Assembly (NCBI RefSeq): GCF_008312885.1
Contig: NZ_VSSO01000004.1
Span: forward strand, 124,001 to 188,000
Reading direction: 5' to 3'
Length of the DNA stretch: 64,000 nucleotides
Origin: Lolliginicoccus suaedae
Lineage (GTDB): Bacteria; Actinomycetota; Actinomycetes; Mycobacteriales; Mycobacteriaceae
Shown in pieces: positions 1-64,000 of the stretch. The notes beneath the pieces were generated by a model. That model searched no databases, was not told where the DNA came from, and saw only the letters and a program-made list of their open reading frames with translations. Position numbers and translations under genes: made by a program. The stretch's first letter is position 1, and the number at the start of each line of letters is the position of its first letter.

Positions 1-412
1 GGGTGATCGTCTCGTCGAGCTCGTCCTTCGCATTGAGGGAGGTGCTGGCGAGCAGATCAGCGACGGTGTCGCGCAGCGCTGCGACATCGAGGTCGCCGTC
101 CTCGTCGCGGGGATGCTCGGCACCGCTTTCATCGGTGACGGCGCGGGCGTCGGCCGCTGCGGGGAACCACAGGTCGAAGGTCGTGTCGAACGTGGGTCGG
201 TGGGTATCGCGGCGCACCAGCGCGCAAGCAAGGCCCTCGCGCACCACGTCACGCTGCTCGAGGCCGAGGTGGGTGAGCACGCGAGCGGCATCCACGGTCT
301 CGGCCGGCCCGACTGGCATGCCCTTTGCCCGGAGCGCCTCGACGAATCCGGCGAGGTGCCCGGTGATGCGGGGGTGCTCCGCGGCGCTTCCGGTGTTCCC
401 TGGGCTGTCCAT
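1..412 (-). CDS. VWA-domain CoxE-like protein, N-terminal part (3' end outside window)
   Basis: The first 137 codons of a minus-strand gene that continues beyond the left edge. It starts at ATG 412, 10 nt after the stop of the MoxR ATPase gene. The N-terminus contains a helical segment with FVEALRAKGMPVG and a run of alternating helices, typical of actinobacterial VWA/CoxE-like proteins that partner MoxR ATPases; the VWA (MIDAS) domain itself would lie outside the window. M. tuberculosis has the same gene order (VWA protein, MoxR-like ATPase, proA). MoxR-VWA pairs are thought to act as metal-inserting or protein-remodelling chaperones; the substrate here is unknown. The family call rests on the N-terminus and context. 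Confidence 0.7.
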   Translation of the reverse strand, partial: MDSPGNTGSAAEHPRITGHLAGFVEALRAKGMPVGPAETVDAARVLTHLGLEQRDVVREGLACALVRRDTHRPTFDTTFDLWFPAAADARAVTDESGAEHPRDEDGDLDVAALRDTVADLLASTSLNAKDELDETIT

Positions 413-422
413 GCTGGCCGCG

Positions 423-1301
423 CTAGGAAAGCTTGAGATCGGCGAGGGCGCGCTGGTGGTCGGCCTGATGCTTGAGCACCACGCCGAGGGTGGTGCGGAT
501 CGCGGCGTCGTCGAGCTTCGCCTCACCGAGGGCCAGTAGCGTGCGGGCCCAGTCGATGGTCTCGGCGACCGACGGCGACTTCTTGAGCTGCAGCGCCCGG
601 AGCGCACCGATCACATCAACGATGCTGGCAGCGAACGCGGCGGGCAGCTCGGGCACGCGCGCGGCGAGGATGCGTCGCTCGCGGTCGGGGTCCGGGTAGT
701 CCATGTGGAGGAACAGGCAGCGGCGCTTGAGCGCCTCGGAGAGCTCTCGGGTGGCATTCGAGGTGAGGATGGTCAGCGGCCGGCGGGTGGCGGTGATGGT
801 GCCGAGCTCGGGGACGGTGACGGCGAAGTCGCTGAGCACCTCGAGCAGCAGGCCCTCGAACTCGGTGTCGGCCTTGTCGGTCTCGTCGATCAGCAGCACG
901 GTGGGCTCGGTGCGACGGATCGCGGCGAGCAGTGGCCGCGCGAGCAGGAACTCCTCGGAGAAGACGTCGTCGCGCGTGTCCTCCCAGCTGTTCTCGTGCG
1001 CTGCCTGGATGCGCAGGATCTGCTTGGCGTGGTTCCACTCGTAGAGGGCACGTGCCTCATCGACGCCCTCGTAGCATTGCAGCCGGATCAGGCCTGCCCC
1101 GGTAGCCGTCGCGATCGCGCGGGACAGCTCGGTCTTGCCGACCCCGGCGGGTCCCTCGATGAGCAGCGGCTTGCCGAGCCGATCGGCGAGGAACACGGCC
1201 GTCGCGGTGGCGGTGTCGGCGAGGTAGCCGGTGGCGGCGAGCCGTTCGATGACCTCAGCGGGCGAGGCGAACGCGGGCGTGGTCACGCTGATGGGGTTCA
1301 T
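423..1301 (-). CDS. MoxR-type AAA+ ATPase
   Basis: A 292-residue AAA+ ATPase. The Walker A motif GPAGVGKT is at residues 50-57 and Walker B (VLLIDE) at 134-139, followed by a sensor-1 region (LTSNATRELS) and the helical lid. Length and the CYEGVDEARALYEW segment are characteristic of MoxR-family ATPases. It is followed 10 nt later by the VWA partner gene and probably shares its transcript. The likely role is ATP-driven remodelling of a partner together with the VWA protein. The start at ATG 1301 keeps a full N-terminal domain. Confidence 0.85.
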   Translation of the reverse strand: MNPISVTTPAFASPAEVIERLAATGYLADTATATAVFLADRLGKPLLIEGPAGVGKTELSRAIATATGAGLIRLQCYEGVDEARALYEWNHAKQILRIQAAHENSWEDTRDDVFSEEFLLARPLLAAIRRTEPTVLLIDETDKADTEFEGLLLEVLSDFAVTVPELGTITATRRPLTILTSNATRELSEALKRRCLFLHMDYPDPDRERRILAARVPELPAAFAASIVDVIGALRALQLKKSPSVAETIDWARTLLALGEAKLDDAAIRTTLGVVLKHQADHQRALADLKLS

Positions 1302-1347
1302 GAGTGCCTTTCCGGCGCGCGGGCCAGTGAGTATGCCTAGGGAACTG

Positions 1348-2634
1348 CTAGGCGGGCCTGGTGTGGCCGCTGCCCCACACGATCCACTTGGTGGAGGTGA
1401 GCTCGGGAAGGCCCATGGGTCCGCGGGCGTGGAGCTTCTGGGTGGAGATGCCGATCTCCGCGCCGAAGCCGAACTGCTCGCCGTCGGTGAAGGCGGTGGA
1501 CGCGTTGACCATCACTGCGGCGGCATCGACGCGGTTGGTGAACTCGCGCGCGGCGGCGAGATCACTGGTGATGATGGCCTCGGTGTGGCTGGTGCCGTAC
1601 TGGTCGATGTGCTCGATGGCGGCATCGATGCCGTCGACGACCTTCACCGCGATATCGAGGCTCAAGTACTCGTCGGTCCAGTCCTGCTCCGTGGTGGGCA
1701 CCATGCCGGGCAGGTCGCCGTGCAGGGTGACGCTGTGCATCTGGAGGGCCTGGGTGAGCCGAGGGATGGCCGTGCTGGCGATCGTCTTGTCGATGAGCAG
1801 GGTCTCAGCGGTGTTGCACACGCTGGGGCGTCGTGTCTTGGAGTTGAGCACGACCTTCTCGGCGATGTCGAGATCGGCCGCGGAGTGGATGTAGACGTGC
1901 ACGTTGCCGACGCCGGTCTCGATGGTGGGCACGGTGGCGTCGCGCACCACGGCGTTGATGAGCCCGGCACCGCCGCGCGGGATGACGACGTCGACGAGCC
2001 CGCGGGCCTGGATGAGGTGGGTCACGGATGCGCGGTCCTCGGCGGGCAGCAGCTGCACCGCATCGGTGGGCAATCCTTGCTGATCGAGGGCGCCGCGCAA
2101 GGTGTCGACGAGGGTGGCGTTGGAGGAGGCGGCGGATCCGGAGCCACGCAGGAGAACGGCGTTGCCGGACTTGAGCGACAGGCCGAACCCGTCGACGGTG
2201 ACGTTGGGCCGGGCCTCGTAGACGATGCCGATGACACCGAGCGGGACGCGCTTCTGGACGAGCTCGAGGCCGTTGGGAAGGGTCTTGCCCTGGATGATCT
2301 CGCCGATCGGGTCGGCAAGGCCAGCGACCTGGCGCAGCCCGGACGCGATGGCCTCCACTCGGGCCTCGGTCAAGCGCAACCGGTCGATCAGCGATTCGGC
2401 GGTCCCGGCGGCGCGGGCGCGCTCGATGTCATCATCGTTCGCCGCGAGGATGGCGCCGGTGGCGGCGAGGATGGCGTCGGCCGCGGCATGCAGCGCGGCG
2501 TTCTTCTGCTCAGCGGTCAGCAGCGCGAGCACGCGGGACGCGCCGCGCGCGCGGCGGGCCGCATCGTGGACGTGCGAGCGAAGGTCGGTGTCGGTGGAGC
2601 TGGCCGAGGCCGCGAGGGTGGAGCCGGTCGTCAT
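1348..2634 (-). CDS. proA: Gamma-glutamyl phosphate reductase
   Basis: Second enzyme of proline synthesis: NADPH-dependent reduction of gamma-glutamyl phosphate to glutamate semialdehyde. The 428-residue protein has the aldehyde-dehydrogenase-type fold, with the catalytic cysteine at about residue 273 in [11 protein letters not shown] chose ATG 2634 (MTTGSTL) over an in-frame GTG 30 nt upstream because GGAGG lies just before it and the upstream residues add nothing recognisable. proB lies 7 kb away in the same orientation but in the obg operon, so proline genes are split as in mycobacteria. It sits 46 nt upstream of moxR. Confidence 0.95.
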
Positions 2635-2709
2635 GGCCTCCAGGGTAGCGGGTCGGCCTGGCACGCGGATCGTGCCGCGCGCCGGGGGCGCGCGTGCGAT
2701 GCTGGTGCC

Positions 2710-3570
2710 ATGAGCAGGATCGCAGTGCTGGGCAGCGTGAACATGGACCTGGTGACACGGGCTCCCCGCATTCCAGCCGTGGGCGAGACCGTGCTGGGCG
2801 AGTCTCTAGCACAGCTTCCTGGCGGCAAGGGCGCGAACCAGGCGAAGGCCGCCGCCCGGCTTGGTGGGGAGGTGTGGTTCCTCGGCGCGCTCGGCGGGGA
2901 TCAGTTCGCCACCCCGCTGCGGGAGTCGATGGAACGGGCCGGGGTTCACCTTCCCGAGGTGCGCGAGGTGGAGGCGCCGAGCGGGCTCGCAGCGATCAGC
3001 GTGGACCATTCTGGTGACAACGCGATCATCGTGGTGCCGGGCGCCAACGCGGCCATGACGGCATTGCTGCCGGAGGAGCGACGGCGGATCGTCGAGTGCG
3101 ATGTGCTGCTGCTCCAATGCGAGCTGCCGATCGGGATCGTGACGGAGGCGGCGCTGGCCGCGAGCGCCGCGGGCGTCACGGTCATGCTGAACCCCTCCCC
3201 CGCCGGGGAGCTTCCGCGTGAGCTCGTGGCGGCCACGGACGTGCTGATCGTCAATGAGAACGAGGCCGCGCTCCTGCACGGGGAGCTGCGGCATGCCCGC
3301 CATGCAGTGACCACGCGGGGGTCGGCGGGAGCCTCCTACCGGGGCCCTGGCGGTGGTGTGATCGAGGTGGCGCCGCCCGCCGTCGAGGTGGTCGATACCA
3401 CGGGGGCCGGCGATGCTTTCGCTGGCGCGCTCGCGGCCTTCTGGCACACTGGGCCTCGCACGGCGCTGCGCTGGGCCACTGCGGCTGGAGCAGTGGCAAC
3501 GACGCGGCCTGGAGCTTTCGCGCCACCATTGACGCTGGTAGCGGAGTTCGTCGAGCACGAGGAAGCGTGA
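2710..3570 (+). CDS. rbsK: PfkB-family carbohydrate kinase, probable ribokinase
   Basis: A 286-residue PfkB/ribokinase-family sugar kinase that starts at ATG 2710. The N-terminal signature GSVNMDLV, the substrate loop GGKGANQA and the C-terminal anion-hole/catalytic motif DTTGAGDAF are all intact. Ribokinase phosphorylates D-ribose at O5 with ATP. M. tuberculosis carries rbsK in the same neighbourhood. No ribose transporter is adjacent, so the exact substrate is inferred from family similarity. It is transcribed divergently from proA, with 75 nt between the starts. Confidence 0.82.
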
Positions 3571-3615
3571 CCGGCAGCCACCTTGGGTGCCGTCGCAGCA
3601 TACGTCAACTATGAT

Positions 3616-3641
3616 TGCAATGTGACGATAGCCACATTGCA
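3616..3641. promoter_or_regulatory. CRP/GlxR-like palindromic operator upstream of ectA
   Basis: A perfect 9-bp inverted repeat, TGCAATGTG (3616-3624) and CACATTGCA (3633-3641), separated by 8 nt. Its core TGTGA-N6-CCACA (3621-3636) matches the actinobacterial CRP/GlxR consensus TGTGA-N6-TCACA at 9 of 10 positions. It is centred about 105 nt before the ectA start. TATGAT at 3610-3615 could be a -10 element but has no clear -35. This suggests cAMP-receptor-type control of ectoine synthesis; binding is inferred. Confidence 0.55.
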
Positions 3642-3732
3642 TGGCTGTCCAGCGAAAACAGCTCCGAAAGTGCCCCTGCCCGCGCGACGCTCCCTGACAA
3701 AGGGACGACGCATTGTTAATCTCAGGTTACCG

Positions 3733-4254
3733 ATGAAATCTGACATCGAAAACACAGACACCGCCCGCCGTGCGGTGCGATTCCGCTTTCCAGAAATCTC
3801 GGACGGGATTCGACTCTGGGAAATCGCCCGCGATTCACAAGTACTAGACCTGAACTCGAGCTACGCATACGTGCTCTGGTGCCGCGATTTCCGGGAGTCC
3901 TCGGTCGTCGCGGAGGTCGATGGCCGAGTAGCCGGGTTCGTCACCGGATACTTCCGTCCGCCGGATCCACTCACCATCATGGTGTGGCAGGTCGCCGTGG
4001 ACGGCGACTACCGGGGCCTGAGGATCGCCCACAACATGCTTGATTGGCTGCTAGACCAGCCTCCGGTGCAGCGCGCCACCCATCTCGAGACGACCATCAG
4101 CCCGGACAACGAAGCGTCCATCAAGCTGTTCACCTCGCTCGCGCGCTCCCGTGATACCGATATCGTGCGCAGCGATCTGTTCGCGCCCGACCTGTTCCCG
4201 GATAGCCACGAGGCCGAGGACCTGTACCGGATCGGTGAGTTCGCCCCGCGCTGA
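3733..4254 (+). CDS. ectA: L-2,4-diaminobutyrate N-acetyltransferase (ectoine pathway)
   Basis: Second enzyme of ectoine synthesis: acetyl-CoA-dependent acetylation of L-2,4-diaminobutyrate at N-gamma. The GNAT-fold protein is 173 residues from ATG 3733, the usual EctA length. It has the family N-terminus FRFPEISDGIRLWEIARD and LDLNSSYAYVLWCRDF, and the acetyl-CoA region VDGDYRGLRIAHNMLDWLL. An in-frame upstream start would add 50 unrelated residues and run through the palindromic operator, so it is rejected. It is the first gene of ectABC. Confidence 0.95.
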   Translation: MKSDIENTDTARRAVRFRFPEISDGIRLWEIARDSQVLDLNSSYAYVLWCRDFRESSVVAEVDGRVAGFVTGYFRPPDPLTIMVWQVAVDGDYRGLRIAHNMLDWLLDQPPVQRATHLETTISPDNEASIKLFTSLARSRDTDIVRSDLFAPDLFPDSHEAEDLYRIGEFAPR

Positions 4255-4331
4255 CCACGGCCGCGAGACCATGCGGCCACAGCATGACCATCACGTCCCT
4301 GACGTCGATTCGCATTTTCAAGGAGATAGAC

Positions 4332-5639
4332 ATGACCATCGCTGACTTGCCTACTGACGATAAGTCCGAGAAGCCCAGCACCGGATCGGGCGTCCCGTCG
4401 ATCATCCTCAACCGGGAGTCCGAGGTCCGGGGATACTGCCGTGGCTGGCCCACCACCTTCACCACCGCCAAGGGGTCCTGGATCACCGACACCTCTGGCC
4501 GCAAGTACCTCGATTTCTTCGCCGGGGCCGGTTCGCTCAACTACGGCCACAACCACCCGGTGCTCAAGGAAGCCCTCCTTGACTACATCGGCAAGGACGG
4601 CATCACCCACGGGCTCGACATGGCCACCGTGGCGAAGAAGGAGTTCCTCGAGACGTTCGAGGAGAACCTCCTCAAGCCGCGCGGGCTCGACTACAAGGTG
4701 CAGTTCCCCGGCCCCACCGGGACCAACTCCGTCGAGGCTGCCCTCAAGCTCGCCCGCAAGGCCACCGGCCGCGAGGCGATCATCAACTTCACCAATGCCT
4801 TCCACGGCATGACGCTAGGTGCCCTCTCGGTCACCGGCAACTCGATGAAGCGCGCCGGCGCCGGCATCCCGCTGGTCCATGCCACGCCGATGCCGTACGA
4901 CAACTACTTCGGCGGCGTCACCGAGGACTTCCAGTGGTTCGAGCGCGTCCTCGATGACTCCGGCTCGGGCCTCAACCGCCCCGCCGCTGTCATCGTCGAG
5001 ACCGTGCAGGGCGAGGGAGGCGTCAACGTGGCCCGCTTCGAGTGGCTGCGCGCCCTCGCGGACCTCTGCGCCCGTCGCGACATCCTGCTGATCGTCGATG
5101 ATGTGCAGATGGGCTGCGGCCGCACCGGCCCGTTCTTCTCCTTCGAGGCAGCCGGCATCACGCCGGACATCGTGACCATCTCGAAGTCCATCAGCGGCTA
5201 TGGCCTCCCGATGGCGCTGACGCTGTTCAAGCCGGAGCTCGACATCTGGACGCCGGGCGAGCACAACGGCACCTTCCGCGGCAACAACCCCGCTTTCGTC
5301 ACCGCGAAGCTCGCGATCGACACGTTCTGGGCGGACAACACCCTGGAGCTCGCCACGGCCCGCAATGGAGAGAAGATCGCCGAGCGGTTCCAGGCGCTCG
5401 CCCAGGAGCTCGGCGGACTCCAGCAACGCGGTCGCGGAATGGTCCAGGGCCTCGTGTTCGACGAGCCCGAGCTCGCCTCCGCCGCATGCGAGATCGCGTT
5501 CAACAACGGCATGCTCGCCGAGACCTCCGGCCCCTCCGACGAGGTCGTCAAGCTGCTGCCGCCGCTGACCCTCACCGATGAGGAGCTTGATCTCGGCCTC
5601 GACATCCTGTGCGATGCCGCCCGGCAGGTCCTGCGCTGA
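4332..5639 (+). CDS. ectB: Diaminobutyrate-2-oxoglutarate transaminase
   Basis: First committed enzyme of ectoine synthesis, converting L-aspartate-beta-semialdehyde and glutamate to L-2,4-diaminobutyrate. It is a 435-residue class-III PLP aminotransferase with the Schiff-base lysine at K285 (VTISKSISGYG). The cofactor segment IVDDVQMGCGRTG and the N-terminal RSEV-like substrate motif (NRESEVRGYCR) are also present. Start ATG 4332 has AAGGAG 7 nt upstream; an earlier in-frame ATG (4284) lacks a ribosome site. It lies 77 nt after ectA. Confidence 0.96.
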   Translation: MTIADLPTDDKSEKPSTGSGVPSIILNRESEVRGYCRGWPTTFTTAKGSWITDTSGRKYLDFFAGAGSLNYGHNHPVLKEALLDYIGKDGITHGLDMATVAKKEFLETFEENLLKPRGLDYKVQFPGPTGTNSVEAALKLARKATGREAIINFTNAFHGMTLGALSVTGNSMKRAGAGIPLVHATPMPYDNYFGGVTEDFQWFERVLDDSGSGLNRPAAVIVETVQGEGGVNVARFEWLRALADLCARRDILLIVDDVQMGCGRTGPFFSFEAAGITPDIVTISKSISGYGLPMALTLFKPELDIWTPGEHNGTFRGNNPAFVTAKLAIDTFWADNTLELATARNGEKIAERFQALAQELGGLQQRGRGMVQGLVFDEPELASAACEIAFNNGMLAETSGPSDEVVKLLPPLTLTDEELDLGLDILCDAARQVLR

Positions 5640-5727
5640 GACCAGCCACCGTTCATCACGCCGTCGCCGCGCGATCCCCCGCGCGGCGGCGCGCTTGGTT
5701 CAGCAGATCTCAGAGAAAGGCACCAGC

Positions 5728-6126
5728 ATGATCGTTCGCACCACCCAGGACATCACCAACACCGAGCGGGACGTCGAGGCCGAGAACGGCAACTGGCGCT
5801 CCAAGCGCATCGTCCTCGCCGATGACCGCGTTGGCTTCTCCTTCCACGAGACCGTCATCAAGGCCGGCACGGTCAACGATTTCTGGTACGCCAACCATGT
5901 CGAGGCGGTCTGGCTCGTCGAGGGGCGCGGCAGGCTCACCGATCTCGAGACCGGCACTGTCTACGACATCGGCCCCGGTTCCATGTACCTGCTCAATGGC
6001 TTCGAGAAGCACCGCCTCGAGGTTGATGAGCAGATGCGCATGATGTGCGTGTTCAACCCGCCCGTCACCGGGCGCGAGGTGCATGACGAGCATGGCGTGT
6101 ACCCGCTCATCACGCTCGACGAGTGA
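5728..6126 (+). CDS. ectC: L-ectoine synthase
   Basis: Cyclises N-gamma-acetyl-L-2,4-diaminobutyrate to ectoine by loss of water. The 132-residue cupin starts MIVRTTQDI, with the expected HETVIKAGTVNDFWYANHVEAVWLVEG metal/substrate segment split across its two beta sheets and FEKHRLEV near the second metal region. AGAAAGG lies about 8 nt before ATG 5728. It closes the operon: a strong hairpin follows 20 nt after its stop and no ectD (ectoine hydroxylase) is present, so the product is ectoine rather than 5-hydroxyectoine unless ectD is elsewhere. Confidence 0.96.
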   Translation: MIVRTTQDITNTERDVEAENGNWRSKRIVLADDRVGFSFHETVIKAGTVNDFWYANHVEAVWLVEGRGRLTDLETGTVYDIGPGSMYLLNGFEKHRLEVDEQMRMMCVFNPPVTGREVHDEHGVYPLITLDE

Positions 6127-6145
6127 TCTCCACTAGTTCCTCGGC

Positions 6146-6184
6146 AAGGCCCGGCGGCGCGGGTTCCACCGGCCGCCGGGCCTT
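6146..6184 (+). terminator. Terminator of ectABC
   Basis: A 13-bp perfect stem, AAGGCCCGGCGGC (6146-6158) pairing with 6172-6184, and a 13-nt loop. It begins 20 nt after the ectC stop. The A-rich foot pairs with a TT tail. Confidence 0.8.
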
Positions 6185-6459
6185 CCCGTTCCCAACGGGC
6201 CCGCTGTGCCTGCCCGGCTTGTCGGACTTACCGAGCCCGCGTTGACGATTGCGCCCCGACTGGAAACAAACAGGGAATTCTAGATAGAGAATAGCTTCGG
6301 TGTATAACAAATCCGGGACTGATGGCCGGATGATCCACGTTTTGACCGAGCAGGCTGGTATACCGGAATAGGACGCGGGGCAGCTGGGGAAGGTGCCCCG
6401 CGTCCTTTCTTGCGCGGAGAGGGTGCGACGGCACCGCGCTCGGGCCTATCCTGGGCGGG
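6185..6459. other. Intergenic stretch between ectC terminator and sirtuin gene
   Basis: No convincing coding region. Bases about 6257-6370 are clearly poorer in GC than the rest of the window, with GAATTCTAGATAGAGAATAG and TATAAC (6303-6308). TTGACG lies at 6242 and TTGACC at 6342. The stretch ends in a second hairpin (6371-6405). Because it sits between two terminators, it could encode a short untranslated transcript or hold the sirtuin promoter. Confidence 0.4.
6371..6410 (+). terminator. Hairpin with T-rich tail before sirtuin gene
   Basis: A 12-bp perfect stem, GGACGCGGGGCA (6371-6382) with 6394-6405, an 11-nt loop and a TTTCTT tail. No coding gene lies directly upstream, because ectC already has its own terminator. 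It would therefore end a transcript arising within 6185-6370 or act as a leader element for the downstream gene. Confidence 0.65.
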
Positions 6460-7341
6460 GTGAGAAGCCCGATGCCACCCGATCTCCAGCCACGAGCCGA
6501 TCTCCACCAGTCGGACACCGAGCTCGACGGCCTCGCCCGGGCCATCGAGATCCTCGCGGGCCGCAATACGGTCGCGCTGACCGGGGCGGGCCTATCCACC
6601 GATTCCGGCATCCCGGACTACCGCAGCCCCTCCTCGCCCCCGCGCACGCCCATGACGATCGCGCAGTTCTTGGGCAGCCGGGAGGCCCGCCAGCAGTACT
6701 GGGCGCGCAATCATATCGGTTGGCGATTCATCGCGTCCCGCTCGCCCAACCCTGGGCATCGCGCGCTCGCCACGCTCGAGGATGCGGGTGTCATCCGCTC
6801 GGTGATCACCCAGAACGTGGACCTGCTCCACACCCGCGCCGGGCACCGCGACGTGATCAACCTGCATGGCACCTACCGCACGGTGATCTGCCTCGATTGC
6901 GGGGCGCGCTCGGACCGTGCCGTTCTCGCCAAGCAGCTCGAGCAGCTCAACCCGGGCTTCGCGAGGGCCGCGACCATTGACGGCCTCGAGATCGCCCCCG
7001 ATGCCGATGCCCTGGTCAAGGACGTGGCAACGTTTCGCATGGTCGATTGCGCTCTTTGCGGTGGAATCCTCAAGCCCGACATCGTGTTCTTCGGCGAGTC
7101 CGTCCCCCGCCCCACTGTCGAGCACTGCTACGCGGAGGTCGATGCCGCCGATGCGGTGCTCGTCGCGGGCTCGTCCTTGACCGTGATGTCCGGGCTGCGG
7201 TTCGTGCGTCGTGCCGCCCGGCGCGGCATCCCCATCATCATCGTCAACCGTGGTGGCACCCGGGGCGATGAGCTCGCGAGCGCGCGCATCGATGGGGGGT
7301 GCTCGGAAACGCTGGGCACCCTCGCAGAGGTGTTGCTCTAG
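6460..7341 (+). CDS. Sir2-family NAD-dependent protein deacylase
   Basis: A 293-residue sirtuin. It shows the NAD-binding GAGLSTDSGIPDYR motif, the TQNVDLLHTRAG motif, the catalytic histidine in INLHGTY, and two CxxC pairs for the structural zinc (ICLDCG and DCALCGG). KPDIVFFGE then follows. The insert between the zinc pairs and the motif set resemble class II (SIRT4-like) sirtuins. It would remove acyl groups from lysines using NAD. The start is GTG 6460; ATG 6472 is possible. No obvious substrate (for example acetyl-CoA synthetase) is adjacent. Confidence 0.88.
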   Translation: MRSPMPPDLQPRADLHQSDTELDGLARAIEILAGRNTVALTGAGLSTDSGIPDYRSPSSPPRTPMTIAQFLGSREARQQYWARNHIGWRFIASRSPNPGHRALATLEDAGVIRSVITQNVDLLHTRAGHRDVINLHGTYRTVICLDCGARSDRAVLAKQLEQLNPGFARAATIDGLEIAPDADALVKDVATFRMVDCALCGGILKPDIVFFGESVPRPTVEHCYAEVDAADAVLVAGSSLTVMSGLRFVRRAARRGIPIIIVNRGGTRGDELASARIDGGCSETLGTLAEVLL

Positions 7342-7396
7342 CGGTACTGCTCCAGAGCAGGACCTCCCGGTGGATGGCCACCGCCCGGATTGCCGA

Positions 7397-7420
7397 CTAT
7401 ATCGACTTCTGTCAATATAG
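7397..7420. promoter_or_regulatory. ArsR operator
   Basis: Inverted repeat CTATATCGAC (7397-7406) and GTCAATATAG (7411-7420), with 9 of 10 positions paired and a 4-nt spacer. It ends 4 nt before the arsR start at ATG 7425 and is the most AT-rich stretch locally. Size and placement fit an ArsR/SmtB autoregulatory site. Confidence 0.75.
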
Positions 7421-7424
7421 ATGC

Positions 7425-7751
7425 ATGTCGAACCAGACCGAGGACCTCGCCGCGATGCTCAAGGCGCTCGGCGACCCCATCCGGCTCCAGATCGCCACCA
7501 CCCTGGCAACGAGCACGGGCAGCGTCTGCGTCTGCGACATCACCAGCTTGTTCACCGTCTCGCAGCCCACCGTCTCCCACCACCTGAAGGTGCTGCGCGA
7601 GGCCGGCATGGTCAGCGCCGAGCGGCACGGGACGTGGATGCACTACACGCTCACCCCCCGCGCCCACGAGATCATCACCGCCATCCTCTCCGCCAGCGCA
7701 GCCCGCTCAGTCCCCACGCTGCCCATAGCGCCCGCCACCGACTGCTGCTAG
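7425..7751 (+). CDS. arsR: ArsR/SmtB-family arsenic-responsive repressor
   Basis: A 108-residue winged-helix repressor. The helix-turn-helix reads SLFTVSQPTVSHHLKVLREAG and is preceded by the metalloid-sensing pair C35-x-C37 in SVCVCDIT (canonical ArsR has ELCVCDL). The protein ends in a vicinal pair C107-C108. It would release the operator at 7397-7420 when As(III) binds. Start ATG 7425 leaves almost no leader behind the operator; another ATG at 7421 is out of frame. It is the first gene of a four-gene arsenic operon. Confidence 0.92.
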   Translation: MSNQTEDLAAMLKALGDPIRLQIATTLATSTGSVCVCDITSLFTVSQPTVSHHLKVLREAGMVSAERHGTWMHYTLTPRAHEIITAILSASAARSVPTLPIAPATDCC

Positions 7752-7785
7752 CCCCGCCCGCGCAGCACACGCGAAGGACCCCACT

Positions 7786-8877
7786 GTGACCGCTCCCCCG
7801 AGCACCGGAACCCACGTCGTCGACAAGCTCTCCACCCTCGACCGATACCTGCCCGTCTGGATCGGCGCCGCGATGATCCTCGGCCTGCTCCTCGGCCGCT
7901 TCGTCCCCGGCATCAACACCGCCATCGACAGCATCACCGTCGACGGCATCTCGCTGCCCATCGCGCTCGGGCTGCTCATCATGATGTACCCCGTCCTCGC
8001 GAAGGTCCGGTACGACCGCCTCGATACCGTCACCGCGGACCGCCGCCTGCTCGCGAGCTCGATCATCCTCAACTGGGTCGTCGGCCCGGCCGTGATGTTC
8101 GCGCTGGCGTGGATGCTTCTGCCGGACCTGCCCGAGTACCGCACGGGCCTCATCATCGTCGGCCTGGCCCGCTGCATCGCGATGGTCATCATCTGGAACG
8201 ACCTCGCCTGCGGCGACCGCGAGGCCGCGGCCGTTCTCGTCGCCCTGAACTCGGTATTCCAGATCGTCATGTTCGCCGTGCTCGGCTGGTTCTACCTCGA
8301 CCTGCTTCCGGGCTGGCTCGGCCTCGACCAAGCGACCATCGACGCATCACCGTGGGACATCGCCCGCTCCGTGCTCATCTTCCTCGGCCTCCCGCTCGTC
8401 GCTGGCTACCTCACCCGCAGGCTTGGCGAGCGCGCCCGCGGCCGCGAGTGGTACGAGGCGTCCTTCCTGCCACGCATCGGCCCCTGGGCGCTCTACGGGC
8501 TGCTCTTCACCATCGTGATGCTCTTCGCGCTGCAGGGCGAGCAGATCGCCGCCAGCCCGCTCGACGTCGTGCGCATCGCGCTGCCGCTGCTGCTGTACTT
8601 CGCGATCATGTGGGGCAGCGGCTACCTCGCCGGCATCATGCTGGGACTGAGCTACGAGCGGACCACGACGCTCGCCTTCACCGCGGCGGGCAACAACTTC
8701 GAGCTCGCCATCGCCGTCGCCATCGCCACCTTTGGCGTGACGTCCGGGCAAGCACTGGCTGGCGTCGTCGGCCCGCTCATCGAGGTACCGGTGCTCGTCG
8801 GCCTCGTCTACGTCTCCCTGTGGCTGCGCCGCCGCTACTGGAGCAACTCCACGAACCAGCAGAGGACAACCGCATGA
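7786..8877 (+). CDS. acr3: ACR3-type arsenite efflux permease
   Basis: A 363-residue ACR3 (BART-superfamily) arsenite exporter with about ten membrane helices. The conserved cysteine needed for transport lies in the signature GLARCIAMVIIWNDLACGD, near residues 126-143. AAGNNFELAIAVAIATFG, another family hallmark, lies in the C-terminal half. It extrudes As(OH)3 and Sb(III) using the proton motive force. The start is GTG 7786, 34 nt after arsR; the stop overlaps arsC by 4 nt (ATGA). Confidence 0.94.
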   Translation: MTAPPSTGTHVVDKLSTLDRYLPVWIGAAMILGLLLGRFVPGINTAIDSITVDGISLPIALGLLIMMYPVLAKVRYDRLDTVTADRRLLASSIILNWVVGPAVMFALAWMLLPDLPEYRTGLIIVGLARCIAMVIIWNDLACGDREAAAVLVALNSVFQIVMFAVLGWFYLDLLPGWLGLDQATIDASPWDIARSVLIFLGLPLVAGYLTRRLGERARGREWYEASFLPRIGPWALYGLLFTIVMLFALQGEQIAASPLDVVRIALPLLLYFAIMWGSGYLAGIMLGLSYERTTTLAFTAAGNNFELAIAVAIATFGVTSGQALAGVVGPLIEVPVLVGLVYVSLWLRRRYWSNSTNQQRTTA

Positions 8878-9284
8878 GCGACCGCCCCAGCGTCCTGTTC
8901 GTCTGCGTCCACAACGCCGGTCGCTCCCAGATGGCCGCCGCCTACCTCGACCACCTAGCGGCCGGGCGCATCGAGGTCCGCTCCGCCGGTAGCGCCCCCG
9001 CCGAGACGATCAATCCGGCCGCGGTGGCCGTGATGGCCGAGGAAGGCATCGACATGGCGGAATCCCGGCCCAAGCTCCTCACCGTCGATTCGGTGCAGGA
9101 TTCCGACGTGATCATCACGATGGGCTGCGGCGACGCGTGCCCGGTGTTCCCCGGCAAGTCCTACCGCGACTGGGTGCTCGAGGATCCCGCCGGGCAAGGC
9201 ATCGATGCGGTGCGCCCGATCCGGGACGAGATCCGTCGCCGTGTCGAGGAGCTCATCGCCGAGCTCACCGGGGCCGATCGATGA
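8874..9284 (+). CDS. arsC: Thiol-dependent arsenate reductase, three-cysteine type
   Basis: A low-molecular-weight-phosphatase-fold arsenate reductase of 136 residues. The P-loop nucleophile is C11 (CVHNAGRSQ), followed by C85 and C89 in [12 protein letters not shown]. This triad is the signature of enzymes that reduce arsenate through an intramolecular disulfide cascade resolved by thioredoxin or mycoredoxin. It converts As(V) to As(III) for Acr3 to export. ATG 8874 overlaps the acr3 stop, so translation is probably coupled. Confidence 0.92.
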
Positions 9285-9709
9285 CCTCGGGGGCCGTGCC
9301 GCAGGTCCTGTTCGTGTGCGTCCGCAATGGCGGCAAGTCCCAGATGGCGGCGGCCCTGCTGCGCCACCATGCCGGAGATGCCGTGCTCGTGCGCTCCGCA
9401 GGGACCGACCCGGGTGCCACGCTGAACGCGGAGTCGGTTCGCAGCATCGCCGAGCTGGGCGCCTCGATGGAGGGCGAGCATCCCAAGCCGATCGACCGCA
9501 ACGTGCTCGCCGCCGCTGATGCCGTCGTGCTCCTCGGGGAAGATGCCATCATCGACGATCCGCCAGCCACTGTCGAGCGGTGGATCACTGACGAACCATC
9601 CGAGCGAGGGATCACCGGAATGGAGCGCATGCGGCTCGTGCGCGACGATATCGATGCACGCGTCCGTGAGCTCGCCACCCGCCTTGGCATAGCGCTGGGC
9701 AACGCGTAG
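9281..9709 (+). CDS. arsC2: Arsenate-mycothiol transferase-like arsenate reductase, single-cysteine type
   Basis: A 142-residue relative of the previous gene, with the P-loop [11 protein letters not shown] at C13 but no other cysteine. [11 protein letters not shown] with a single cysteine is the hallmark of the corynebacterial ArsC1/ArsC2 group. Those enzymes form an arseno-mycothiol adduct that mycoredoxin then reduces. It overlaps arsC by 4 nt (ATGA at 9281). It is therefore mechanistically distinct from its neighbour, although both reduce arsenate. Confidence 0.87.
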
Positions 9710-9721
9710 CGAGCTAGTGAG

Positions 9722-10819
9722 CTAGTGCGCGACGAGGTCGTCGGCATGGATGACGGGCCGCCGCAGCTCCGGGGAGAGCGCGCTGCTGGACTGGCCCAGC
9801 ATGCCCGCTAGCTCGGCCGCGTCGTAGGCGACCACCCCGCGGGCGACGCGACTGCCGTCGGGCGCGCACAGCTCCACGACATCGCCGGCGTAGAAGCGAC
9901 CCTCGACCGCGGTGATCCCTGCGGCCAGGAGCGACCTCCGATGCCCGATCACAGCCTGCACCGCCCCCTCGTCGAGGTGGAGGGAACCATTCGTATCAGC
10001 GGCATGCCGCACCCAGAACTTGCGGGCAGACATGCGCTCGGGGCGGGCCACGAACGCCGTGCCGGTACCGGCGGCGGAGAGCGCCTCGGCGGCATCGGTG
10101 GCGGCGGCGAGCAGGACCGGTATCCCCGAGTCCGCGGCGAGGCGTGCTGCCGATAGCTTCGAGGCCATCCCGCCCGTGCCGAGAGCCCCGCCACTGCCCG
10201 CGATCACTCCGTCGAGATCGGCAGGGCCATCGACCTGGTTGATCCGCCGCGCTCCCCCTTTGCGAGGATCACCGTCGTAGAGGCCATCCACATCCGAGAG
10301 CAGGACGAGCGCGTCCGCGCCCACGAGATGCGCGACGAGGGCCGCGAGCCGATCATTATCGCCGAAGCGCAGCTCGGTCGTCGCTACGGTGTCATTCTCG
10401 TTGACCACCGGCACCGCGTGCAGCGCGCGCAACCGATCGAGTGTGCGCTGGGCGTTGCGATGCTGGGCCCGCCGGGCGATGTCATCAGCGGTGAGAAGGA
10501 CCTGGCCGACGGTGCGCCCGTAGCGGGCGAACGATGCCCCCCAGGCCTGGACGAGCGCGAGCTGCCCGACGCTGGCCGCGGCCTGCTTCGTCGCGAGATC
10601 CTGGGGGCGCTTGCGCAGCCCGAGCGGCGCGATGCCCGCCCCCACCGCGCCGGAGGACACCACGACGAGGTCGGAGCCGAGCCGCATGCGGGCCTCGAAC
10701 GCGTCGACCAGTGCATCGATGCGCTCGGTGACCAGGCCGCCCTCCACGGTGGTGATGGCCGATGACCCGACCTTGACCACCACGCTGCGGGCCCCAGCGA
10801 TGGTGGCGCGGATGCTCAC
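9722..10819 (-). CDS. proB: Glutamate 5-kinase
   Basis: First enzyme of proline synthesis, phosphorylating glutamate at the gamma-carboxylate. The 365-residue protein has an N-terminal amino-acid-kinase domain ([39 protein letters not shown]) and a C-terminal PUA domain from about residue 275. It starts at GTG 10819, overlapping the obg stop by 4 nt (GTGA). This obg-proB coupling is typical of actinobacteria. Its 3' end converges on the arsenic operon with a 12-nt gap. Confidence 0.96.
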
Positions 10820-12279
10820 TGCTCGAGCTCGCTCTCGTTCTCCTCCAGTCCCCGACGAATACGGCTAGCCAGCTTGCGCTCCTTCGCGCCGATGCGTTCG
10901 GTCTGCTCGAGACGCGCATCAGTGCCGCGACCGGTGGGCACGACATCTGCTCCGGCCGGGGTCTGGGGATCGAAGTCGAAGGTGACGTCCCCGACGGTGA
11001 CCGATGCGCCAGGCTGCGCTCCGAGCCGGAGCAGCTCGTCCTCCACGCCCAGCTTGTTGAGCCGGTCCGCGAGGAAGCCCACGGCCTCATCGTTGTCGAA
11101 CTGGGTCTGCTTGATCCACCGCTCCGGCTTCGCGCCACGCACGATGAATCCGCCCGGCTGCGCGGGGTCAGGAGTGACGGTGAACGAGTCCTCGGCGAAC
11201 TGCACGGGCCGGATGATCTGCCTGCGCTCGGTCTCCTTGGGATGGGCCTCGCGGTACTCCGCGACGATCCGCGCGAGCGCGAACGACAGCTCGCGCAATC
11301 CGGTGCGCGCCACCGCCGAGATGATGTGCACGGGCCAGCCGCGCTCCTCGAGCTCGGACCGCACGAACTCCGCGAGCTCCGCGGCCTCGGGCACATCGGC
11401 CTTGTTGAGCACCACGATGCGCGGACGATCACGCAGGTCGCCGAGGCTGGCGTCACCCTCCAGGGACGGCGTGTACGCGGCAAGCTCGGCCTCGAGGGCG
11501 TCGATGTCGGAGATCGGGTCGCGACCCGGGTCGAGCGTGGCGCAATCGACGACATGCGCGAGGACCGCGCATCGCTCGATGTGTCGCAGGAAGTCCAGGC
11601 CCAGGCCCTTGCCCTCGCTCGCGCCGGGGATCAGGCCCGGCACATCGGCGATCGTGTAGGTGACGTCGCCCGCCTCGACCACGCCCAGGTTCGGCCGCAA
11701 CGTGGTGAAGGGGTAGTCAGCGATCTTCGGCTTTGCCGCCGACAGCACCGAGATGAGCGACGACTTCCCCGCGGACGGGAAACCCACGAGCCCGACATCG
11801 GCGACCGACTTCAGCTCGAGGACGACTTCAGCATGCTCGCCGTCCTCGCCCAGCAGCGCGAAGCCGGGGGCGCGGCGGGCACGAGAGACCAGCGCGGCGT
11901 TGCCGAGACCACCACGGCCACCGCGAGCGATGACGAGCTCCGTGCCAGCGCCGACCATGTCCGCGAGGAACTCGCCGTTCTTGTCGAGGACGACGGTTCC
12001 CTCGGGGACCTGCAGGATCAGGTCATCGCCCTCCGCGCCATTCCGGTTGCTGCCCTGGCCGGACTTGCCGTTCGAAGCCTTCGCGTGCGGACGGAAGTGG
12101 AAGTCGAGAAGCGTGTGCACGTTGGGGTCCACGACGAGGATGACGCTGCCGCCGCGGCCGCCGTTGCCACCGTCGGGCCCACCGAGGGGCTTGAACTTCT
12201 CACGGTGCACGGAGGCACAGCCGTGCCCGCCGTTGCCTGCCTGGGTGTGCAGAACGACGCGGTCGATGAATCGTGCCAC
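10816..12279 (-). CDS. obg: Obg-family GTPase
   Basis: An essential ribosome-associated GTPase (large-subunit maturation, stress/ppGpp-linked growth control). The 487-residue protein has three parts. First is the glycine-rich Obg fold (about 1-160, GGDGGNGG-type runs). Next is the G domain with P-loop [18 protein letters not shown] switch II and NKAD. Last is a C-terminal OCT domain with an acidic tail. It follows rpmA by 245 nt, behind a strong terminator hairpin, so readthrough or a separate promoter is needed. Confidence 0.97.
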
Positions 12280-12433
12280 GAGTGGATCCTCCTCCCACCG
12301 GGATCACCGGTGGTACTGGTCCGCGCGGCAGTGCCGCGACTGGTGCCCCGTGGTTCCGGGGCAGATTGGTGCCGGGAAAAGATGGACGCTCTGGGCGGCT
12401 GCCGGGGCTCCGCGGCCAGTGCGGCAATGCAAA

Positions 12434-12474
12434 CAGGGGCGGGCTTTCGGGCGTGCTGCCCGGGCCCGCCCCTG
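12434..12474 (-). terminator. Terminator between rpmA and obg
   Basis: On the minus strand, an 11-bp perfect stem: CAGGGGCGGGC at 12464-12474 pairs with 12434-12444, followed by TTT. It lies 50 nt after the rpmA stop and 155 nt before the obg start. It probably partially uncouples obg-proB from the ribosomal-protein transcript. Confidence 0.8.
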
Positions 12475-12524
12475 CAAGAGCGTGAACGCTGCGTCTAACG
12501 CGTGTCCCTGCGAGGTGCTACGTC

Positions 12525-12788
12525 CTACGCCGAAACCTCGACGGGCAGGACGTTGATGGTCTTGCGGCCACGCTTGCGGCCGAACTCAACCACTCCACCA
12601 TCGAGAGCGAAAAGGGTATCGTCGCCGCCCCGGCCCACGCCAACACCGGGGTGGAAGTGCGTGCCACGCTGGCGGACGAGGATCTCGCCACCGTTGACGA
12701 GCTGGCCGCCGTAGCGCTTGACGCCGAGCCGCTTGGCGTTCGAGTCGCGCCCGTTGCGCGAGCTGGAAGCACCCTTCTTATGTGCCAT
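12525..12788 (-). CDS. rpmA: 50S ribosomal protein bL27
   Basis: An 87-residue bL27 with the usual [17 protein letters not shown]-terminus and [18 protein letters not shown] segment. The N-terminal tail reaches toward the peptidyl-transferase centre. No cleavable N-extension as in Firmicutes is present. AAGGAGG precedes the ATG at 12788. It lies 47 nt after rplU and is co-transcribed with it. Confidence 0.98.
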
Positions 12789-12835
12789 TGCTGGTCCTCC
12801 TTGAAGGCCTGAAGTACTGAGATCGAGACAGTGAC

Positions 12836-13144
12836 TTACGCGTTGATGCCGGTGACCTTCAGGACGGTCAGCTTCTGCCGGTGACCCTGCCGCTTGTGGT
12901 ATCCGGTCTTGTTCTTGAACTTGTGGATGCGGATCTTCGGGCCCTTGGTCTGCTCGACGACCTCACCGGTGACCGAGGCCTTGGCCAGCGCGGCGGAATC
13001 GGAGGTGACTTCTGCGCCATTGACGACTAGGGCGACAGGAAGCTCAACCGCAGTGCCCGGAGCACCCTCGATCTTCTCGACCTTCACGAGGTCACCAACA
13101 GCAACCTTGTACTGCTTGCCGCCGGACTTGACGATCGCGTACAT
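12836..13144 (-). CDS. rplU: 50S ribosomal protein bL21
   Basis: A 102-residue bL21 beginning [14 protein letters not shown] and ending with the conserved [15 protein letters not shown] 23S-rRNA-binding segment. It heads the rplU-rpmA unit. A minus-strand TAGCAT at 13213-13218 is a plausible -10, which would give a leader of about 60 nt. GGGTAGCCCTCC precedes the ATG; a clear purine-rich ribosome site is weak. Confidence 0.98.
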
Positions 13145-13550
13145 GGAGGGCTACCCCTTGCTTCATCAAACGTGTGTGCTCGTACCGCAGGGCGCGATAC
13201 GACTGGTCCATCATGCTAGCTACCCGGTTCACCAATGCACCTGCGGCGAACACGGGGTTCACACCGTCACCACGTCTCGCAGGCACATAGCTTGCACAGG
13301 AGGCAGTGCTCCCATGACCACTCACTTATGCGCGATCGCAGCATGAAGGGGCATCGCCGGGCAGCGACTTTCCAAGGCTAGTGGACGGGAGGCTGCCTGG
13401 TCAAACCAGGGGTCGCGGGCGCCCCTGTTCAAACCGCAAACGCGATAGAAGCCGCAGTGAATCCAAAGCTGCTTCTATCGCGTTTGACGGTTTCCGGTGC
13501 TTTGGCCGCGACGAGACCCCCGAGCTAGGCGCCCGGCGGCTTCGCAGGGC
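13145..13550. other. Intergenic region between rne 3' end and rplU
   Basis: No gene seen. From the rne side it holds a long palindrome of dispersed family A (13437-13486), then a small hairpin CCTGGT/ACCAGG (13396-13410), then about 200 nt in which the rplU promoter must lie (candidate -10 at 13213-13218). Confidence 0.6.
13437..13486. repeat. Dispersed palindrome, family A, copy 1
   Basis: A perfect 16-bp inverted repeat, CAAACGCGATAGAAGC (13437-13452) and its complement at 13471-13486, with an 18-nt loop. It lies 65 nt downstream of the rne stop. The same arms recur at 39152-39201 with an 18-nt loop of different sequence. Outside the palindrome, about 20 nt on the right (reverse-complement AAAGCACCGGAAACCG) also match the left flank of copy 2. 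The two copies are thus homologous but inverted relative to each other. It could act as the rne terminator. Confidence 0.85.
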
Positions 13551-16500
13551 CTAGTCCGTGCTCCCAGCGGAGTCAGACCCAGCGTCATCTCCGGCATCGG
13601 CCGGAGCCGAGTCCGACCCAGCCGCGTCGGTCGCAGCGGAGTCCGCCGCGTCCACCGGTGGTCCCGAGGGCCGTCCCGCAGCACGCCGCCGTCGCCGCTG
13701 AACGGGCCGGGCGACCACCTCGGCCTCCTGCGCCGGCACGATCGTCACGGCCGGAGCATGTTCGGCACTCGCAGGCTCCGCCACGGTTGCTGCCTCCGCG
13801 GATGCTGCCGCTGGCGCCGAGGATGCCTGCTCGGTGGCAACGGGCGCCGCAGGCTCCGGAGCCGAGGACGCTGCCCCGCCCGCGGGCCGCTGGACACGCC
13901 GTCGCCGCGGTGGACGCGCCGTTTCCGTGTCCGCTTCCCTGGTGACAACGCTCGAGGCACTAGCAGCCGCGCTGGAACCGGCATCCTCCACGGCCGCGGG
14001 TGCCGTGGCCGCTGCCTGCCCTGACGTACTGACCGACACCTGCGCTGCAGCTGTGGCTTCGTGTGCCGGCTGTGCAGCCTGCGCGTCCTGTGTCTCGCCG
14101 TCCTGCGTTTCCGCTACAGGCTTGGCGGCGCTGCTGGAACCGGTCGACCGGCTGCGCCGACGAGACCGGGATGGCCTGCTGCCCTGCTCCGGCGCCGCGG
14201 CCTCCGAGGAGTCCGCATCCTTCGATGACACGTCCGCAGCAGCGCTGGCGTCGGCGGCCTGCCCGCTCGAGGCACCGTGTGCCGCGGCAGCGGCCTCTTC
14301 CTCCTCCTGCGGCGTGGACATCGCGAGGATCATCGGATGCTTGGAGTGGTTCTCTGCTTGCGCCTTGAGGTCATCGGGCGATGACTGCGGCGCATGCTGG
14401 CTCGGGGCCTCGGGCGCCTCTACCTCGGGCTTGGCGGCGCGTGTTCGGCGCGACCTGCGGGAACTGGCGCCGCGGTCCGGCTCGGACTGCGCGTCGACGG
14501 GCTCGTCGTGCATGACGAGGCCGCGGCCGTGGCAGTGCTCGCAGGTGGTCGAGAAGGCCTCGACGAGGCCGGTGCCGATCCGCTTGCGCGTCATCTGTAC
14601 CAGGCCGAGCGAGGTGACCTCGGAGACCTGGTGCCGGGTCCGGTCCCGCGCCAGTGCCTCGGTGAGGCGCCGGAGCACGAGATCGCGATTGGATTCGAGC
14701 ACCATGTCGATGAAGTCGATAACGATCATTCCGCCGACGTCGCGCAGGCGTAGCTGGCGCACGATCTCCTCGGCCGACTCGAGGTTGTTCCTCGTGACGG
14801 TCTCCTCGAGGTTGCCCCCCGATCCGGTGAACTTGCCGGTGTTGACATCGATGACGGTCATCGCTTCGGTGCGATCGATGACGAGCGTGCCACCGGATGG
14901 CAGCCAGACCTTGCGGTCGAGGGCCTTGGAGATCTGCTCGTCGATACGGAACCGCTCGAACACATCGAGCTTCTCCTCGTGCTGGTGCACGCGGTCGAGG
15001 AGGTCCGGCGCTACCTTGCGCACGTAGCCCTCCACGGTCTCCCACACACGATCGCCCTGCACGACCAGCTTCGCGAAGTCCTCGTTGAACATGTCGCGCA
15101 CGACCTTCACGAGGAGGTCGGGCTCCTCGTACAGCGCTCGGGGCGCCTTGCCCTTGTCGGCCTTCGCATCCTCGGCGATCGACGCCCACAGCTTCTGGAG
15201 CCGGTCGACGTCGCGCGCGAGCTCCTCGGCCGGCACTCCCTCGGACGCCGTGCGCACGATGACGCCCGCATCGTCGGGGATGATCTCGCGGAGGATCTCC
15301 TTGAGCCTGCGCCGCTCATTATCGGGGAGCTTGCGGCTGATGCCGGTGGACGAGCCCTCGGGCACGTAGACGAGGAAGCGGCCGGCGAGCGAGACCTGCG
15401 TCGTCAGTCGAGCACCCTTGTGACCGACCGGGTCCTTGGAGACCTGCACGAGCACCTGGTCGCCGGGCCGCAGCGCCTGCTCGATCTTCCGGGCGCCGCC
15501 ATCGAGCCCGGCAGCATCCCAGTTGACCTCGCCGGCGTAGAGCACGCCGTTGCGGCCGCGGCCGATATCGACGAACGCGGCCTCCATGCTGGGCAGGACG
15601 TTCTGGACCCGTCCCAGGTAGATGTTGCCCACGATCGAGCCGGACGCGGCGCTGGTCACGAAATGCTCGACGAGCATCCCGTCCTCGAGGACGCCGATCT
15701 GGGTGGTCGTGCCGGGCTGGTTGCTGGCACGCTTCTCGCGCACCACCATCACGCGCTCCACTGATTCGCGGCGCGCGAGGAACTCGGCCTCGGTCAGGAT
15801 CGGTGGGCGCCGACGGACTGCTTCCCGCCCGTCGCGGCGCCGCTGGCGCTTGGCCTCGAGACGGGTCGAGCCGCTGATCCCCTGCACCTCGTCCTTGCGG
15901 GACTTGCTGCGTGGCTCCCGCTCGTGGACGACTGTGTTGGGCGGGTCCTCCCCTGCGGTGGCATCGCTGGAATCGTCCCCGCTGCCTCGCCTCCGACGGC
16001 GGCGACGGCGGCGACGGCTGCTCGCGGAGCCGGATGCGTCATCGCTCTCGTTGTCGTCTCCAGCAGAATCCTCGGAGGAATCGCCCGAAGATGATTCGCC
16101 CTTGGCCGACTCATCCTTCGCCGACTCGCTCTTGCCGGTATCGCTCTTGCCGGTATCGCCGCCGCCCTGCGAGGCTTCGGCCTTCCCGGACTGCTTACTG
16201 CTCGTCGCGCCCGAGTCCTTGCGGCTGGTTCCGCTGTCCGGCTGCTGGTCAGAGTCGTCGCTATCGCTGTCCGACGAGCCCTCGTCGCCCGGCGATGCCT
16301 CGCCCTTGCCGCGGCCACGGCCACGGCGACCCCTGCGTCGGCGCCTGTTGCGCTTGCCGCTGTCATCATCGGTTTCCGATTCCGAGGTCTCCGCGTCGCC
16401 CCGGTCCGACTCGCTCGCCTTGTCCGACTCGGTGGCCTCGTCGGAGCCGCGGGCTTGATCGGAGCCGCGGCGCCGGGGCTCGTAGCTCCCTGGCGCCTCG

Positions 16501-17207
16501 GGTTCTCCTGAATCCTTGCCGCCGCTGGACTTGCGCTTGCCTGACTTGGGCGGCTCGGCCTTGCCGCCGCCCTCGGTCTGGGCATCGTCGGTCCGAGCAT
16601 CCGTGGCCTGGGTGTCATCGGCCTTGGGCGATCCAGCCTGCTCCGGTGCCTGCTCCTCGCTCGCGCGCTTGGGCTTGCGGGTGCGTGTACGTGCCCGAGG
16701 CTCTTCCTCGCGGTCCACTTCTGGCGGCGAGAGGAACAAGGGCGGTCCGACATTGATCTCTGGCTCATCGCCCGAGCGCTTGCTGGATCCAGTGGGCTTG
16801 CGCTTGGCCGCTGGCTCCGAGAAGAGGGAAGGTGGCTCCGACCCGGCTGATTGCTCCTCAGGCCCTGTCGCGCCGGCTGATTGCTCGGCCTGGGCGGTCT
16901 TGGCATCAGGAGCCTCGGGCGGCGAACCTGCTGCACCTGCTGGGCCTGCCGTGCCTTGCGCATCATCCCAGAGCTGCTCGGCGAGAGCGCGCTCCACGGT
17001 GGAGTGCGCGCTGCGCATCTCGTGGCCTTGCTCCTTGAGGCTCGCGAGCAGTTGCTTGCTGGTCTGCCCTAGCAGCTTGGCGAGCGCGTGCACGCGCATC
17101 TTGGCGGGGAACACTGGGCGTGAGTCCTCACTGTCGGCGGACTGAGCTGCGGGTTCACCGCTGGTGTTCGGTTGGGTAGCGTCATCGGGCGCCACGTGAT
17201 CAGCCAC
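13551..17207 (-). CDS. rne: Ribonuclease E/G with IF2-N-like domain
   Basis: The major endoribonuclease of RNA turnover and rRNA processing. The start is GTG 17207 with GGAG 4-5 nt upstream, giving 1,218 residues; reading further upstream adds only non-conserved sequence. An N-terminal IF2-N-like helical module (RVHALAKLLGQTSKQLLASL) is followed by a long charged low-complexity stretch to about residue 470. The S1/catalytic region runs from about 490 to 900, with TVIDVNTGKFTG and GGMIVIDFIDM (metal-binding aspartates) and the zinc-link TCEHCHGRG near 887. An Ala/Arg-rich tail follows. The two disordered arms flank the core, as in mycobacterial RNase E. Confidence 0.95.
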   Translation of the reverse strand: MADHVAPDDATQPNTSGEPAAQSADSEDSRPVFPAKMRVHALAKLLGQTSKQLLASLKEQGHEMRSAHSTVERALAEQLWDDAQGTAGPAGAAGSPPEAPDAKTAQAEQSAGATGPEEQSAGSEPPSLFSEPAAKRKPTGSSKRSGDEPEINVGPPLFLSPPEVDREEEPRARTRTRKPKRASEEQAPEQAGSPKADDTQATDARTDDAQTEGGGKAEPPKSGKRKSSGGKDSGEPEAPGSYEPRRRGSDQARGSDEATESDKASESDRGDAETSESETDDDSGKRNRRRRRGRRGRGRGKGEASPGDEGSSDSDSDDSDQQPDSGTSRKDSGATSSKQSGKAEASQGGGDTGKSDTGKSESAKDESAKGESSSGDSSEDSAGDDNESDDASGSASSRRRRRRRRRRGSGDDSSDATAGEDPPNTVVHEREPRSKSRKDEVQGISGSTRLEAKRQRRRDGREAVRRRPPILTEAEFLARRESVERVMVVREKRASNQPGTTTQIGVLEDGMLVEHFVTSAASGSIVGNIYLGRVQNVLPSMEAAFVDIGRGRNGVLYAGEVNWDAAGLDGGARKIEQALRPGDQVLVQVSKDPVGHKGARLTTQVSLAGRFLVYVPEGSSTGISRKLPDNERRRLKEILREIIPDDAGVIVRTASEGVPAEELARDVDRLQKLWASIAEDAKADKGKAPRALYEEPDLLVKVVRDMFNEDFAKLVVQGDRVWETVEGYVRKVAPDLLDRVHQHEEKLDVFERFRIDEQISKALDRKVWLPSGGTLVIDRTEAMTVIDVNTGKFTGSGGNLEETVTRNNLESAEEIVRQLRLRDVGGMIVIDFIDMVLESNRDLVLRRLTEALARDRTRHQVSEVTSLGLVQMTRKRIGTGLVEAFSTTCEHCHGRGLVMHDEPVDAQSEPDRGASSRRSRRTRAAKPEVEAPEAPSQHAPQSSPDDLKAQAENHSKHPMILAMSTPQEEEEAAAAAHGASSGQAADASAAADVSSKDADSSEAAAPEQGSRPSRSRRRSRSTGSSSAAKPVAETQDGETQDAQAAQPAHEATAAAQVSVSTSGQAAATAPAAVEDAGSSAAASASSVVTREADTETARPPRRRRVQRPAGGAASSAPEPAAPVATEQASSAPAAASAEAATVAEPASAEHAPAVTIVPAQEAEVVARPVQRRRRRAAGRPSGPPVDAADSAATDAAGSDSAPADAGDDAGSDSAGSTD

Positions 17208-17703
17208 GTATACTCCTCGGGCCCCCGGGCGCGTCGGACGCGGCCACACAGGGGCATAAGCCTTCTCGCGCTCGTTCCGGCGCGAGTTCATTGTCAGGTC
17301 TGCCAGCGGTGCCTCGCCGGGAAGTTGTTCCAGCGGGTCATCGCTGCGGGCACCCTGGCTCGCCCGGCTGGATCCTCCCTTGGGCTCGGCGCCTGGCATG
17401 ACTGTCATGCCGCGCCTGAACCGGTGGTGGGACCAGGCCGGGCTCCCCGTTGGAAGCCCTGCAGCAGCACCGTCTCATCCTCGCTGGAACGCGACAAAGT
17501 CCCCGTCCCGTCGCGGCGGATGTGATGCCACTGCCTCCTACTATCCCACACTCCTCGCGCCAGGCTCGCCACGATGGGAAAGACTCGGCAGCGCGGCTAG
17601 TGCCCATGCACTCAGCCGGTGCTGCCGAGCCTCGGTGTGGTGCGGCCCTCGCGGACCGCTGATGCGATGGCCGGGCCAGGCGGCCCGGGTCGCGGTGATC
17701 GGA
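17208..17703. other. Long rne upstream region
   Basis: About 500 nt between ndk and rne with no supported gene. It must contain the rne promoter and a potentially long leader, consistent with the autoregulated 5' UTRs of RNase E genes. A small palindrome CATGAC-T-GTCATG lies at 17397-17409. A GGATAGTAGG stretch on the minus strand near 17540 could include a -10. The ndk-proximal end carries a 7-bp GC hairpin (17671-17688). Confidence 0.45.
17671..17688 (-). terminator. GC hairpin downstream of ndk
   Basis: CCGGGCC (17671-17677) pairs with GGCCCGG (17682-17688) around a 4-nt loop, 16 nt beyond the ndk stop. There is no T-run, as is common for actinobacterial terminators. Confidence 0.45.
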
Positions 17704-18117
17704 TCAGGCCAGGCCGGGGAACCAGAGCGCGATCTCGCGCGCGGAGGAATCCGTCGAGTCCGATCCGTGGACGATGTTCTCCTGGACCTCGAGGGCGAAG
17801 TCGCCACGGACGGAACCGGGGGCTGCCTTCTCCACGGGGTCGGTGCCACCGGCGATCTGGCGGAACGCCGCGACCGCGCGCGGGCCCTCCACCACGGCCG
17901 CGACGAGCGGCCCGGAGGTGATGAAGTCGATCAGGGACTGGTAGAAGGGCTTGCCCTGGTGCTCGGCATAGTGCTGGGCAGCAATCTCCTCGGTGACATG
18001 CTTCAGCTCCAGCGCAGCGAGGCTGAGGCCGCGCCGCTCGATGCGGGAGATGACTTCACCGACGAGGCCACGGGCCACGCCGTCGGGCTTGATCAGTACT
18101 AGGGTGCGCTCACTCAC
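17704..18117 (-). CDS. ndk: Nucleoside diphosphate kinase
   Basis: A 137-residue NDK that transfers the gamma-phosphate from NTPs to NDPs via a phosphohistidine. The N-terminus [17 protein letters not shown] and the active-site segment NIVHGSDS (catalytic histidine) are intact. It is the last gene of the valS-folC-DUF4233-ndk run, 34 nt after the DUF4233 gene. Confidence 0.97.
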
Positions 18118-18151
18118 GCGCCTAGCCTATCTGCCTTGGCCCACGGACGCG

Positions 18152-18595
18152 TCACTGGCCCGGTGCATCGTTCTCCTCCGCGCGCTCGTCCGCCCGGGCG
18201 CGCTGCTGCGCGGGCAGCAGGCCCGCGGCCATCCGCTTGCGAATGTCGTTGCGCAGGTACAGGATGTACGCCCACACCGCGAGGAAGATGAGGCCGAGGA
18301 CGCCGAGCGCGATGCTGAAGAAGAACGTCCCGACCATGAGTGCTTGCAGCGCGAAGTCGAAGCGCAGCGCCCATGGCCGGCGCTGCAGGCCGGATCCGAG
18401 GATCATCAGGACAGCGAGCCCGAGGATGTAGCCCCCCGAGAGCCAGGTGATGCCATCGCCGACGCGCCAGACGACGGGCAGGGCGAGCAGGACGACGATG
18501 GCCTGCAGGATGAGCGTGCCGGCCATGACGCCCCGCAGGCCCTTCCAGGGATCGGGGACTGCCCCGGGACCAGTGCTCGCGGTTGTCTCGGTCAC
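18152..18595 (-). CDS. DUF4233 membrane protein
   Basis: A 147-residue protein with four predicted membrane helices (about residues 22-44, 50-66, 81-99 and 100-113) and a short charged C-terminal tail. It matches the DUF4233 family that lies between folC and ndk throughout the Mycobacteriales (M. tuberculosis Rv2446c). Function unknown. It starts at GTG 18595, overlapping the folC stop (GTGA), so its translation is coupled to folC. Confidence 0.85.
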   Translation of the reverse strand: MTETTASTGPGAVPDPWKGLRGVMAGTLILQAIVVLLALPVVWRVGDGITWLSGGYILGLAVLMILGSGLQRRPWALRFDFALQALMVGTFFFSIALGVLGLIFLAVWAYILYLRNDIRKRMAAGLLPAQQRARADERAEENDAPGQ

Positions 18596-20085
18596 AAGGG
18601 TTCCTTTCCGAACAGGCTGCGCGCGTTGCCGGCGGTGACGACGGATCCGGTGATGACGATGCCTGCCCCGGAGACATGCTCATCGCCGGTGGCGACCTCC
18701 TCCGCGCGTGCCACCGCGGTCTCGATGGCATCGGCGAGGCCTTGGGCGATGATGACGCGATCATCACCGAATCGTGGCATCGCGAGCTCGGCGAGCTCGT
18801 TGGCGGGCATCGCGCGGGGCGAGGAGTTGGTCGTGACAACGATCTCGTCGAGGACTGGCTCGAGGGCATCGAGGATCCCGGCGGCATCCTTGTCCGCCAT
18901 CACGGCGACCACGCCGACCAGCCGGCGGAAATCGAACTCATCGGAGAGCGCCCGGGCGAGAGCCTGGGCACCGTGCGGGTTGTGCGCCGCGTCGAGGAAC
19001 ACGGTGGGCGCGGGCCGGACCCGCTCGAGCCGTCCGGGGCTGGCGACGGTGGCGAATGCCTCGCGCACCGAGTCGATGTCGAGCCGGCGATCCTTGCCCG
19101 CGCCGAAGAACGCTTCGACCGCGGCGAGCGCGAGGGAGGCATTGCGCGCCTGGTGCTCGCCGTGCAGCGGCAGGAAGATGTCGTCGTAGACGCCTCCGAG
19201 GCCTTGCAGGGTTACCTGCTGTCCACCTACTGCCACGCGCCGCTCGAGGACGAGGAACTCGCTGCCCGCGCGGGCCACCGCGGCATCCGCGTCGAGCGCC
19301 TGGCGGAGCAGGACGTCCATGGATTCGGGTTGCTGCTCGCCGATGACCGCGACCGTGTCGGTGGGGACGATCCTGTCGGGCGCGCGCTTGATGATGCCGG
19401 CCTTCTCGGAGGCGATGGCGGTGAGCGTCGAGCCGAGGTACTCGGTGTGGTCGAGGCCGATGGGGGTAATTACCGCGACATCGCCGGTGATCACGTTGGT
19501 GGCGTCCCAGGTGCCACCGAGCCCGACCTCGATGACACCGACGTCGATGGGCGCATCGGCGAAAACAGTGAACGCCATCGCGGTGAGCACCTCGAACTTG
19601 CTCATGCGCGGGCCGCCCGCAGCGACTGATTTCTCGTCGATCATCGCGATGTAGGGCTCGAGCTCGCGGTAGGTGTCGATGTAGGTCCGCGGGCTGATGG
19701 GCGCGTTGTCCACGCTGATCCGCTCGGTGACGAGCTGCAGGTGCGGGCTGGTCGTGCGGCCCGTGCGCTGCCCCATGCGAGTGAGCAGCGCATCGATCAT
19801 CCGGGCGACGGAGGTCTTGCCGTTGGTGCCAGCGATGTGGATCGATGGGTACGCGGTGTGCGGCTCGCCCAGCACATCGAGCAGCAGGGAGATCCGCGTC
19901 AGGCTCGGCTCGATCTTCGTCTCGGGCCAGCGCTGGTCGAGCTCGGCCTCCACCTCCGCGAGCTCGGCGAGGTCCTCCGCGGTGGGCGGGATGTAGATCG
20001 GCGTGTCCGGGTCCGGCTTGTCATCGTCGTCCGGCACCCCGAGCGCCTTGAGGAGGTCGGGTCCGTCGAGGTCATCGATATTCAT
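18592..20085 (-). CDS. folC: Folylpolyglutamate synthase / dihydrofolate synthase
   Basis: A Mur-ligase-superfamily enzyme of 497 residues that adds glutamate to dihydropteroate and folates. The ATP loop is HIAGTNGKTSVARMID, and later motifs include GLGGTWDATN and LDAAHNPHGAQ. GGGAG lies 5 nt before ATG 20085. The ATG overlaps the TGA of a short repeat-rich upstream reading frame (20082-20195). An N-terminal extension of about 45 residues precedes the Mur fold, as in mycobacterial FolC. Confidence 0.95.
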   Translation of the reverse strand: MNIDDLDGPDLLKALGVPDDDDKPDPDTPIYIPPTAEDLAELAEVEAELDQRWPETKIEPSLTRISLLLDVLGEPHTAYPSIHIAGTNGKTSVARMIDALLTRMGQRTGRTTSPHLQLVTERISVDNAPISPRTYIDTYRELEPYIAMIDEKSVAAGGPRMSKFEVLTAMAFTVFADAPIDVGVIEVGLGGTWDATNVITGDVAVITPIGLDHTEYLGSTLTAIASEKAGIIKRAPDRIVPTDTVAVIGEQQPESMDVLLRQALDADAAVARAGSEFLVLERRVAVGGQQVTLQGLGGVYDDIFLPLHGEHQARNASLALAAVEAFFGAGKDRRLDIDSVREAFATVASPGRLERVRPAPTVFLDAAHNPHGAQALARALSDEFDFRRLVGVVAVMADKDAAGILDALEPVLDEIVVTTNSSPRAMPANELAELAMPRFGDDRVIIAQGLADAIETAVARAEEVATGDEHVSGAGIVITGSVVTAGNARSLFGKEPL

Positions 20086-20195
20086 CGTGCTCCCAGATTG
20101 ATTGGTGTGCCCAGCCGCATCGTGCCCAGCCGCATCGTGCCCAGCCGCATCGTGCCCAGCCTCATTGTGCGCGCATCCTCGTCGTGCAGCCTCAT
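20082..20195 (-). CDS. Possible 37-residue leader ORF built from repeats, coupled to folC
   Basis: A short reading frame from ATG 20195 whose TGA overlaps the folC ATG by ATGA. It encodes four MRLGT pentapeptides because it runs through 15-bp tandem repeats. GAGG lies 11 nt before the ATG, a weak ribosome site. It may be a translated leader that feeds ribosomes into folC, or an accident of the repeats. No similarity is recognised. Confidence 0.3.
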   Translation of the reverse strand: MRLHDEDARTMRLGTMRLGTMRLGTMRLGTPINLGAR

Positions 20196-20207
20196 CGCGC
20201 GGCCAGC
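20107..20207. repeat. 15-bp tandem repeat between valS and folC
   Basis: The plus-strand unit GTGCCCAGCCGCATC occurs three times exactly (20107-20151), then as a variant ending CTCATT (20152-20166), then in degenerate copies to about 20207, right up to the valS stop. On the minus strand each unit contains GGGCACGATG, resembling the real folC ribosome site and start (GGGAGCACGATG). Confidence 0.9.
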
Positions 20208-20208
20208 C

Positions 20209-22923
20209 TCACCGTGCAGCGAGCGCAGCAAGCCGCTCCCCGATGCGCTGCACCTCCTCCTCGGCGATGGCCTTGCGGGTGGTGATCTTCTCGACGACCT
20301 GCGCCGGCGCCTTGGCGAGGAATGCCTCGTTGCCGAGCTTGGCGGAGGTCTGCGCGAGCTCCTTCTCCGCGGCTGCGAGATCCTTGGCCAGGCGGCGCTT
20401 CTCTGCCTCGATGTCCACCGTTCCGGAGGTGTCGAGCTCCACCTGCAGCGTGGTCCGGCTGGTGCGCACCTCGATGGCCGCGGATGCGGTGAAGCCTTCC
20501 TCGGCCGCGGTGAGCCTCGACAGGGCCGCGATGTAGGGATGCAGCGACGTGAGGTCCGCCTGTTCGAGGCCGACGATGCGGGCGGGCACCTTCTGGCCCG
20601 GGCGCAGGCCCTGGTCGGAGCGGAACCGGCGGATCTCGGTGACGAGGTGCTGGACATCGTCGATGCGGCGGGCGGCCTGCTCGTCGCGGTCCGCGCCCAG
20701 CGTGCCGGGCCAGTCCGCGATGACGACGGATTCCTCGCCGGTGAGCTTGGTCCAGAGCGTCTCGGTGACGAACGGGATGACGGGATGCAGCAGGCGCAGC
20801 AGCGTGTCGAGGATGGTCCCGACGACGATGCGGGTGGCGGGCGCGGTGTCCTCGTCGGCGAACTGCACCTTGGCGAGCTCGAGGTACCAGTCGCAGAACT
20901 CGTCCCAGGCGAAGTGGTAGAGGGCCTCGCATGCCTTGCCGAACTCGTAGCGATCGAACGCGGCATCGACCTCGGCACGCACGTGCTCGAGGCGGTCGAG
21001 GATCCACCGGTCCGGGTCGGTGAGGGTGTCGCGGGCGGGAAGCTCGCCGGGCGCGGCGCCGTTCATCAGGGCCAGCTTGGTGGCGTTGAACAGCTTGGTG
21101 GCGAAGTTGCGGGCCGCTTGGGCATGGTCCTCGCCGACGGGCAGGTCCGCGCCGGGGTTGGCGCCGCGCGCGAGGGTGAAGCGCAGGGCATCCGCGCCGA
21201 ACCGCTCCACCCAGTCGAGCGGGTCGATGCCGTTGCCGCGGGACTTCGACATCTTGCGGCCCTGCTCATCGCGCACGAGCCCGTGGAGGAACACATCGTG
21301 GAACGGGACCTTGCCCCCGGGCGCGTGCTCGTCCTCCTCGGCGACGAACCGGCCGAACATCATCATCCGGGCGACCCAGAAGAACAGGATGTCGTAGCCG
21401 GTGACGAGCACGCTGGTGGGATAGAACTTGGCGAGCTCGTCGGTCTGCTCGGGCCAGCCCATCGTGGAGAACGGCCACAGGCCGGAGGAGAACCAGGTGT
21501 CGAGCACATCGGGATCCTGCACATAGCCCTCAGGTGCAGTCTCCCCCGGCGCGGGGCACACGACGTCGCCGTCTGGCCCGTACCAGATGGGGATGCGGTG
21601 ACCCCACCACAGCTGCCGGGAGATGCACCAGTCGTGCATATCGTCGACCCAGGAGAACCACCGGGGCTCCAAGGACTTGGGGTGGATGACGGTATCGCCA
21701 TCGCGGACGGCGTCACCGGCCATGCGCGCGAGCTCGTCCACCTTGACCCACCACTGCTTGGACAACCGGGGCTCGATGACCTCGCCGCCGCGCTCGGAGT
21801 GGCCGACGCTGTGCACGTAGGGGCGCTTCTCGGCGACCACGCGGCCCTCGGCGGCGAGCCGCTCCCGGATGCGGGCGCGGGCCTCGAACCGGTCCATGCC
21901 ATCGAACTCGGTGCCCGTGCCAGCGATGCGCGCGTGCTCGTCCATGATCGTGGGCATCGGCAAGTCGTGCCGCACGCCGAGCTCGAAGTCGTTGGGGTCG
22001 TGGGCGGGGGTGATCTTCACCGCGCCGGACCCGAAGGAGGGATCGACGTAGTCATCGGCCACGATGGGGATCTGGCGCTCGGTGATGGGGTGGTAGACGG
22101 TGGTGCCGATCAAGTGCTGGTAGCGCTCGTCGTCGGGGTGCACGGCGACGGCGGTATCACCGAGCATCGTCTCGACACGGGTGGTGGCGACGATGACGTG
22201 TGGCTCGTCGTCGTTGAGGGAGCCGTAGCGCAGCGACACCAGCTCTCCCTCGACCTCCTCGTGCTTGACCTCGATGTCGGAGATGGCGGTCTGCAGCACG
22301 GGCGACCAGTTGACCAGGCGCTCGGCGCGATAGATCAGCCCGGCGTCATAGAGCTTCTTGAAGATGGTGTGCACGGCGCGCGAGAGGCCCTCGTCGAGGG
22401 TGAAGCGCTCGCGGCCCCAGTCGACGCCGTCGCCGATGCGGCGCATCTGCTCCATGATGGTGCCGCCCGACTCGGCCTTCCACTGCCATACCCGCTCGAC
22501 GAAGGCCTCTCGGCCCATCTCGTGGCGGCTGGTGCCGGCGGCATCGAGCTGCTTCTCGACGACCATCTGGGTGGCGATGCCGGCGTGGTCCATGCCGGGC
22601 AGCCAGAGCACCTCGAAGCCCTGCATGCGCTTGCGGCGGCACAGGATGTCCATCAGGGTGTGATCGAGCGCGTGGCCCATGTGCAGGCTGCCAGTGACGT
22701 TCGGCGGCGGCAGCACGATGGAGAAGCCTGGCTTGTCGCTGCGCGGATCGGCGGTGAAGTACCCGGCGTCGACCCAGCGCTGGTACAGCTCCGCCTCCAC
22801 GGCCTGCGGCTCCCATGCCTTGGGCAGGTCCACGGCGGGCCGGGATCCGTCCGGGCTGGATCCTTGCGGGCTCGTGCCGCTGGGGGTGGCGGTGTCCTGG
22901 GGGTCTGGCGCTGCACTGGTCAC
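20209..22923 (-). CDS. valS: Valyl-tRNA synthetase
   Basis: A class I aminoacyl-tRNA synthetase of 904 residues from GTG 22923. It has the HIGH-type motif HMGH and the KMSKS motif in [17 protein letters not shown]1 editing domain lies between them, with the anticodon-binding domain and a C-terminal coiled coil (about 840-904) after. It leads the valS-folC-DUF4233-ndk set. No T-box-like leader was found upstream. Confidence 0.97.
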
Positions 22924-23009
22924 CCCGCGATTCTAGGGAACAGGACTGCCCCGGGTCACATCAGTTGCACCACGGGCAGCCCGGACGCCGTTCTGCTGCA
23001 GCGTGTCGC

Positions 23010-23129
23010 GGGGAAATCGCGATCGGGTTCCTCGTCGCCAGGCACAGAGCCACTGCGGTCACCCCGGCCATGCTCGGCGGCATCGGCGCGCTCACCACCG
23101 CGAGCATCCTGCTCGCAACGGTGCGGTGA
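23010..23129 (+). pseudogene. Possible C-terminal remnant of a membrane protein
   Basis: Between valS and the PLP-enzyme operon, a plus-strand frame ending in TGA at 23129 reads as two hydrophobic segments (EIAIGFLVARH and MLGGIGALTTASILLATVR). It resembles the end of a transporter, but upstream residues in this frame are not protein-like and no start or ribosome site is evident. It may be a decayed gene end or coincidence. Confidence 0.2.
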
Positions 23130-24461
23130 TCACATCATCGCGAGCTCGGCACCCGCGGCACGAGCACTCGACAGCCCACCCTCGAGCACGAACGTCGCCT
23201 GGTGGCCGAGCCGCACCAGCATCGCCGCGAGCTTCACGGAGATCTCCCCATCCGCGCACACCAGCAGCACCTCGGTCTCGGGACCGAATGGCATGCCTGC
23301 CCGCAGGTTCTCCACGAACACATCGTCGGGGATGTTGATCGAGCCTGGCAGGTGGCTGAGGCCGAAGGCATAGCGGGCGCGCACGTCCACGATGAGCGGA
23401 TGCTTCTCCGCACGATGCTCCTCGATCTGGTGGGGGCCCACGCGCGGCACCGCGTCCACGTCCTCGGCGCTCACCGCCGCTAGCCCTAGCGTGCTCGCCG
23501 GCTGGCCGAGGAGATCGGGCCTGCGTGAGCGCACGTAGCTCATGTATGGCTCGATGCGGTCGCACACCAGGAACACAGCGGTGCGCCGCTCCGTGGAGCC
23601 GGCCTCGCCGAGCTTCCGGTCCTCCTCCCGCAGGTACTCCAACGCTCCGTGGTAGGCGGCACCGCTTGTCGGTCCGCCGAGGATGCCACTGCGGCGGATG
23701 AGCTGGGCCGTTCCCTCGAGAGCCTCGCTCGAGCCGATCTCCGTGATCACGTCGAACTCGGCAGGGTCGTAGAGCCCGACCTCCTGCAGTTCATCGACCG
23801 TCCGGATGCCCGGGATGAAGTCTGGCTTGCGCACGACGAGACCCACTGCGCGGACGTCGGGACGCGATGCCCGCAGCGCACGGATAATGCCGGTCGAGGA
23901 CCCTGCCGTGCCGACGGTGGCGATGAAATAGTCCGGCGCCGCGCCACCGAGATCCTCGATGATCTCCGGCCCGGTGTCCTGGGTGTGGATCCCGGAGTTG
24001 TCGTCGTTGTAGTACTGGTCGGTGTGGACCACGGAGTCGTCACCGGCCATCTCGCGGTAGATCACGCTGCGGGGATCATCGACGCACCCGCGGTCGAACG
24101 ATTCCTGCTGCCCGGGCAGCTCATCGATCCGTGCCCCGATGAGCGCGAGCATGTCCTTGATCTCGGGGACCTTCATGCGATTGGTGACGCACCGGAACGG
24201 CACGCCGTTCATGCTCGCGATCACCGAGAGCGCCTTCGCGGTGTTTCCGCTCGACAATTCGACTATTGACTGGCCATTGGCCTTGATGTCCTCGATGCTG
24301 CTGCGGACTAGTCCCCACGCGGTGCGGTCCTTCACCGAGCCAAATGGATTCATCATCTCAAGCTTGGCGTAGAGGTCGATATGGGCGAGACCGTGAACGG
24401 CGGGGCTGATCCTGACCAATGGCGTGTTGCCGATGACGTCGAGGATGCTGTCGTACTTCAT
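23130..24461 (-). CDS. Cysteine-synthase-like PLP enzyme fused to a rhodanese domain
   Basis: A 443-residue two-domain protein. Residues 1 to about 325 form a fold-II PLP enzyme of the cysteine synthase/cystathionine beta-synthase type. The PLP lysine is in NPFGSVKDRTAWG, the substrate loop is SSGNTAKA, and VGTAGSSTG and GPTSGAAY are the phosphate and C-terminal loops. Residues about 345-435 form a rhodanese domain with an active-site cysteine in VCADGEIS. ATG 24461 has GGGAGGG upstream and overlaps the preceding gene's stop (ATGA). Similar enzymes make diaminopropionate-type precursors with a partner decarboxylase in siderophore loci, but no siderophore synthase is adjacent here. The product is unknown. 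Confidence 0.8.
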   Translation of the reverse strand: MKYDSILDVIGNTPLVRISPAVHGLAHIDLYAKLEMMNPFGSVKDRTAWGLVRSSIEDIKANGQSIVELSSGNTAKALSVIASMNGVPFRCVTNRMKVPEIKDMLALIGARIDELPGQQESFDRGCVDDPRSVIYREMAGDDSVVHTDQYYNDDNSGIHTQDTGPEIIEDLGGAAPDYFIATVGTAGSSTGIIRALRASRPDVRAVGLVVRKPDFIPGIRTVDELQEVGLYDPAEFDVITEIGSSEALEGTAQLIRRSGILGGPTSGAAYHGALEYLREEDRKLGEAGSTERRTAVFLVCDRIEPYMSYVRSRRPDLLGQPASTLGLAAVSAEDVDAVPRVGPHQIEEHRAEKHPLIVDVRARYAFGLSHLPGSINIPDDVFVENLRAGMPFGPETEVLLVCADGEISVKLAAMLVRLGHQATFVLEGGLSSARAAGAELAMM

Positions 24462-25975
24462 GAGTTTCCCTCCCCTGGCTCGCAGGCCTCGTGCACGGGC
24501 TCCGGCCAGTACCGGCCGTCCTCCCACCAGCGCATCGGCTCCATGCTGCCGCGTGGCGTGACCTGCGCCGCGATCACGTGATGGCTATCGAGGTCAGCGA
24601 GATAGCCGGCGGTGTTGACGAAAGCGAGGATGTCGCCCGCCCGCGGCATGGCCCGAAAACTGATCGCGCGACGGGTGATGAGGCCAGACTCGGAATCACG
24701 GTTCCCCACCAGGAATCCAGAGCCTGGTCCCGGCACATCCGCATCGGCACTGCCCGGGACCCGCACCAGCAGCGGATCCATCATGACACCGAACCGCTCG
24801 GTCCTGAGATCATCGGAGGACGCATCGACCTCGATCGTAGCACCACTGGACCCACCTCCCGAGACGCGCAGCACGCGTACGAGCGTCAGTCCGGCCTGGT
24901 CCACGAGCCACCGCCCGGGCTCGATCCACAGCTCGAGCATCGAGTCCCGCAGAATGCGGCCAAAAGATGCCCCGGACGATTCCTGCCGCTGCCCGAGCAG
25001 ATCATCGAGGTACCTCGCCCCGACCGCGGTGCGCTGCGCTGGATAGAGGCTCGCAGCCCCGCGCAGCTTGCCCTTCTCGGCGCGAAGGCCGTAGTGGAAG
25101 GATTGCCAGGTGAACGGCGCGCGCCGACCGAGCGCGGAATCGATCAACGCAGTGGTGAATGCATCCCACTGGCCCGGGTCAGCCACATACGTCACGCCAA
25201 AGCCTCCGCCGATGGAAATGACATCGGGAGAGAAGCCCGCGGCCCGCGCCTCGCGCAGCACCCGGAGGCATCCATCGAGCGCCAGCGCCTTCTCGGGAAT
25301 GCCCACCGTATCCAGGTGAAAGGACAATCCCCTCAGACTGAGATCGCGATGCCGGGAAAGCTCCGCCGCGATCGCCGGGAAATCCCTCTCCGCGAAACCG
25401 GATCGCGAAGGACGGATCTTGACCGGCGCGCCCGTATCGACGAACGACGAGAAGCGCAGCAGGACATCCAGGCGGCCGGCGAGCGCACCGGCCTCGCGCA
25501 GTTCCTCCAGCGAGCTGACCACCACCGTGCACCCGGCCCTCGCGGCGAGCCACAGCATCTCCGGCGTCTTCACGCCGCCCACCAGGATCGAGCGTCCAGG
25601 GACGCCCGCCGAGAGCGCATCGGTCATCGAGGCCAGCGAGCACGCGAGGACTCCGGCCCCCTCTGCCGAGACCTGCCGGATGACCGTCGTGGACGGGCAT
25701 GCCTGCGCGCCGAACCGGATCGCGCCGGAAACACCATGTCGATCCAGGACCGCCCGCGCCGCAGCGATATTCCCGGCGACCTGCTCCGGCAGCAGGATCG
25801 TCAGCGGCGAGCCGAGCGCCGCCACCCATCGATGGACTTCCACCGGGCGGGCGAGCACTGCACGGGCGTGCGTGCCCACCAGCGGCTCGAGCGTCGGCAC
25901 CGCACCGGCCCCAGCAGTCGTGGATACCTCGCCGTTCACTGTACGAACGACCGGTTCCTGAGCTGGCAAGGACAT
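24458..25975 (-). CDS. Y4yA-type fold-III PLP decarboxylase-like protein lacking the PLP lysine
   Basis: A 505-residue protein of the alanine-racemase-fold decarboxylase group (diaminopimelate/ornithine decarboxylase relatives), closest to the Y4yA type. Family landmarks are FHLDTVG, the glycine-rich phosphate loop SIGGGFGVTYV, HYGLR, and EPGRWLVDQAG. At the position of the invariant (Y/F)AxKAN motif it reads FGAQACPS, so the Schiff-base lysine is glutamine (CAG) and the asparagine is cysteine. It may have lost decarboxylase activity or changed chemistry. It is translationally coupled to the downstream synthase-rhodanese gene. Start ATG 25975 is chosen because further upstream the frame is antisense to the pirin gene. 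Confidence 0.75.
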   Translation of the reverse strand: MSLPAQEPVVRTVNGEVSTTAGAGAVPTLEPLVGTHARAVLARPVEVHRWVAALGSPLTILLPEQVAGNIAAARAVLDRHGVSGAIRFGAQACPSTTVIRQVSAEGAGVLACSLASMTDALSAGVPGRSILVGGVKTPEMLWLAARAGCTVVVSSLEELREAGALAGRLDVLLRFSSFVDTGAPVKIRPSRSGFAERDFPAIAAELSRHRDLSLRGLSFHLDTVGIPEKALALDGCLRVLREARAAGFSPDVISIGGGFGVTYVADPGQWDAFTTALIDSALGRRAPFTWQSFHYGLRAEKGKLRGAASLYPAQRTAVGARYLDDLLGQRQESSGASFGRILRDSMLELWIEPGRWLVDQAGLTLVRVLRVSGGGSSGATIEVDASSDDLRTERFGVMMDPLLVRVPGSADADVPGPGSGFLVGNRDSESGLITRRAISFRAMPRAGDILAFVNTAGYLADLDSHHVIAAQVTPRGSMEPMRWWEDGRYWPEPVHEACEPGEGNS

Positions 25976-26210
25976 CTGACTCGCTTTCGTGCGTGAGCGC
26001 CGGGGCACTCTCAGCATAGGACGATCCGGGAAAGAGCCACGAACGCCATGTGGGCCGTCTACCAAATCGAAACTCGCCACCACGTGCGGCCACGCGGTCC
26101 ATGCGCGCGGTCCACGCCCGCGACCCGAGTCCCGGAGAAGCCTGGGCGGTCGCGCGGTAGCCTGATCGAACAGCACTCGCACGGTTGACCACGCACCCGA
26201 CGGAGACGCC

Positions 26211-27188
26211 ATGAGCAACACCGAAGCCCACCCCGCGGAGCTCACCTGCACCGCCACGAGCAGCCACGGCGAGGTGGAGATCCTCGAGCCTCGCGACGTC
26301 CCCCTCGGTGGGCCCCGAGCGATGCTGGTGCGGCGCACTCTCCCCCAGCGGCAACGCTCGTTCATCGGCGCATGGTGCTTCGCCGACCACTACGGCCCCG
26401 AGGACGTCGCCGATAGTGGCGGCATGGATGTGGCCCCGCACCCCCATACCGGGCTGCAAACCGTGAGCTGGCTGTTCACTGGAGAGATCGAGCATCGCGA
26501 CAGCGGCGGCGTGCACGGTCTCGTCCGGCCGGGCGAGATCAACCTGATGACTGGCGGCCACGGCATCTGCCACTCCGAGGTCTCCACGAGCAATACCACT
26601 GTGCTGCACGGCGTGCAGCTCTGGGTAGCGCTGCCCGAGCACGCGCGCGATGCCCCCCGCGAGTTCCAGCATCATGCCCCCGAGCTCGTCGAGCTCGACG
26701 GCGCCAGCCTCCGCGTGTTCCTTGGCAGCCTCGCCGGCAGTACTTCACCGGTCAGCACGCACACGCCGCTGCTGGGAGCCGAGCTCCTGCTCGAGCCCGG
26801 CGCCACCGTGGAGCTCGAGGTCGATCCGGCGTTCGAGCATGGCCTCCTCGTCGATACTGGCCGCGCCCGCACCGGCGGCACCAGCATCGAGCCCGGCGCG
26901 CTCGCCTACCTGCCGACGGGGCGCAGCACGATCATGCTGGACAACACGCACGATGGCCCCACCCGCATCATCCTGCTCGGCGGCACGCCCTTCGACGAGG
27001 AGATCATCATGTGGTGGAACTTCGTGGGCCGCACCCACGAGGAGATCACCCGCTTCCGCGACGACTGGGAAGCCCACTCCGATCGGTTCGGGGCCGTGGA
27101 GGGATACGTCGGCAAGACCGATCGCATCCCGGCTCCACCGCTGCCCAACGCCCAGCTCAAGCCTCGCCGCAACCCTCCGAGCCGATAG
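26211..27188 (+). CDS. Pirin-family bicupin protein
   Basis: A 325-residue pirin with two cupin halves. The N-terminal metal site is complete: H77 and H79 in PHPHTGLQ, then H121 and E123 in GHGICHSE. Bacterial pirins bind Fe(II) and some have quercetinase activity or modulate partner enzymes. A TAGCCT possible -10 lies upstream near 26158-26163. It is divergent from the PLP-enzyme operon and convergent with the S9 peptidase gene (4-nt gap). Its substrate cannot be told from sequence. Confidence 0.9.
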   Translation: MSNTEAHPAELTCTATSSHGEVEILEPRDVPLGGPRAMLVRRTLPQRQRSFIGAWCFADHYGPEDVADSGGMDVAPHPHTGLQTVSWLFTGEIEHRDSGGVHGLVRPGEINLMTGGHGICHSEVSTSNTTVLHGVQLWVALPEHARDAPREFQHHAPELVELDGASLRVFLGSLAGSTSPVSTHTPLLGAELLLEPGATVELEVDPAFEHGLLVDTGRARTGGTSIEPGALAYLPTGRSTIMLDNTHDGPTRIILLGGTPFDEEIIMWWNFVGRTHEEITRFRDDWEAHSDRFGAVEGYVGKTDRIPAPPLPNAQLKPRRNPPSR

Positions 27189-27191
27189 CCA

Positions 27192-29246
27192 TCACTCCTC
27201 GTCATCCTCGGGGAGCTCGACGCCCAGCACGTCGGGCAGCTCGGCAGGCCCGGCCTCCATCCGGGAAGCGAGGAACGCCAGGATCGTCTCGTACCACACC
27301 TTGGTGTGCTGAGGCTTGAGGATCCAGTGGTTCTCATCGGGGAAGCACAAGAACTGGTGCTCGGACACGCCGTGATCATCAGTGGGCAGTCCGGACTCGG
27401 AGTTGAGCTCGTACCACAGTCGCAGCGCCTCGCCGATGGGCACGCGATAGTCCTTGTCACCGTGGATGACCAGCATGGGCGTGGTGATGTCAGCGACGTA
27501 GAGGTGCGGCGAGTTCTCCACCGCCATCTCGGGCGTCATCTCCCGCGCCCAGTACCATGCCGCATCCGTGGTAGGGCCGAACTGATCCAGCGCCCACAGG
27601 CCCGCATGGCTGATGATCGCCTTGAACCGGTTGGTATGCCCGGCGATCCAGTTGGCCATGTAGCCACCGAACGAGCCACCCATCGCGGCGGTGCGCGTCT
27701 CGTCGATCTCCGGCAGCTGCTCGGTCGCGTCGGTCAGCGCCATCAGGTCGGTGAAGGGCGCCTTGCCCCACTGGCCCCAGCCGCGCTGGATGAACTTGCG
27801 CCCGAAACCGGTGGACAGCGCCGGGTCCGGCAGGAGCACCGCGTATCCGCGCGCGACCATCAGCCACGGGTTCCACCGCCACTGCCAGGTATTCCACGAG
27901 CCCAGGGGGCCACCGTGGATCCACACCAGCAGCGGGGCCGGGGCATCGGCGCACGCAGTGGCGGGCAGCGCGAGCCATGCCCGGATCGGGGTGCCATCGT
28001 CCCCGCTCGTCAGGACCTCGATGACACGGCCGGGGACAGCAGGAACCGGCGCAGGCGCGGGCAGCCGCACGATCTCCCCGGACTCGAGATCGATGCGCAC
28101 CGGTGCGGGCGGCACGGAGATCGCCGCGCGCAAGGCGTAGGCGTAGCGGCCGGTCGGATCGATGCAGGCGTCACTGTACGCGGCATCATCGGTGGTGAGG
28201 GCTCGCACGGCGGCCTTCGGGCTCGTCACGGACACGAGGAACAGCGGCGCGCGCCCGTACTGGTCGGCGGTGACAACGAGCCCACTGCCATCGGGCAGCC
28301 ATGCGAGCGCGGTCGCCCAGCGGTCCCAGCCCACCGCGAGGCGCACCGACTTGCCGGTGGAAAGGTCGTGGACGTGGATCGTCACGTCGGGCGCGGTGTC
28401 GGGCTCCGCGTGCGCCTCGCGCACGTAGGCGATGCGCCTGCCGTCGGGCGAGATCGTGGGCATCCCGAAGTCGGCGTCATTCTCCCGCGCGATCACCGAC
28501 TGCTCCCCGGAATCGAGGTCGATGTGCATCAGCTGCGCGCGCGTGACCCCGAGCGGACCAGCCTCGTTCCATACCGTGACCGCGTAGGAGCCCGATGGAT
28601 CGACGTCGATCGGTGCCTCGCGCAATGCCGCGTCCTGCACGACACGGCGGCAGGAAGGGCCATCCCCCGCGACGGCGAGGCACGGTACCTCGGGGCCCAG
28701 GTCATGATCCCAGTACCGCACGGGGTAGCCGGTGTGCAGGATCGCCGAGACCTTGCCCGACCTGCGCGCGTCGCGGATCCGTTCATCACCGGCGTCATCG
28801 GTCGCCGACGGGAAGACGGGCATGGTCACGATCGTCGTGTCGCGCTCGCTCGGCACCACGATGCTGCTGATGCCCAGCGGAGCGCGCGCCACCTCGACAG
28901 CCTCGGCGCCATCGCGGGGCAGGCGCCAGGCGGTGGCGGGATCCTCGTCCGACTTGCCTCGCGCAGCGACGAAGAGCACATCGCCGTTGGGCGCGAACGC
29001 CGGCGAGCTCTCCCCGCGCGCGCCGTGGGTGAGTCGACGAGCGGGACGCTGCCCCTGCGGGTCGATCTCCCACAGCGCGGGAACATGCTTGGTCGACTCA
29101 TCGTTGAGCTCGCTGGCAACGGTGACCAAGCGGGACCCGTCCGGGGAGAGCCGCAGCCCGGACAAGCGGGGCAGCCGCAGGAACGCATCAAGATCGTGGA
29201 ACGGGGTCTCGCTGGGGGCGCTGGCGCCACTCTTCGCATCGGTCAC
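27192..29246 (-). CDS. S9-family prolyl-oligopeptidase-type serine peptidase
   Basis: A 684-residue cytosolic peptidase starting at GTG 29246. The N-terminal half (about 20-400) is a beta-propeller with repeated SPDGxR/GSxL strands. The C-terminal alpha/beta-hydrolase domain carries S525 (GGSFGGYM), the aspartate in HGDKDYRVP and the histidine in DENHWI. No signal peptide is seen. It likely cleaves short peptides (acylaminoacyl- or dipeptidyl-type). The longer in-frame extension upstream is antisense to the neighbouring acetyltransferase gene and is rejected. Confidence 0.9.
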   Translation of the reverse strand: MTDAKSGASAPSETPFHDLDAFLRLPRLSGLRLSPDGSRLVTVASELNDESTKHVPALWEIDPQGQRPARRLTHGARGESSPAFAPNGDVLFVAARGKSDEDPATAWRLPRDGAEAVEVARAPLGISSIVVPSERDTTIVTMPVFPSATDDAGDERIRDARRSGKVSAILHTGYPVRYWDHDLGPEVPCLAVAGDGPSCRRVVQDAALREAPIDVDPSGSYAVTVWNEAGPLGVTRAQLMHIDLDSGEQSVIARENDADFGMPTISPDGRRIAYVREAHAEPDTAPDVTIHVHDLSTGKSVRLAVGWDRWATALAWLPDGSGLVVTADQYGRAPLFLVSVTSPKAAVRALTTDDAAYSDACIDPTGRYAYALRAAISVPPAPVRIDLESGEIVRLPAPAPVPAVPGRVIEVLTSGDDGTPIRAWLALPATACADAPAPLLVWIHGGPLGSWNTWQWRWNPWLMVARGYAVLLPDPALSTGFGRKFIQRGWGQWGKAPFTDLMALTDATEQLPEIDETRTAAMGGSFGGYMANWIAGHTNRFKAIISHAGLWALDQFGPTTDAAWYWAREMTPEMAVENSPHLYVADITTPMLVIHGDKDYRVPIGEALRLWYELNSESGLPTDDHGVSEHQFLCFPDENHWILKPQHTKVWYETILAFLASRMEAGPAELPDVLGVELPEDDEE

Positions 29247-29339
29247 AGTGAAGTTGTTACCACGTGCGCGCCCCACCGTGCCGCGTGATGCCGAGCACGA
29301 CAGCTGCCCCGGGCCTTCCGAGCGCCGTAGAGTAAGCCG

Positions 29340-30161
29340 GTGAGCACTCCATTCTCCCCTGGGCGGAACGGCACTGCCCCGCCCGCCGCGGACAGGATCG
29401 CAGCGTTGTTCGCCTCGCTCTCCTCGCCCGCGCGGGTGACGCTCGTCCACCACGTCGCGAGCAGCCCCGACGGCATCCGCAGCAGCGAGCCACTCCCCGA
29501 CGGCTGCACGAGCACTGACCTCGACGCCCTTCTCCAGTCCGGGATCCTCGCCGAGCACAACGGCAGCCTCGTCGTCCCTGGCAATGCCCGCGCGCACGGC
29601 TCCGTGCTCACCGACCTGCTGCTCGGCCTCGCCCCGATCGGCATCGGCAGCGCTGCCCCGCGCGCATCCAGCGAGCTCGCGATCCGCGCGGTGGCCACCG
29701 AGGACTGGCCGTCGATCATCGCGATCTACGAGGACGGCATCGCCACGGGCAACGCGACATTCGATACCCGTTCCGCCGGAGCCGAGGCTTTCGACGGCCG
29801 TTGGCTGCCCGAGCATCGCTGGGTCGCCGAGCGCGACGGCACCATCCTGGGCTGGGCCGCGCTGAGCCCCACCTCGGTGCGGCCGTTCTTCGCCGGGGTG
29901 CTCGAGGTGTCCATCTACATCAGCGGTGAAGCAGCCGGGCAGGGCGTGGGCGCGCTCCTGCTCGATCACCTGGTGCGCCATGCGGATGCTGCGGGACTGT
30001 GGACGCTGCAATCGTCGATCTTCCCGGAGAACATGGCCAGCCTCGTGCTGCACCGCAAGGCGGGCTTCCGCACCGTCGGCGTGCGGCAGGCGGTAGCGCG
30101 CCACCATGACCACTGGCGGGACACGGTGATCGTGGAGCGCCGCAGCGCCAGCGTCTGGTAG
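29340..30161 (+). CDS. ArsR-like winged-helix region fused to a PAT-type GNAT acetyltransferase
   Basis: A 273-residue protein from GTG 29340. Residues about 18-100 resemble a shortened ArsR-type winged helix (LFASLSSPARVTLVHHVASS, then DLDALLQSGILAEHNGSLVV), with a degenerate recognition helix. Residues about 112-273 are a phosphinothricin-acetyltransferase-like GNAT domain: IRAVATEDWPSIIAIYEDGI, EVSIYISGEAAGQGVGALLL (acetyl-CoA loop), and NMASLVLHRKAGF. ArsN acetyltransferases of arsenic islands belong to the same PAT group, but this gene is 20 kb from the ars operon. The substrate is unknown, probably an amino-acid-like or xenobiotic amine. Confidence 0.75.
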   Translation: MSTPFSPGRNGTAPPAADRIAALFASLSSPARVTLVHHVASSPDGIRSSEPLPDGCTSTDLDALLQSGILAEHNGSLVVPGNARAHGSVLTDLLLGLAPIGIGSAAPRASSELAIRAVATEDWPSIIAIYEDGIATGNATFDTRSAGAEAFDGRWLPEHRWVAERDGTILGWAALSPTSVRPFFAGVLEVSIYISGEAAGQGVGALLLDHLVRHADAAGLWTLQSSIFPENMASLVLHRKAGFRTVGVRQAVARHHDHWRDTVIVERRSASVW

Positions 30162-30184
30162 CCGCCAGAGCTGTTCATAGGGGG

Positions 30185-30769
30185 CTAGTCGCGCGGGGCT
30201 TCCTCGCTCCGGGCCGCGTGATACTCCTCGGGCGTGTTGAGGTTGCGCAACTGGGGCTCGAGTCCCGGGACGGGCACTTCCACGGTGCGGGCGCCGGCGA
30301 GGAACTGCCGTGGCGAGCGCTGGCCGTCAGCGAGCGCAGCTTCCATCATCGGCGCGAGCGTGGTCCGGTAGAGGGCCGCGAGAGGTTGCGCGGAGACGCC
30401 ATCGTGGGCGGCGACGATGTCATGAGCCCCGGAGATGTGCCGGGCGAGATGATCGATGAGGGTGGTCGAGATGCCGGGCATGTCGACCGCGCAGGCGAAG
30501 ACCCACTCGGCGGGATGCGCCGCCGCAAGTCCTGTCGCGAGCCCGCGCAAGGGGCCCTGGTGGGCGATGGGATCCTCGACGGTACGAGCGCCGGGCAGCG
30601 ACAGTAGCTGGCCGGGCGCGGCGACAACGATGATCGGTGCGCAGCGTGGCCCTAGACGAGCGACGAGGTGCTCGGCCAGAGTTGCGCCTCCCCACGCGAG
30701 GGTTGCCTTGTCACGCCCCATCCGGCGGGATTGGCCACCGGCGAGGATGACCCCGGCGATCTCAGGCAT
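30185..30769 (-). CDS. mobA: Molybdenum cofactor guanylyltransferase
   Basis: A 194-residue NTP-transferase-fold enzyme that attaches GMP to molybdopterin. The signature GVILAGGQSRRMGRDKATL is at residues 6-24, with DMPG at the metal site. M. tuberculosis has mobA near clpX as well. It is 9 nt after aroQ. No molybdoenzyme is within the window. Confidence 0.88.
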   Translation of the reverse strand: MPEIAGVILAGGQSRRMGRDKATLAWGGATLAEHLVARLGPRCAPIIVVAAPGQLLSLPGARTVEDPIAHQGPLRGLATGLAAAHPAEWVFACAVDMPGISTTLIDHLARHISGAHDIVAAHDGVSAQPLAALYRTTLAPMMEAALADGQRSPRQFLAGARTVEVPVPGLEPQLRNLNTPEEYHAARSEEAPRD

Positions 30770-30778
30770 GGAGCACGT

Positions 30779-31240
30779 TCATGGCCTCGGGAGCACTCGG
30801 GCCAGGTGATCGATGGCGGCGAGGTAGCCATGCGTGCCGAGGCCGGCGATCACTCCGGTCGCGATGCCCGAGATGTAGGAGTGGTGCCGGAATTCCTCGC
30901 GCGAGTGGATATTGCTGATGTGGACCTCGAGGACGGGTGCCTCGACGGTGACCACGGCGTCGCGCAGCGCGACGGAGGTGTGCGTGAGCCCGCCCGGGTT
31001 GAGGATCAGCCCGGCGCACGACTCGCGGATCTCGTGGATCCAGTCGATGAGGGTGCCCTCGTGGTTGCTCTGGCGGGCGTCGAGCGCGAAGCCGTGGTTG
31101 CGCGCGTGCTCGCGGCATAGCTCCTCGACATCAGCGAGGGTGGTGTGCCCGTAGATGTCGGGCTGCCGCTTGCCGAGCAGGTTGAGGTTGGGCCCATTGA
31201 GCACGACGATGGTGCCTCGGACCGGCTGTGGCGTGGTCAC
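30779..31240 (-). CDS. aroQ: Type II 3-dehydroquinate dehydratase
   Basis: Shikimate-pathway enzyme converting 3-dehydroquinate to 3-dehydroshikimate. The 153-residue protein has [18 protein letters not shown] at the N-terminus, [13 protein letters not shown], the asparagine segment [14 protein letters not shown] and [18 protein letters not shown], all typical of the dodecameric type II family. The start is GTG 31240, 8 nt after clpX, so it belongs to the clpX-aroQ-mobA transcript; other aro genes are not adjacent. Confidence 0.95.
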
Positions 31241-31248
31241 GGTGATGC

Positions 31249-32529
31249 TCAGGCGGACTTGTCGCGCCGCTCGGGATCCTCGGCTCGACGCGGAACGATC
31301 GTCGGGTTGACGTTCTCCCGGACAGTGGCCCCGGTAACGACGACCTTGGCGACATCATCGCGGCTCGGGATGTCATACATCACGGGCAGGAGCACTTCCT
31401 CCATGATGGCGCGCAGTCCGCGGGCACCAGTGCCACGCAGGATCGCCTGGTCGGCGATCGCCTCAAGGGCCTCCGGGGTGAACTCGAGCTCGACGTTATC
31501 CATCTCGAACAGCCGGGTGTACTGCTTGACAAGCGCGTTCTTCGGCTCGGACAGGATGGAGACGAGCGATTCCTTGTCCAGGTTGGTCACCGAGGCGACC
31601 ACGGGCAGGCGCCCGATGAACTCAGGGATCAGGCCGAACTTGATGAGGTCCTCGGGCATGACGTCGGCGAAGCGATCGGCGGTGTCGATCTCGTTCTTGG
31701 ACCGCACCTCGGAGCCGAAGCCGATTCCGCGCTTGCCCGCCCGGTCGGAGACGATCCGCTCGAGGCCAGCGAAGGCCCCTGCAACGATGAACAGCACATT
31801 ACTGGTGTCGATCTGGATGAACTCCTGGTGGGGGTGCTTGCGCCCGCCTTGCGGCGGCACGCTCGCCTGGGTTCCCTCGAGGATCTTCAGCAGCGCCTGC
31901 TGCACGCCTTCGCCCGATACATCACGAGTGATCGACGGGTTCTCGCTCTTGCGGGCGATCTTATCGACCTCGTCGATGTAGATGATGCCCGTCTCGGCAC
32001 GCTTGACGTCGTAGTCCGCAGCCTGGATCAGCTTCAGCAGGATGTTCTCGACATCCTCGCCGACGTACCCCGCCTCGGTGAGCGCCGTGGCGTCAGCGAT
32101 CGCGAAGGGAACGTTGAGCATCTTCGCGAGAGTCTGCGCAAGGTAGGTCTTGCCGCAGCCCGTCGGCCCGAGCATGAGGATGTTCGACTTCTGCAGATCG
32201 ACATGCTCGTGGCGCGAGTCGCGGGCCTTCTCGCCAGCCTGCACTCGCTTGTAGTGGTTGTACACGGCCACGGCGAGGGTGCGCTTGGCGTTGCCCTGAC
32301 CGATGACGTACTGGTCGAGGAAGTCGTGGATCTCGGCAGGCTTGGGCAACTGGTCGAGCTTCACGTCGCTGGACTCAGCGAGCTCTTCCTCGATGATCTC
32401 ATTGCACAGGTCGATGCACTCGTCGCAGATGTACACGCCCGGGCCCGCGATGAGCTTCTTGACCTGCTTCTGGCTCTTTCCGCAGAAAGAGCACTTCAAC
32501 AAGTCGCCGCCGTCACCGATGCGCGCCAT
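31249..32529 (-). CDS. clpX: ClpX, ATP-dependent unfoldase of ClpP
   Basis: A 426-residue AAA+ unfoldase. The N-terminal zinc-binding domain has C13, C16, C35 and C38, Walker A (GPTGCGKT) is at 121-128 and Walker B at [10 protein letters not shown]. The ClpP-docking loop region is near IGFGSEV and sensor-2 is at GARGLRA. ATG 32529 has GGAG 7 nt upstream; in-frame residues before it are not conserved. It lies downstream of clpP2 behind a terminator, with long inverted repeats in its upstream region. Confidence 0.97.
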
Positions 32530-32680
32530 ACCCGTGCTCCCAACTTCCTGATACTCGCCACGCCTGCCAGGAGTTCCCGGCAATTACAACATCGTGGTCA
32601 TGTGCAGCATGCTCTGACAGTACCTGTCGCGGACGATCCACGACGTTCTAGTGCCTGCCAGCTACCTATCGTCAGCGCCC

Positions 32681-32745
32681 CGGTGACGCTTCGCCAACCC
32701 GTGGAGGCTCTAGCGTCACCGTTCGATACCGATTCGTGCGGTATC
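32681..32745. promoter_or_regulatory. Paired inverted repeats upstream of clpX
   Basis: A perfect 10-bp inverted repeat (CGGTGACGCT at 32681-32690, complement at 32712-32721, 21-nt interval) is followed immediately by a perfect 7-bp palindrome with 7-nt spacer (32725-32745). They look like regulator sites for clpX rather than terminators, because neither has a T-run and a separate terminator exists. Confidence 0.4.
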
Positions 32746-32761
32746 TGCCGCCATGCGGCGT

Positions 32762-32788
32762 GTCGTCCCAGCATACAACCGGGACGAC
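32762..32788 (-). terminator. Hairpin after clpP2
   Basis: GTCGTCCC (32762-32769) pairs with GGGACGAC (32781-32788) around an 11-nt loop, 20 nt past the clpP2 stop. Confidence 0.55.
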
Positions 32789-32808
32789 CCGTCAGCATGT
32801 CGGTTTTG

Positions 32809-33462
32809 TCACTGGTTGGACAGTGAAAGCTTGCGGTACTCGAGAACATTGTCGATGAGGCCATAAGCCTTGGCTTCCTCGGCGGTGAGGATGAGGTCAC
32901 GATCGCTGTCCTTGCGGATCTGCTCCGCGGACTTGCCGGTGTGGCGCGCGAGCGTGGTTTCCATCTGCTTGCGCATCCGCTCGATCTCCCGGGCCTGGAT
33001 CTCGAGGTCCGACACCTGGCCCTGCATGCCACCAGTGGCCGGCTGGTGGACGAGGATTCGGGCGTTGGGCAGCGCGAGCCGCTTGCCGGGCGATCCAGCG
33101 GCAAGCAGGATCGCTGCCGCGGACGCGGCCTGGCCGAGGCACACGGTGGTGATGTCGGCACGCACATACTGCATGGTGTCGTAGATCGCCATCAGCGAGG
33201 TGAACGAGCCACCCGGAGAGTTGATGTACATGGTGATGTCGCGGTCAGGATCCTGCGACTCAAGGACGAGCAGCTGCGCCATCACGTCATTCGCGGACGC
33301 GTCGTCGACCTGCACGCCGAGGAAGATGATGCGTTCCTCGAAGAGCTTGTTGTACGGGTTCGATTCCTTGACGCCGTAGCTGGAATGCTCGATGAACGAG
33401 GGCAGGATGTAGCGGGCCTGCGGGCCCATGTGCTGTGGAAGCGGATTGCGGTTGACGGTCAT
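32809..33462 (-). CDS. clpP2: ClpP2 protease subunit
   Basis: A 217-residue ClpP with triad S114 (GQAASAAA), H139 (ILVHQP) and D189 (DSDRDL). The N-terminal [10 protein letters not shown]-type leader resembles the processed propeptides of actinobacterial ClpP2. In this order ClpP1 and ClpP2 form a mixed 14-mer that docks ClpX/ClpC. GGAGA precedes ATG 33462. It lies 100 nt after clpP1. Confidence 0.97.
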
Positions 33463-33562
33463 GTCTTCTCCACGTTTCTATCAGGCGAGGACAACAGATG
33501 GGTTCGGTGCGGCCCCGGCGGCCGAGGCCGCCGATGGCTCAGCGGAGTGGCCGGCGGAAGGA

Positions 33563-34183
33563 TCAGCGGCCAATGCCGCCGGACTGGCCGGCACGGGAGA
33601 TTACGTGGTCGACAAAACCGTAGTCCTGCGCCTGCGCGGCAGTGAACCAGCGATCACGATCAGAGTCCTCGGTGATCTGCTCGACGGTCTGCCCGGTGTG
33701 GAGCGCGATCAGCTCCGCCATCTCGCGCTTGGTATAGGCGTACTGCTCGGCCTGGATAGCGATATCCGCCGCGGTACCACCGATGCCCGCGGAAGGCTGG
33801 TGCATCATGATGCGCGCGTGCGGGAGCGCGTACCGCTTGCCCTTCGCGCCCGCCGAGAGCAGGAACTGCCCCATCGATGCCGCGAGCCCCATGGCGTAGG
33901 TAGCGACATCGCACTCGGCGAACTGCATGGTGTCGAAGATCGCCATGCCTGCGGTGACCGAGCCACCGGGCGAGTTGATGTAAAGCGAGATATCCCGGGT
34001 GGGGTCCTCCGCGGAGAGCAGGAGGATCTGAGCGCACAGCTTGTTGGCGATGTCATCGTCGACCTGCGTGCCCAGGAAGATGATGCGCTCCTGCAACAGC
34101 CGCTCGAACACCGAGTCGCTGAGGTTCATTCCGTATGTGCCTGAACGCATCGATGGGGTGCGCGCGGGAGTGTGCACGGTCAC
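33563..34183 (-). CDS. clpP1: ClpP1 protease subunit
   Basis: A 206-residue ClpP with triad S103 (GLAASMG), H128 (IMMHQP) and D177 (DSDRDR). The start is GTG 34183; the conserved part begins around [12 protein letters not shown], so the first ~18 residues are probably a propeptide. It is upstream of clpP2 in the same transcript. A ClgR-type motif lies 160 nt upstream. Confidence 0.97.
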
Positions 34184-34305
34184 GGGTGCCTGCCTTCCGG
34201 ATACCTGGACGTTGTTTCCCCGGCGCCGGGGCTTGATGCGGGGGTTCCCGCCTCCAAGTCGAGCTCGTGGGCGCCGATGTGCATTGGGTCTGACACTGAC
34301 AGTAA

Positions 34306-34347
34306 CGAACTAGGGCGGCGCCGGTATCCCGGCACCGCCCTAGTTCG
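34306..34347 (-). terminator. Long hairpin between tig and clpP1
   Basis: A 19-bp stem with a single G:T wobble: arms 34306-34324 and 34329-34347, loop TATC. It begins 24 nt after the tig stop. Its outer end overlaps the ClgR-type motif, so the same DNA may terminate tig transcription and bind a regulator. Confidence 0.8.
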
Positions 34348-34360
34348 CTGTAAGCGTCAA
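34343..34360 (-). promoter_or_regulatory. ClgR-type activator motif upstream of clpP1P2
   Basis: On the minus strand the 18 nt TTGACGCTTACAGCGAAC fits every position of the ClgR consensus WNNWCGCYNANRGCGWWS described for corynebacteria. It lies about 160 nt upstream of the clpP1 start and just after the tig stop. ClgR activates clp genes across actinobacteria; direct control here is inferred. Confidence 0.6.
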
Positions 34361-34370
34361 GAAATACGGC

Positions 34371-35786
34371 CTACTTGGTGTCGGCCGCGGTCTCCTCGAC
34401 CTCGCTGGCATCGCCAGCCTCGTCGTCGGAGTCCTCGGTCGGAAGCGCGTCGTCCTCGTCGTCCGCCGGAGCGCCGAAGTACTCCGTGACATCAAGCTCC
34501 GAGCCATTCTGGTCCTTGACGACCACGGCGCGGATCACCTCGACGAGAGCCTTGGTGCGGCGCGCGTCAGCAAAGATCGTCGCGAGGCCATTCGGCTGCT
34601 TCTGGATCTCCTGGATGAACTGCTGCGGCTCCATGCCGTAGCGCTGCGCCTCGGAGAAGATCCGCTCGAACAGCTCCTGCTGGCCCACCGTGATGTCATC
34701 GGCATCAGCGATCGCATCGAGCAGCAGCTGAGCACGGACCGCGCGATCCGCGGCCTCGCGGGACTCAGCGTCGAACTCCTCGCGCGACTTGCCCTGCGCC
34801 TCGAGCAGACGGTTAAGGGTGTCTTCCTCGCCTCCCAGCGAGTGGAGCGCGCTGTGCAGCTGCTCATGCACCTGCTCATCGACGACCTTCTGCGGCGCCT
34901 CGAACTCCACGACCTCGAGCAGCTTCTCGAGAACCTTGTCCCGGATCGAGTTGGTCAGCGCGATGCGCTTGGACTGCTCCGCCTTCTCCCGGAGATCGGC
35001 GCGCAGCTCCTCGACGGTGTCGAAAGCGCTGGACAGCGAGGCGAAGTCATCATCGACCTCGGGCAGCTCGCGGGTCTTCACCGACGTCACCTTCACGGCA
35101 ACGACAGCGTCCTCGCCAGCGAAGTCACCGGCAAGCAGCTTCGTGGGGAACTCCGCCGTGCCACCGGCCGCGACACCGGTGATGGCCTCATCGAGACCCT
35201 CGATCAGCTCGCCCGAGCCCACCTCGTGGGACAAGTCATCGGCGGTCGCGTCCTCGACAGGCTTGCCGTCAACGGTGGCGGAGAGATCAAGGGTGACGAG
35301 ATCGCCCTTCTCCGCGCCACGCTCGACCGGGACTACCGTGCCGAAGCGCTTGCGCAGCTCCTCGAGCTGCTCCTCGACGTCCTCGTCCGTGGCTTCCTCG
35401 GCCTCGACCGACACCTCGAGCGAGGCATACTCGGGCAGGGTGATCTCGGGGCGCACATCCACCTCGGCGGTGAAGCCGAAGTGATCGTCCTCGATCTTGG
35501 TGACCTCGATCTCGGGCTGGCCGATGGCCTTGACATCGCCCTCGGCGACTGCCTCCGAGTACTTGCCCGGAACGGTGTCATTGATGACCTGCTCGAGCAC
35601 GGCACTACGGCCAACGCGCGCATCGATGATGCGGGGCGGCACCTTTCCAGGGCGGAAGCCGGGCACCCGGACCTGCTGGGCGAGCGCCTTGTAGGCGCGG
35701 TCGAAGTCCGGCTTCAGCTCCTCGAAGGGCACCTCGACACTGATACGTACTCGCGTCGCGCTCAGCTGCTCGACGGTGCTTTTCAC
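34371..35786 (-). CDS. tig: Trigger factor
   Basis: Ribosome-associated chaperone and prolyl isomerase. From GTG 35786 (GGAG 7 nt upstream) the protein is 471 residues. The ribosome-binding domain contains the GFRPGKVPPRI signature, followed by the PPIase domain (about 150-240, GDLVTLDLSATVDGK) and the helical C-terminal domain. An acidic tail rich in D/E follows (about 430-471). It precedes clpP1P2, linking folding and degradation as in mycobacteria. Confidence 0.97.
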   Translation of the reverse strand: MKSTVEQLSATRVRISVEVPFEELKPDFDRAYKALAQQVRVPGFRPGKVPPRIIDARVGRSAVLEQVINDTVPGKYSEAVAEGDVKAIGQPEIEVTKIEDDHFGFTAEVDVRPEITLPEYASLEVSVEAEEATDEDVEEQLEELRKRFGTVVPVERGAEKGDLVTLDLSATVDGKPVEDATADDLSHEVGSGELIEGLDEAITGVAAGGTAEFPTKLLAGDFAGEDAVVAVKVTSVKTRELPEVDDDFASLSSAFDTVEELRADLREKAEQSKRIALTNSIRDKVLEKLLEVVEFEAPQKVVDEQVHEQLHSALHSLGGEEDTLNRLLEAQGKSREEFDAESREAADRAVRAQLLLDAIADADDITVGQQELFERIFSEAQRYGMEPQQFIQEIQKQPNGLATIFADARRTKALVEVIRAVVVKDQNGSELDVTEYFGAPADDEDDALPTEDSDDEAGDASEVEETAADTK

Positions 35787-35922
35787 GGAGATGCTCCTAC
35801 CTGGTTTTTTGTGAATCGTACAAGGGGGTGGCAATGCGAATCCCGGATCACCGGCCCCGGTCGCGCGGCCCGCCGGCCTAGCTTGGCGCCAAGCTCACGA
35901 TCCACGACCGGAGGCCACAACG

Positions 35923-35996
35923 TCGGGGTGACAGGATTTGAACCTGCGACCCTCCGCTCCCAAAGCGGATGCGCTACCAAGCTGCGCTACACCCCG
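35923..35996 (-). tRNA. tRNA-Pro(TGG)
   Basis: A 74-nt cloverleaf: acceptor CGGGGTG pairs with CACCCCG, D arm with GCGCAG, anticodon loop TTTGGGA with anticodon TGG, T arm GTTCAAATCC. Discriminator A; the CCA end is not encoded. It lies 136 nt upstream of tig on the same strand. Confidence 0.95.
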
Positions 35997-36127
35997 TTTG
36001 CTCCAACCCGAGAGACTACATGGAAAAAGCCCCGAGTTGCAGCCGGGGCAATATTACGTGCTTGGCTTGGCGTTTCCAAAGCAGGTTAGGTACAGTCACA
36101 TGTCGCATGCACCTCAGGTGCCGGCGC

Positions 36128-36201
<74 letters not shown>

Positions 36202-36210
36202 CACGGAGAG

Positions 36211-36244
36211 GCCCCCGGCCAGCGGAAACGCGGCCGGGGGCTTT
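36211..36244 (+). terminator. Terminator of tRNA-Gly
   Basis: GCCCCCGGCC (36211-36220) pairs with GGCCGGGGGC (36232-36241) around an 11-nt loop, followed by TTT. Confidence 0.85.
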
Positions 36245-36269
36245 CTCGTTCCAGCTGTGCGTCGCGCGA

Positions 36270-36361
36270 CTGGTCCGCCGCGCGACCGGTCCGCCACGCG
36301 TCCGGTCCGCCAGTGTTCGAAAAGCGACAGCTCAGCGCCGGAATCCTGTCGTTTTTCGCAC
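36270..36361. repeat. Dispersed palindrome family B, copy 1, with 16-bp tandem repeats
   Basis: Three 16-bp imperfect tandem units sharing GGTCCGCC (36270-36317) lead into an inverted repeat. The left arm at 36313-36330 reads GTGTTCGAAAAGCGACAG, and the right arm CTGTCGTTTTTCGCAC is at 36346-36361. The arms differ by one mismatch and a two-base bulge. The right arm is identical to the first 16 nt of the copy 2 right arm near 50.6 kb. It lies between tRNA-Gly and the convergent DUF2804 gene. Confidence 0.8.
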
Positions 36362-36372
36362 TATCGCCGGAC

Positions 36373-36434
36373 GAGCCGAGCCGAGCCGAGCCAGCCGAGC
36401 CGAGCCAGCCGACCCGAGCCGAGCCAGCCGAGCC
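36373..36434. repeat. GAGCC microsatellite
   Basis: About 62 nt built from GAGCC pentamers with AGCC interruptions, ending exactly at the stop codon of the DUF2804 gene. It is non-coding and would be in the 3' UTR of that gene. Confidence 0.85.
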
Positions 36435-37424
36435 TCACCAGCGGGCCCGGTGGTCCTCCACCACTCCCCTGCCACGGACCTGGTGCACCACTCCATCCGG
36501 CGAGCGGAATGTTCCCTCGAACCAGCCGAAGGGCTGGACGAACTTGCTGGCGATCACACCCGCCTCGAGATGCTCCCTGCGCTGGCCCTCGGGGTGGAAG
36601 ACAAGATCAACCGCTCCGCCGGCGGTGCGCAGGCGCCAGGGCTCGAGCGGTGCCGATCGATCGAGCTCGAAGACAGCCTGGGGCAGTGGCACGATCCCGC
36701 CTTGCCACCAGACCGCGTTCTCGAGCCCATCGAGGAAGTGGGCCACCAGGTTGATCGCGATGGGCTGGCCCGATTCCGTGGTGCCGTCGAGGCTTGCCCA
36801 GTTCCACAGCGTCTCGCGGGGCGGGTAGCCGAGGGTGAGGTCGAGCGAGGCGCGTCCGGCGAGATCAACGACGGCGTCTCTGGTGCGCGCGCTCCCCGAT
36901 GCGGCGAGCCCGGCGAACTTGCAAGTGTGATGGAAGGGCCTTCCGGGCGCCGAGCTGATTGCAGAGATCGCGAGCGGCTCGGTAGTCCCTTCGATGGTGG
37001 CTGACAGTTCCAGGTTGCGCCCGTGGTGATGCAGGTGCCACGCGCCACGGTCATGGTGGATGCGCCATGTGCTCCGCCCGCGCCCGAGCGTCCATTCGAC
37101 GCGCCAGTCCGGCGCGAACGAGCGCGGGAACCCAGCGGGGATGAGGATCTTGTCCTCGGTGAGCTGCCCGGTACGGCGGTCGTGCACGTAGCAGAAGCCG
37201 GTCGCGGTATGGCCGGCGTCGACGATCGCGAATCCGGCCGCGGCCTCCTCGGCGAAGAAGCCCGCATAGATCCACGCCTTGCGCTGGGCGCGGCGGCGCC
37301 ACGGCTGGCCGCGATCCCATTCAGTGGTGGAGAGGTCCGGGATGGGCCCGAGGTAGCGACCGTCGAGCGCGCCGGCACGCTCGCCTGGTCGGGGCAACCG
37401 GTCGGGCGCGGGCGGCAGGTGCAT
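36435..37424 (-). CDS. DUF2804 family protein
   Basis: A 329-residue soluble protein with no signal peptide. Features include AWIYAGFFAEEAAAGFAIVDAGHTA near the N-terminus, repeated beta-rich WRIHHDRGAWHLHHHG, and a LWNWASLDGTTESGQPIAINL core. These match the DUF2804 pattern of beta-sandwich proteins that resemble lipocalin/hydroxysteroid-type domains. Function unknown. It is 2 nt downstream of the small GNAT gene. DUF assignment is from memory of the motif style, so moderate. Confidence 0.65.
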   Translation of the reverse strand: MHLPPAPDRLPRPGERAGALDGRYLGPIPDLSTTEWDRGQPWRRRAQRKAWIYAGFFAEEAAAGFAIVDAGHTATGFCYVHDRRTGQLTEDKILIPAGFPRSFAPDWRVEWTLGRGRSTWRIHHDRGAWHLHHHGRNLELSATIEGTTEPLAISAISSAPGRPFHHTCKFAGLAASGSARTRDAVVDLAGRASLDLTLGYPPRETLWNWASLDGTTESGQPIAINLVAHFLDGLENAVWWQGGIVPLPQAVFELDRSAPLEPWRLRTAGGAVDLVFHPEGQRREHLEAGVIASKFVQPFGWFEGTFRSPDGVVHQVRGRGVVEDHRARW

Positions 37425-37426
37425 GA

Positions 37427-37705
37427 TCAGGCCAGCAGATCCTTGTACTCGGGGTTCTTCGCGATGAAGCCCTCGACGAACGGGCAGGCCGGGATGATCG
37501 AGAAGCCAGTGGCGCGGCTATCGTCGAGCGCGTGCTGCACTACCTTGCCGGCGATGCCCTTCCCCCGGTGGCCAGGGTCGGTGACCGTGTGGTTGAACTC
37601 GCGGATCGCGCCGGTCTCGACGTATTCGGCGTAGCCTGCCTCGTTCCCGTCGATGATGAGGGAGTAGCGGCGGGCGTCGGCGTCGTGCTTCATCGTCTCG
37701 GTCAT
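37427..37705 (-). CDS. Small GNAT-type N-acetyltransferase
   Basis: A 92-residue YidJ/Gtn1-like GNAT protein. FNHTVTDPGHRGKGIAGKVVQHALDDSR holds the acetyl-CoA-binding R/QxxGxG/A-type loop, and IIPACPFVEGFIAKNPEYKDLL is the conserved tail. GGGGAGA lies 5 nt before ATG 37705. These minimal proteins lack the usual N-terminal GNAT strands; substrates are unknown. Confidence 0.85.
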   Translation of the reverse strand: MTETMKHDADARRYSLIIDGNEAGYAEYVETGAIREFNHTVTDPGHRGKGIAGKVVQHALDDSRATGFSIIPACPFVEGFIAKNPEYKDLLA

Positions 37706-37746
37706 GCTCTCCCCAACATATGCGTCCCGCGGGTTTGTTCCCCGTG

Positions 37747-38541
37747 CTAGCGCTGGCATCGCGGGCACCAGTAGAGCTTCCGGCCGCGCAGCTCCTCCTG
37801 CTTGATGGTGGCTGCGCAGACGCGGCAGGGTTCTCCCGCGCGCCGGTACACGTAGGTACGGGGGCGTCCGGGCTGGTAGGGCGGGGCGCCGTGGTCGTGC
37901 TCGGCATCCACGGTGATCATGCGTCCTTCCCGGACTCCCACCGGCATGAGTGCGGCGAGGTCGTTCCAGAGGGCGTCCCAGTGATGACGTTCAAGATCGC
38001 GTCCAGGCCGGTGGGGCGCGATGCGCTGCCGGAACAACACCTCTGCCCGGTAGACGTTGCCGACTCCGGCGAGCACTGCCTGGTCCATCAGCAAGGCCCC
38101 GATGGGCACGCGCGAGCGTGCGATGCGCTCCCAGGCGAGATCAGGCTGGGCGTCGTGGCGCAGGGGGTCGGGACCGAGACGGTCGAGCAGTGCCGCGAGC
38201 TCGGGCGGTCCGATCAGCTCGCAGCGCGTCGGGCCGCGGAGATCGATGATGCGCGATCGCGTGGCCAGCCGCATGCGGACCTGCCCGACCGGTGGCGCAT
38301 CGCTTGCTGGAAGCGTGGTGAAGGTGCCATACAGCCCGAGATGGATGTGGACGAGCGTCCCGTCCGCGTAGCGGTGCAGCAGGTGCTTGCCCCACGCCTC
38401 GGCGGCCTCGAACGACTGCCCGTCGATTCTCCGGGCGCCCTCGGCGAAGCGCCCCTGGGGGCTGCTGGCCCGCACGCGCGCACCGGCCAGCAAGCGGGTG
38501 TGCTCGCCGGCGAGCCGGTGCAGGGTATGCCCCTCAGGCAC
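37747..38541 (-). CDS. nei: Fpg/Nei-family DNA glycosylase, Nei2-like
   Basis: A 264-residue base-excision-repair glycosylase/AP lyase. The catalytic N-terminus is MPEGHTL (P2, E3), followed by HLGLYG, the helix-two-turn-helix DQAVLAGVGNVYRAEVLF and the C-terminal zinc finger with CRVCAATIKQ and YWCPRC. The location just upstream of rpiB matches M. tuberculosis nei2. It removes oxidised pyrimidines. Confidence 0.92.
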   Translation of the reverse strand: MPEGHTLHRLAGEHTRLLAGARVRASSPQGRFAEGARRIDGQSFEAAEAWGKHLLHRYADGTLVHIHLGLYGTFTTLPASDAPPVGQVRMRLATRSRIIDLRGPTRCELIGPPELAALLDRLGPDPLRHDAQPDLAWERIARSRVPIGALLMDQAVLAGVGNVYRAEVLFRQRIAPHRPGRDLERHHWDALWNDLAALMPVGVREGRMITVDAEHDHGAPPYQPGRPRTYVYRRAGEPCRVCAATIKQEELRGRKLYWCPRCQR

Positions 38542-38568
38542 GGGCCGCGCCCAGCGCGCCGCGGGGCA

Positions 38569-39042
38569 TCACGCGCCTGGAACGACCGGGGCCTCGCCGG
38601 AGTTCTCGTACTCGGCGAGGATGTCGATGCGCCGCTGGTGGCGGGCCTCGTCGGACCACTCGGTGGCCAGGAACGCCTCGACGATCGCGAAGGCCTCCTC
38701 GGTGCTGTGCATGCGGCCACCGAGGCCGATGAGCTGCGCGTTGTTGTGCTGGCGGGCAAGCTTGGCCGTCTCGACGCTCCAGGCGAGCGCGCAGCGCGCA
38801 CCGGGCACCTTGTTGGCGGCGATCTGCTCGCCGTTGCCGGAGCCACCAAGGACGATTCCGAGGCTGCCGGGGTCAGCGACGACCTTGCGGGCCGCATCGA
38901 TGCAGAACGCGGGATAGTCGTCGAGGGCGTCGTACTCGAAGGCACCGCAGTCGGTGACATCGTGCCCGAGGGAGGTGAGATGGTCCTTGATGAGATTCTT
39001 CAGCTCGAAGCCGGCATGGTCGGCACCTAGGTAAACGCGCAT
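38569..39042 (-). CDS. rpiB: Ribose-5-phosphate isomerase B
   Basis: Interconverts ribulose-5-phosphate and ribose-5-phosphate. The 157-residue protein from ATG 39042 starts MRVYLGADHAGFELK. GGSGNGEQIAANKV carries the glutamate used as catalytic base in the mycobacterial type, where the E. coli enzyme has cysteine. HNNAQLIGLGGRM follows. It sits 27 nt upstream of nei. Confidence 0.95.
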   Translation of the reverse strand: MRVYLGADHAGFELKNLIKDHLTSLGHDVTDCGAFEYDALDDYPAFCIDAARKVVADPGSLGIVLGGSGNGEQIAANKVPGARCALAWSVETAKLARQHNNAQLIGLGGRMHSTEEAFAIVEAFLATEWSDEARHQRRIDILAEYENSGEAPVVPGA

Positions 39043-39151
39043 GGCCCCGATTCTGCCAGCCCCGGCGCGGAACCGACGCATCGGCACGGAAAGGTCGCTG
39101 GATCGAGGGTGCTCGGCGGAATGCTCGCGTGGCAAAAGCACCGGAAACCGC

Positions 39152-39201
39152 CAAACGCGATAGAAGCCGACCTGGTTGCGCGGCAGCTTCTATCGCGTTT
39201 G
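39152..39201. repeat. Dispersed palindrome, family A, copy 2
   Basis: Perfect 16-bp inverted repeat with the same arms as copy 1 (CAAACGCGATAGAAGC at 39152-39167; complement at 39186-39201) and an 18-nt loop of different sequence. The left flank AAAGCACCGGAAACCG (39135-39150) matches the right flank of copy 1 in reverse complement. It lies between rpiB and the MpaB-family gene, 87 nt past the latter's stop. Confidence 0.85.
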
Positions 39202-39287
39202 CGGCTCGGGGCCGGGGCTAGGGGCAGGGACGCCTCCGGGGAGGCACTGGCATCGCTCCGGAAGGGCCCGCCGCTACCCCGTGAGCC

Positions 39288-40367
39288 TCACGCGATGGCG
39301 CCGATGTGCTGCTCGGACTCGATGATGCCCTCGTCGCTGGGCTTCTCTCCCTTGCCGAACACGCGATCATGCTGCTTGGCGCGCAGCTCCGGGTGCGCGT
39401 CCACCGGCAGCTCATAGCCATACTTGGCCTGTGCCTCGCGCGGGGTCATGGTGATCGGGTTCTCGGCCGGGATGTCGAGCAGCACGGGCATGGCGATCTC
39501 GAGCGCGGCCGGGGCGATCATCTTCATCAGCAGCATCGAGAGGTTGATCGACCGATGCATGGCAGCGTGGAAGACCTTGTTCGGCGGCACGATCAGCAGG
39601 TCGAGCAGCGGGCCCTGCCGCAGCCCGCACATCTGGCGCATGTACTGCGGGTAGGTGGAGATGATGCCGTGGCGCAGCACGTACAGCAGGGGGCTCATCG
39701 CCTTCTTCTGCCACGCTGGCATGTCGGGCGGCAGCGCCACGTCGAGGCCGAGGATGAAGTGCACCATGTCCTGCGCCGCTTCGGAGGCGGCGAGGTGCGG
39801 GCGCCAGTCCTCGAAGTACGCGATGACGTCCTCTCGGGAGCGTGGCACGGTCGCGGGGTCGATGGTTTGCAGCTCGGCGGCCCGGGCGCACTCCTCCCAG
39901 AACTGTGCCTCCTCGCTGGGCGAGAGGCGGCCGGGGCCGAACTTCTCGTAGCAATAGAGGATCGAGTGCCACGCTGTCACGTGGATCCATAGCTGGGAGC
40001 TCGGCTTGTTGGCGTCGTAGGCCGAACCGGTCACTGGATCGTTGCCGATCGCTTTCGAGTGGACCTTGACGAGCACGTCCGCTGCCTTGGCGGTGGGCTC
40101 GGTGGCGCCGAAGGCGACCATGGCGAAGTAGCGCATGGTGCGTCCGTAGCGGGTGTGGGGGCGGTACCTCACTCCTCCCGCCTGGACGACTGCCGCAGCG
40201 AGGTTGGGGTCGAGGTGCTCGATGGTCACCGCGCGCGCGAAGCCGAGGATGTACGAGGTGGGGTGGCTCCACACCTTCCAGGCAACCGAGCCAGGCCCGA
40301 AGAAGCCGTAGTCAGCGTGCGGGGCGAACTCCTGGCGGAGCGCGGATCTGGTCTTGATCCCGAGCAT
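39288..40367 (-). CDS. MpaB/latex-clearing-protein-like oxygenase (DUF2236)
   Basis: A 359-residue protein of the DUF2236 group, which includes latex-clearing protein and MpaB heme-b oxygenases. Typical elements are GPGSVAWKVWSHPTSYILGFARA near the N-terminus, RTMRYFAMVAFG, LWIHVTAWHSI (heme-associated histidines) and the helical C-terminal half. No signal peptide is seen, so it is probably intracellular. AAGGAGG lies 8 nt before ATG 40367. A divergent TetR gene and shared operator suggest substrate-inducible control. Substrate unknown. Confidence 0.82.
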   Translation of the reverse strand: MLGIKTRSALRQEFAPHADYGFFGPGSVAWKVWSHPTSYILGFARAVTIEHLDPNLAAAVVQAGGVRYRPHTRYGRTMRYFAMVAFGATEPTAKAADVLVKVHSKAIGNDPVTGSAYDANKPSSQLWIHVTAWHSILYCYEKFGPGRLSPSEEAQFWEECARAAELQTIDPATVPRSREDVIAYFEDWRPHLAASEAAQDMVHFILGLDVALPPDMPAWQKKAMSPLLYVLRHGIISTYPQYMRQMCGLRQGPLLDLLIVPPNKVFHAAMHRSINLSMLLMKMIAPAALEIAMPVLLDIPAENPITMTPREAQAKYGYELPVDAHPELRAKQHDRVFGKGEKPSDEGIIESEQHIGAIA

Positions 40368-40389
40368 GGGCGTGGTCCTCCTTGAATTA

Positions 40390-40431
40390 CTACAGCATTG
40401 TAGGTTCAGCGAAGTTTACACTACTGCAGTA
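40390..40431. promoter_or_regulatory. Operator region between MpaB-family and TetR genes
   Basis: Two dyads lie in the 74-nt divergent gap: CTACA-N4-TGTAG (40390-40403) and TACTGCAGTA (40422-40431). Their half-sites share TACTnCAG (TTACTACAG and CTACTGCAG). The first overlaps TACAAT, a good minus-strand -10 (40397-40402) for the oxygenase gene. TACACT (40417-40422) could be the plus-strand -10 for tetR. Confidence 0.55.
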
Positions 40432-40441
40432 ACGTCAAGGA

Positions 40442-41098
40442 GTGACTTCAGGCACGGATCCGGCCCCACGCAAGCGCCGCCGCTACGCCCCACGCATGCC
40501 CATCGAGCAACGCCGCGAGCAACTGCTCGATGCCGCGCTGCGCGTCGTCGTCCGCGACGGGTACGACAATGTCTCCATCGAAGCGATCGCGCAGGAGTCA
40601 GGAGTTACCCGCCCGGTGGTCTACAGCGCCTATGACGGCCTCGAGCCACTCCTGCACGCCCTCCTCGACCGCACCCAGCGCCGCGCGCTGGCGTCCGCGT
40701 TGCGACTCATCCCCACCGATGCCGGGACAGGTGACGTCGACGACTGGATCCTCGATGGCGTCTCCGGCCTCATCGACCTCGTGCGGCAGCAACCAGAGAT
40801 CTGGAAGCCGGTGCTCGGCATCACCACCAACACGCCAGCGATGGTCCGGGACCGGATCGAGGCGACCCGGGACCTCATCCGCGGCTACATCGCCGACGCC
40901 CTGCGCCTCGGCCTCGAGCAGCGCGGCGGCCCCTGGCTCGACGTCGAAGTGCTCGCGCACCTCGTGCTCGTCACCACGGAGCACTTCGGCCGACTCATGC
41001 TCGAGGATCCGCCCCGCTACACCAGGGACCGCCTCGTTGATGCACTCCGGGGGCTGCTCGAGGCGACCCGGCCGCCCGAGCAGGAACCAGCGGACTAG
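40442..41098 (+). CDS. TetR-family transcriptional regulator
   Basis: A 218-residue TetR regulator. The helix-turn-helix lies in [40 protein letters not shown] split over residues 26-65, with a diverse all-helical ligand domain behind. The start is GTG 40442 (AAGGA directly abuts it); ATG 40497 is an alternative but would have no ribosome site. It probably represses the divergent oxygenase gene and itself. Its stop overlaps that of the convergent nitroreductase gene. Confidence 0.88.
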
Positions 41099-41706
41099 TC
41101 GAACACCGGATCCTCGGCGCGCGTGCGCTTGAGCTCGAAGAAGTGCGGGTAGGACGCGAGCGCGACGGCACCGTCCCAGATCTTGCCCGCCGTTTCCCCG
41201 CGCGGGATGCGGGAGAGCACGGGCCCGAAGAACGCGGTCCCATTGATGTGGATCGTGGGCGTGCCCACGTCATCACCAACCTTGTCCATGCCTGCATGAT
41301 GGCTCGCCCGCAGGACCTCGTCATGCGCGTCGCTCGTGGCAGCCTCGGCGAGGCTCGCGGGCAGCCCGGTCTCGGCGAGCGCCTCGCGCACTACCTCCAT
41401 GCGGTCGCTCATGCCCTTGTTGTGGATGCGCTCCCCCATCGCCGTGTAGAGCGGGCCGAGCACCTCGGGGCCGTGCTGCTGCTCGGCGGCGATGAGCACC
41501 CGCACCGGCCCGAGGGTGCTGTCGAGCATGTCGCGATAACCCTCCGGGATGTCCTTGCCCTCGTTGAGCACATACAGGCTCATCACGTGGAACCGGACGT
41601 CGATATCGCGCACGTCCTGGACCTCGAGGATCCACCGGGAGGTGATCCAGCACCACGGGCAAGCAGGGTCGAACCAGAAGTCAACGCGGTCGCGGGTATC
41701 TGGCAT
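41095..41706 (-). CDS. Mycothiol-dependent nitroreductase-like DsbA-fold protein
   Basis: A 203-residue thioredoxin/DsbA-fold protein with active site C16-P-W-C19 (FDPACPWCW) and cis-proline segment VGTPTIHI. It matches the M. tuberculosis Rv2466c type, a mycothiol-dependent reductase that activates nitro-prodrugs and takes part in oxidative-stress defence. Gene order (rpiB, this gene, pepN) agrees, although the MpaB and SGNH genes are inserted. ATG 41706 has AGAGG 7 nt upstream. Confidence 0.88.
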
Positions 41707-41754
41707 CAGCAATCCTCTCGATCGGGGGCGCCCGGCACGCGGGCGCTAGCTGGG

Positions 41755-42651
41755 TCAACGCACGCGCTTGCGGAACTCTTCCTTGATGTACCCCTGGAAG
41801 ATCCTGGAGAAGCCCGCGTTGCCGGTGTTGTTGGGGTGCATGCTCAGCGACGTCGAGGTCGTGACATTGCCCTCGTACCACTTGAGCGGCTTGGGCTGGC
41901 AGGCATCATGGCCCACACTGCGCGAGGCCAGGTCGACGTAGGTGATGCCGGCATGATCAGCCGCGGCCTTGATGATGGCGTTCATCCGATCCTGGTAGTC
42001 GGCGATGAACCGGGCATCGGCATCGCTGGCGGGAACCGACGGCCAGCAGCCCCGGTTGCCCACCGTGCCGCCGTGGCTCGCAAGGAAGATCAATGCCTTC
42101 GGCGCGCGCTCCTGGAGCGTGCCGAGCAGCCGATCGAGCCGGGGCCGCAGCGGTCGCAGCGACTCCATCGCGGCGATGCGGGTCTCGGGATCGTTGCGGC
42201 ACTCACGGTCCCCGCCCTCGTCCTTGGTGAAGCACCGCCGAGCGATGTCATACCACCGCACATCGTTGCCGCCGATGCTGATCGTGATGAGCGTTGTCTC
42301 AGGGGTGACGGCGTCGAGCTGCAGCGGCTTCGGGCCACTGCGGGTCTCCTGCGGCATGTCGAGGATGTCCTCGACGGTCGCGCCACTGCACGCGGCGAAG
42401 GTGAAGAACTCCGGCCGCAGCCACTCCGAGAGCAATCGCGGATAGGACTCGGCGGTGCGCCCGCAGCTGTCGTTGAGGAACTGCAGGGTCGACGGGCCGG
42501 CCGCGCGGGAATCACCGAGCGCCACGTAGTGCTCGCTCGTGCGGGGAGCGCTCGCGCCAGGCATCGCGACCAGCGCCAGACCGAGGACGAGGAGCAGGCC
42601 GATCGCGGAGATCACGCGGCGGATCCCGCGCGGGGGCCGTGCTAGCGGCAT
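41755..42651 (-). CDS. Secreted SGNH/GDSL-type esterase
   Basis: A 298-residue exported hydrolase. The signal peptide has RGIRR, a hydrophobic core (about residues 13-30) and cleavage after ASA (35). Catalytic Ser48 is in VALGDSRAAGP (block I), the ISIGGND block III follows, and the histidine is in SMHPNNTG near the C-terminus (block V). Six or more cysteines suggest disulfides. It probably cleaves esters outside the cell (lipid or cell-envelope). The start is ATG 42651; GTG 42690 is possible. Confidence 0.85.
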   Translation of the reverse strand: MPLARPPRGIRRVISAIGLLLVLGLALVAMPGASAPRTSEHYVALGDSRAAGPSTLQFLNDSCGRTAESYPRLLSEWLRPEFFTFAACSGATVEDILDMPQETRSGPKPLQLDAVTPETTLITISIGGNDVRWYDIARRCFTKDEGGDRECRNDPETRIAAMESLRPLRPRLDRLLGTLQERAPKALIFLASHGGTVGNRGCWPSVPASDADARFIADYQDRMNAIIKAAADHAGITYVDLASRSVGHDACQPKPLKWYEGNVTTSTSLSMHPNNTGNAGFSRIFQGYIKEEFRKRVR

Positions 42652-42783
42652 CGGGGTGGGTCTCCTCGGTTCTCGCGGCAAGGTCGGCACGACCGTCTCG
42701 ACGAACCAACGTACACACCGTGGCGGCCCGGCGCACCGGCCGCGCTGCCCGTCCGGCGAGACCAGGCCGGGCCAAAAGAAAAT

Positions 42784-42820
42784 CCGGCCCGGTCACGCTT
42801 GATTGTCGTGACCAGGCCGG
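42784..42820. repeat. Long hairpin in the SGNH-pepN gap
   Basis: CCGGCC-C-GGTCACG (42784-42797) pairs with CGTGACC-A-GGCCGG (42807-42820) with one C/A mismatch and a 9-nt loop. It lies upstream of both neighbouring genes, so it is not an obvious terminator of either. Confidence 0.6.
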
Positions 42821-43015
42821 GTCTTCCCGCGCCCCCACAAATACAGCTGCGGGCCCGCCAAGTGGGCTGGGCGGCTAGCGCCAGACCATCACCCGACGCA
42901 TCGCCGATGTTGACTGCACATGAAGTTGCAGGCACCCCTCGCGGTGGCGATCGCATCGCTGCATGGACTTATCCTCGCACGTCGGACGCATCCGCGGGAT
43001 GGCCCCCGAGAATTT

Positions 43016-43031
43016 GTGAGTGGATTCACCG
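43016..43031 (+). promoter_or_regulatory. CRP/GlxR-like site upstream of pepN
   Basis: TGTGA-GTGGAT-TCACC matches TGTGA-N6-TCACA at 9 of 10 positions. It is 167 nt upstream of the pepN start, within the divergent promoter region. Confidence 0.4.
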
Positions 43032-43197
43032 CATACCGCTCAGCGGGATTTTCCTGTGAGCGGAAATCACGGCAACGCCCGGTGTCCACGGTGACGAGGG
43101 GCTCCCCACGGCGCATGATGGGGGGTGCTGGATCGGCATGCCCCGTGCCGGCCATGCCTGATGATCATCCGAACACCACGGCAGAAAGGCACTCCTC

Positions 43198-45777
43198 GTG
43201 GCAGCTCCAAACCTGACCCGGGACCAGGCGCGGGAACGCGCTGGCATCCTCTCGATCGAAAGCTACACCGTGCACATCGACGTCACCGATGGCCACGGCC
43301 AGCCGGGCACGGAGACGTTCCGCTCCCGCACCGTTGCTCGCTTCGCCGCCACGCCAGGTACCTCGACGTTCATCGACCTGATCGCCACGAGGATCCACGA
43401 GGCCACGCTCAATGGCGCCACGGTCGACACCTCCGGCTACTCCCACGAGGAGGGCCTCGCCCTCGACGCGCTCGCCGCATCCAATGAGCTAGTGATCGAC
43501 GCGGAGCTCGAGTACTCGCATACCGGCGAGGGCCTGCACCGCTTCGTCGATCCCGCCGACGGCGAGGTCTACCTGTACTCGCAGTTCGAGACCGCCGATG
43601 CCAAGCGCATGTTCGCCTGCTTCGACCAGCCCGACCTCAAGGCCGTGTTCGACTTCTCCGTGACCGCCCCCGAGCACTGGGAGGTCATCACCAACGGCGC
43701 CGAGACCAGCCGCGATGGGCTGGTGCGGACTTTCGCCACCACGCCGCGGATGAGCACCTACCTCGCGGCGCTCGTGGCGGGCCCCTACGCGAAGTGGACC
43801 GACACCTATCGCGATGAGCATGGCGAGATCCCGCTGGGCATCTTCTGCCGCGCATCGCTGGCCGAGCACATGGACGCCGACCGGCTGTTCACCGAGACCA
43901 AGCAGGGCTTCGGCTTCTATCACCGCAACTTCGAGATCCCCTACGCCTTCGGCAAGTACGACCAGCTCTTCGTCCCCGAGTTCAACGCCGGCGCGATGGA
44001 GAACGCGGGCGCGGTCACCTACCTCGAGGACTACGTCTTCCGCAGCCGCGTCACCCGCTACCTCTACGAGCGGCGCGCCGAGACCGTGCTGCACGAGATG
44101 GCGCACATGTGGTTCGGCGACCTCGTGACCATGCTCTGGTGGGACGACCTGTGGCTCAACGAATCGTTCGCCACTTTCGCCTCGGTGCTGTGCCAGGCCG
44201 AGGCCACCGAGTACACCAACGCGTGGACGTCGTTCGCCAACGTCGAGAAGGCATGGGCGTACCGGCAGGACCAGCTTCCCTCCACCCACCCCATCGCCGC
44301 GGACATCCCCGATCTCGAGGCAGTGGAGGTCAACTTCGACGGCATCACCTACGCCAAGGGCGCGAGCGTGCTCAAGCAGCTCGTCGCCTACGTGGGCCTC
44401 GAGGACTTCCTCGCCGGGCTGCGCGCCTACTTCCGCGAGCACGCCTACGGCAACGCCACCTTCGATGACCTCCTGCGCGCCCTCGAGGCATCCTCGGGCC
44501 GCGACCTCTCGGACTGGGGCGACCAGTGGCTGCGCACCACCGGCCTGAACACCCTCGCGCCCGAGTTCACCGTCGACGAGGACGGCAACTACGCCTCGTT
44601 CGCCGTGGTGCAGGGCGGCGCGGAGCCAGGCGCGGGCGAGCGACGCACCCACCGCATCGCGGTCGGCGTGTACGGCGATGACGAGTCCGGGCGCCTCGTG
44701 CGGCAGCGCCGCATCGAGCTCGACGTCGACGGCGAGCGCACCGAGCTTCCTGATCTCGTCGGCACGCCGCGCGGCGCGCTCATCCTCGTCAACGACGATG
44801 ACCTCACCTACTGCTCGCTGCGCCTCGATGATGATTCGCTGCGCACCGCGGTGGAGCGCATCGGCGACATCAGCGAATCGCTCCCCCGCACCCTGGTGTG
44901 GTCGGCCGCGTGGGAGATGACGCGCAACGCGCAGATGCGCTCCCGCGACTTCGCCGCGCTCGTGCAGCGTGGCATCGGCACCGAGAGCGAGGTCGGCGTG
45001 GTTCAACGGCTCCTGCTGCAGGCAGCCACCGCCATCGGCTCCTACGCTGAGCCAGCCTGGGCGGACGAGACCGGCTGGCCTGGGTTCGCCGACACGCTGC
45101 TCGAGCAGGCCCGCACCGCCGAGGCAGGCTCGGACCATCAGCTCGCGTTCGTCAACGCGTTGTGCGCTGCCCGCCTCGAGGACCGTCATGCCGACGTGCT
45201 CGGGACCGCGCTCTCCGAGAGCCCCGACGCCGCCGGGTTCCCTGGCCTCACTGTCGACACCGATCTGCGCTGGCGCCTCATCCAGGCGCTCGCCGCAGCG
45301 GGCCGGATCGACGCGGACACCGACGGCACGCCGCGCATCGACGAGGAGGCAGCGCGCGATAACACCTCCACCGGCGCGCGGCAGGCCGCGCAGGCCGCCG
45401 CGATGCGCCCGCGCGCGGATGCCAAGGCACACGTGTGGGAGAGCGTCATCAATGACAGCTCCCTCTCCCACACGCTGACACGCTCGATGATCGGCGGATT
45501 CTCCCAGCCCGGCCAGGCAGCACTGCTCGAGGGCTACGCGGATCGATACTTCGCCGCGATCCCCGGCATCTGGCGGGACCGCACCAGCGAGGTCGCCCAG
45601 ACCATCGTGATCGGCCTCTATCCGGCCTGGGACATCAGCGAGGCAGGCTTGCGGCGCGCCGACGAGTTCCTCGCCGGGGACCATTCCGCGGCGCTGCGCC
45701 GCCTCGTCATCGAGGGCCGGGCCGGGATCGAGCGGTCCCTGCGAGCACGCGCGTTCGACGCCTCCTCCGGGAAGTAG
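43198..45777 (+). CDS. pepN: Aminopeptidase N (M1 family)
   Basis: An 859-residue zinc metallo-aminopeptidase from GTG 43198 (AGAAAGG about 10 nt upstream). The exopeptidase motif GAMEN is in NAGAMENAGAVTY; HEMAHMWFGDLV plus NESFA supplies the zinc ligands and catalytic glutamate. The C-terminal ERAP1-like helical region is complete. It removes N-terminal residues from peptides, probably downstream of Clp and S9 peptidases. A strong bidirectional terminator follows its stop. Confidence 0.97.
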   Translation: MAAPNLTRDQARERAGILSIESYTVHIDVTDGHGQPGTETFRSRTVARFAATPGTSTFIDLIATRIHEATLNGATVDTSGYSHEEGLALDALAASNELVIDAELEYSHTGEGLHRFVDPADGEVYLYSQFETADAKRMFACFDQPDLKAVFDFSVTAPEHWEVITNGAETSRDGLVRTFATTPRMSTYLAALVAGPYAKWTDTYRDEHGEIPLGIFCRASLAEHMDADRLFTETKQGFGFYHRNFEIPYAFGKYDQLFVPEFNAGAMENAGAVTYLEDYVFRSRVTRYLYERRAETVLHEMAHMWFGDLVTMLWWDDLWLNESFATFASVLCQAEATEYTNAWTSFANVEKAWAYRQDQLPSTHPIAADIPDLEAVEVNFDGITYAKGASVLKQLVAYVGLEDFLAGLRAYFREHAYGNATFDDLLRALEASSGRDLSDWGDQWLRTTGLNTLAPEFTVDEDGNYASFAVVQGGAEPGAGERRTHRIAVGVYGDDESGRLVRQRRIELDVDGERTELPDLVGTPRGALILVNDDDLTYCSLRLDDDSLRTAVERIGDISESLPRTLVWSAAWEMTRNAQMRSRDFAALVQRGIGTESEVGVVQRLLLQAATAIGSYAEPAWADETGWPGFADTLLEQARTAEAGSDHQLAFVNALCAARLEDRHADVLGTALSESPDAAGFPGLTVDTDLRWRLIQALAAAGRIDADTDGTPRIDEEAARDNTSTGARQAAQAAAMRPRADAKAHVWESVINDSSLSHTLTRSMIGGFSQPGQAALLEGYADRYFAAIPGIWRDRTSEVAQTIVIGLYPAWDISEAGLRRADEFLAGDHSAALRRLVIEGRAGIERSLRARAFDASSGK

Positions 45778-45811
45778 TCGCCGGGCCAGGCAGTAATACC
45801 CGATGAAAACA

Positions 45812-45841
45812 GGCCGCCCCCCGGTATACCGGGGGGCGGCC
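45812..45841. terminator. Bidirectional terminator between pepN and DUF5130 gene
   Basis: A perfect 13-bp stem, GGCCGCCCCCCGG (45812-45824) with 45829-45841, loop TATA. It lies between convergent genes; AAAA precedes the left arm, giving a T-run on the minus strand. Confidence 0.88.
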
Positions 45842-45886
45842 CACGTGGGTGTCCAGCATCAGGCTGGAACGAGCATCACGGATAGG

Positions 45887-46369
45887 TCAGGAACGCACCG
45901 GGCTCGTCGCGGCAGCCATGACCTTGACCGCGGCCACGAGTCCGTCGAGGAGGTCACCCTCGCGCAGCAGCGGAAGCGCGGCAGTGATGCCGAGCTGGCA
46001 GATCCGGTCGGTCACGCGATGTGCCACCGCGGGGCCGGAGACGATCTCGATGCGACGCTCGCCCGGCGCGACGGCGATCAGCGCGGAATGCGCGGCGTCG
46101 TCGAGGCTATCGAGGAGCTCGAAAGCCTTGTCGTTCGAGTCAGGCCCGAGCTCACCGAGATAGATCGTGAACTTGATGCCTGTATCGCGGGTAGCGCGGA
46201 TCAACGCCTCATCGAGGCGGATGCGGTGCTCGGAGTCGAAACCGAGCTTGTCCACGGGCTCATCGAGGAAACGGACGGCTGATACCCGGCCGCTCGCGGT
46301 CTGCACCGACCCCATGGGCAGGTCCTCGAGGGGTGGCGCGGAAGGGACGACGATCTCACCATGTTGCAC
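45887..46369 (-). CDS. DUF5130 (TPM-like) family protein
   Basis: A 160-residue protein with the pattern RIRLDEALIRATRDTGIKFTIYLGELG and AHSALIAVAPGERRIEIVSGPAVAHRVTD divided over its length, typical of TPM-fold DUF5130 proteins found next to pepN in mycobacteria. Function unknown. The start is GTG 46369, chosen because GGAGG lies 8 nt upstream; reading further upstream runs through the previous gene. It overlaps that small membrane-protein gene by 14 nt. Confidence 0.8.
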   Translation of the reverse strand: MQHGEIVVPSAPPLEDLPMGSVQTASGRVSAVRFLDEPVDKLGFDSEHRIRLDEALIRATRDTGIKFTIYLGELGPDSNDKAFELLDSLDDAAHSALIAVAPGERRIEIVSGPAVAHRVTDRICQLGITAALPLLREGDLLDGLVAAVKVMAAATSPVRS

Positions 46370-46598
46370 TTGCGGATCCTCCAATCGGCTGCGCATCGGA
46401 CGTGTCGCCATGGCCACCGTGGCTGTGTCCATGCTCATCGACGGCGCTCCACCACACCGGGCCATAGGGCCACGGGTCACCCAGCCGGTACGGCTCGGGA
46501 CGGAGCTCGGGCTTCTTCAACATCGCGGCAAGCCCGAGGACGGCAATTACCGCCGCCGGAATGACCACGAACACGAGGACTGTCTCCATGATGCTCAC
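46356..46598 (-). CDS. Small single-span membrane protein
   Basis: An 80-residue protein with one N-terminal membrane helix (METVLVFVVIPAAVIAVLG) followed by a cytosolic or external segment with PYRLGDPWPYGPVWW and a histidine/glycine-rich tail (HGHSHGGHG). Mycobacteria carry a similar small gene in this place. The start is GTG 46598 or ATG 46589. The His-rich tail could bind metal, which is inference only. Confidence 0.7.
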   Translation of the reverse strand: MSIMETVLVFVVIPAAVIAVLGLAAMLKKPELRPEPYRLGDPWPYGPVWWSAVDEHGHSHGGHGDTSDAQPIGGSASATW

Positions 46599-46697
46599 AC
46601 ATAAAAGGTAATCGAAGCGCTACCGGTCGCGCGCGCCGGGCCGGCAAAAATACCCCAGCAACTCCGATCGGGCCACCGCGGTCAAGCCTCGCGCCCC

Positions 46698-47330
46698 TCA
46701 GGCCGACGCCAGCGCGGGCACATAGTCCGACCACACCGGGTCATGCGAGCGGATCTTCGATACCAGGTGCCAATGGCGTCCAGCGGGAGCGCGCAGCGGC
46801 GCGGCCAGCGTCCAGCCGATCTCGCTGAGCAGCTTGTCGGCCTTGCGGTGGTTGCATCGCGTGCAGCACGCCACGCAGTTCTCCCACGTATGGGTTCCGC
46901 CGCGGCTGCGGGGAATGACGTGATCGATCGTGTCAGCGCGGCCGCCGCAGTACCCGCACCGGTTCCGGTCGCGCTGCATGAGCGTCGCCCGGGTCAGCGG
47001 CACCCGGGCGATGTAGGGCACCCGCACATAGGTGGTGAGGCGTATCACCGACGGAACAGGGATGGTCCCGCCAGCAGCGTGGATGAGGACTCCCGACGCA
47101 TCAGGATGCAGTATCTCCGCGCGGCCGCGGAGGACCAGGATTATGGCGCGGCGGGCCGGCACGGTGGTCAACGGCTCGAAGCTGGCATTGAGGAGCAGCA
47201 CGCGCCGATCGATCCAGTTCCGGCGCGGCGATGACGACGCGATCGAGCGTGCCCGCGGTGACTCGTCGGCATGGTCACCGCCAGGCATGCGTTGTCGGTG
47301 GTGGGCTTCCCTCGCGTGACGTCTGGACAT
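46698..47330 (-). CDS. HNH endonuclease family protein
   Basis: About 210 residues. The C-terminal half is a zinc-supported HNH nuclease: CGYCGG, DHVIPRSRGG, then ENCVACCTRCNHRKAD. The N-terminal half (LLLNASFEPLTTVPARRAIILVLRGRAEIL) is the conserved companion domain of the mycobacterial Rv2469c type. Start ATG 47330 has GGGAGG 4 nt upstream; ATG 47342 is an alternative. No restriction or mobile-element genes are adjacent, so it is a housekeeping-type family of unknown role. Confidence 0.85.
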   Translation of the reverse strand: MSRRHAREAHHRQRMPGGDHADESPRARSIASSSPRRNWIDRRVLLLNASFEPLTTVPARRAIILVLRGRAEILHPDASGVLIHAAGGTIPVPSVIRLTTYVRVPYIARVPLTRATLMQRDRNRCGYCGGRADTIDHVIPRSRGGTHTWENCVACCTRCNHRKADKLLSEIGWTLAAPLRAPAGRHWHLVSKIRSHDPVWSDYVPALASA

Positions 47331-47417
47331 CCGGCCTCCCATGAGCGCTGCTTACCAGTGAACCGAAAAATTCCGTTTCGCGCACGGCGAATAACGCAAG
47401 CAGCCAGGTAATACCCG

Positions 47418-48371
47418 GTGAACTTCGCCCCGCGCGCTCCCCCGCGGCATCGCAGGTGGGATGCGGGCCGCCTGATCCGTACGATGGGCGCCGTGCTCGC
47501 GAACGTCACGGAAGCTTTCGAATGGACCGATACGAACCGCGAATGGCTGATCCACAAGCCACTCGAGGTCCTCGTCTACATCGTGGTGGCCCTGCTGCTG
47601 CGGTGGGCGGCGCACCGCTTCATCGACCGCGCCGCGAACCGCAAGCGGAAGGCCCCTCCTGGCAATGGTCGGCGCAATACCGACGCCTCGCGGCGCGAGG
47701 AGCGGCGCGACCAGCGACGCAAGACCCTGGCCTCGGTTTTCAAGTCGACGGTGTCGCTGATCCTGCTCACCTGGGTCGTGCTGACGGTGCTCAGCATCAT
47801 CGGTCTCAACGTCGCCCCGTTCATCGCCTCCGCCGGCATCGTCGGCATCGCCATCGGCTGGGGCGCCCAGAGCCTCGTCCGCGATTTCCTGTCCGGCATC
47901 TTCATGCTGCTCGAGGACCAGTACGGGGTAGGTGATGTCGTGGATCTCGGCGATGCCATCGGCACCGTCGAGACCGTCGGGCTGCGCGTGACCACCGTCC
48001 GCGGCATCGACGGCACCCTGTGGTACGTGCGCAACGGCGAGGTGCTGCGAGTCGGCAACTTCAGCCAGGGCTACGCCGTGGCAGTCATCGACATCGCGCT
48101 CGCCCGACCGGTCAACGTCACCGAAGCAGCCCGCATCATCGAGGAGACCGCGGCCGCCGCGGTCCTCGACGACGCCATCCGCGAACACCTGCTCGAGGCG
48201 CCCACCATGCTGGGCGTGGACCAGACCACCGCCTACACCGTGACGCTGCGCCTGACCGCGCGCGTGCGGGCCGGCAGCCAATGGGCGGTGCAGCGCTACA
48301 TCAACAGCAAGGTACTGACCGCGCTCGAGGCAGCCGACATCACCATCCATGCGGAGAACGCGCGGCAGTGA
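47418..48371 (+). CDS. mscS: MscS-family mechanosensitive channel
   Basis: A 317-residue small-conductance channel that relieves osmotic downshock. Three membrane segments lie at about residues 49-65, 113-130 and 133-150. The pore helix region APFIASAGIVGIAIGWGAQSLVRDFLSGIFMLLEDQYGVGD is split between TM3 and the beta domain, and RNGEVLRVGNFSQG follows. The start may be GTG 47418 or ATG 47484. Functionally it complements the ectoine genes in osmotic adaptation. Confidence 0.9.
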   Translation: MNFAPRAPPRHRRWDAGRLIRTMGAVLANVTEAFEWTDTNREWLIHKPLEVLVYIVVALLLRWAAHRFIDRAANRKRKAPPGNGRRNTDASRREERRDQRRKTLASVFKSTVSLILLTWVVLTVLSIIGLNVAPFIASAGIVGIAIGWGAQSLVRDFLSGIFMLLEDQYGVGDVVDLGDAIGTVETVGLRVTTVRGIDGTLWYVRNGEVLRVGNFSQGYAVAVIDIALARPVNVTEAARIIEETAAAAVLDDAIREHLLEAPTMLGVDQTTAYTVTLRLTARVRAGSQWAVQRYINSKVLTALEAADITIHAENARQ

Positions 48372-48409
48372 TCGCGCGAGCACGCCCCGGCAAGGCATGA
48401 TGGAGGGCA

Positions 48410-48814
48410 ATGGCCACGAACGAGACCCCTTTCCGGACCTTCTACGACGAAGTCGGCGGCGCGGAGACATTCCGCAAGCTCGTCGGGCGCTTCTACGAGG
48501 AGGTCGCCCGCGACGAGATCCTGCGCCCCATGTACCCCGAGGAGGATCTCGGCCCCGCCGAGCGCAGGTTCCGGATGTTCCTGGAGCAATACTGGGGCGG
48601 GCCGCGCGACTACTCCGATGAGCGCGGGCATCCCCGGCTGCGCATGCGGCACATGCCCTTCGTGATCGGCCCCGTGCAGCGCGACGCCTGGCTGCGCTGC
48701 ATGCACATCGCGATCGCCTCCATCGACTCCGGCACCCTCGATGAGGAGCACAGGCGCGAGCTCACCCAGTACATGGAGATGGCCGCCCACTCGATGGTCA
48801 ACAGCGCCTTCTAG
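48410..48814 (+). CDS. glbO: Group II truncated hemoglobin
   Basis: A 134-residue 2-on-2 globin. Proximal His81 (RMRHMPF), Tyr29 at B10 (GRFYEEV) and Trp94 at G8 (DAWLRCM) are the group II (GlbO) signature. It binds O2 and detoxifies reactive oxygen/nitrogen species. GGAGGG lies just before ATG 48410. It is 38 nt after mscS. Confidence 0.95.
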
Positions 48815-48935
48815 CAGCCACCCGCGCTGATCCGGGCTGCCTCCCTGTCGCGGGAGGGCTCGGCGCTGGTGCCCGGCATCCGGCGGCCTCGGCCGAATCA
48901 CTACCCCCGCGCGGCAGGGCTGGCACCATGGAATC

Positions 48936-50513
48936 ATGACGGCCAACGCGCGCTCGTGGTGGCAGGACGCGGTGATCTACCAGATCTATCCGCGATCATT
49001 CGCCGACAGCGATGACGACGGCATCGGCGACCTCGGCGGCGTGCGATCCAGGCTCGGCTACCTCAAGGCCCTGGGAATCGACGCGGTGTGGCTATGCCCC
49101 GTCATGCGCTCCCCCATGATCGACCACGGCTACGACGTCTCCGACCCCCGCGACATCGACCCGCTTTTCGGCGACCTCGCGGGCATGGACGCCGTGCTCG
49201 AGGAAGCCCACGACCACGGCCTGCGAGTATTGATGGATCTCGTGCCGAACCACACGAGCAACCAGCATCCCTGGTTCGAGGAAGCACTGCGATCAGGCCC
49301 GGGCAGCCCGGCACGCGCGCGCTACCTCTTCCGGCCCGGCAAGGGCGAGGGCGGCGCCGAACCACCGAACAACTGGGCCAGCATCTTCGGCGGACCAGCA
49401 TGGACACGGATCACCGAGCCCGACGGCAGCCTCGGCGAGTGGTACCTGCACCTGTTCGCGCCGGAGCAGCCCGACCTCGACTGGACCAACCCCGAAGTCT
49501 TCACCGACCTCGCCGAGACCATGCGGTTCTGGCTCGATCGTGGTGTCGACGGCTTCCGCATCGATGTGGCCCACGGCATGGCCAAGCCCGAGGGGCTGCC
49601 CGACGGCGATCCGACGACCATGACACCGCTCTACAACGGCGATGGTGATGCGCGCTTCGACCACGACGACGTGCACGACCTCCACCGCCGGCTGCGCGAC
49701 GTGATCGACGAGTACGAGGACCGGGTACTGATCGGCGAGATCTGGGTACGCGATCCACGCCGGTTCGCGCGCTACGTTTCCGAAGGGGAACTGCACCTCG
49801 GGTTCAACTTCTTGCTGCTCGAGACCAACTACCGGCCCACCGAGTTCCGCACAGCGATCGACAAGTCCCTCACCGCCGTGCAGGGAACCCCGGCCCCGCC
49901 GACCTGGACGCTCTCCAACCACGATGTGGCGCGCGAGGTCACCCGCTACAGCCCCGGCGACCCCGAGCGCGGCACCCTGCGCGCGGCCGCCGCCCTGCTG
50001 CTGGAGCTTGCCCTGCCTGGCGTGGTGTTCCTGTACAACGGCGCCGAGCTCGGTCTGCCCAACGTCGACGACCTCCCCGACGACGTCCTGCAGGATCCCG
50101 TGTGGGAACGATCCGGCCACACCGACCGGGGACGCGACGGCGCCCGCATACCCCTGCCCTGGTGGGGCACCGAGCCACCCTACGGATTCAGCGGCTCCCC
50201 CGACACTTGGTTGCCGATGCCCGCGGACTGGACCGGGCTATCGGTCCAGGCGCAGAGCGCGGACCCCGGCTCGTTCCTCACCCGATGCCGGCACGCGATC
50301 CGGATGCGCCACGAACTGCTGCGCGATGCGGGCACCGACGTCGAATGGCTGGATGGCTCTGGACCTGTGCTGCGATTCCAGCGCGGCAAAGTGCAGTGCG
50401 TGATGAACATGGGCACGGAGCCGGTCGCTGTGCCGGAAGGCCGGATCATGGCAGCGAGCGGCCCTCTCGAGGACGGATCCCTGCCACCGGACACGACGGT
50501 GTGGGTGGTCTAG
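48936..50513 (+). CDS. aglA: GH13 alpha-glucosidase
   Basis: A 525-residue alpha-glucosidase/oligo-1,6-glucosidase-type enzyme. The TIM-barrel catalytic residues are D210 (DGFRIDVAHG), E268 (LIGEIW) and D330 (LSNHDVAR); the N-terminus is WWQDAVIYQIYPRSFADSDDDGIGD, split by loop 1. It hydrolyses alpha-linked gluco-oligosaccharides inside the cell. It follows glbO as in M. tuberculosis. A family B palindrome lies just after its stop. Confidence 0.94.
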   Translation: MTANARSWWQDAVIYQIYPRSFADSDDDGIGDLGGVRSRLGYLKALGIDAVWLCPVMRSPMIDHGYDVSDPRDIDPLFGDLAGMDAVLEEAHDHGLRVLMDLVPNHTSNQHPWFEEALRSGPGSPARARYLFRPGKGEGGAEPPNNWASIFGGPAWTRITEPDGSLGEWYLHLFAPEQPDLDWTNPEVFTDLAETMRFWLDRGVDGFRIDVAHGMAKPEGLPDGDPTTMTPLYNGDGDARFDHDDVHDLHRRLRDVIDEYEDRVLIGEIWVRDPRRFARYVSEGELHLGFNFLLLETNYRPTEFRTAIDKSLTAVQGTPAPPTWTLSNHDVAREVTRYSPGDPERGTLRAAAALLLELALPGVVFLYNGAELGLPNVDDLPDDVLQDPVWERSGHTDRGRDGARIPLPWWGTEPPYGFSGSPDTWLPMPADWTGLSVQAQSADPGSFLTRCRHAIRMRHELLRDAGTDVEWLDGSGPVLRFQRGKVQCVMNMGTEPVAVPEGRIMAASGPLEDGSLPPDTTVWVV

Positions 50514-50526
50514 CGGGCGGGGTCCT

Positions 50527-50630
50527 TCCGCCGCGAGTGTGCTGACTCCGCCGCGAGTGTGCGGGCTCCGCCGCGCCGCGAGTGTGCGAAAAACGACAGC
50601 ATTCTTCACCGGAGCTGTCGTTTTTCGCAC
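50527..50630. repeat. Dispersed palindrome family B, copy 2, with 20-bp tandem repeats
   Basis: Two exact-core 20-bp units TCCGCCGCGAGTGTGC+4 (50527-50566) and a third longer one lead into a perfect 17-bp inverted repeat. GTGCGAAAAACGACAGC lies at 50584-50600 and its complement at 50614-50630, with a 13-nt loop. The arms match copy 1 near 36.3 kb. It lies between convergent genes and could terminate both. Confidence 0.85.
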
Positions 50631-50678
50631 AGTCTCGGGGGTGGGCCGTCCAGCCGCCCGCTCTCTAGCGGCCCCGCC

Positions 50679-51326
50679 CTACCGCGTGAAGAGCGGCATC
50701 GTGGCGCGGCGGGCGTAGATGCTGCCGTACCGGGCGTCGATGCGGGTCCAGGCAGGATGATGGCGCACCCGGACGCGCTCGTCCTCGCCTGGCTCGCGGG
50801 GCATGAAGCCCATTCCAGCGAGCGCGAAGACGCTGCGCATGGTGATTGCCGCGGAGTTGTCGGCGCCGTCGGTGACGGTGATGACTTCCTGGTCGAGCAG
50901 GGACACGGGCGGGCCTTGGTTGCTGCCCTGCTCGCGAGCCACTGCTTGGCCTTGCTCGGCGAGGGCGATGATGCGGCTGGCGGGGATGTCGTCGATGTGC
51001 GCGAATCCCTGGTGGGGCGGGACGGCTCCCTGCCATGCGGAGTCGAGGCTGTAGCCGGGGTCGACGGTGAGGCCGTGCGCGCCGCGGAGGTTGTGCAGCA
51101 GGTGCTCGGCGGCGGCCACGAGGTCCGCGGGGGTGGCGCGGCCGGGAATAGTGCGGGCGGCTAGCACATCGAACCCGGTGCGGGACCAGATGGTGAAGTA
51201 CTTGGCCCCCCGATTGGTGATGCGCACCACGGCCGCGTCATCGAGGCGCAGGGCGCGGGTGAGGAAGGTGCCGAGGTCCGCGGTCGCGGCGGGGCTGCCG
51301 ATAAGGATCTGTCGCTCGTTGGTCAT
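50679..51326 (-). CDS. Conserved actinobacterial protein of unknown function
   Basis: A 215-residue cytosolic protein with no membrane segment. It begins with a repeat-like TADLGTFLTRALRLDDAAVVRI region and contains GFDVLAARTIPG and PPHQGFAHIDDIPASRIIALAEQGQAVAREQG. A protein of this type lies between aglA and the thioesterase gene in M. tuberculosis (Rv2474c). Function unknown. It is 8 nt after the thioesterase gene and shares the gdh transcript. Confidence 0.75.
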   Translation of the reverse strand: MTNERQILIGSPAATADLGTFLTRALRLDDAAVVRITNRGAKYFTIWSRTGFDVLAARTIPGRATPADLVAAAEHLLHNLRGAHGLTVDPGYSLDSAWQGAVPPHQGFAHIDDIPASRIIALAEQGQAVAREQGSNQGPPVSLLDQEVITVTDGADNSAAITMRSVFALAGMGFMPREPGEDERVRVRHHPAWTRIDARYGSIYARRATMPLFTR

Positions 51327-51334
51327 GGTGTGTC

Positions 51335-51814
51335 TCAGCTCCGCACGTAGCGCTGCAGGTAGTCGCGCTCGCTCGCGGTGAGGCGCCGCAGCCGCTGGGT
51401 GTCGATGTCGAAGGCGGCGAGCTGGATCTCAGCGGTGACGGCCGGTGGTGCGTCCGTGCTGGCGTCGCGGGCGCGCACGGCGTAGCCGATGGTCCAGTCA
51501 GCGCTGCGCAGCCTCTCGACCCACATGTCGACGGCGAGGGGGCCGTCGCTGTGCCGGAGCTGCCCGCGATAGCGGACGTGCATGTCGACGACGACAGCTC
51601 CTGCCCCGAGCGCGGCGGTGGGCCGGTCCGGGGTGAGCAGCCACGGTATGCGGGCTTCCTCGAGGAGGGTGACCATGCGGGCATGGTTGATGTGCTGGAA
51701 GACGTCCATGTCGGACCAGCGGACCGGCACGGTTGCCCGGAAAGTGCTGCCCGTCGCGGGGGTGCCTGCTTCACGTGTTGCTGGTGTGGCGTGGGGCTCC
51801 CCCGCGGATGTCAC
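51335..51814 (-). CDS. Hotdog-fold acyl-CoA thioesterase
   Basis: A 159-residue 4HBT-type thioesterase: VPVRWSDMDVFQHINHARMVTLLEEAR carries the catalytic aspartate in the first helix region, and VVDMHVRYRGQLRHSDG follows. GTG 51814 overlaps the gdh TGA (GTGA), so translation is coupled to gdh. Substrate unknown. Confidence 0.88.
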   Translation of the reverse strand: MTSAGEPHATPATREAGTPATGSTFRATVPVRWSDMDVFQHINHARMVTLLEEARIPWLLTPDRPTAALGAGAVVVDMHVRYRGQLRHSDGPLAVDMWVERLRSADWTIGYAVRARDASTDAPPAVTAEIQLAAFDIDTQRLRRLTASERDYLQRYVRS

Positions 51815-54800
51815 CTTCCGGCCTCCGATCTCAAGCTGCGTGAATAGACCATGCTGCGAATCTGCCGCGCCGCGACGGAGAGGGTAGCGAGGTCGAGTGC
51901 GCCGGAGTTCGCGATCTGGGTGAGCGCTGACCGTGCCCGCTCGAGCCGCGACGCGTTGGACAGCTCCCATTCGTCGATCTTTTCCTCGGCACTCTCGTCC
52001 GGCTCCCCGTAGTCGAGGACGTCGAGGCAGAGCGCTCGGGTAGAACCATACAGGTCGTCGCGGAGGGCGAGGCGGGCGAGCGCGTGCCAGCGGTCGCCGC
52101 GAGCAAGCCGCGAGACGGCCCCGTGGAGGGTGTCGATGCCCAGGTGCGCGGTGAGGGTGAAGTACAGCTCGGCGACCTCGCCGAGCTCGCGCTCCGCGAC
52201 GTCGGCGACCTCCACGATGTCGAGCAGGCAGAACTCGTGGAGCAGGGCATAGACGCGGGTGGCAAGGTCGCGCGGGGCACCGATGCCAACGGCCTCGTCG
52301 ACGCGGACCTTGAGGAACTTGGCGTCGTTGCCGTGCAGCCATTCGGGCACCTTGGGCCCGAGCTCACGGACGCTGATGGCGAACCGATTGATCTCGGCTC
52401 CCACGGCGATGGGCTGGGGACGGTTGGCGAGCAGCCAGCGCGAAGCACGGTCGAGCAGCCGCCGGGTACCGAGCATGAGCTGATCGGACGCCTGGGTGGG
52501 CATGTCCGACTGGCGGATATCCTCCCAGAGCTCGCGGAGGCCGAAGATCTCGGTGACCGCGGCGAAGGCGCGGATCGAGTCGGTGGTGGTGGCTCCGGCG
52601 TCCTCCGCGAGGCGGAAGGTGAAGGTGATGCCTCCATTGTCGATCGCCTGGTTGGAGAGCATGGTGGTGACGATCTGCCGGCTCAGCGGATGCTTGCGGA
52701 TGGCCTGGTAGTAGTTGTCGCTCAGCGGTGTCGGGAAGTACTCGGGCAGCCGTGTGGCGAACACTTCGTTGTCGGGGAGGTCGCTCTCCATCAGGTCGTC
52801 CTTGATGGCTAGCTTGACGTGGGCGAGGAGCGTGGAGAGCTCGGGCGAGGTGAGGCCCTCGTTGTTCTTCATCCGCTCGCTGATGGCTTCGTCGCTGGGC
52901 AGCGCCTCGATCTCGCGGTCGAGCCCTCGGTTGGCGGCGAGGTCGGCGATCTGCCGGGAATGCACGCTGAGCAACTGCGGAGCGTTGGCGCGGCTGGTGC
53001 CCATGAGCTCGTTCTGCATGCGGTTGTCGTGCAGCACGAGCTCGGCGACCTCCTCGGTCATCGAGGCGAGCAGCTCGTTGCGGTCCTCGGGCCTGAGCGC
53101 CCCCGTGCTGATGAGCGATTCGAGGAGGATCTTGATGTTGACCTCGTGGTCGGAGCAATCGACTCCGGCGGAGTTGTCGAGGGCATCGGAGTTGACCATG
53201 CCGCCGTGGCGGGCGAACTCGATGCGCCCCTTCTGGGTGAGGCCCAGGTTGCCGCCCTCGCCGACAGCCTTGACGCGCAGGTCGGCACCGTTGACGCGGA
53301 TGTTGTCATTGGCCTTGTCGCCGACGTCGCCATGTGTCTCGGCGGAGGACTTGATGTAGGTGCCGATGCCGCCGTTCCAGAGCAGGTCGGCGGGCGCGAG
53401 GAGGATCGCCTTCATCAGTTCGGGAGGCGACATGGTCGCTTGGTGCGCGGGAAGGCCGAGGGCGGCACGCATCTGCTCGCTGATGGGGATGGACTTGACG
53501 CTGCGTGGCCAGACCCCGCCGCCTTCGCTGATGAGGTCCTTGTCATAGTCCTCCCAGGATGAGCGCGGGAGGTCGAACATGCGGCGCCGCTCCAGGTAGG
53601 AGGCGGCGGCGTCAGGGGTGGGGTCGATGAAGATGTGCCGGTGGTCGAACGCGGCGATGAGGCGGATGTGCTCGCTCAGCAGCATGCCGTTGCCGAACAC
53701 GTCGCCGCTCATGTCGCCGATGCCGACGACGGTGAAGTCCTGCGCCTGCGTGTCGACGCCGATCTCACGGAAATGCCGCTTGACGGATTCCCACGCGCCG
53801 CGGGCAGTAATGCCCATGACCTTGTGGTCATAGCCCGCGGAGCCACCGGAGGCGAAGGCATCGCCGAGCCAGAAGTTGTAGAGGCCGGCGACCTCGTTGG
53901 CGATGTCGGAGAACGTGGCGGTGCCCTTGTCCGCCGCGACCACGAGGTAGGTGTCGTCCTTGTCGCGGCGCACCACGTCGCTGGGCGAGAGGGTGGCCTC
54001 GGTGACCTGGTCGAGATTGTCGGTGATGTCGAGGAGCCCGGAGATGAACAGGCGGTAGCAGCGGATGCCCTCGGCGCGGAACGCTTCCCGGTCGGCCACG
54101 GGGTCACCGGTGGGCACGGGTGGCTTCTTCACCACGAACCCGCCCTTCGCGCCGACGGGCACGATGACGGCGTTCTTCACTGCTTGCGCCTTGGCGAGGC
54201 CAAGCACCTCGGTGCGGAAGTCCTCGCGGCGATCGGACCAGCGCAGGCCACCACGGGCGACCTCGCCGAAGCGCAGGTGCACGCCCTCGATGTGCGGGGC
54301 GTAGACGAAGATCTCGAAGCGCGGGCGCGGCTTGGGGATCTCCGGGACGTTGCGCGGGTCGAACTTGAACGACAGCACCTCGCGGTAGCGGTGCTTGGGC
54401 ACCATCGTGTCGATGCCGGGACGTGCTCCCACGAAGTAGTTGGTGCGCAGGGTTGCCTGCATGAGGCGCAGGTAGGCGCGCAGGATCCGATCGGCGTCGA
54501 GGCTGACGACCTTGTCGAGCCGGGCGTTGACGTCCTTGCTGAGTTCCTCTGCCCGCGACTTGGAATGGTTGACCGGGTCGAAGGTGGCCTCGAACAGATC
54601 GACGAGCACGGCAGCGGTGGCGGCGTTCTCGAGCAGGACCTCTTCGATGTGCGCCTGGCTGTACGGGAAGGTGATCTGTCGCAGGTAGCGGGCATAGGCG
54701 CGCAGCATCGCGGCTTGCCGCCAGTCGAGCCCGGCGCGCAGGATCAGCTCGTTGAACCGGTCGGCCTCGGCCAGGCCGTTCCAGATGGCGATGAACGCGT

Positions 54801-56832
54801 CGGTGAAGCGCTTCTCGAGGTCGCCCCCGACGTGGGGCTCGTTGATGGTCCCTACCGGCATCGTGGGCAGGGTCTGGGCGAGCTCCATGACGGATTCGCT
54901 CTGCCGCGTCTCGGGATTGACGAGGAGGCTGAAGTCGTAGATCCAGCTGGGCTCGGCGTCGATGCGATCAAGGTGATAGGGGCGCTCGTCGAGGACCTCC
55001 ACGCCCATGGATTGCAGCACGGGCAGGATGCGGCTGAGCGAGACCCCGTCCCCGGTGAGGTAGAGGGAGAGCTGCCAGCGCCCCGGCTCGGCATCAGTTT
55101 TGCGGTAGAGGGCGAGGTCGATGTCGCCATCGCCGAGCACATCGATCCGTCGGAGATCCGCGAGCGCCCTCGCCGGGGCGAAGTCCTCCTTGTATGCCTG
55201 CGGGAATGCTCCCGCGAACCGGTTCGCCTTGGCGGTGGGAGCGGTGGGCTCGCGCTGGGCGACCTCGTCGGCGAGATGGTCCTCCCAGCTACGGGTGGCC
55301 TCGCTGAGCGTTTGCTGGAGGCGCTCGCGGGCTTCCTCGGACACATCCGGCGCGGTGCTGGCGCTCCAGCCGTCGGGAATGCGAATGGTGAAATGCACCT
55401 GGGCGACCACGGACTCGGTGACGCGCGCGGTGTAGTCGACGCTGGAGCCTGCGAATTCAGCGCGCAGGATGTCCTGCATGGCGTGGCGCACACCGGTGCG
55501 GTAGCGGTCCCGCGGCATGTAGACGAGCGCGGAGACGAACCGGCCGTTGGGGTCGGCACGCAGGAACAGGCGCAGTTCCCGGCTCAGTCCGATCGCCACG
55601 ACCTCGGTGACCGTGCGATGCAGGGTCTCGACGTCGACGGTGAAGAGCTCGGTGCGGGGGTACGACTGGATGATCTCGAGCATCGACTGGCCAGTGAAGG
55701 AGTCGAGGGAATGCCCCGCCTTGCGCAGTACCTCGTGCACTCGCGAAGCGAGGACGGGCACGTCGAGGACGTTCTCGTGGAGCCCGGTGACGGTGAAGAT
55801 GCCGAGGAAGCGGTGCTCTCCGGTGATGGAGCCGTCCTCGCCAAAGATGCGCACGCACACGAAGAAGGGGTACACCACGCGCAGGGACATCGCGGGGGCC
55901 TGGCCCTGGGCGAACACGAGGATGCGCTGGGCCTCGGACTCATCGGAGTAGAGGCGGAAGCGCAGATCCGTCATCTCCGGGGAGCGCAGCACGCCGAGCC
56001 CGCTGCCGGGGACCATGGTGAGCTGCTGGCCATCCGCGGTATCAGTCTCGTAGCGGCGGTAGCCGAGGACGCGGAAGTTGCCCGCGGCGAGCCACCTGAG
56101 CAAACCGGCGGATTCATTGGCCTCGGTGCTGGGCGCGGAACCGATGCCGCGGCCTGATTCGAGCTCGGTCGCGATGTCGGAGAGGGTGCTTCGCATCGTG
56201 GCGGTATCGGAGACGACCTGGCGGACGTCGCTGAGCAGCTCGCGGATGCGCTGGGCGATCTGATCGAGGACCGAGCGCTGCGTCCCGGAGAGCTGCAGGT
56301 GCATCCAGGACTCGGCGATGGCGTCGTCCGGCTTGGTGAAGGTGGTGCGGTCGGTGAGCACCTCGAGAAGGTTGCCGCTGGAGTCGCGCCGCACGATCAG
56401 CACGGGATGGACGATCTGCTCGACGCTGATGCCCACGCCGCCGAGCAGCGCGGTGACTGATTCGACGAGGTAGGGGACGTCGTCGGTGACGATCTGCAGC
56501 ACGGACCGGGTTGATGCGCTCCCGTTGGGCTGACCGTTGCTCTCGGCCCAGATGGCTACTGCTGGGGAGCCAGGAGCTCGGTGCGCGGCGAGGTCACGAT
56601 GCTTGGCGAGCAGGTCGTACGCGCGCTGCTGGTGCGCGCCGCTGGTGTCGCTGGGCTTGCGCCGGGCAGTCTCCACCGCGGTGGCGGGGATCGCGTCCTG
56701 CCGGTAGTAGGTGCGGTAGAGCCTGGTGAGGTCGCCGTCCGCGCTGGTATCCGGTTCCACTGGCTGTGTACCTCTCTCCGGATCGGTATCGAGGGCCGTG
56801 TTCGCCGTGGCGTGTACGCGGGAATCACTCAT
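51811..56832 (-). CDS. gdh: NAD-specific glutamate dehydrogenase, large type
   Basis: Oxidises glutamate to 2-oxoglutarate and ammonia with NAD. The protein is 1,673 residues from ATG 56832 (AGGAGG 8 nt upstream), the size of the ~180-kDa class found in actinobacteria. A long N-terminal regulatory region (ACT-like segments, to about 700) precedes the catalytic core. The core has GARPGIDTMVPKHRYREVLSFKFD, KGGFVVKKPP (substrate lysine region) and the NAD domain with GIGDMSGDVFGNGMLLS, each short motif separated along the chain. In mycobacteria this enzyme is controlled by GarA. Its stop overlaps the thioesterase start. Confidence 0.96.
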   Translation of the reverse strand: MSDSRVHATANTALDTDPERGTQPVEPDTSADGDLTRLYRTYYRQDAIPATAVETARRKPSDTSGAHQQRAYDLLAKHRDLAAHRAPGSPAVAIWAESNGQPNGSASTRSVLQIVTDDVPYLVESVTALLGGVGISVEQIVHPVLIVRRDSSGNLLEVLTDRTTFTKPDDAIAESWMHLQLSGTQRSVLDQIAQRIRELLSDVRQVVSDTATMRSTLSDIATELESGRGIGSAPSTEANESAGLLRWLAAGNFRVLGYRRYETDTADGQQLTMVPGSGLGVLRSPEMTDLRFRLYSDESEAQRILVFAQGQAPAMSLRVVYPFFVCVRIFGEDGSITGEHRFLGIFTVTGLHENVLDVPVLASRVHEVLRKAGHSLDSFTGQSMLEIIQSYPRTELFTVDVETLHRTVTEVVAIGLSRELRLFLRADPNGRFVSALVYMPRDRYRTGVRHAMQDILRAEFAGSSVDYTARVTESVVAQVHFTIRIPDGWSASTAPDVSEEARERLQQTLSEATRSWEDHLADEVAQREPTAPTAKANRFAGAFPQAYKEDFAPARALADLRRIDVLGDGDIDLALYRKTDAEPGRWQLSLYLTGDGVSLSRILPVLQSMGVEVLDERPYHLDRIDAEPSWIYDFSLLVNPETRQSESVMELAQTLPTMPVGTINEPHVGGDLEKRFTDAFIAIWNGLAEADRFNELILRAGLDWRQAAMLRAYARYLRQITFPYSQAHIEEVLLENAATAAVLVDLFEATFDPVNHSKSRAEELSKDVNARLDKVVSLDADRILRAYLRLMQATLRTNYFVGARPGIDTMVPKHRYREVLSFKFDPRNVPEIPKPRPRFEIFVYAPHIEGVHLRFGEVARGGLRWSDRREDFRTEVLGLAKAQAVKNAVIVPVGAKGGFVVKKPPVPTGDPVADREAFRAEGIRCYRLFISGLLDITDNLDQVTEATLSPSDVVRRDKDDTYLVVAADKGTATFSDIANEVAGLYNFWLGDAFASGGSAGYDHKVMGITARGAWESVKRHFREIGVDTQAQDFTVVGIGDMSGDVFGNGMLLSEHIRLIAAFDHRHIFIDPTPDAAASYLERRRMFDLPRSSWEDYDKDLISEGGGVWPRSVKSIPISEQMRAALGLPAHQATMSPPELMKAILLAPADLLWNGGIGTYIKSSAETHGDVGDKANDNIRVNGADLRVKAVGEGGNLGLTQKGRIEFARHGGMVNSDALDNSAGVDCSDHEVNIKILLESLISTGALRPEDRNELLASMTEEVAELVLHDNRMQNELMGTSRANAPQLLSVHSRQIADLAANRGLDREIEALPSDEAISERMKNNEGLTSPELSTLLAHVKLAIKDDLMESDLPDNEVFATRLPEYFPTPLSDNYYQAIRKHPLSRQIVTTMLSNQAIDNGGITFTFRLAEDAGATTTDSIRAFAAVTEIFGLRELWEDIRQSDMPTQASDQLMLGTRRLLDRASRWLLANRPQPIAVGAEINRFAISVRELGPKVPEWLHGNDAKFLKVRVDEAVGIGAPRDLATRVYALLHEFCLLDIVEVADVAERELGEVAELYFTLTAHLGIDTLHGAVSRLARGDRWHALARLALRDDLYGSTRALCLDVLDYGEPDESAEEKIDEWELSNASRLERARSALTQIANSGALDLATLSVAARQIRSMVYSRSLRSEAGR

Positions 56833-56909
56833 AGCTATTGCCTCCTGACGCAGCACCATCTGCCACGAGGCTATTAGGCATCACCGAGTTATGGGCACAC
56901 TTGAGCAAA

Positions 56910-56927
56910 GTTCACCGGGGGGTGAAC
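56910..56927 (-). terminator. Hairpin after upstream thioesterase-family gap, ahead of the 57-kb thioesterase stop
   Basis: GTTCACC (56910-56916) pairs with GGTGAAC (56921-56927), loop GGGG, followed on the minus strand by TTT. It lies 10 nt past the stop of the thioesterase gene 56937-57353 and 78 nt before the gdh start. Confidence 0.6.
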
Positions 56928-56936
56928 ATTTCGCGG

Positions 56937-57353
56937 CTACGTCGCGTGGTACTTGGTGAGCGCTGCTCGTTCCGAGTCGGCGAGAGGGCGTGACGAGTTC
57001 GTCGTGCCGTCGAACGCGACGAGGACCGCGTCGACCGATCCGGCGCGATTTCCCTGGTTGTCGAACATGGTGTGGCGGATGGTAAACGAGCTGCGTCCGA
57101 TCGCAAGGACAGCGAGCTCGACCGCGAGCGGCCCCGATTCGGTGAACAGGGGCCGCTCGAAGTCTGCTTCGAGGCGCCGGATGACGACAGCCCGGTCGGG
57201 ACCAAAGCCCTCCGAGAACTCCTCGCTGATGAAGCGAACGCGCGCTTCCTGTGCGTACTCGATGAACTTGGTGTTGTTGACGTGACCAAGCATGTCGGAA
57301 TCGCCCCACCGGATCTCGACGGTGGTGGCGTAGGGCGCGCTCGCTTCAGCCAT
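56937..57353 (-). CDS. Second hotdog-fold acyl-CoA thioesterase
   Basis: A 138-residue 4HBT/YbgC-like thioesterase with VEIRWGDSDMLGHVNNTKFIEYAQEAR (catalytic aspartate, HVNN loop) and RRLEADFERPLF. It is 4 nt after the ettA stop, so co-transcribed with ettA. A related but different thioesterase lies on the other side of gdh. Confidence 0.88.
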   Translation of the reverse strand: MAEASAPYATTVEIRWGDSDMLGHVNNTKFIEYAQEARVRFISEEFSEGFGPDRAVVIRRLEADFERPLFTESGPLAVELAVLAIGRSSFTIRHTMFDNQGNRAGSVDAVLVAFDGTTNSSRPLADSERAALTKYHAT

Positions 57354-57357
57354 TTAT

Positions 57358-59034
57358 CTAGTCCCTCGTGAGCTTGCGGTGGGTGACGCGGTGGGGGCGG
57401 GCCGCCTCGGGCCCCATGCGCTCGATCTTGTTCGCCTCGTAGGCCTCGAAGTTGCCCTCGAACCAGAACCACTTGGCGTCGTTGGTGTCGTCGCCTTCCC
57501 ACGCCAGGATGTGGGTGCAGGTGCGATCGAGGAACCAGCGATCGTGGGAGATGACGACGGCGCAGCCGGGGAACTGCTCGAGCGCGTTCTCCAGCGAGCC
57601 AAGCGTCTCGACATCGAGGTCGTTGGTGGGCTCATCGAGCAGGATCAGGTTGCCGCCCTGCTTGAGGGTGAGCGCGAGGTTGAGGCGGTTGCGCTCGCCG
57701 CCGGACAGCACGCCCGCCGGCTTCTGCTGGTCGGGGCCCTTGAACCCGAACGCACTGACGTAGGCACGCGACGGCATCTCGGTGTTGCCGACGTGGATGA
57801 AGTCGAGCCCCTCGGAGACGAGCTGCCACACGGTCTTCTTGGGGTCGATGCCGCCACGATGCTGATCGACGTAGCTCAGCTTGACCGTGTCACCGATCTT
57901 GACGATGCCAGAGTCCGCTTCCTCGAGGCCGACGATGGTCTTGAACAGCGTGGTCTTGCCGACGCCGTTGGGGCCGATGACACCGACGATGCCGTTGCGC
58001 GGCAGGGTGAAGGAGAGGTCCTTGATGAGCATGCGGTCGCCGTAGCCCTTGTCGAGGTTCTTGACCTCCACGACCACGCTGCCGAGCCGCGGCCCGGCGG
58101 GGATCTGGATCTCCTCCATGTCGAGCTTGCGCGACTTCTCGGCCTCGGCGGCCATCTCCTCGTAGCGCGCGAGGCGGGACTTGCTCTTGGCCTGGCGGGC
58201 CTTCGCGCCGGAGCGCACCCATGCGAGCTCGTCCTTGAGCCGCTTCTGCAGCTTCTGGTCCTTCTTGCCCTGGACCTCGAGCCGCTCGGCCTTCTTCTCG
58301 AGGTAGGTGGAGTAGTTGCCCTCGTAGCCGTGCGCCTTGCCACGCTCGAGCTCGAGGATCCACTCGGCGACGTGGTCGAGGAAGTACCGGTCGTGTGTCA
58401 CGGCGAGGACGGCGCCGGCGTAGCTCGCGAGGTGCTGCTCGAGCCACAGCACGCTCTCGGCGTCAAGGTGGTTGGTGGGCTCATCGAGGAGCAGCAGGTC
58501 GGGCTTGCTCAGCAGCAGCTTGCACAGGGCGACGCGGCGGCGCTCGCCACCGGAGAGCTGGGTGACGGGCTCTTCCGGCGGCGGGCAGCGCAGCGCGTCC
58601 ATGGCCTGCTCGAGCTGCGACTCCATGTCCCAGGCGTCGGCATGGTCGAGCTCCTCCTGGAGCTTGCCCATTTCCTCCATCAGTTCATCGGAGTAGTCGG
58701 TGGCCATGAGCTCGGCGATCTCATTGAACCGGTCGAGCTTGACCTTCAGCTCACCGAGGCCCTCCTCGACGTTCTGCCGGACGGTCTTCTCCTCGTTGAG
58801 GTGGGGCTCCTGCTGGAGGATCCCCACGGTCTTGCCCGGCGCGATGAACGCGTCGCCATTGCTGGGCTGGTCGAGTCCCGCCATGATCTTGAGCACGCTG
58901 GACTTGCCGGCGCCGTTGGGGCCGACGACACCAATCTTCGCTCCGGGCAGGAACGCGAGGGTGACGTCATCCAGGATGACCTTGTCACCGTGCGCCTTCC
59001 GCACGCGCTTCATGGTGTAGATGAACTCAGCCAC
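57358..59034 (-). CDS. ettA: EttA, ABC-F translation factor
   Basis: Energy-dependent translational throttle A, which gates the ribosome E site according to ATP/ADP. The 558-residue protein has two ABC domains. Walker A motifs are GPNGAGKSS (about 36-44) and GPNGVGKTT; LSGGERRR and LSGGERNR signatures, the EttA arm and the linker (RLKDELAWVRSGAKARQAKSK) are present. The start is GTG 59034 with AGAGG 5 nt upstream. M. tuberculosis has Rv2477c in the same place. Confidence 0.95.
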   Translation of the reverse strand: MAEFIYTMKRVRKAHGDKVILDDVTLAFLPGAKIGVVGPNGAGKSSVLKIMAGLDQPSNGDAFIAPGKTVGILQQEPHLNEEKTVRQNVEEGLGELKVKLDRFNEIAELMATDYSDELMEEMGKLQEELDHADAWDMESQLEQAMDALRCPPPEEPVTQLSGGERRRVALCKLLLSKPDLLLLDEPTNHLDAESVLWLEQHLASYAGAVLAVTHDRYFLDHVAEWILELERGKAHGYEGNYSTYLEKKAERLEVQGKKDQKLQKRLKDELAWVRSGAKARQAKSKSRLARYEEMAAEAEKSRKLDMEEIQIPAGPRLGSVVVEVKNLDKGYGDRMLIKDLSFTLPRNGIVGVIGPNGVGKTTLFKTIVGLEEADSGIVKIGDTVKLSYVDQHRGGIDPKKTVWQLVSEGLDFIHVGNTEMPSRAYVSAFGFKGPDQQKPAGVLSGGERNRLNLALTLKQGGNLILLDEPTNDLDVETLGSLENALEQFPGCAVVISHDRWFLDRTCTHILAWEGDDTNDAKWFWFEGNFEAYEANKIERMGPEAARPHRVTHRKLTRD

Positions 59035-59228
59035 AGTTACCTCTCGACTTCGACATTTGCGTGTTCTTGATGATGCGGCCGCCATCACCGGCATGCGGCA
59101 GGGGTGAAGCTGCCGGGGTCCGGCGGGCGAGCCGCGTCGCGCGGTGGCCACCAGGGGTGGAAACCCTCGCGTTGAAGGTTAGCGCAGATGGCCTCCAGGC
59201 TCACACCGCGCGACTCTGCTGCTCGACC

Positions 59229-59738
59229 CTACGCGGCAGCGGGCTCGCTGGCACTGTCCAGATCCGGAGAATCGCCCCCGGTGGAGCCCACCTGCTCCAG
59301 CTCGGGCGACGCGTCCGGAGCTGGGAAGCTGGCATCCTCGCCCTCCTCCAGCGCAGAGCCCGCGTCCGGCACGTCGGCGTCAGGAGTGGCAGCAGGAGCA
59401 TGTCGGGCGAGATCAACGCCGATGGCGCGGGCCCGCATCTCGAGGGCGGACCGCTCGACCCCTTCCTTGTCGGTGTAGGTACTGGTGTAGAGGTCTCCGT
59501 GCACGATGACCGGGTCTCCCTTCTCGACGGCCGCAGCGACATTGGTGGCGGAGCGGTTCCAGCAATTGACACGCACGAACAGCTTGGTGCCGTCGCGCCA
59601 TTCGCCGCTGGCCCGGTCGTAGACGCGCGAGGTGGAGACGACGGTGAATCCGGCTACCCGGTCGCCGCGCGAGTTGACGGTGCGTGGCGCTACCGAGGTG
59701 ATGACGGTTCCGATGACTGTGGTGCTGCATTCGTACAT
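59229..59738 (-). CDS. ssb: Single-stranded DNA-binding protein (SSB paralogue)
   Basis: A 169-residue OB-fold protein: TTVIGTVITSVAPRTVNSRG, then KLFVRVNCWNRSATNVAAAVEKGDPVIVHG, then LEMRARAIGVDL. The tail from about 115 is acidic and disordered but ends SEPAAA, lacking the DDDIPF-type interaction tip of the main SSB. This fits the second SSB of actinobacteria (Rv2478c-type), linked to DNA transformation or repair. Two perfect DnaA boxes lie about 95-120 nt upstream. Confidence 0.9.
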   Translation of the reverse strand: MYECSTTVIGTVITSVAPRTVNSRGDRVAGFTVVSTSRVYDRASGEWRDGTKLFVRVNCWNRSATNVAAAVEKGDPVIVHGDLYTSTYTDKEGVERSALEMRARAIGVDLARHAPAATPDADVPDAGSALEEGEDASFPAPDASPELEQVGSTGGDSPDLDSASEPAAA

Positions 59739-59830
59739 GGATGCTCCCGTGGGTCGCTGCCCGCTGGCGGTCAGCAGGCAGCACTAGCGTCGCGGGATCC
59801 ACTTCGCCGAGCCAGTGCCCCCGAGCGATC

Positions 59831-59857
59831 TGTGGATAAGCAGGGAGCTGTGGATAA
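59831..59857 (-). promoter_or_regulatory. Pair of perfect DnaA boxes upstream of ssb
   Basis: TTATCCACA occurs twice on the minus strand (complements TGTGGATAA at 59831-59839 and 59849-59857), start-to-start 18 bp. They lie between the copD-ctaG stop and the ssb start, in the ssb promoter region. Confidence 0.7.
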
Positions 59858-59880
59858 CGGGCCGGGGCGACCCACTGCTC

Positions 59881-61923
59881 CTAGCGCTCCCGCCTGGCGA
59901 GCTCGGCGAGCATGGCGTTGTAGGCAGCGAGATCGGCGCCGTCATCCTTGTCCGCCGCGCGATCGATGCGACGCGCTGCCCGGCGATCGCTGGACGACCA
60001 CTGCACGAGGAGCGCGAGCATGACGATCACGATGGGGATCTCCCCGGTCCCCCAGGCGATGCTCCCGCCGATCGCTTGATCGTCGAGCAGGTCGGAAACC
60101 CACGGCAGGGCGAGCTGCTGGTAGAACTCCTGGCCCATCACGGTGTCCATGTTCATCAGCGCGATGCCGAAGAAGGCATGGAAGGGCAGGGTCGCCCACA
60201 GCAGGGCGAGCTTGCTGAAGGGCTGCATGGGATGCGGGGATGGGTCGACGCCGATGATGACCCAGTAGAAGAGGTAGCCACTGAGGAGGAAGTGCACGTT
60301 CATCAGCACGTGCGCGGTGTGGCTGTCCACGGCCGCGCCGAAGATGCCACCGAAATAGAGGATGTAGAAGCTGGAGACGAACAGTGCCGCCGCGACGATC
60401 GGCTGGGTGAGCGCTCGCGATACGGGACTATGCACGCCAGCGACGATCCATTCACGTGGCCCGGGCACTCCCCCGCGCCCGGCTGGCGGGAGCGCGCGCA
60501 GCGCGAGAGTCACCGGGCCACCCAGCGCGAGGAGGATGGGCACCAGCATGGACAGGATCATGTGGGAGCTCATGTGCACGCTGAACATGGCGTGGGTGTA
60601 CTTGCCCATGCCGGAGGAGGTGGCGAGCAGGAGTGCCGCGCAGCCGGAGAGCCAGGCGATGGTGCGGCTGATCGGCCAGGCGTCTCCGCGCGCGGAGAGC
60701 CGCCGCACGCCCAGGACGTAGAGGGTGGCGAGCACGATGGCAGCGGTTCCGAAGATCAGGTCGAAGCGCCACTGCGTGAGGAACACCCACAGCGATGGCC
60801 CCTGCTCGAGCTGGTAGCCGAGGGCGACCTCCTGGAAAGAGGGGATGCTGCTCGGTGCGGGCGGCGGCGTGCGACTGAGCCCGACTCCAAGCCCGAAGGT
60901 GGCGGCGAGAAGCAGCACCTCGATCGAGGCGAGGCCGACGAACGGACCGCGCGCCCCCGGGTCGGCCGCGATGCGCTCGACGACGCGGCGGCGATGCAGG
61001 TACCCGAAGGCCCCAAGGATTGCCAGCATGCTTGCCTTGGCCACGACGAGCCATCCATAGGTGGTGGTGAGCAGATCTTCCGGCGCTACGCGGACGAGCG
61101 CGTTGATGACCCCGGAGACCCCGACAGCCACGAACGCGATGCCCGCAATCCAGGAGTAGCGGCGCACCGCCACGTCGAGGCGTGCTCCCCTGAACCAGGC
61201 ATGGACGAGCAGCGCGAACAAGCCACCGAGCCAGACGGCGGACCCGACGACGTGCCAGAAGAAGCTGTTGGTAGCGATGTCATGGGCGCCTCCCGAGGAG
61301 GAGTGCCCCGTGACTACGAGCGGCATGAGTGCTAGCAGCGCGCCCGCGAGGACCAGTGGGGTCCAGCCCCAGCGCAGCACGACCCGGGCACCGAGCGCGA
61401 CCCCTGCGGCGATGACACCAGTCCAGGACCACGCGAGCGCTGCTTCCACCAGGGGGATGCTTGGCCACAGGTTTCCTGGTTGCAGCGCGACCCGCAGCGG
61501 TTGGCCCGTCGTATCAGAGAGGACGAGCGGTACCAGGACGAATGCACTGACGGATTGCAGGGTCGCGGCGGCGGAAGCGATCCGCAGGGAGCGGTATCCG
61601 TCCACGTCGACAAGCCCGTTGGATTGCGGCGCGGCGAGGAATGCGGCGTGCAGCGCGGCCCCGACCGCGGCCACCCCGGACACGATCGCGATCGCCTGCA
61701 TCGCGGGCAGACCGAAGCGGGTGACGACACCGGGATCGGGCAGCCCGAGCTGGGCGAGCGCTTCGGTCGCGGAGAGCCCCGCGAGCGCCATCGCCACAAG
61801 TGCCGCGAGCCCGAGGGCACCGAGCGCCACTGTGGCGAGCCCAGCGCGAGGGCCAGCCATTGCGGGGGAGTTCTGATCGTCTTCGGTGCCGATCGGCGAC
61901 GCGGCGGACGGTGCGGAGGCCAT
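59881..61923 (-). CDS. CopD-CtaG fusion: copper/cytochrome oxidase assembly membrane protein
   Basis: A 680-residue polytopic membrane protein with roughly 14-16 helices. The N-terminal part (to about 350) is CopD-like, with NSFFWHVVGSAVWLGGLFALLVHAWF and TTYGWLVVAKASML. The C-terminal part is CtaG (caa3-type) with MFSVHMSSHMILSMLVPILLALG and the HVLMNVHFLLSGYLFYWVIIG segment. Conserved His/Met residues suggest copper handling for cytochrome c oxidase. Start ATG 61923; no ribosome site is strong. Confidence 0.9.
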   Translation of the reverse strand: MASAPSAASPIGTEDDQNSPAMAGPRAGLATVALGALGLAALVAMALAGLSATEALAQLGLPDPGVVTRFGLPAMQAIAIVSGVAAVGAALHAAFLAAPQSNGLVDVDGYRSLRIASAAATLQSVSAFVLVPLVLSDTTGQPLRVALQPGNLWPSIPLVEAALAWSWTGVIAAGVALGARVVLRWGWTPLVLAGALLALMPLVVTGHSSSGGAHDIATNSFFWHVVGSAVWLGGLFALLVHAWFRGARLDVAVRRYSWIAGIAFVAVGVSGVINALVRVAPEDLLTTTYGWLVVAKASMLAILGAFGYLHRRRVVERIAADPGARGPFVGLASIEVLLLAATFGLGVGLSRTPPPAPSSIPSFQEVALGYQLEQGPSLWVFLTQWRFDLIFGTAAIVLATLYVLGVRRLSARGDAWPISRTIAWLSGCAALLLATSSGMGKYTHAMFSVHMSSHMILSMLVPILLALGGPVTLALRALPPAGRGGVPGPREWIVAGVHSPVSRALTQPIVAAALFVSSFYILYFGGIFGAAVDSHTAHVLMNVHFLLSGYLFYWVIIGVDPSPHPMQPFSKLALLWATLPFHAFFGIALMNMDTVMGQEFYQQLALPWVSDLLDDQAIGGSIAWGTGEIPIVIVMLALLVQWSSSDRRAARRIDRAADKDDGADLAAYNAMLAELARRER

Positions 61924-62034
61924 GCCTCATAGGGTACGGGCGAGCGGCCACGCGGCTGAAACGCGCGGCGCGAGAGATTCGCGACAGTGAATCACAAATA
62001 TTTTCCGACATTGTGTAACGAATCCGGCGAATCG

Positions 62035-62048
62035 TGTGATAGTTCACA
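62035..62048. promoter_or_regulatory. TGTGA-N4-TCACA dyad upstream of the alternate-signal exported protein genes
   Basis: TGTGATAGTTCACA is a perfect 5-bp dyad, 58 nt before ATG 62107, in an AT-rich region (61986-62048). The spacing (N4) is shorter than a CRP/GlxR site, so the binding protein is uncertain. Confidence 0.35.
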
Positions 62049-62106
62049 GTAGGCGCTCAAGCCAACTCACATCACACCTGTGCGTCCCGAACCAGAAGGT
62101 AGCACC

Positions 62107-62766
62107 ATGGCAACCACACCTCCATCCCCCTCGCGCGTGGCGGACCGCAAGCGCAAGATCCGCGCGATCCTCGCTGGCGGCGTCGTCCTCGGCGTCGGCG
62201 CCACCGTCACCCTCGCCGCCTGGAACGACTCCGTCTTCGTCCAGGGCGACTTCGCCGTCGGCGATTTCAACATCCAGGGCGACGTGCACGACGGAGGAGG
62301 CTTCCTCGAGTACGACGACGAGCTGGCACCGGGCATTCTGCAGCTGCCCCTGATCGCCGAGAACCTCGCGCCTGGCGATATCGTCCACGCACCCGTCTCG
62401 CTGCGCGTCGACCCCACCCGCAACAGCTACGACGCCGACGTCGAGCTGCGTGGAGGCACCTGGGCCGCGAGCGTGCTCGCCGATGAGCTCCGCTATACCG
62501 TCTACACCGATGTACCCGTAGCGAGCTGCCAGAGCGGCGACCTCTCCGCCGGGGCCCCGCTCGTCGGATCCGAGGCAACCCCCGTCACTCTCGACACCGG
62601 CGCGGGCACCGTCCCCGGGAGCCCCGCGTTCACGCTCCTGCGCGACTCCACCGTGCTCGACCTCTGCTTCGCGGTCACCCTGCCAGAGACCGTCGACATG
62701 ACGAGCGTGCCGCCCAACTCGACTGCCACCGTGCTGTGGGAGTTCTACTCCGAGCCCGTCAGCTGA
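62107..62766 (+). CDS. Alternate-signal-mediated exported protein, SipW-substrate type (first)
   Basis: A 219-residue exported protein. The N-terminus has a basic patch (RKRK), then a signal helix GGVVLGVGATVTLAAWNDS, the hallmark of SipW-dependent secreted proteins in actinobacteria (RER_14450 type; TasA/camelysin relatives). The mature part is beta-rich with VQGDFAVGDFNIQGDV and only two cysteines, paired late in the chain (ASCQSG, LDLCFAV). AGAAGG lies about 7 nt before ATG 62107. It is followed 3 nt later by a paralogue and then by the signal peptidase. Confidence 0.85.
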   Translation: MATTPPSPSRVADRKRKIRAILAGGVVLGVGATVTLAAWNDSVFVQGDFAVGDFNIQGDVHDGGGFLEYDDELAPGILQLPLIAENLAPGDIVHAPVSLRVDPTRNSYDADVELRGGTWAASVLADELRYTVYTDVPVASCQSGDLSAGAPLVGSEATPVTLDTGAGTVPGSPAFTLLRDSTVLDLCFAVTLPETVDMTSVPPNSTATVLWEFYSEPVS

Positions 62767-62769
62767 CCG

Positions 62770-63390
62770 ATGGCATCACGCGATACCCTGCTGCGGCGCG
62801 GCCGCGTCCTCGCCGCAGCAGGCATCGTCCTCGGCACCGGGGCCACCCTCACCCTGGCGTCGTGGAGCGATGCCACCTTCACTACGGGAACATTCGGTGT
62901 CGGCTCGTTCGGCATCGAGGCCAGCATCGATAGTGGCGCCAGCTGGTACCAGGACGAGGACGATCTGGCATTCACCGTCGCAGCCACAGCGATCCAACCG
63001 GGCGACACCCGCTACGCGCCGCTGAGCGTGCGCACCGAGTCCGGTTCGCTCGGCGCGCTCGCAACCCTGGCCGGCGCCACCAGCGAGGGCGCCACCGCAT
63101 TGTTCGACGCCCTGCGCTACCGCGTCGTCGAGACCACCACGTGCGACGCGAGCGCTTTCACCCCCGCCGCCAGCTACGTGGTCGGTGATAGCAGCACCCG
63201 CGAGGCCCTCGGCACGGGATCCGCCCCCGATGCCATCACCCTCGCCGCAGCGACGCCAGCACCCGGACCGGCACGGCACTACTGCTTCGAGGTGCACCTG
63301 CCCGGCACGAGGCCCAACTGGACCAACTCCGCTCTCCCTGGCACCACCGCGCTCGCTCGGTGGCAGATCGCCGCCAGTTCCACCAGCTAG
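62770..63390 (+). CDS. Alternate-signal-mediated exported protein, SipW-substrate type (second)
   Basis: A 206-residue paralogue of the preceding protein with the same signal pattern (VLAAAGIVLGTGATLTLASWSDA) and FTTGTFGVGSFGIEASID after cleavage. The two mature parts share layout (two cysteines, C-terminal TALARWQI/TATVLWEF strand) but are clearly diverged. It starts 3 nt after the first gene's stop. The pair may be subunits of a surface fibre or matrix. Confidence 0.85.
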   Translation: MASRDTLLRRGRVLAAAGIVLGTGATLTLASWSDATFTTGTFGVGSFGIEASIDSGASWYQDEDDLAFTVAATAIQPGDTRYAPLSVRTESGSLGALATLAGATSEGATALFDALRYRVVETTTCDASAFTPAASYVVGDSSTREALGTGSAPDAITLAAATPAPGPARHYCFEVHLPGTRPNWTNSALPGTTALARWQIAASSTS

Positions 63391-63419
63391 CCCTCATCAA
63401 CCACCACGGGAACCACATC

Positions 63420-64000
63420 ATGTCCTCACGCAGCGCCACCCGGCGCAGCATCCCCGCGCGCATCGGCCACCTCGTGCGCGAGTCACTGCTCAACCTGCTC
63501 GCCGTCGCAGGACTGATCTGCATCGTCCTCGTCATCCTCGCCGTCGTCTTCAACATCTCGCTGATCATGTTCAAGACCGGCTCGATGAACCCCACGATTC
63601 CCCAGGGCTCCCTCGCCGTGGTCCGCGAGGTGCCCGCCGATACCGTCGAGGTCGGCGACATCGTCACCGTCGATCGCGGGCGTGGCCGGCTCCCCGTCAC
63701 CCACCGCATCATCGGCATGGAGCCCGGACCGGACGGCACCACCCACCTGACCATGCAGGGCGACGCCAACCCCCAGCCCGACCCCGCGATCTACCGCGTC
63801 AGCACCGTCCGCGAGATGGTCACCAGCTTCCCCGGCCTCGCCCACGCCGTGGTGCGACTCTCCGATCCACGAGTGATGGGCCTCATCACCATCCTCGCCG
63901 CACTGCTCGTCGGCTGGGCGTTCTGGCCCCGCCGCGAACCCAGCGACGAGGACGACGCCCCAGTGCAAGACACCACCCCCGCAGCATCGACCACCACCGG
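63420..64000 (+). CDS. sipW: SipW-type signal peptidase I (3' end outside window)
   Basis: At least 193 residues, cut by the window end. One membrane helix (about 25-50) precedes S55 in TGSMNPTI, H95 in VTHRI and D115 in MQGDAN. The Ser-40-His-20-Asp spacing is that of SipW (Ser/His family S26B), not the Ser/Lys enzyme. A second helix follows near 151-168 (MGLITILAALLVGWAFW). It starts 29 nt after the second exported protein and would process both. Confidence 0.88.
   Translation, partial: MSSRSATRRSIPARIGHLVRESLLNLLAVAGLICIVLVILAVVFNISLIMFKTGSMNPTIPQGSLAVVREVPADTVEVGDIVTVDRGRGRLPVTHRIIGMEPGPDGTTHLTMQGDANPQPDPAIYRVSTVREMVTSFPGLAHAVVRLSDPRVMGLITILAALLVGWAFWPRREPSDEDDAPVQDTTPAASTTT

Follow-up and report, generated by a model that had tools for sequence, protein, structure and literature searches.

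The window analysed here is a stretch of 64,000 nucleotides of Lolliginicoccus suaedae DNA, in which two minus-strand genes, P0001 and P0002, form an islet flanked by valS and a pirin gene (Table 1). This islet is missing from the two nearest sister genomes compared, G001 and G003. P0001 reads from an ATG at 25975 to a stop codon ending at 24458, with no internal stop in its 505 codons, as stated in the first-pass annotation, and matches PF02784, the barrel domain of class 2 (fold-III) PLP decarboxylases (67.1 bits, cut-off 23.4). The overlap between its end and the start of P0002 is common to this pair and to the orthologous pair L067 of Hoyosella rhizosphaerae, and to judge from this arrangement the two genes are likely to be translationally coupled.

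Table 1. Position of the genes, of the islet and of the residues discussed in the text (coordinates are those of the window)
Feature	Position	Strand	Basis or remark
P0001 (505 aa), candidate pseudoenzyme resembling fold-III PLP decarboxylases	24458..25975	-	ORF, PF02784 match, orthologs, predicted fold
P0002, PALP enzyme resembling cysteine synthase, with a fused rhodanese domain	23130..24461	-	directly downstream, overlaps P0001 by ATGA
Two-gene islet (P0001 + P0002), ~3.06 kb	23128..26188		blastn of the locus; sister genomes G001 and G003 lack it at this site
P0001 codon 91, CAG (Gln), PLP-lysine position	25703..25705	-	K in 79/79 orthologs and 144/144 other loci
P0001 HLDT 220-223, retained	25307..25318	-	conserved position
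P0001 GGGFG 256-260, retained	25196..25210	-	conserved position
P0001 EPGR 352-355, retained	24911..24922	-	conserved position
P0001 codon 427, Asp, catalytic Cys position of CLExD loop	24695..24697	-	C in 79/79 orthologs
P0001 codon 431, Gly, conserved Asp position of CLExD loop	24683..24685	-	D in 79/79 orthologs
P0001 NTAGY 454-458 including Tyr458, retained	24602..24616	-	conserved position
P0002 Lys44, in NPFGSVKDR, retained	24330..24332	-	K in 82/82 relatives
P0002 Cys402, retained	23256..23258	-	C in 82/82 relatives

Relatives of P0001

Relatives were found via two conserved peptide patterns, neither of which spans the lysine site (a relative diverged in both is missed by this search), and 268 of them were confirmed. 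The ortholog alignment consists of 80 rows, namely P0001 and 79 of the 80 loci retained from these 268; L112 was excluded because a stop interrupts it, and L090, L095 and L111 were cut back at stops close to their termini. Clade A, which includes loci of Hoyosella (e.g. L067), Rhodococcus, Nocardia, Streptomyces, Micromonospora and Actinoplanes, has the same gene order with a CysK/rhodanese gene, and its decarboxylases are 38-46% identical to P0001, with the fold motifs in common. Proteins annotated as Y4yA match P0001 at about 30% among the rows listed under that name.

For the trees, 21 clade-A, 10 group-B and 8 group-C rows were hand-picked for spread; the careful P0001 tree omitted group C and the partner tree omitted L006, which is truncated. 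P0001 groups with Hoyosella, Rhodococcus and Millisia rows (support 100/99), on a branch of 1.69 as against 0.18-0.54 for its tree neighbours, and the grouping of the 21 clade-A rows without P0001 is not rejected by an AU test (p 0.174). P0002 likewise sits on a branch of 0.99, compared with 0.08-0.30 in rows from Hoyosella, Rhodococcus and Millisia. Group C, judged SbnH/Y4yA-like from its motifs, falls apart from clade A, group B and P0001 (95, in a quick tree) and keeps the lysine; where a CysK-like neighbour was matched in its loci, the alignment covers no more of P0002 than the PALP part.

Replacement of the catalytic residues

Position 91 of P0001 aligns with the PLP lysine of four DapDC/decarboxylase chains and of the 79 orthologs, and the glutamine reported there by the first-pass annotation is indeed without parallel: the 144 other loci all have lysine, so that Gln91 is unique among 145 loci (133 distinct matched sequences; the count covers database matches that come with a locus), and six further loci beyond these also have lysine at this site. 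Going by these sequences, members of the decarboxylase family lacking the lysine look rare, P0001 being the sole case. Its GAQACPS stretch aligns in frame with AHKANRS, making a local frameshift an unnecessary assumption.

More than this one residue has gone, a point overlooked by the first-pass annotation. Clade A orthologs have the lysine as well as the catalytic cysteine and the aspartate of the CLExD loop (79/79), whereas P0001 lacks all three, the loop carrying C427D and D431G and retaining Glu429. Proteins of the LysA/ornithine decarboxylase type (PF02784) similarly resemble P0001 in family and fold but differ from it in having the Schiff-base lysine and the catalytic cysteine. The case for loss of ordinary PLP decarboxylation is stronger than first put forward because the catalytic Cys/Asp loop has gone too, and with neither lysine nor loop P0001 should not be able to perform Schiff-base decarboxylation.

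At the 136 columns that are at least 95% conserved in the 79 orthologs, P0001 shows 35 replacements and one deletion, the other 100 residues being retained, as against a median of 1 and a maximum of 10 replacements per ortholog (leave-one-out). H90A, D110L, E116S, T133G, P135V and H395F are among the further changes. Chance or a single-base error at Gln91 does not fit such a total, and sequencing error or a local frameshift as the source of GAQACPS is rejected on the in-frame alignment and on the replacement of 34 other near-invariant residues. The changes are concentrated on the active-site face (20/50 columns replaced, versus 15/85 elsewhere; Fisher p 0.0076), which was delimited from the strands of the model after the list of replacements had been seen.

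Two of the changes on this face, defined in the same post hoc way, are gains of cysteine, N93C and A112C. The first was originally presented as part of the altered cofactor motif, and it is unusual relative to close orthologs (Asn in 78/79), but the alignment also places a cysteine there in the DapDC chain 1knw, from E. coli LysA. It is conceivable, in line with the other chemistry allowed for by the first-pass annotation, that the pocket has been repurposed, either with a phosphate cup that holds a phosphorylated ligand (PLP, PMP or some other) but forms no Schiff base, or with sulfur passing from the P0002 rhodanese domain to Cys93 and Cys112, which lie at the ends of adjacent strands. The retention of the cup alongside replaced catalytic groups, the paired cysteine gains and the presence of Cys402 in P0002 would all suit such a function; neither cysteine is diagnostic, however, given the residue at 93 in 1knw and a cysteine at 112 in the mycobacterial DapDC chain 1hkv, and we regard this explanation as improbable.

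Retained motifs, predicted fold and other lysines

The later motifs are kept, in agreement with the first-pass annotation: HLDT, with the histidine that in this family stacks against the PLP ring, GGGFG, the phosphate-binding loop, and EPGR, to which the PLP-contacting Tyr458 can be added. The predicted fold is confident (pLDDT 84.2, pTM 0.85). The best Foldseek matches of the model are DapDCs (3vab_A, TM 0.76 by target length), with identities of 13-21% over the 50 structural alignments listed, among which the SbnH structure 6knh_A ranks 49th. P0001 combines lost catalytic residues with a kept fold (the latter by prediction), as is expected of a pseudoenzyme.

The alignment was also inspected for a conserved lysine elsewhere at the PLP site, as the first-pass annotation had proposed. 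K136 and K229 of P0001 are present in all 79 lysine-bearing orthologs and were rejected as substitute anchors, as both coexist there with the PLP lysine; K186, K301 and K303 fall outside the lysines shared by the family. It could still be argued that P0001 remains a PLP enzyme in which Lys186 has taken over the Schiff base, this residue being unusual (mostly Leu in orthologs, 56/79) and lying in a predicted flexible loop of low confidence (block mean pLDDT 61). The family-wide lysines offer no replacement, and the loop needed for decarboxylation is lost as well, which makes this takeover extremely improbable.

The partner enzyme

The active site of P0002 is intact. Its motifs NPFGSVKDR, ELSSGNTA, GTAGSS and GPT are all retained at invariant positions, the first including Lys44, the PLP lysine, and Cys402 occupies the position of the rhodanese catalytic cysteine. 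P0002 nevertheless departs from its relatives at 37/199 near-invariant columns, versus an ortholog maximum of 10. P0001 and P0002 are not significantly different in their share of departures (35/135 vs 37/199; Fisher p 0.14), nor in their replacements when compared by BLOSUM62 (Mann-Whitney p 0.38). We therefore make no claim of greater overall change in P0001, and the argument made here concerns which residues have changed; the similar shares also imply that both genes may be drifting.

Decay or retention

The first-pass annotation took the open frame as a sign that P0001 is not simply decaying. In its favour, an intact frame survives in only 0.5 to 4.5% of 400 neutral-simulation runs per scheme (indels not counted); the claim is nonetheless unproven, given the very long branch and the lack of a second copy, none having been found in the searches for relatives with which selection could be measured directly. 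P0001 is moreover a singleton among the sequences compared, and slow decay is therefore a real rival, if a rather unlikely one. It would hold that the pathway is gone and that both genes are drifting, P0001 being open by chance or for ribosome transit to the overlapping start of P0002. Long branches and similar departure shares in both genes would be expected, the overlap is shared with L067, the islet is absent from the sister genomes, the SufS-like gene of the operon (see below) is missing, and the simulations do leave some frames intact under drift alone. Set against this are the 100 near-invariant residues retained, including the glycine-loop, HLDT, EPGR and tyrosine positions, the clustering of changes on the active-site face rather than their even spread, the untouched PLP site of P0002 and the complete lack of stops in P0001.

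We give about an even chance to the explanation that P0001 is a pseudoenzyme, which lost PLP decarboxylation after the break-up of a biosynthetic operon and was retained in a non-catalytic role, as partner to the cysteine-synthase/rhodanese protein. The ancestor would have been a fold-III PLP decarboxylase encoded in a metallophore-like operon along with the CysK/rhodanese protein, a SufS-like enzyme and the products of further genes. With the operon broken up and the SufS-like gene missing, the P0001-P0002 pair would have been left as an islet, and P0001 would have lost the Schiff-base lysine and the Cys/Asp loop that belongs to the other half of the active site, while its fold and phosphate cup remained. 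Less certainly, it may still be expressed, and may be kept by binding and stabilising or modulating P0002, or as an obligate subunit. The role of regulator or scaffold suggested for it by the first-pass annotation is plausible because the active site of P0002 is intact. The most far-reaching form of the subunit idea, in which P0001, with its phosphate cup retained, has become an obligate non-PLP subunit of P0002 and, at its boldest, accepts sulfur via Cys93/Cys112, in a two-protein sulfur-transfer device derived from a broken metallophore operon, seems quite unlikely.

Several observations run counter to a pseudoenzyme: P0001 is a singleton, its branch is long, which decay would equally produce, and P0002 is long-branched too.

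Enzyme folds kept for purposes other than catalysis are known, antizyme inhibitor being a dead homolog of ornithine decarboxylase and LCB1 a subunit without the lysine, and catalytically dead prozymes exist. These proteins retain an enzyme fold without catalysis, as modelled for P0001, to which they may be compared by analogy, and the antizyme inhibitor 1 chains 3btn and 4zgz match its family profile. They differ in that their targets are active close paralogs or antizyme, whereas the candidate partner of P0001 belongs to another fold class. A dead paralog of deoxyhypusine synthase is also described in the abstract of PMC3663545.

The genome of P0001 contains one other PF02784 match, which is LysA-like, has its lysine and is 28% identical over residues 45-264. 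Within this genome, a heterodimer of P0001 and an active paralog from its own clade was rejected on this ground, and the lack of an active close paralog in the genome likewise speaks against a heterodimer of the prozyme type.

If P0001 has been kept for a purpose, the pair would show how two enzymes of a biosynthetic pathway can survive its loss and give rise to a sulfur enzyme that is regulated or scaffolded, and the intact active site of the partner together with the islet-free sister genomes would make it a clean test case. As a relic, it would document how a metallophore-type operon came apart in its genus.

The proposed parent operon

The pair formed by the decarboxylase and CysK/rhodanese genes precedes a SufS-like third gene in all 82 named relative loci, whereas the window and the genome it comes from lack this gene. 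A search of that genome returned only a 40% match, and comparable matches occur in the sister genomes G001 (40%) and G003 (39%). No ATP-grasp gene was matched in its own genome, in a search run with no positive control; as only 15/82 named loci match ATP-grasp in any case, this absence says little.

SbnH of staphyloferrin B is another fold-III decarboxylase found with an SbnA/CysK-like gene. The excerpts consulted on this operon, on Y4yA and on EDDS (PMC8346489, PMC6103462, PMC10486106, PMC9252823, PMC13379591, PMC10920908, PMC10320115, PMC12914433) give no account of an operon combining a decarboxylase, a CysK/rhodanese protein and a SufS-like enzyme. Zinc-type neighbours, which recall the [S,S]-EDDS (aes) aminopolycarboxylate zincophore of Amycolatopsis japonicum, lie near two loci with P0001 orthologs (CobW and an ArsR-type regulator in L114, a ZnuA-like protein in L088), although we do not claim that the parent pathway of P0001 was identical to the aes pathway. 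An iron/metal-type ABC substrate-binding protein adjoins L067.

Loss of the cofactor lysine and of other catalytic residues in P0001

The reading frame of P0001, the decarboxylase-like protein, is open over all its codons, as the first-pass annotation had described. Its barrel domain matches Orn_Arg_deC_N (PF02784, 67.1 bits) in Pfam, and the top NCBIfam match, to lysA, is far below the cut-off of that model (77.5 vs 297.9 bits). When P0001 is aligned with four solved decarboxylase chains, IRFGAQACPS corresponds to the strand ending in the PLP-binding lysine, with Gln91 falling on that residue. Relatives were gathered by whole-genome searches and by a pattern scan of a species-genome collection (308 stretches matched, 268 of them encoding a relative, the best 80 of these 268 being kept). 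Among the 145 loci read at site 91, representing 133 distinct matched sequences, 144 have lysine and the window alone has glutamine; lysine is also found in six further loci read later. The replacement of the cofactor lysine, first noticed from the sequence of the window, is thus borne out, and it can be extended.

Across an alignment with 79 orthologs (38-46% identity), P0001 carries 35 replacements and one deletion at the 136 near-invariant columns (at least 95% conserved), against a median of 1 and a maximum of 10 replacements for the orthologs (leave-one-out, n=79). The departures include H90A, K91Q, N93C, D110L, E116S, T133G, P135V, H395F, L428S, D431G, M460A, F462L and C427D, the last removing the cysteine of the CLExD loop, the second catalytic residue according to work on ODC and DapDC. 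GGGFG, HLDT and EPGR are retained, in agreement with the first-pass annotation, as are NTAGY and Glu429. Replacements affect 20 of 50 near-invariant residues on the active-site face (strand ends of the AlphaFold2 model plus three C-terminal loops) vs 15 of the 85 lying outside it (Fisher p 0.0076, a guide only, as the face was drawn after the list had been seen).

The AlphaFold2 model of P0001 is a confident decarboxylase-type fold (mean pLDDT 84.2, pTM 0.85; 89.1 and 0.89 for the lysine-bearing Hoyosella rhizosphaerae ortholog). Foldseek against the PDB puts diaminopimelate decarboxylases at the top (3vab_A leads, with TM 0.76 by target length; SbnH ranks 49 among the 50 matches listed), so P0001 is predicted to fold like the active enzymes. 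It is nevertheless not classed as an active fold-III PLP decarboxylase, because it lacks two of the defining features tested. Use of a substitute lysine appears highly improbable and another ligand or a cysteine chemistry doubtful; both are less likely than the two readings weighed below, a retained pseudoenzyme and a decaying relic.

Table. Coordinates of the features discussed (window positions unless a locus is named)
Feature	Coordinates (strand)	Description
P0001	25975-24458 (-)	505 codons, decarboxylase-like
P0002	24461-23130 (-)	cysteine-synthase-like enzyme, C-terminal rhodanese domain
Gene remnant	23020-23129	small membrane-protein-like gene, exactly at islet border
Intact counterpart	L171 7767-8126	119-codon ORF between valS and pirin in a sister genome (G001)
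Tandem array	20107-20220	15-base unit, 4.3 copies, between folC start and valS end
Tandem array	36366-36449	CGAGC-type, low complexity
Apparent metallophore operon	L067 2954-13127	Hoyosella rhizosphaerae; periplasmic-binding-protein gene divergent from decarboxylase, CysK/rhodanese, SufS-like, ATP-grasp, MFS and methyltransferase genes
Interrupted ortholog	L112 2-1456	Streptomyces sp. uw30, contig end

The coupled partner

P0002 starts inside the stop codon of P0001 (ATGA overlap). It too has diverged: of 199 near-invariant columns it differs at 37 (orthologs: median 2, maximum 10), and overall its share of departures is statistically indistinguishable from the share in P0001 (37/199 vs 35/135, Fisher p 0.14). 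Judged from the two sequences, the difference is where the departures fall. P0002 retains its PLP lysine (Lys44), the motifs ELSSGNTA, GTAGSS and GPT, and the rhodanese Cys402 (cysteine in 82 of 82 relatives), with two changes in the rhodanese loop (P403A and V404D). In P0001, by contrast, the catalytic residues themselves have been replaced, and this difference is our chief ground for holding that P0001 would have lost its chemistry and P0002 would not.

A two-gene islet and its proposed parent operon

Two sister genomes (G001 and G003) align with both flanks of the pair, at nucleotide identities of about 86-90% apart from one 105-base stretch of 75-77%, but their match ends at 23127 and restarts at 26208 or 26189. 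What they lack here is 3.06 kb containing P0001 and P0002 alone; elsewhere in these genomes there is no P0001 at E up to 1e-20 and no P0002 match above 35% identity. The islet is also missing from the valS-pirin locus of H. rhizosphaerae (valS identified by family search, pirin by Pfam); that genome carries the full operon at another place. The gene remnant at the islet border has lost about 200 internal bases and has an altered start. Family searches also confirmed folC and valS beside the 15-base array.

The gene order decarboxylase, CysK/rhodanese, SufS-like holds in all 82 named loci (L066-L147), which come from Streptomyces, Nocardia, Micromonospora, Actinoplanes and others; methyltransferase and ATP-grasp queries matched anywhere in the fetched stretch in 58 and 15 of the 82, respectively. 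The ATP-grasp ligase of the H. rhizosphaerae operon resembles dapdiamide A synthase, under the cut-off of that model. Its divergent gene encodes an iron/metal-type ABC substrate-binding protein and neighbours permease-like and ATPase-like genes; CobW and ArsR-type proteins flank another locus (L114) and a ZnuA-like protein a third (L088). We infer that the parent operon is a metallophore-like pathway; our literature searches on the operon found no published account of this gene trio. The window's genome has no SufS-like counterpart beyond a 40% match that is common to the sister genomes, while the same search returns the exact gene in H. rhizosphaerae. The matched frame of one Streptomyces ortholog, 485 codons long, is interrupted by a stop codon at position 429; the gene may be broken there, or the sequence may be at fault.

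Retention or decay

A careful tree of 32 rows (the window, 21 CysK/rhodanese-associated decarboxylases of clade A and 10 AHKVN-type members of group B) groups P0001 with rows from Hoyosella, Rhodococcus and Millisia (support 100/99), although a grouping of the clade A rows without the window is not rejected (AU test, p 0.174). Both islet genes are fast-evolving, since both sit on long branches: 1.69 for P0001 vs 0.18-0.54 for the rows of these three genera, and 0.99 for P0002 vs 0.08-0.30 for the same genera in a quick tree of the partner. This is in keeping with the pair having been released from its former pathway.

The main rival reading, that P0001 is a relic in decay, appears somewhat unlikely. 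Neutral drift to its near-invariant-site replacements would need about 220 substitutions, and simulated genes kept a stop-free frame in 0.5% of runs under a uniform scheme and in 4.5% under a GC-keeping one (400 runs per scheme, indels ignored, full neutrality assumed). This favours selection on the protein, short of proof, as translational coupling to P0002 could alone select against stops; the earlier claim that the intact frame is "not simple decay" is thus strengthened and not proven. Across 1,258 genome slots (repeats included) and the set of 80 retained loci, no sequence more than 46% identical to P0001 turned up, which leaves the altered form without another copy for a selection test. 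The reading we put first, with an even chance of being right, is that an old biosynthetic operon broke up and left the P0001-P0002 pair, in which P0001 would have lost its PLP chemistry and been retained as a pseudoenzyme beside an active CysK/rhodanese partner.

Group B (L011, L032, L033, L054-L065) is a second decarboxylase clade within the P0001 family, and in L011, L032 and L033 the decarboxylase adjoins a diverged CysK/rhodanese gene with 43-44% identity to P0002.
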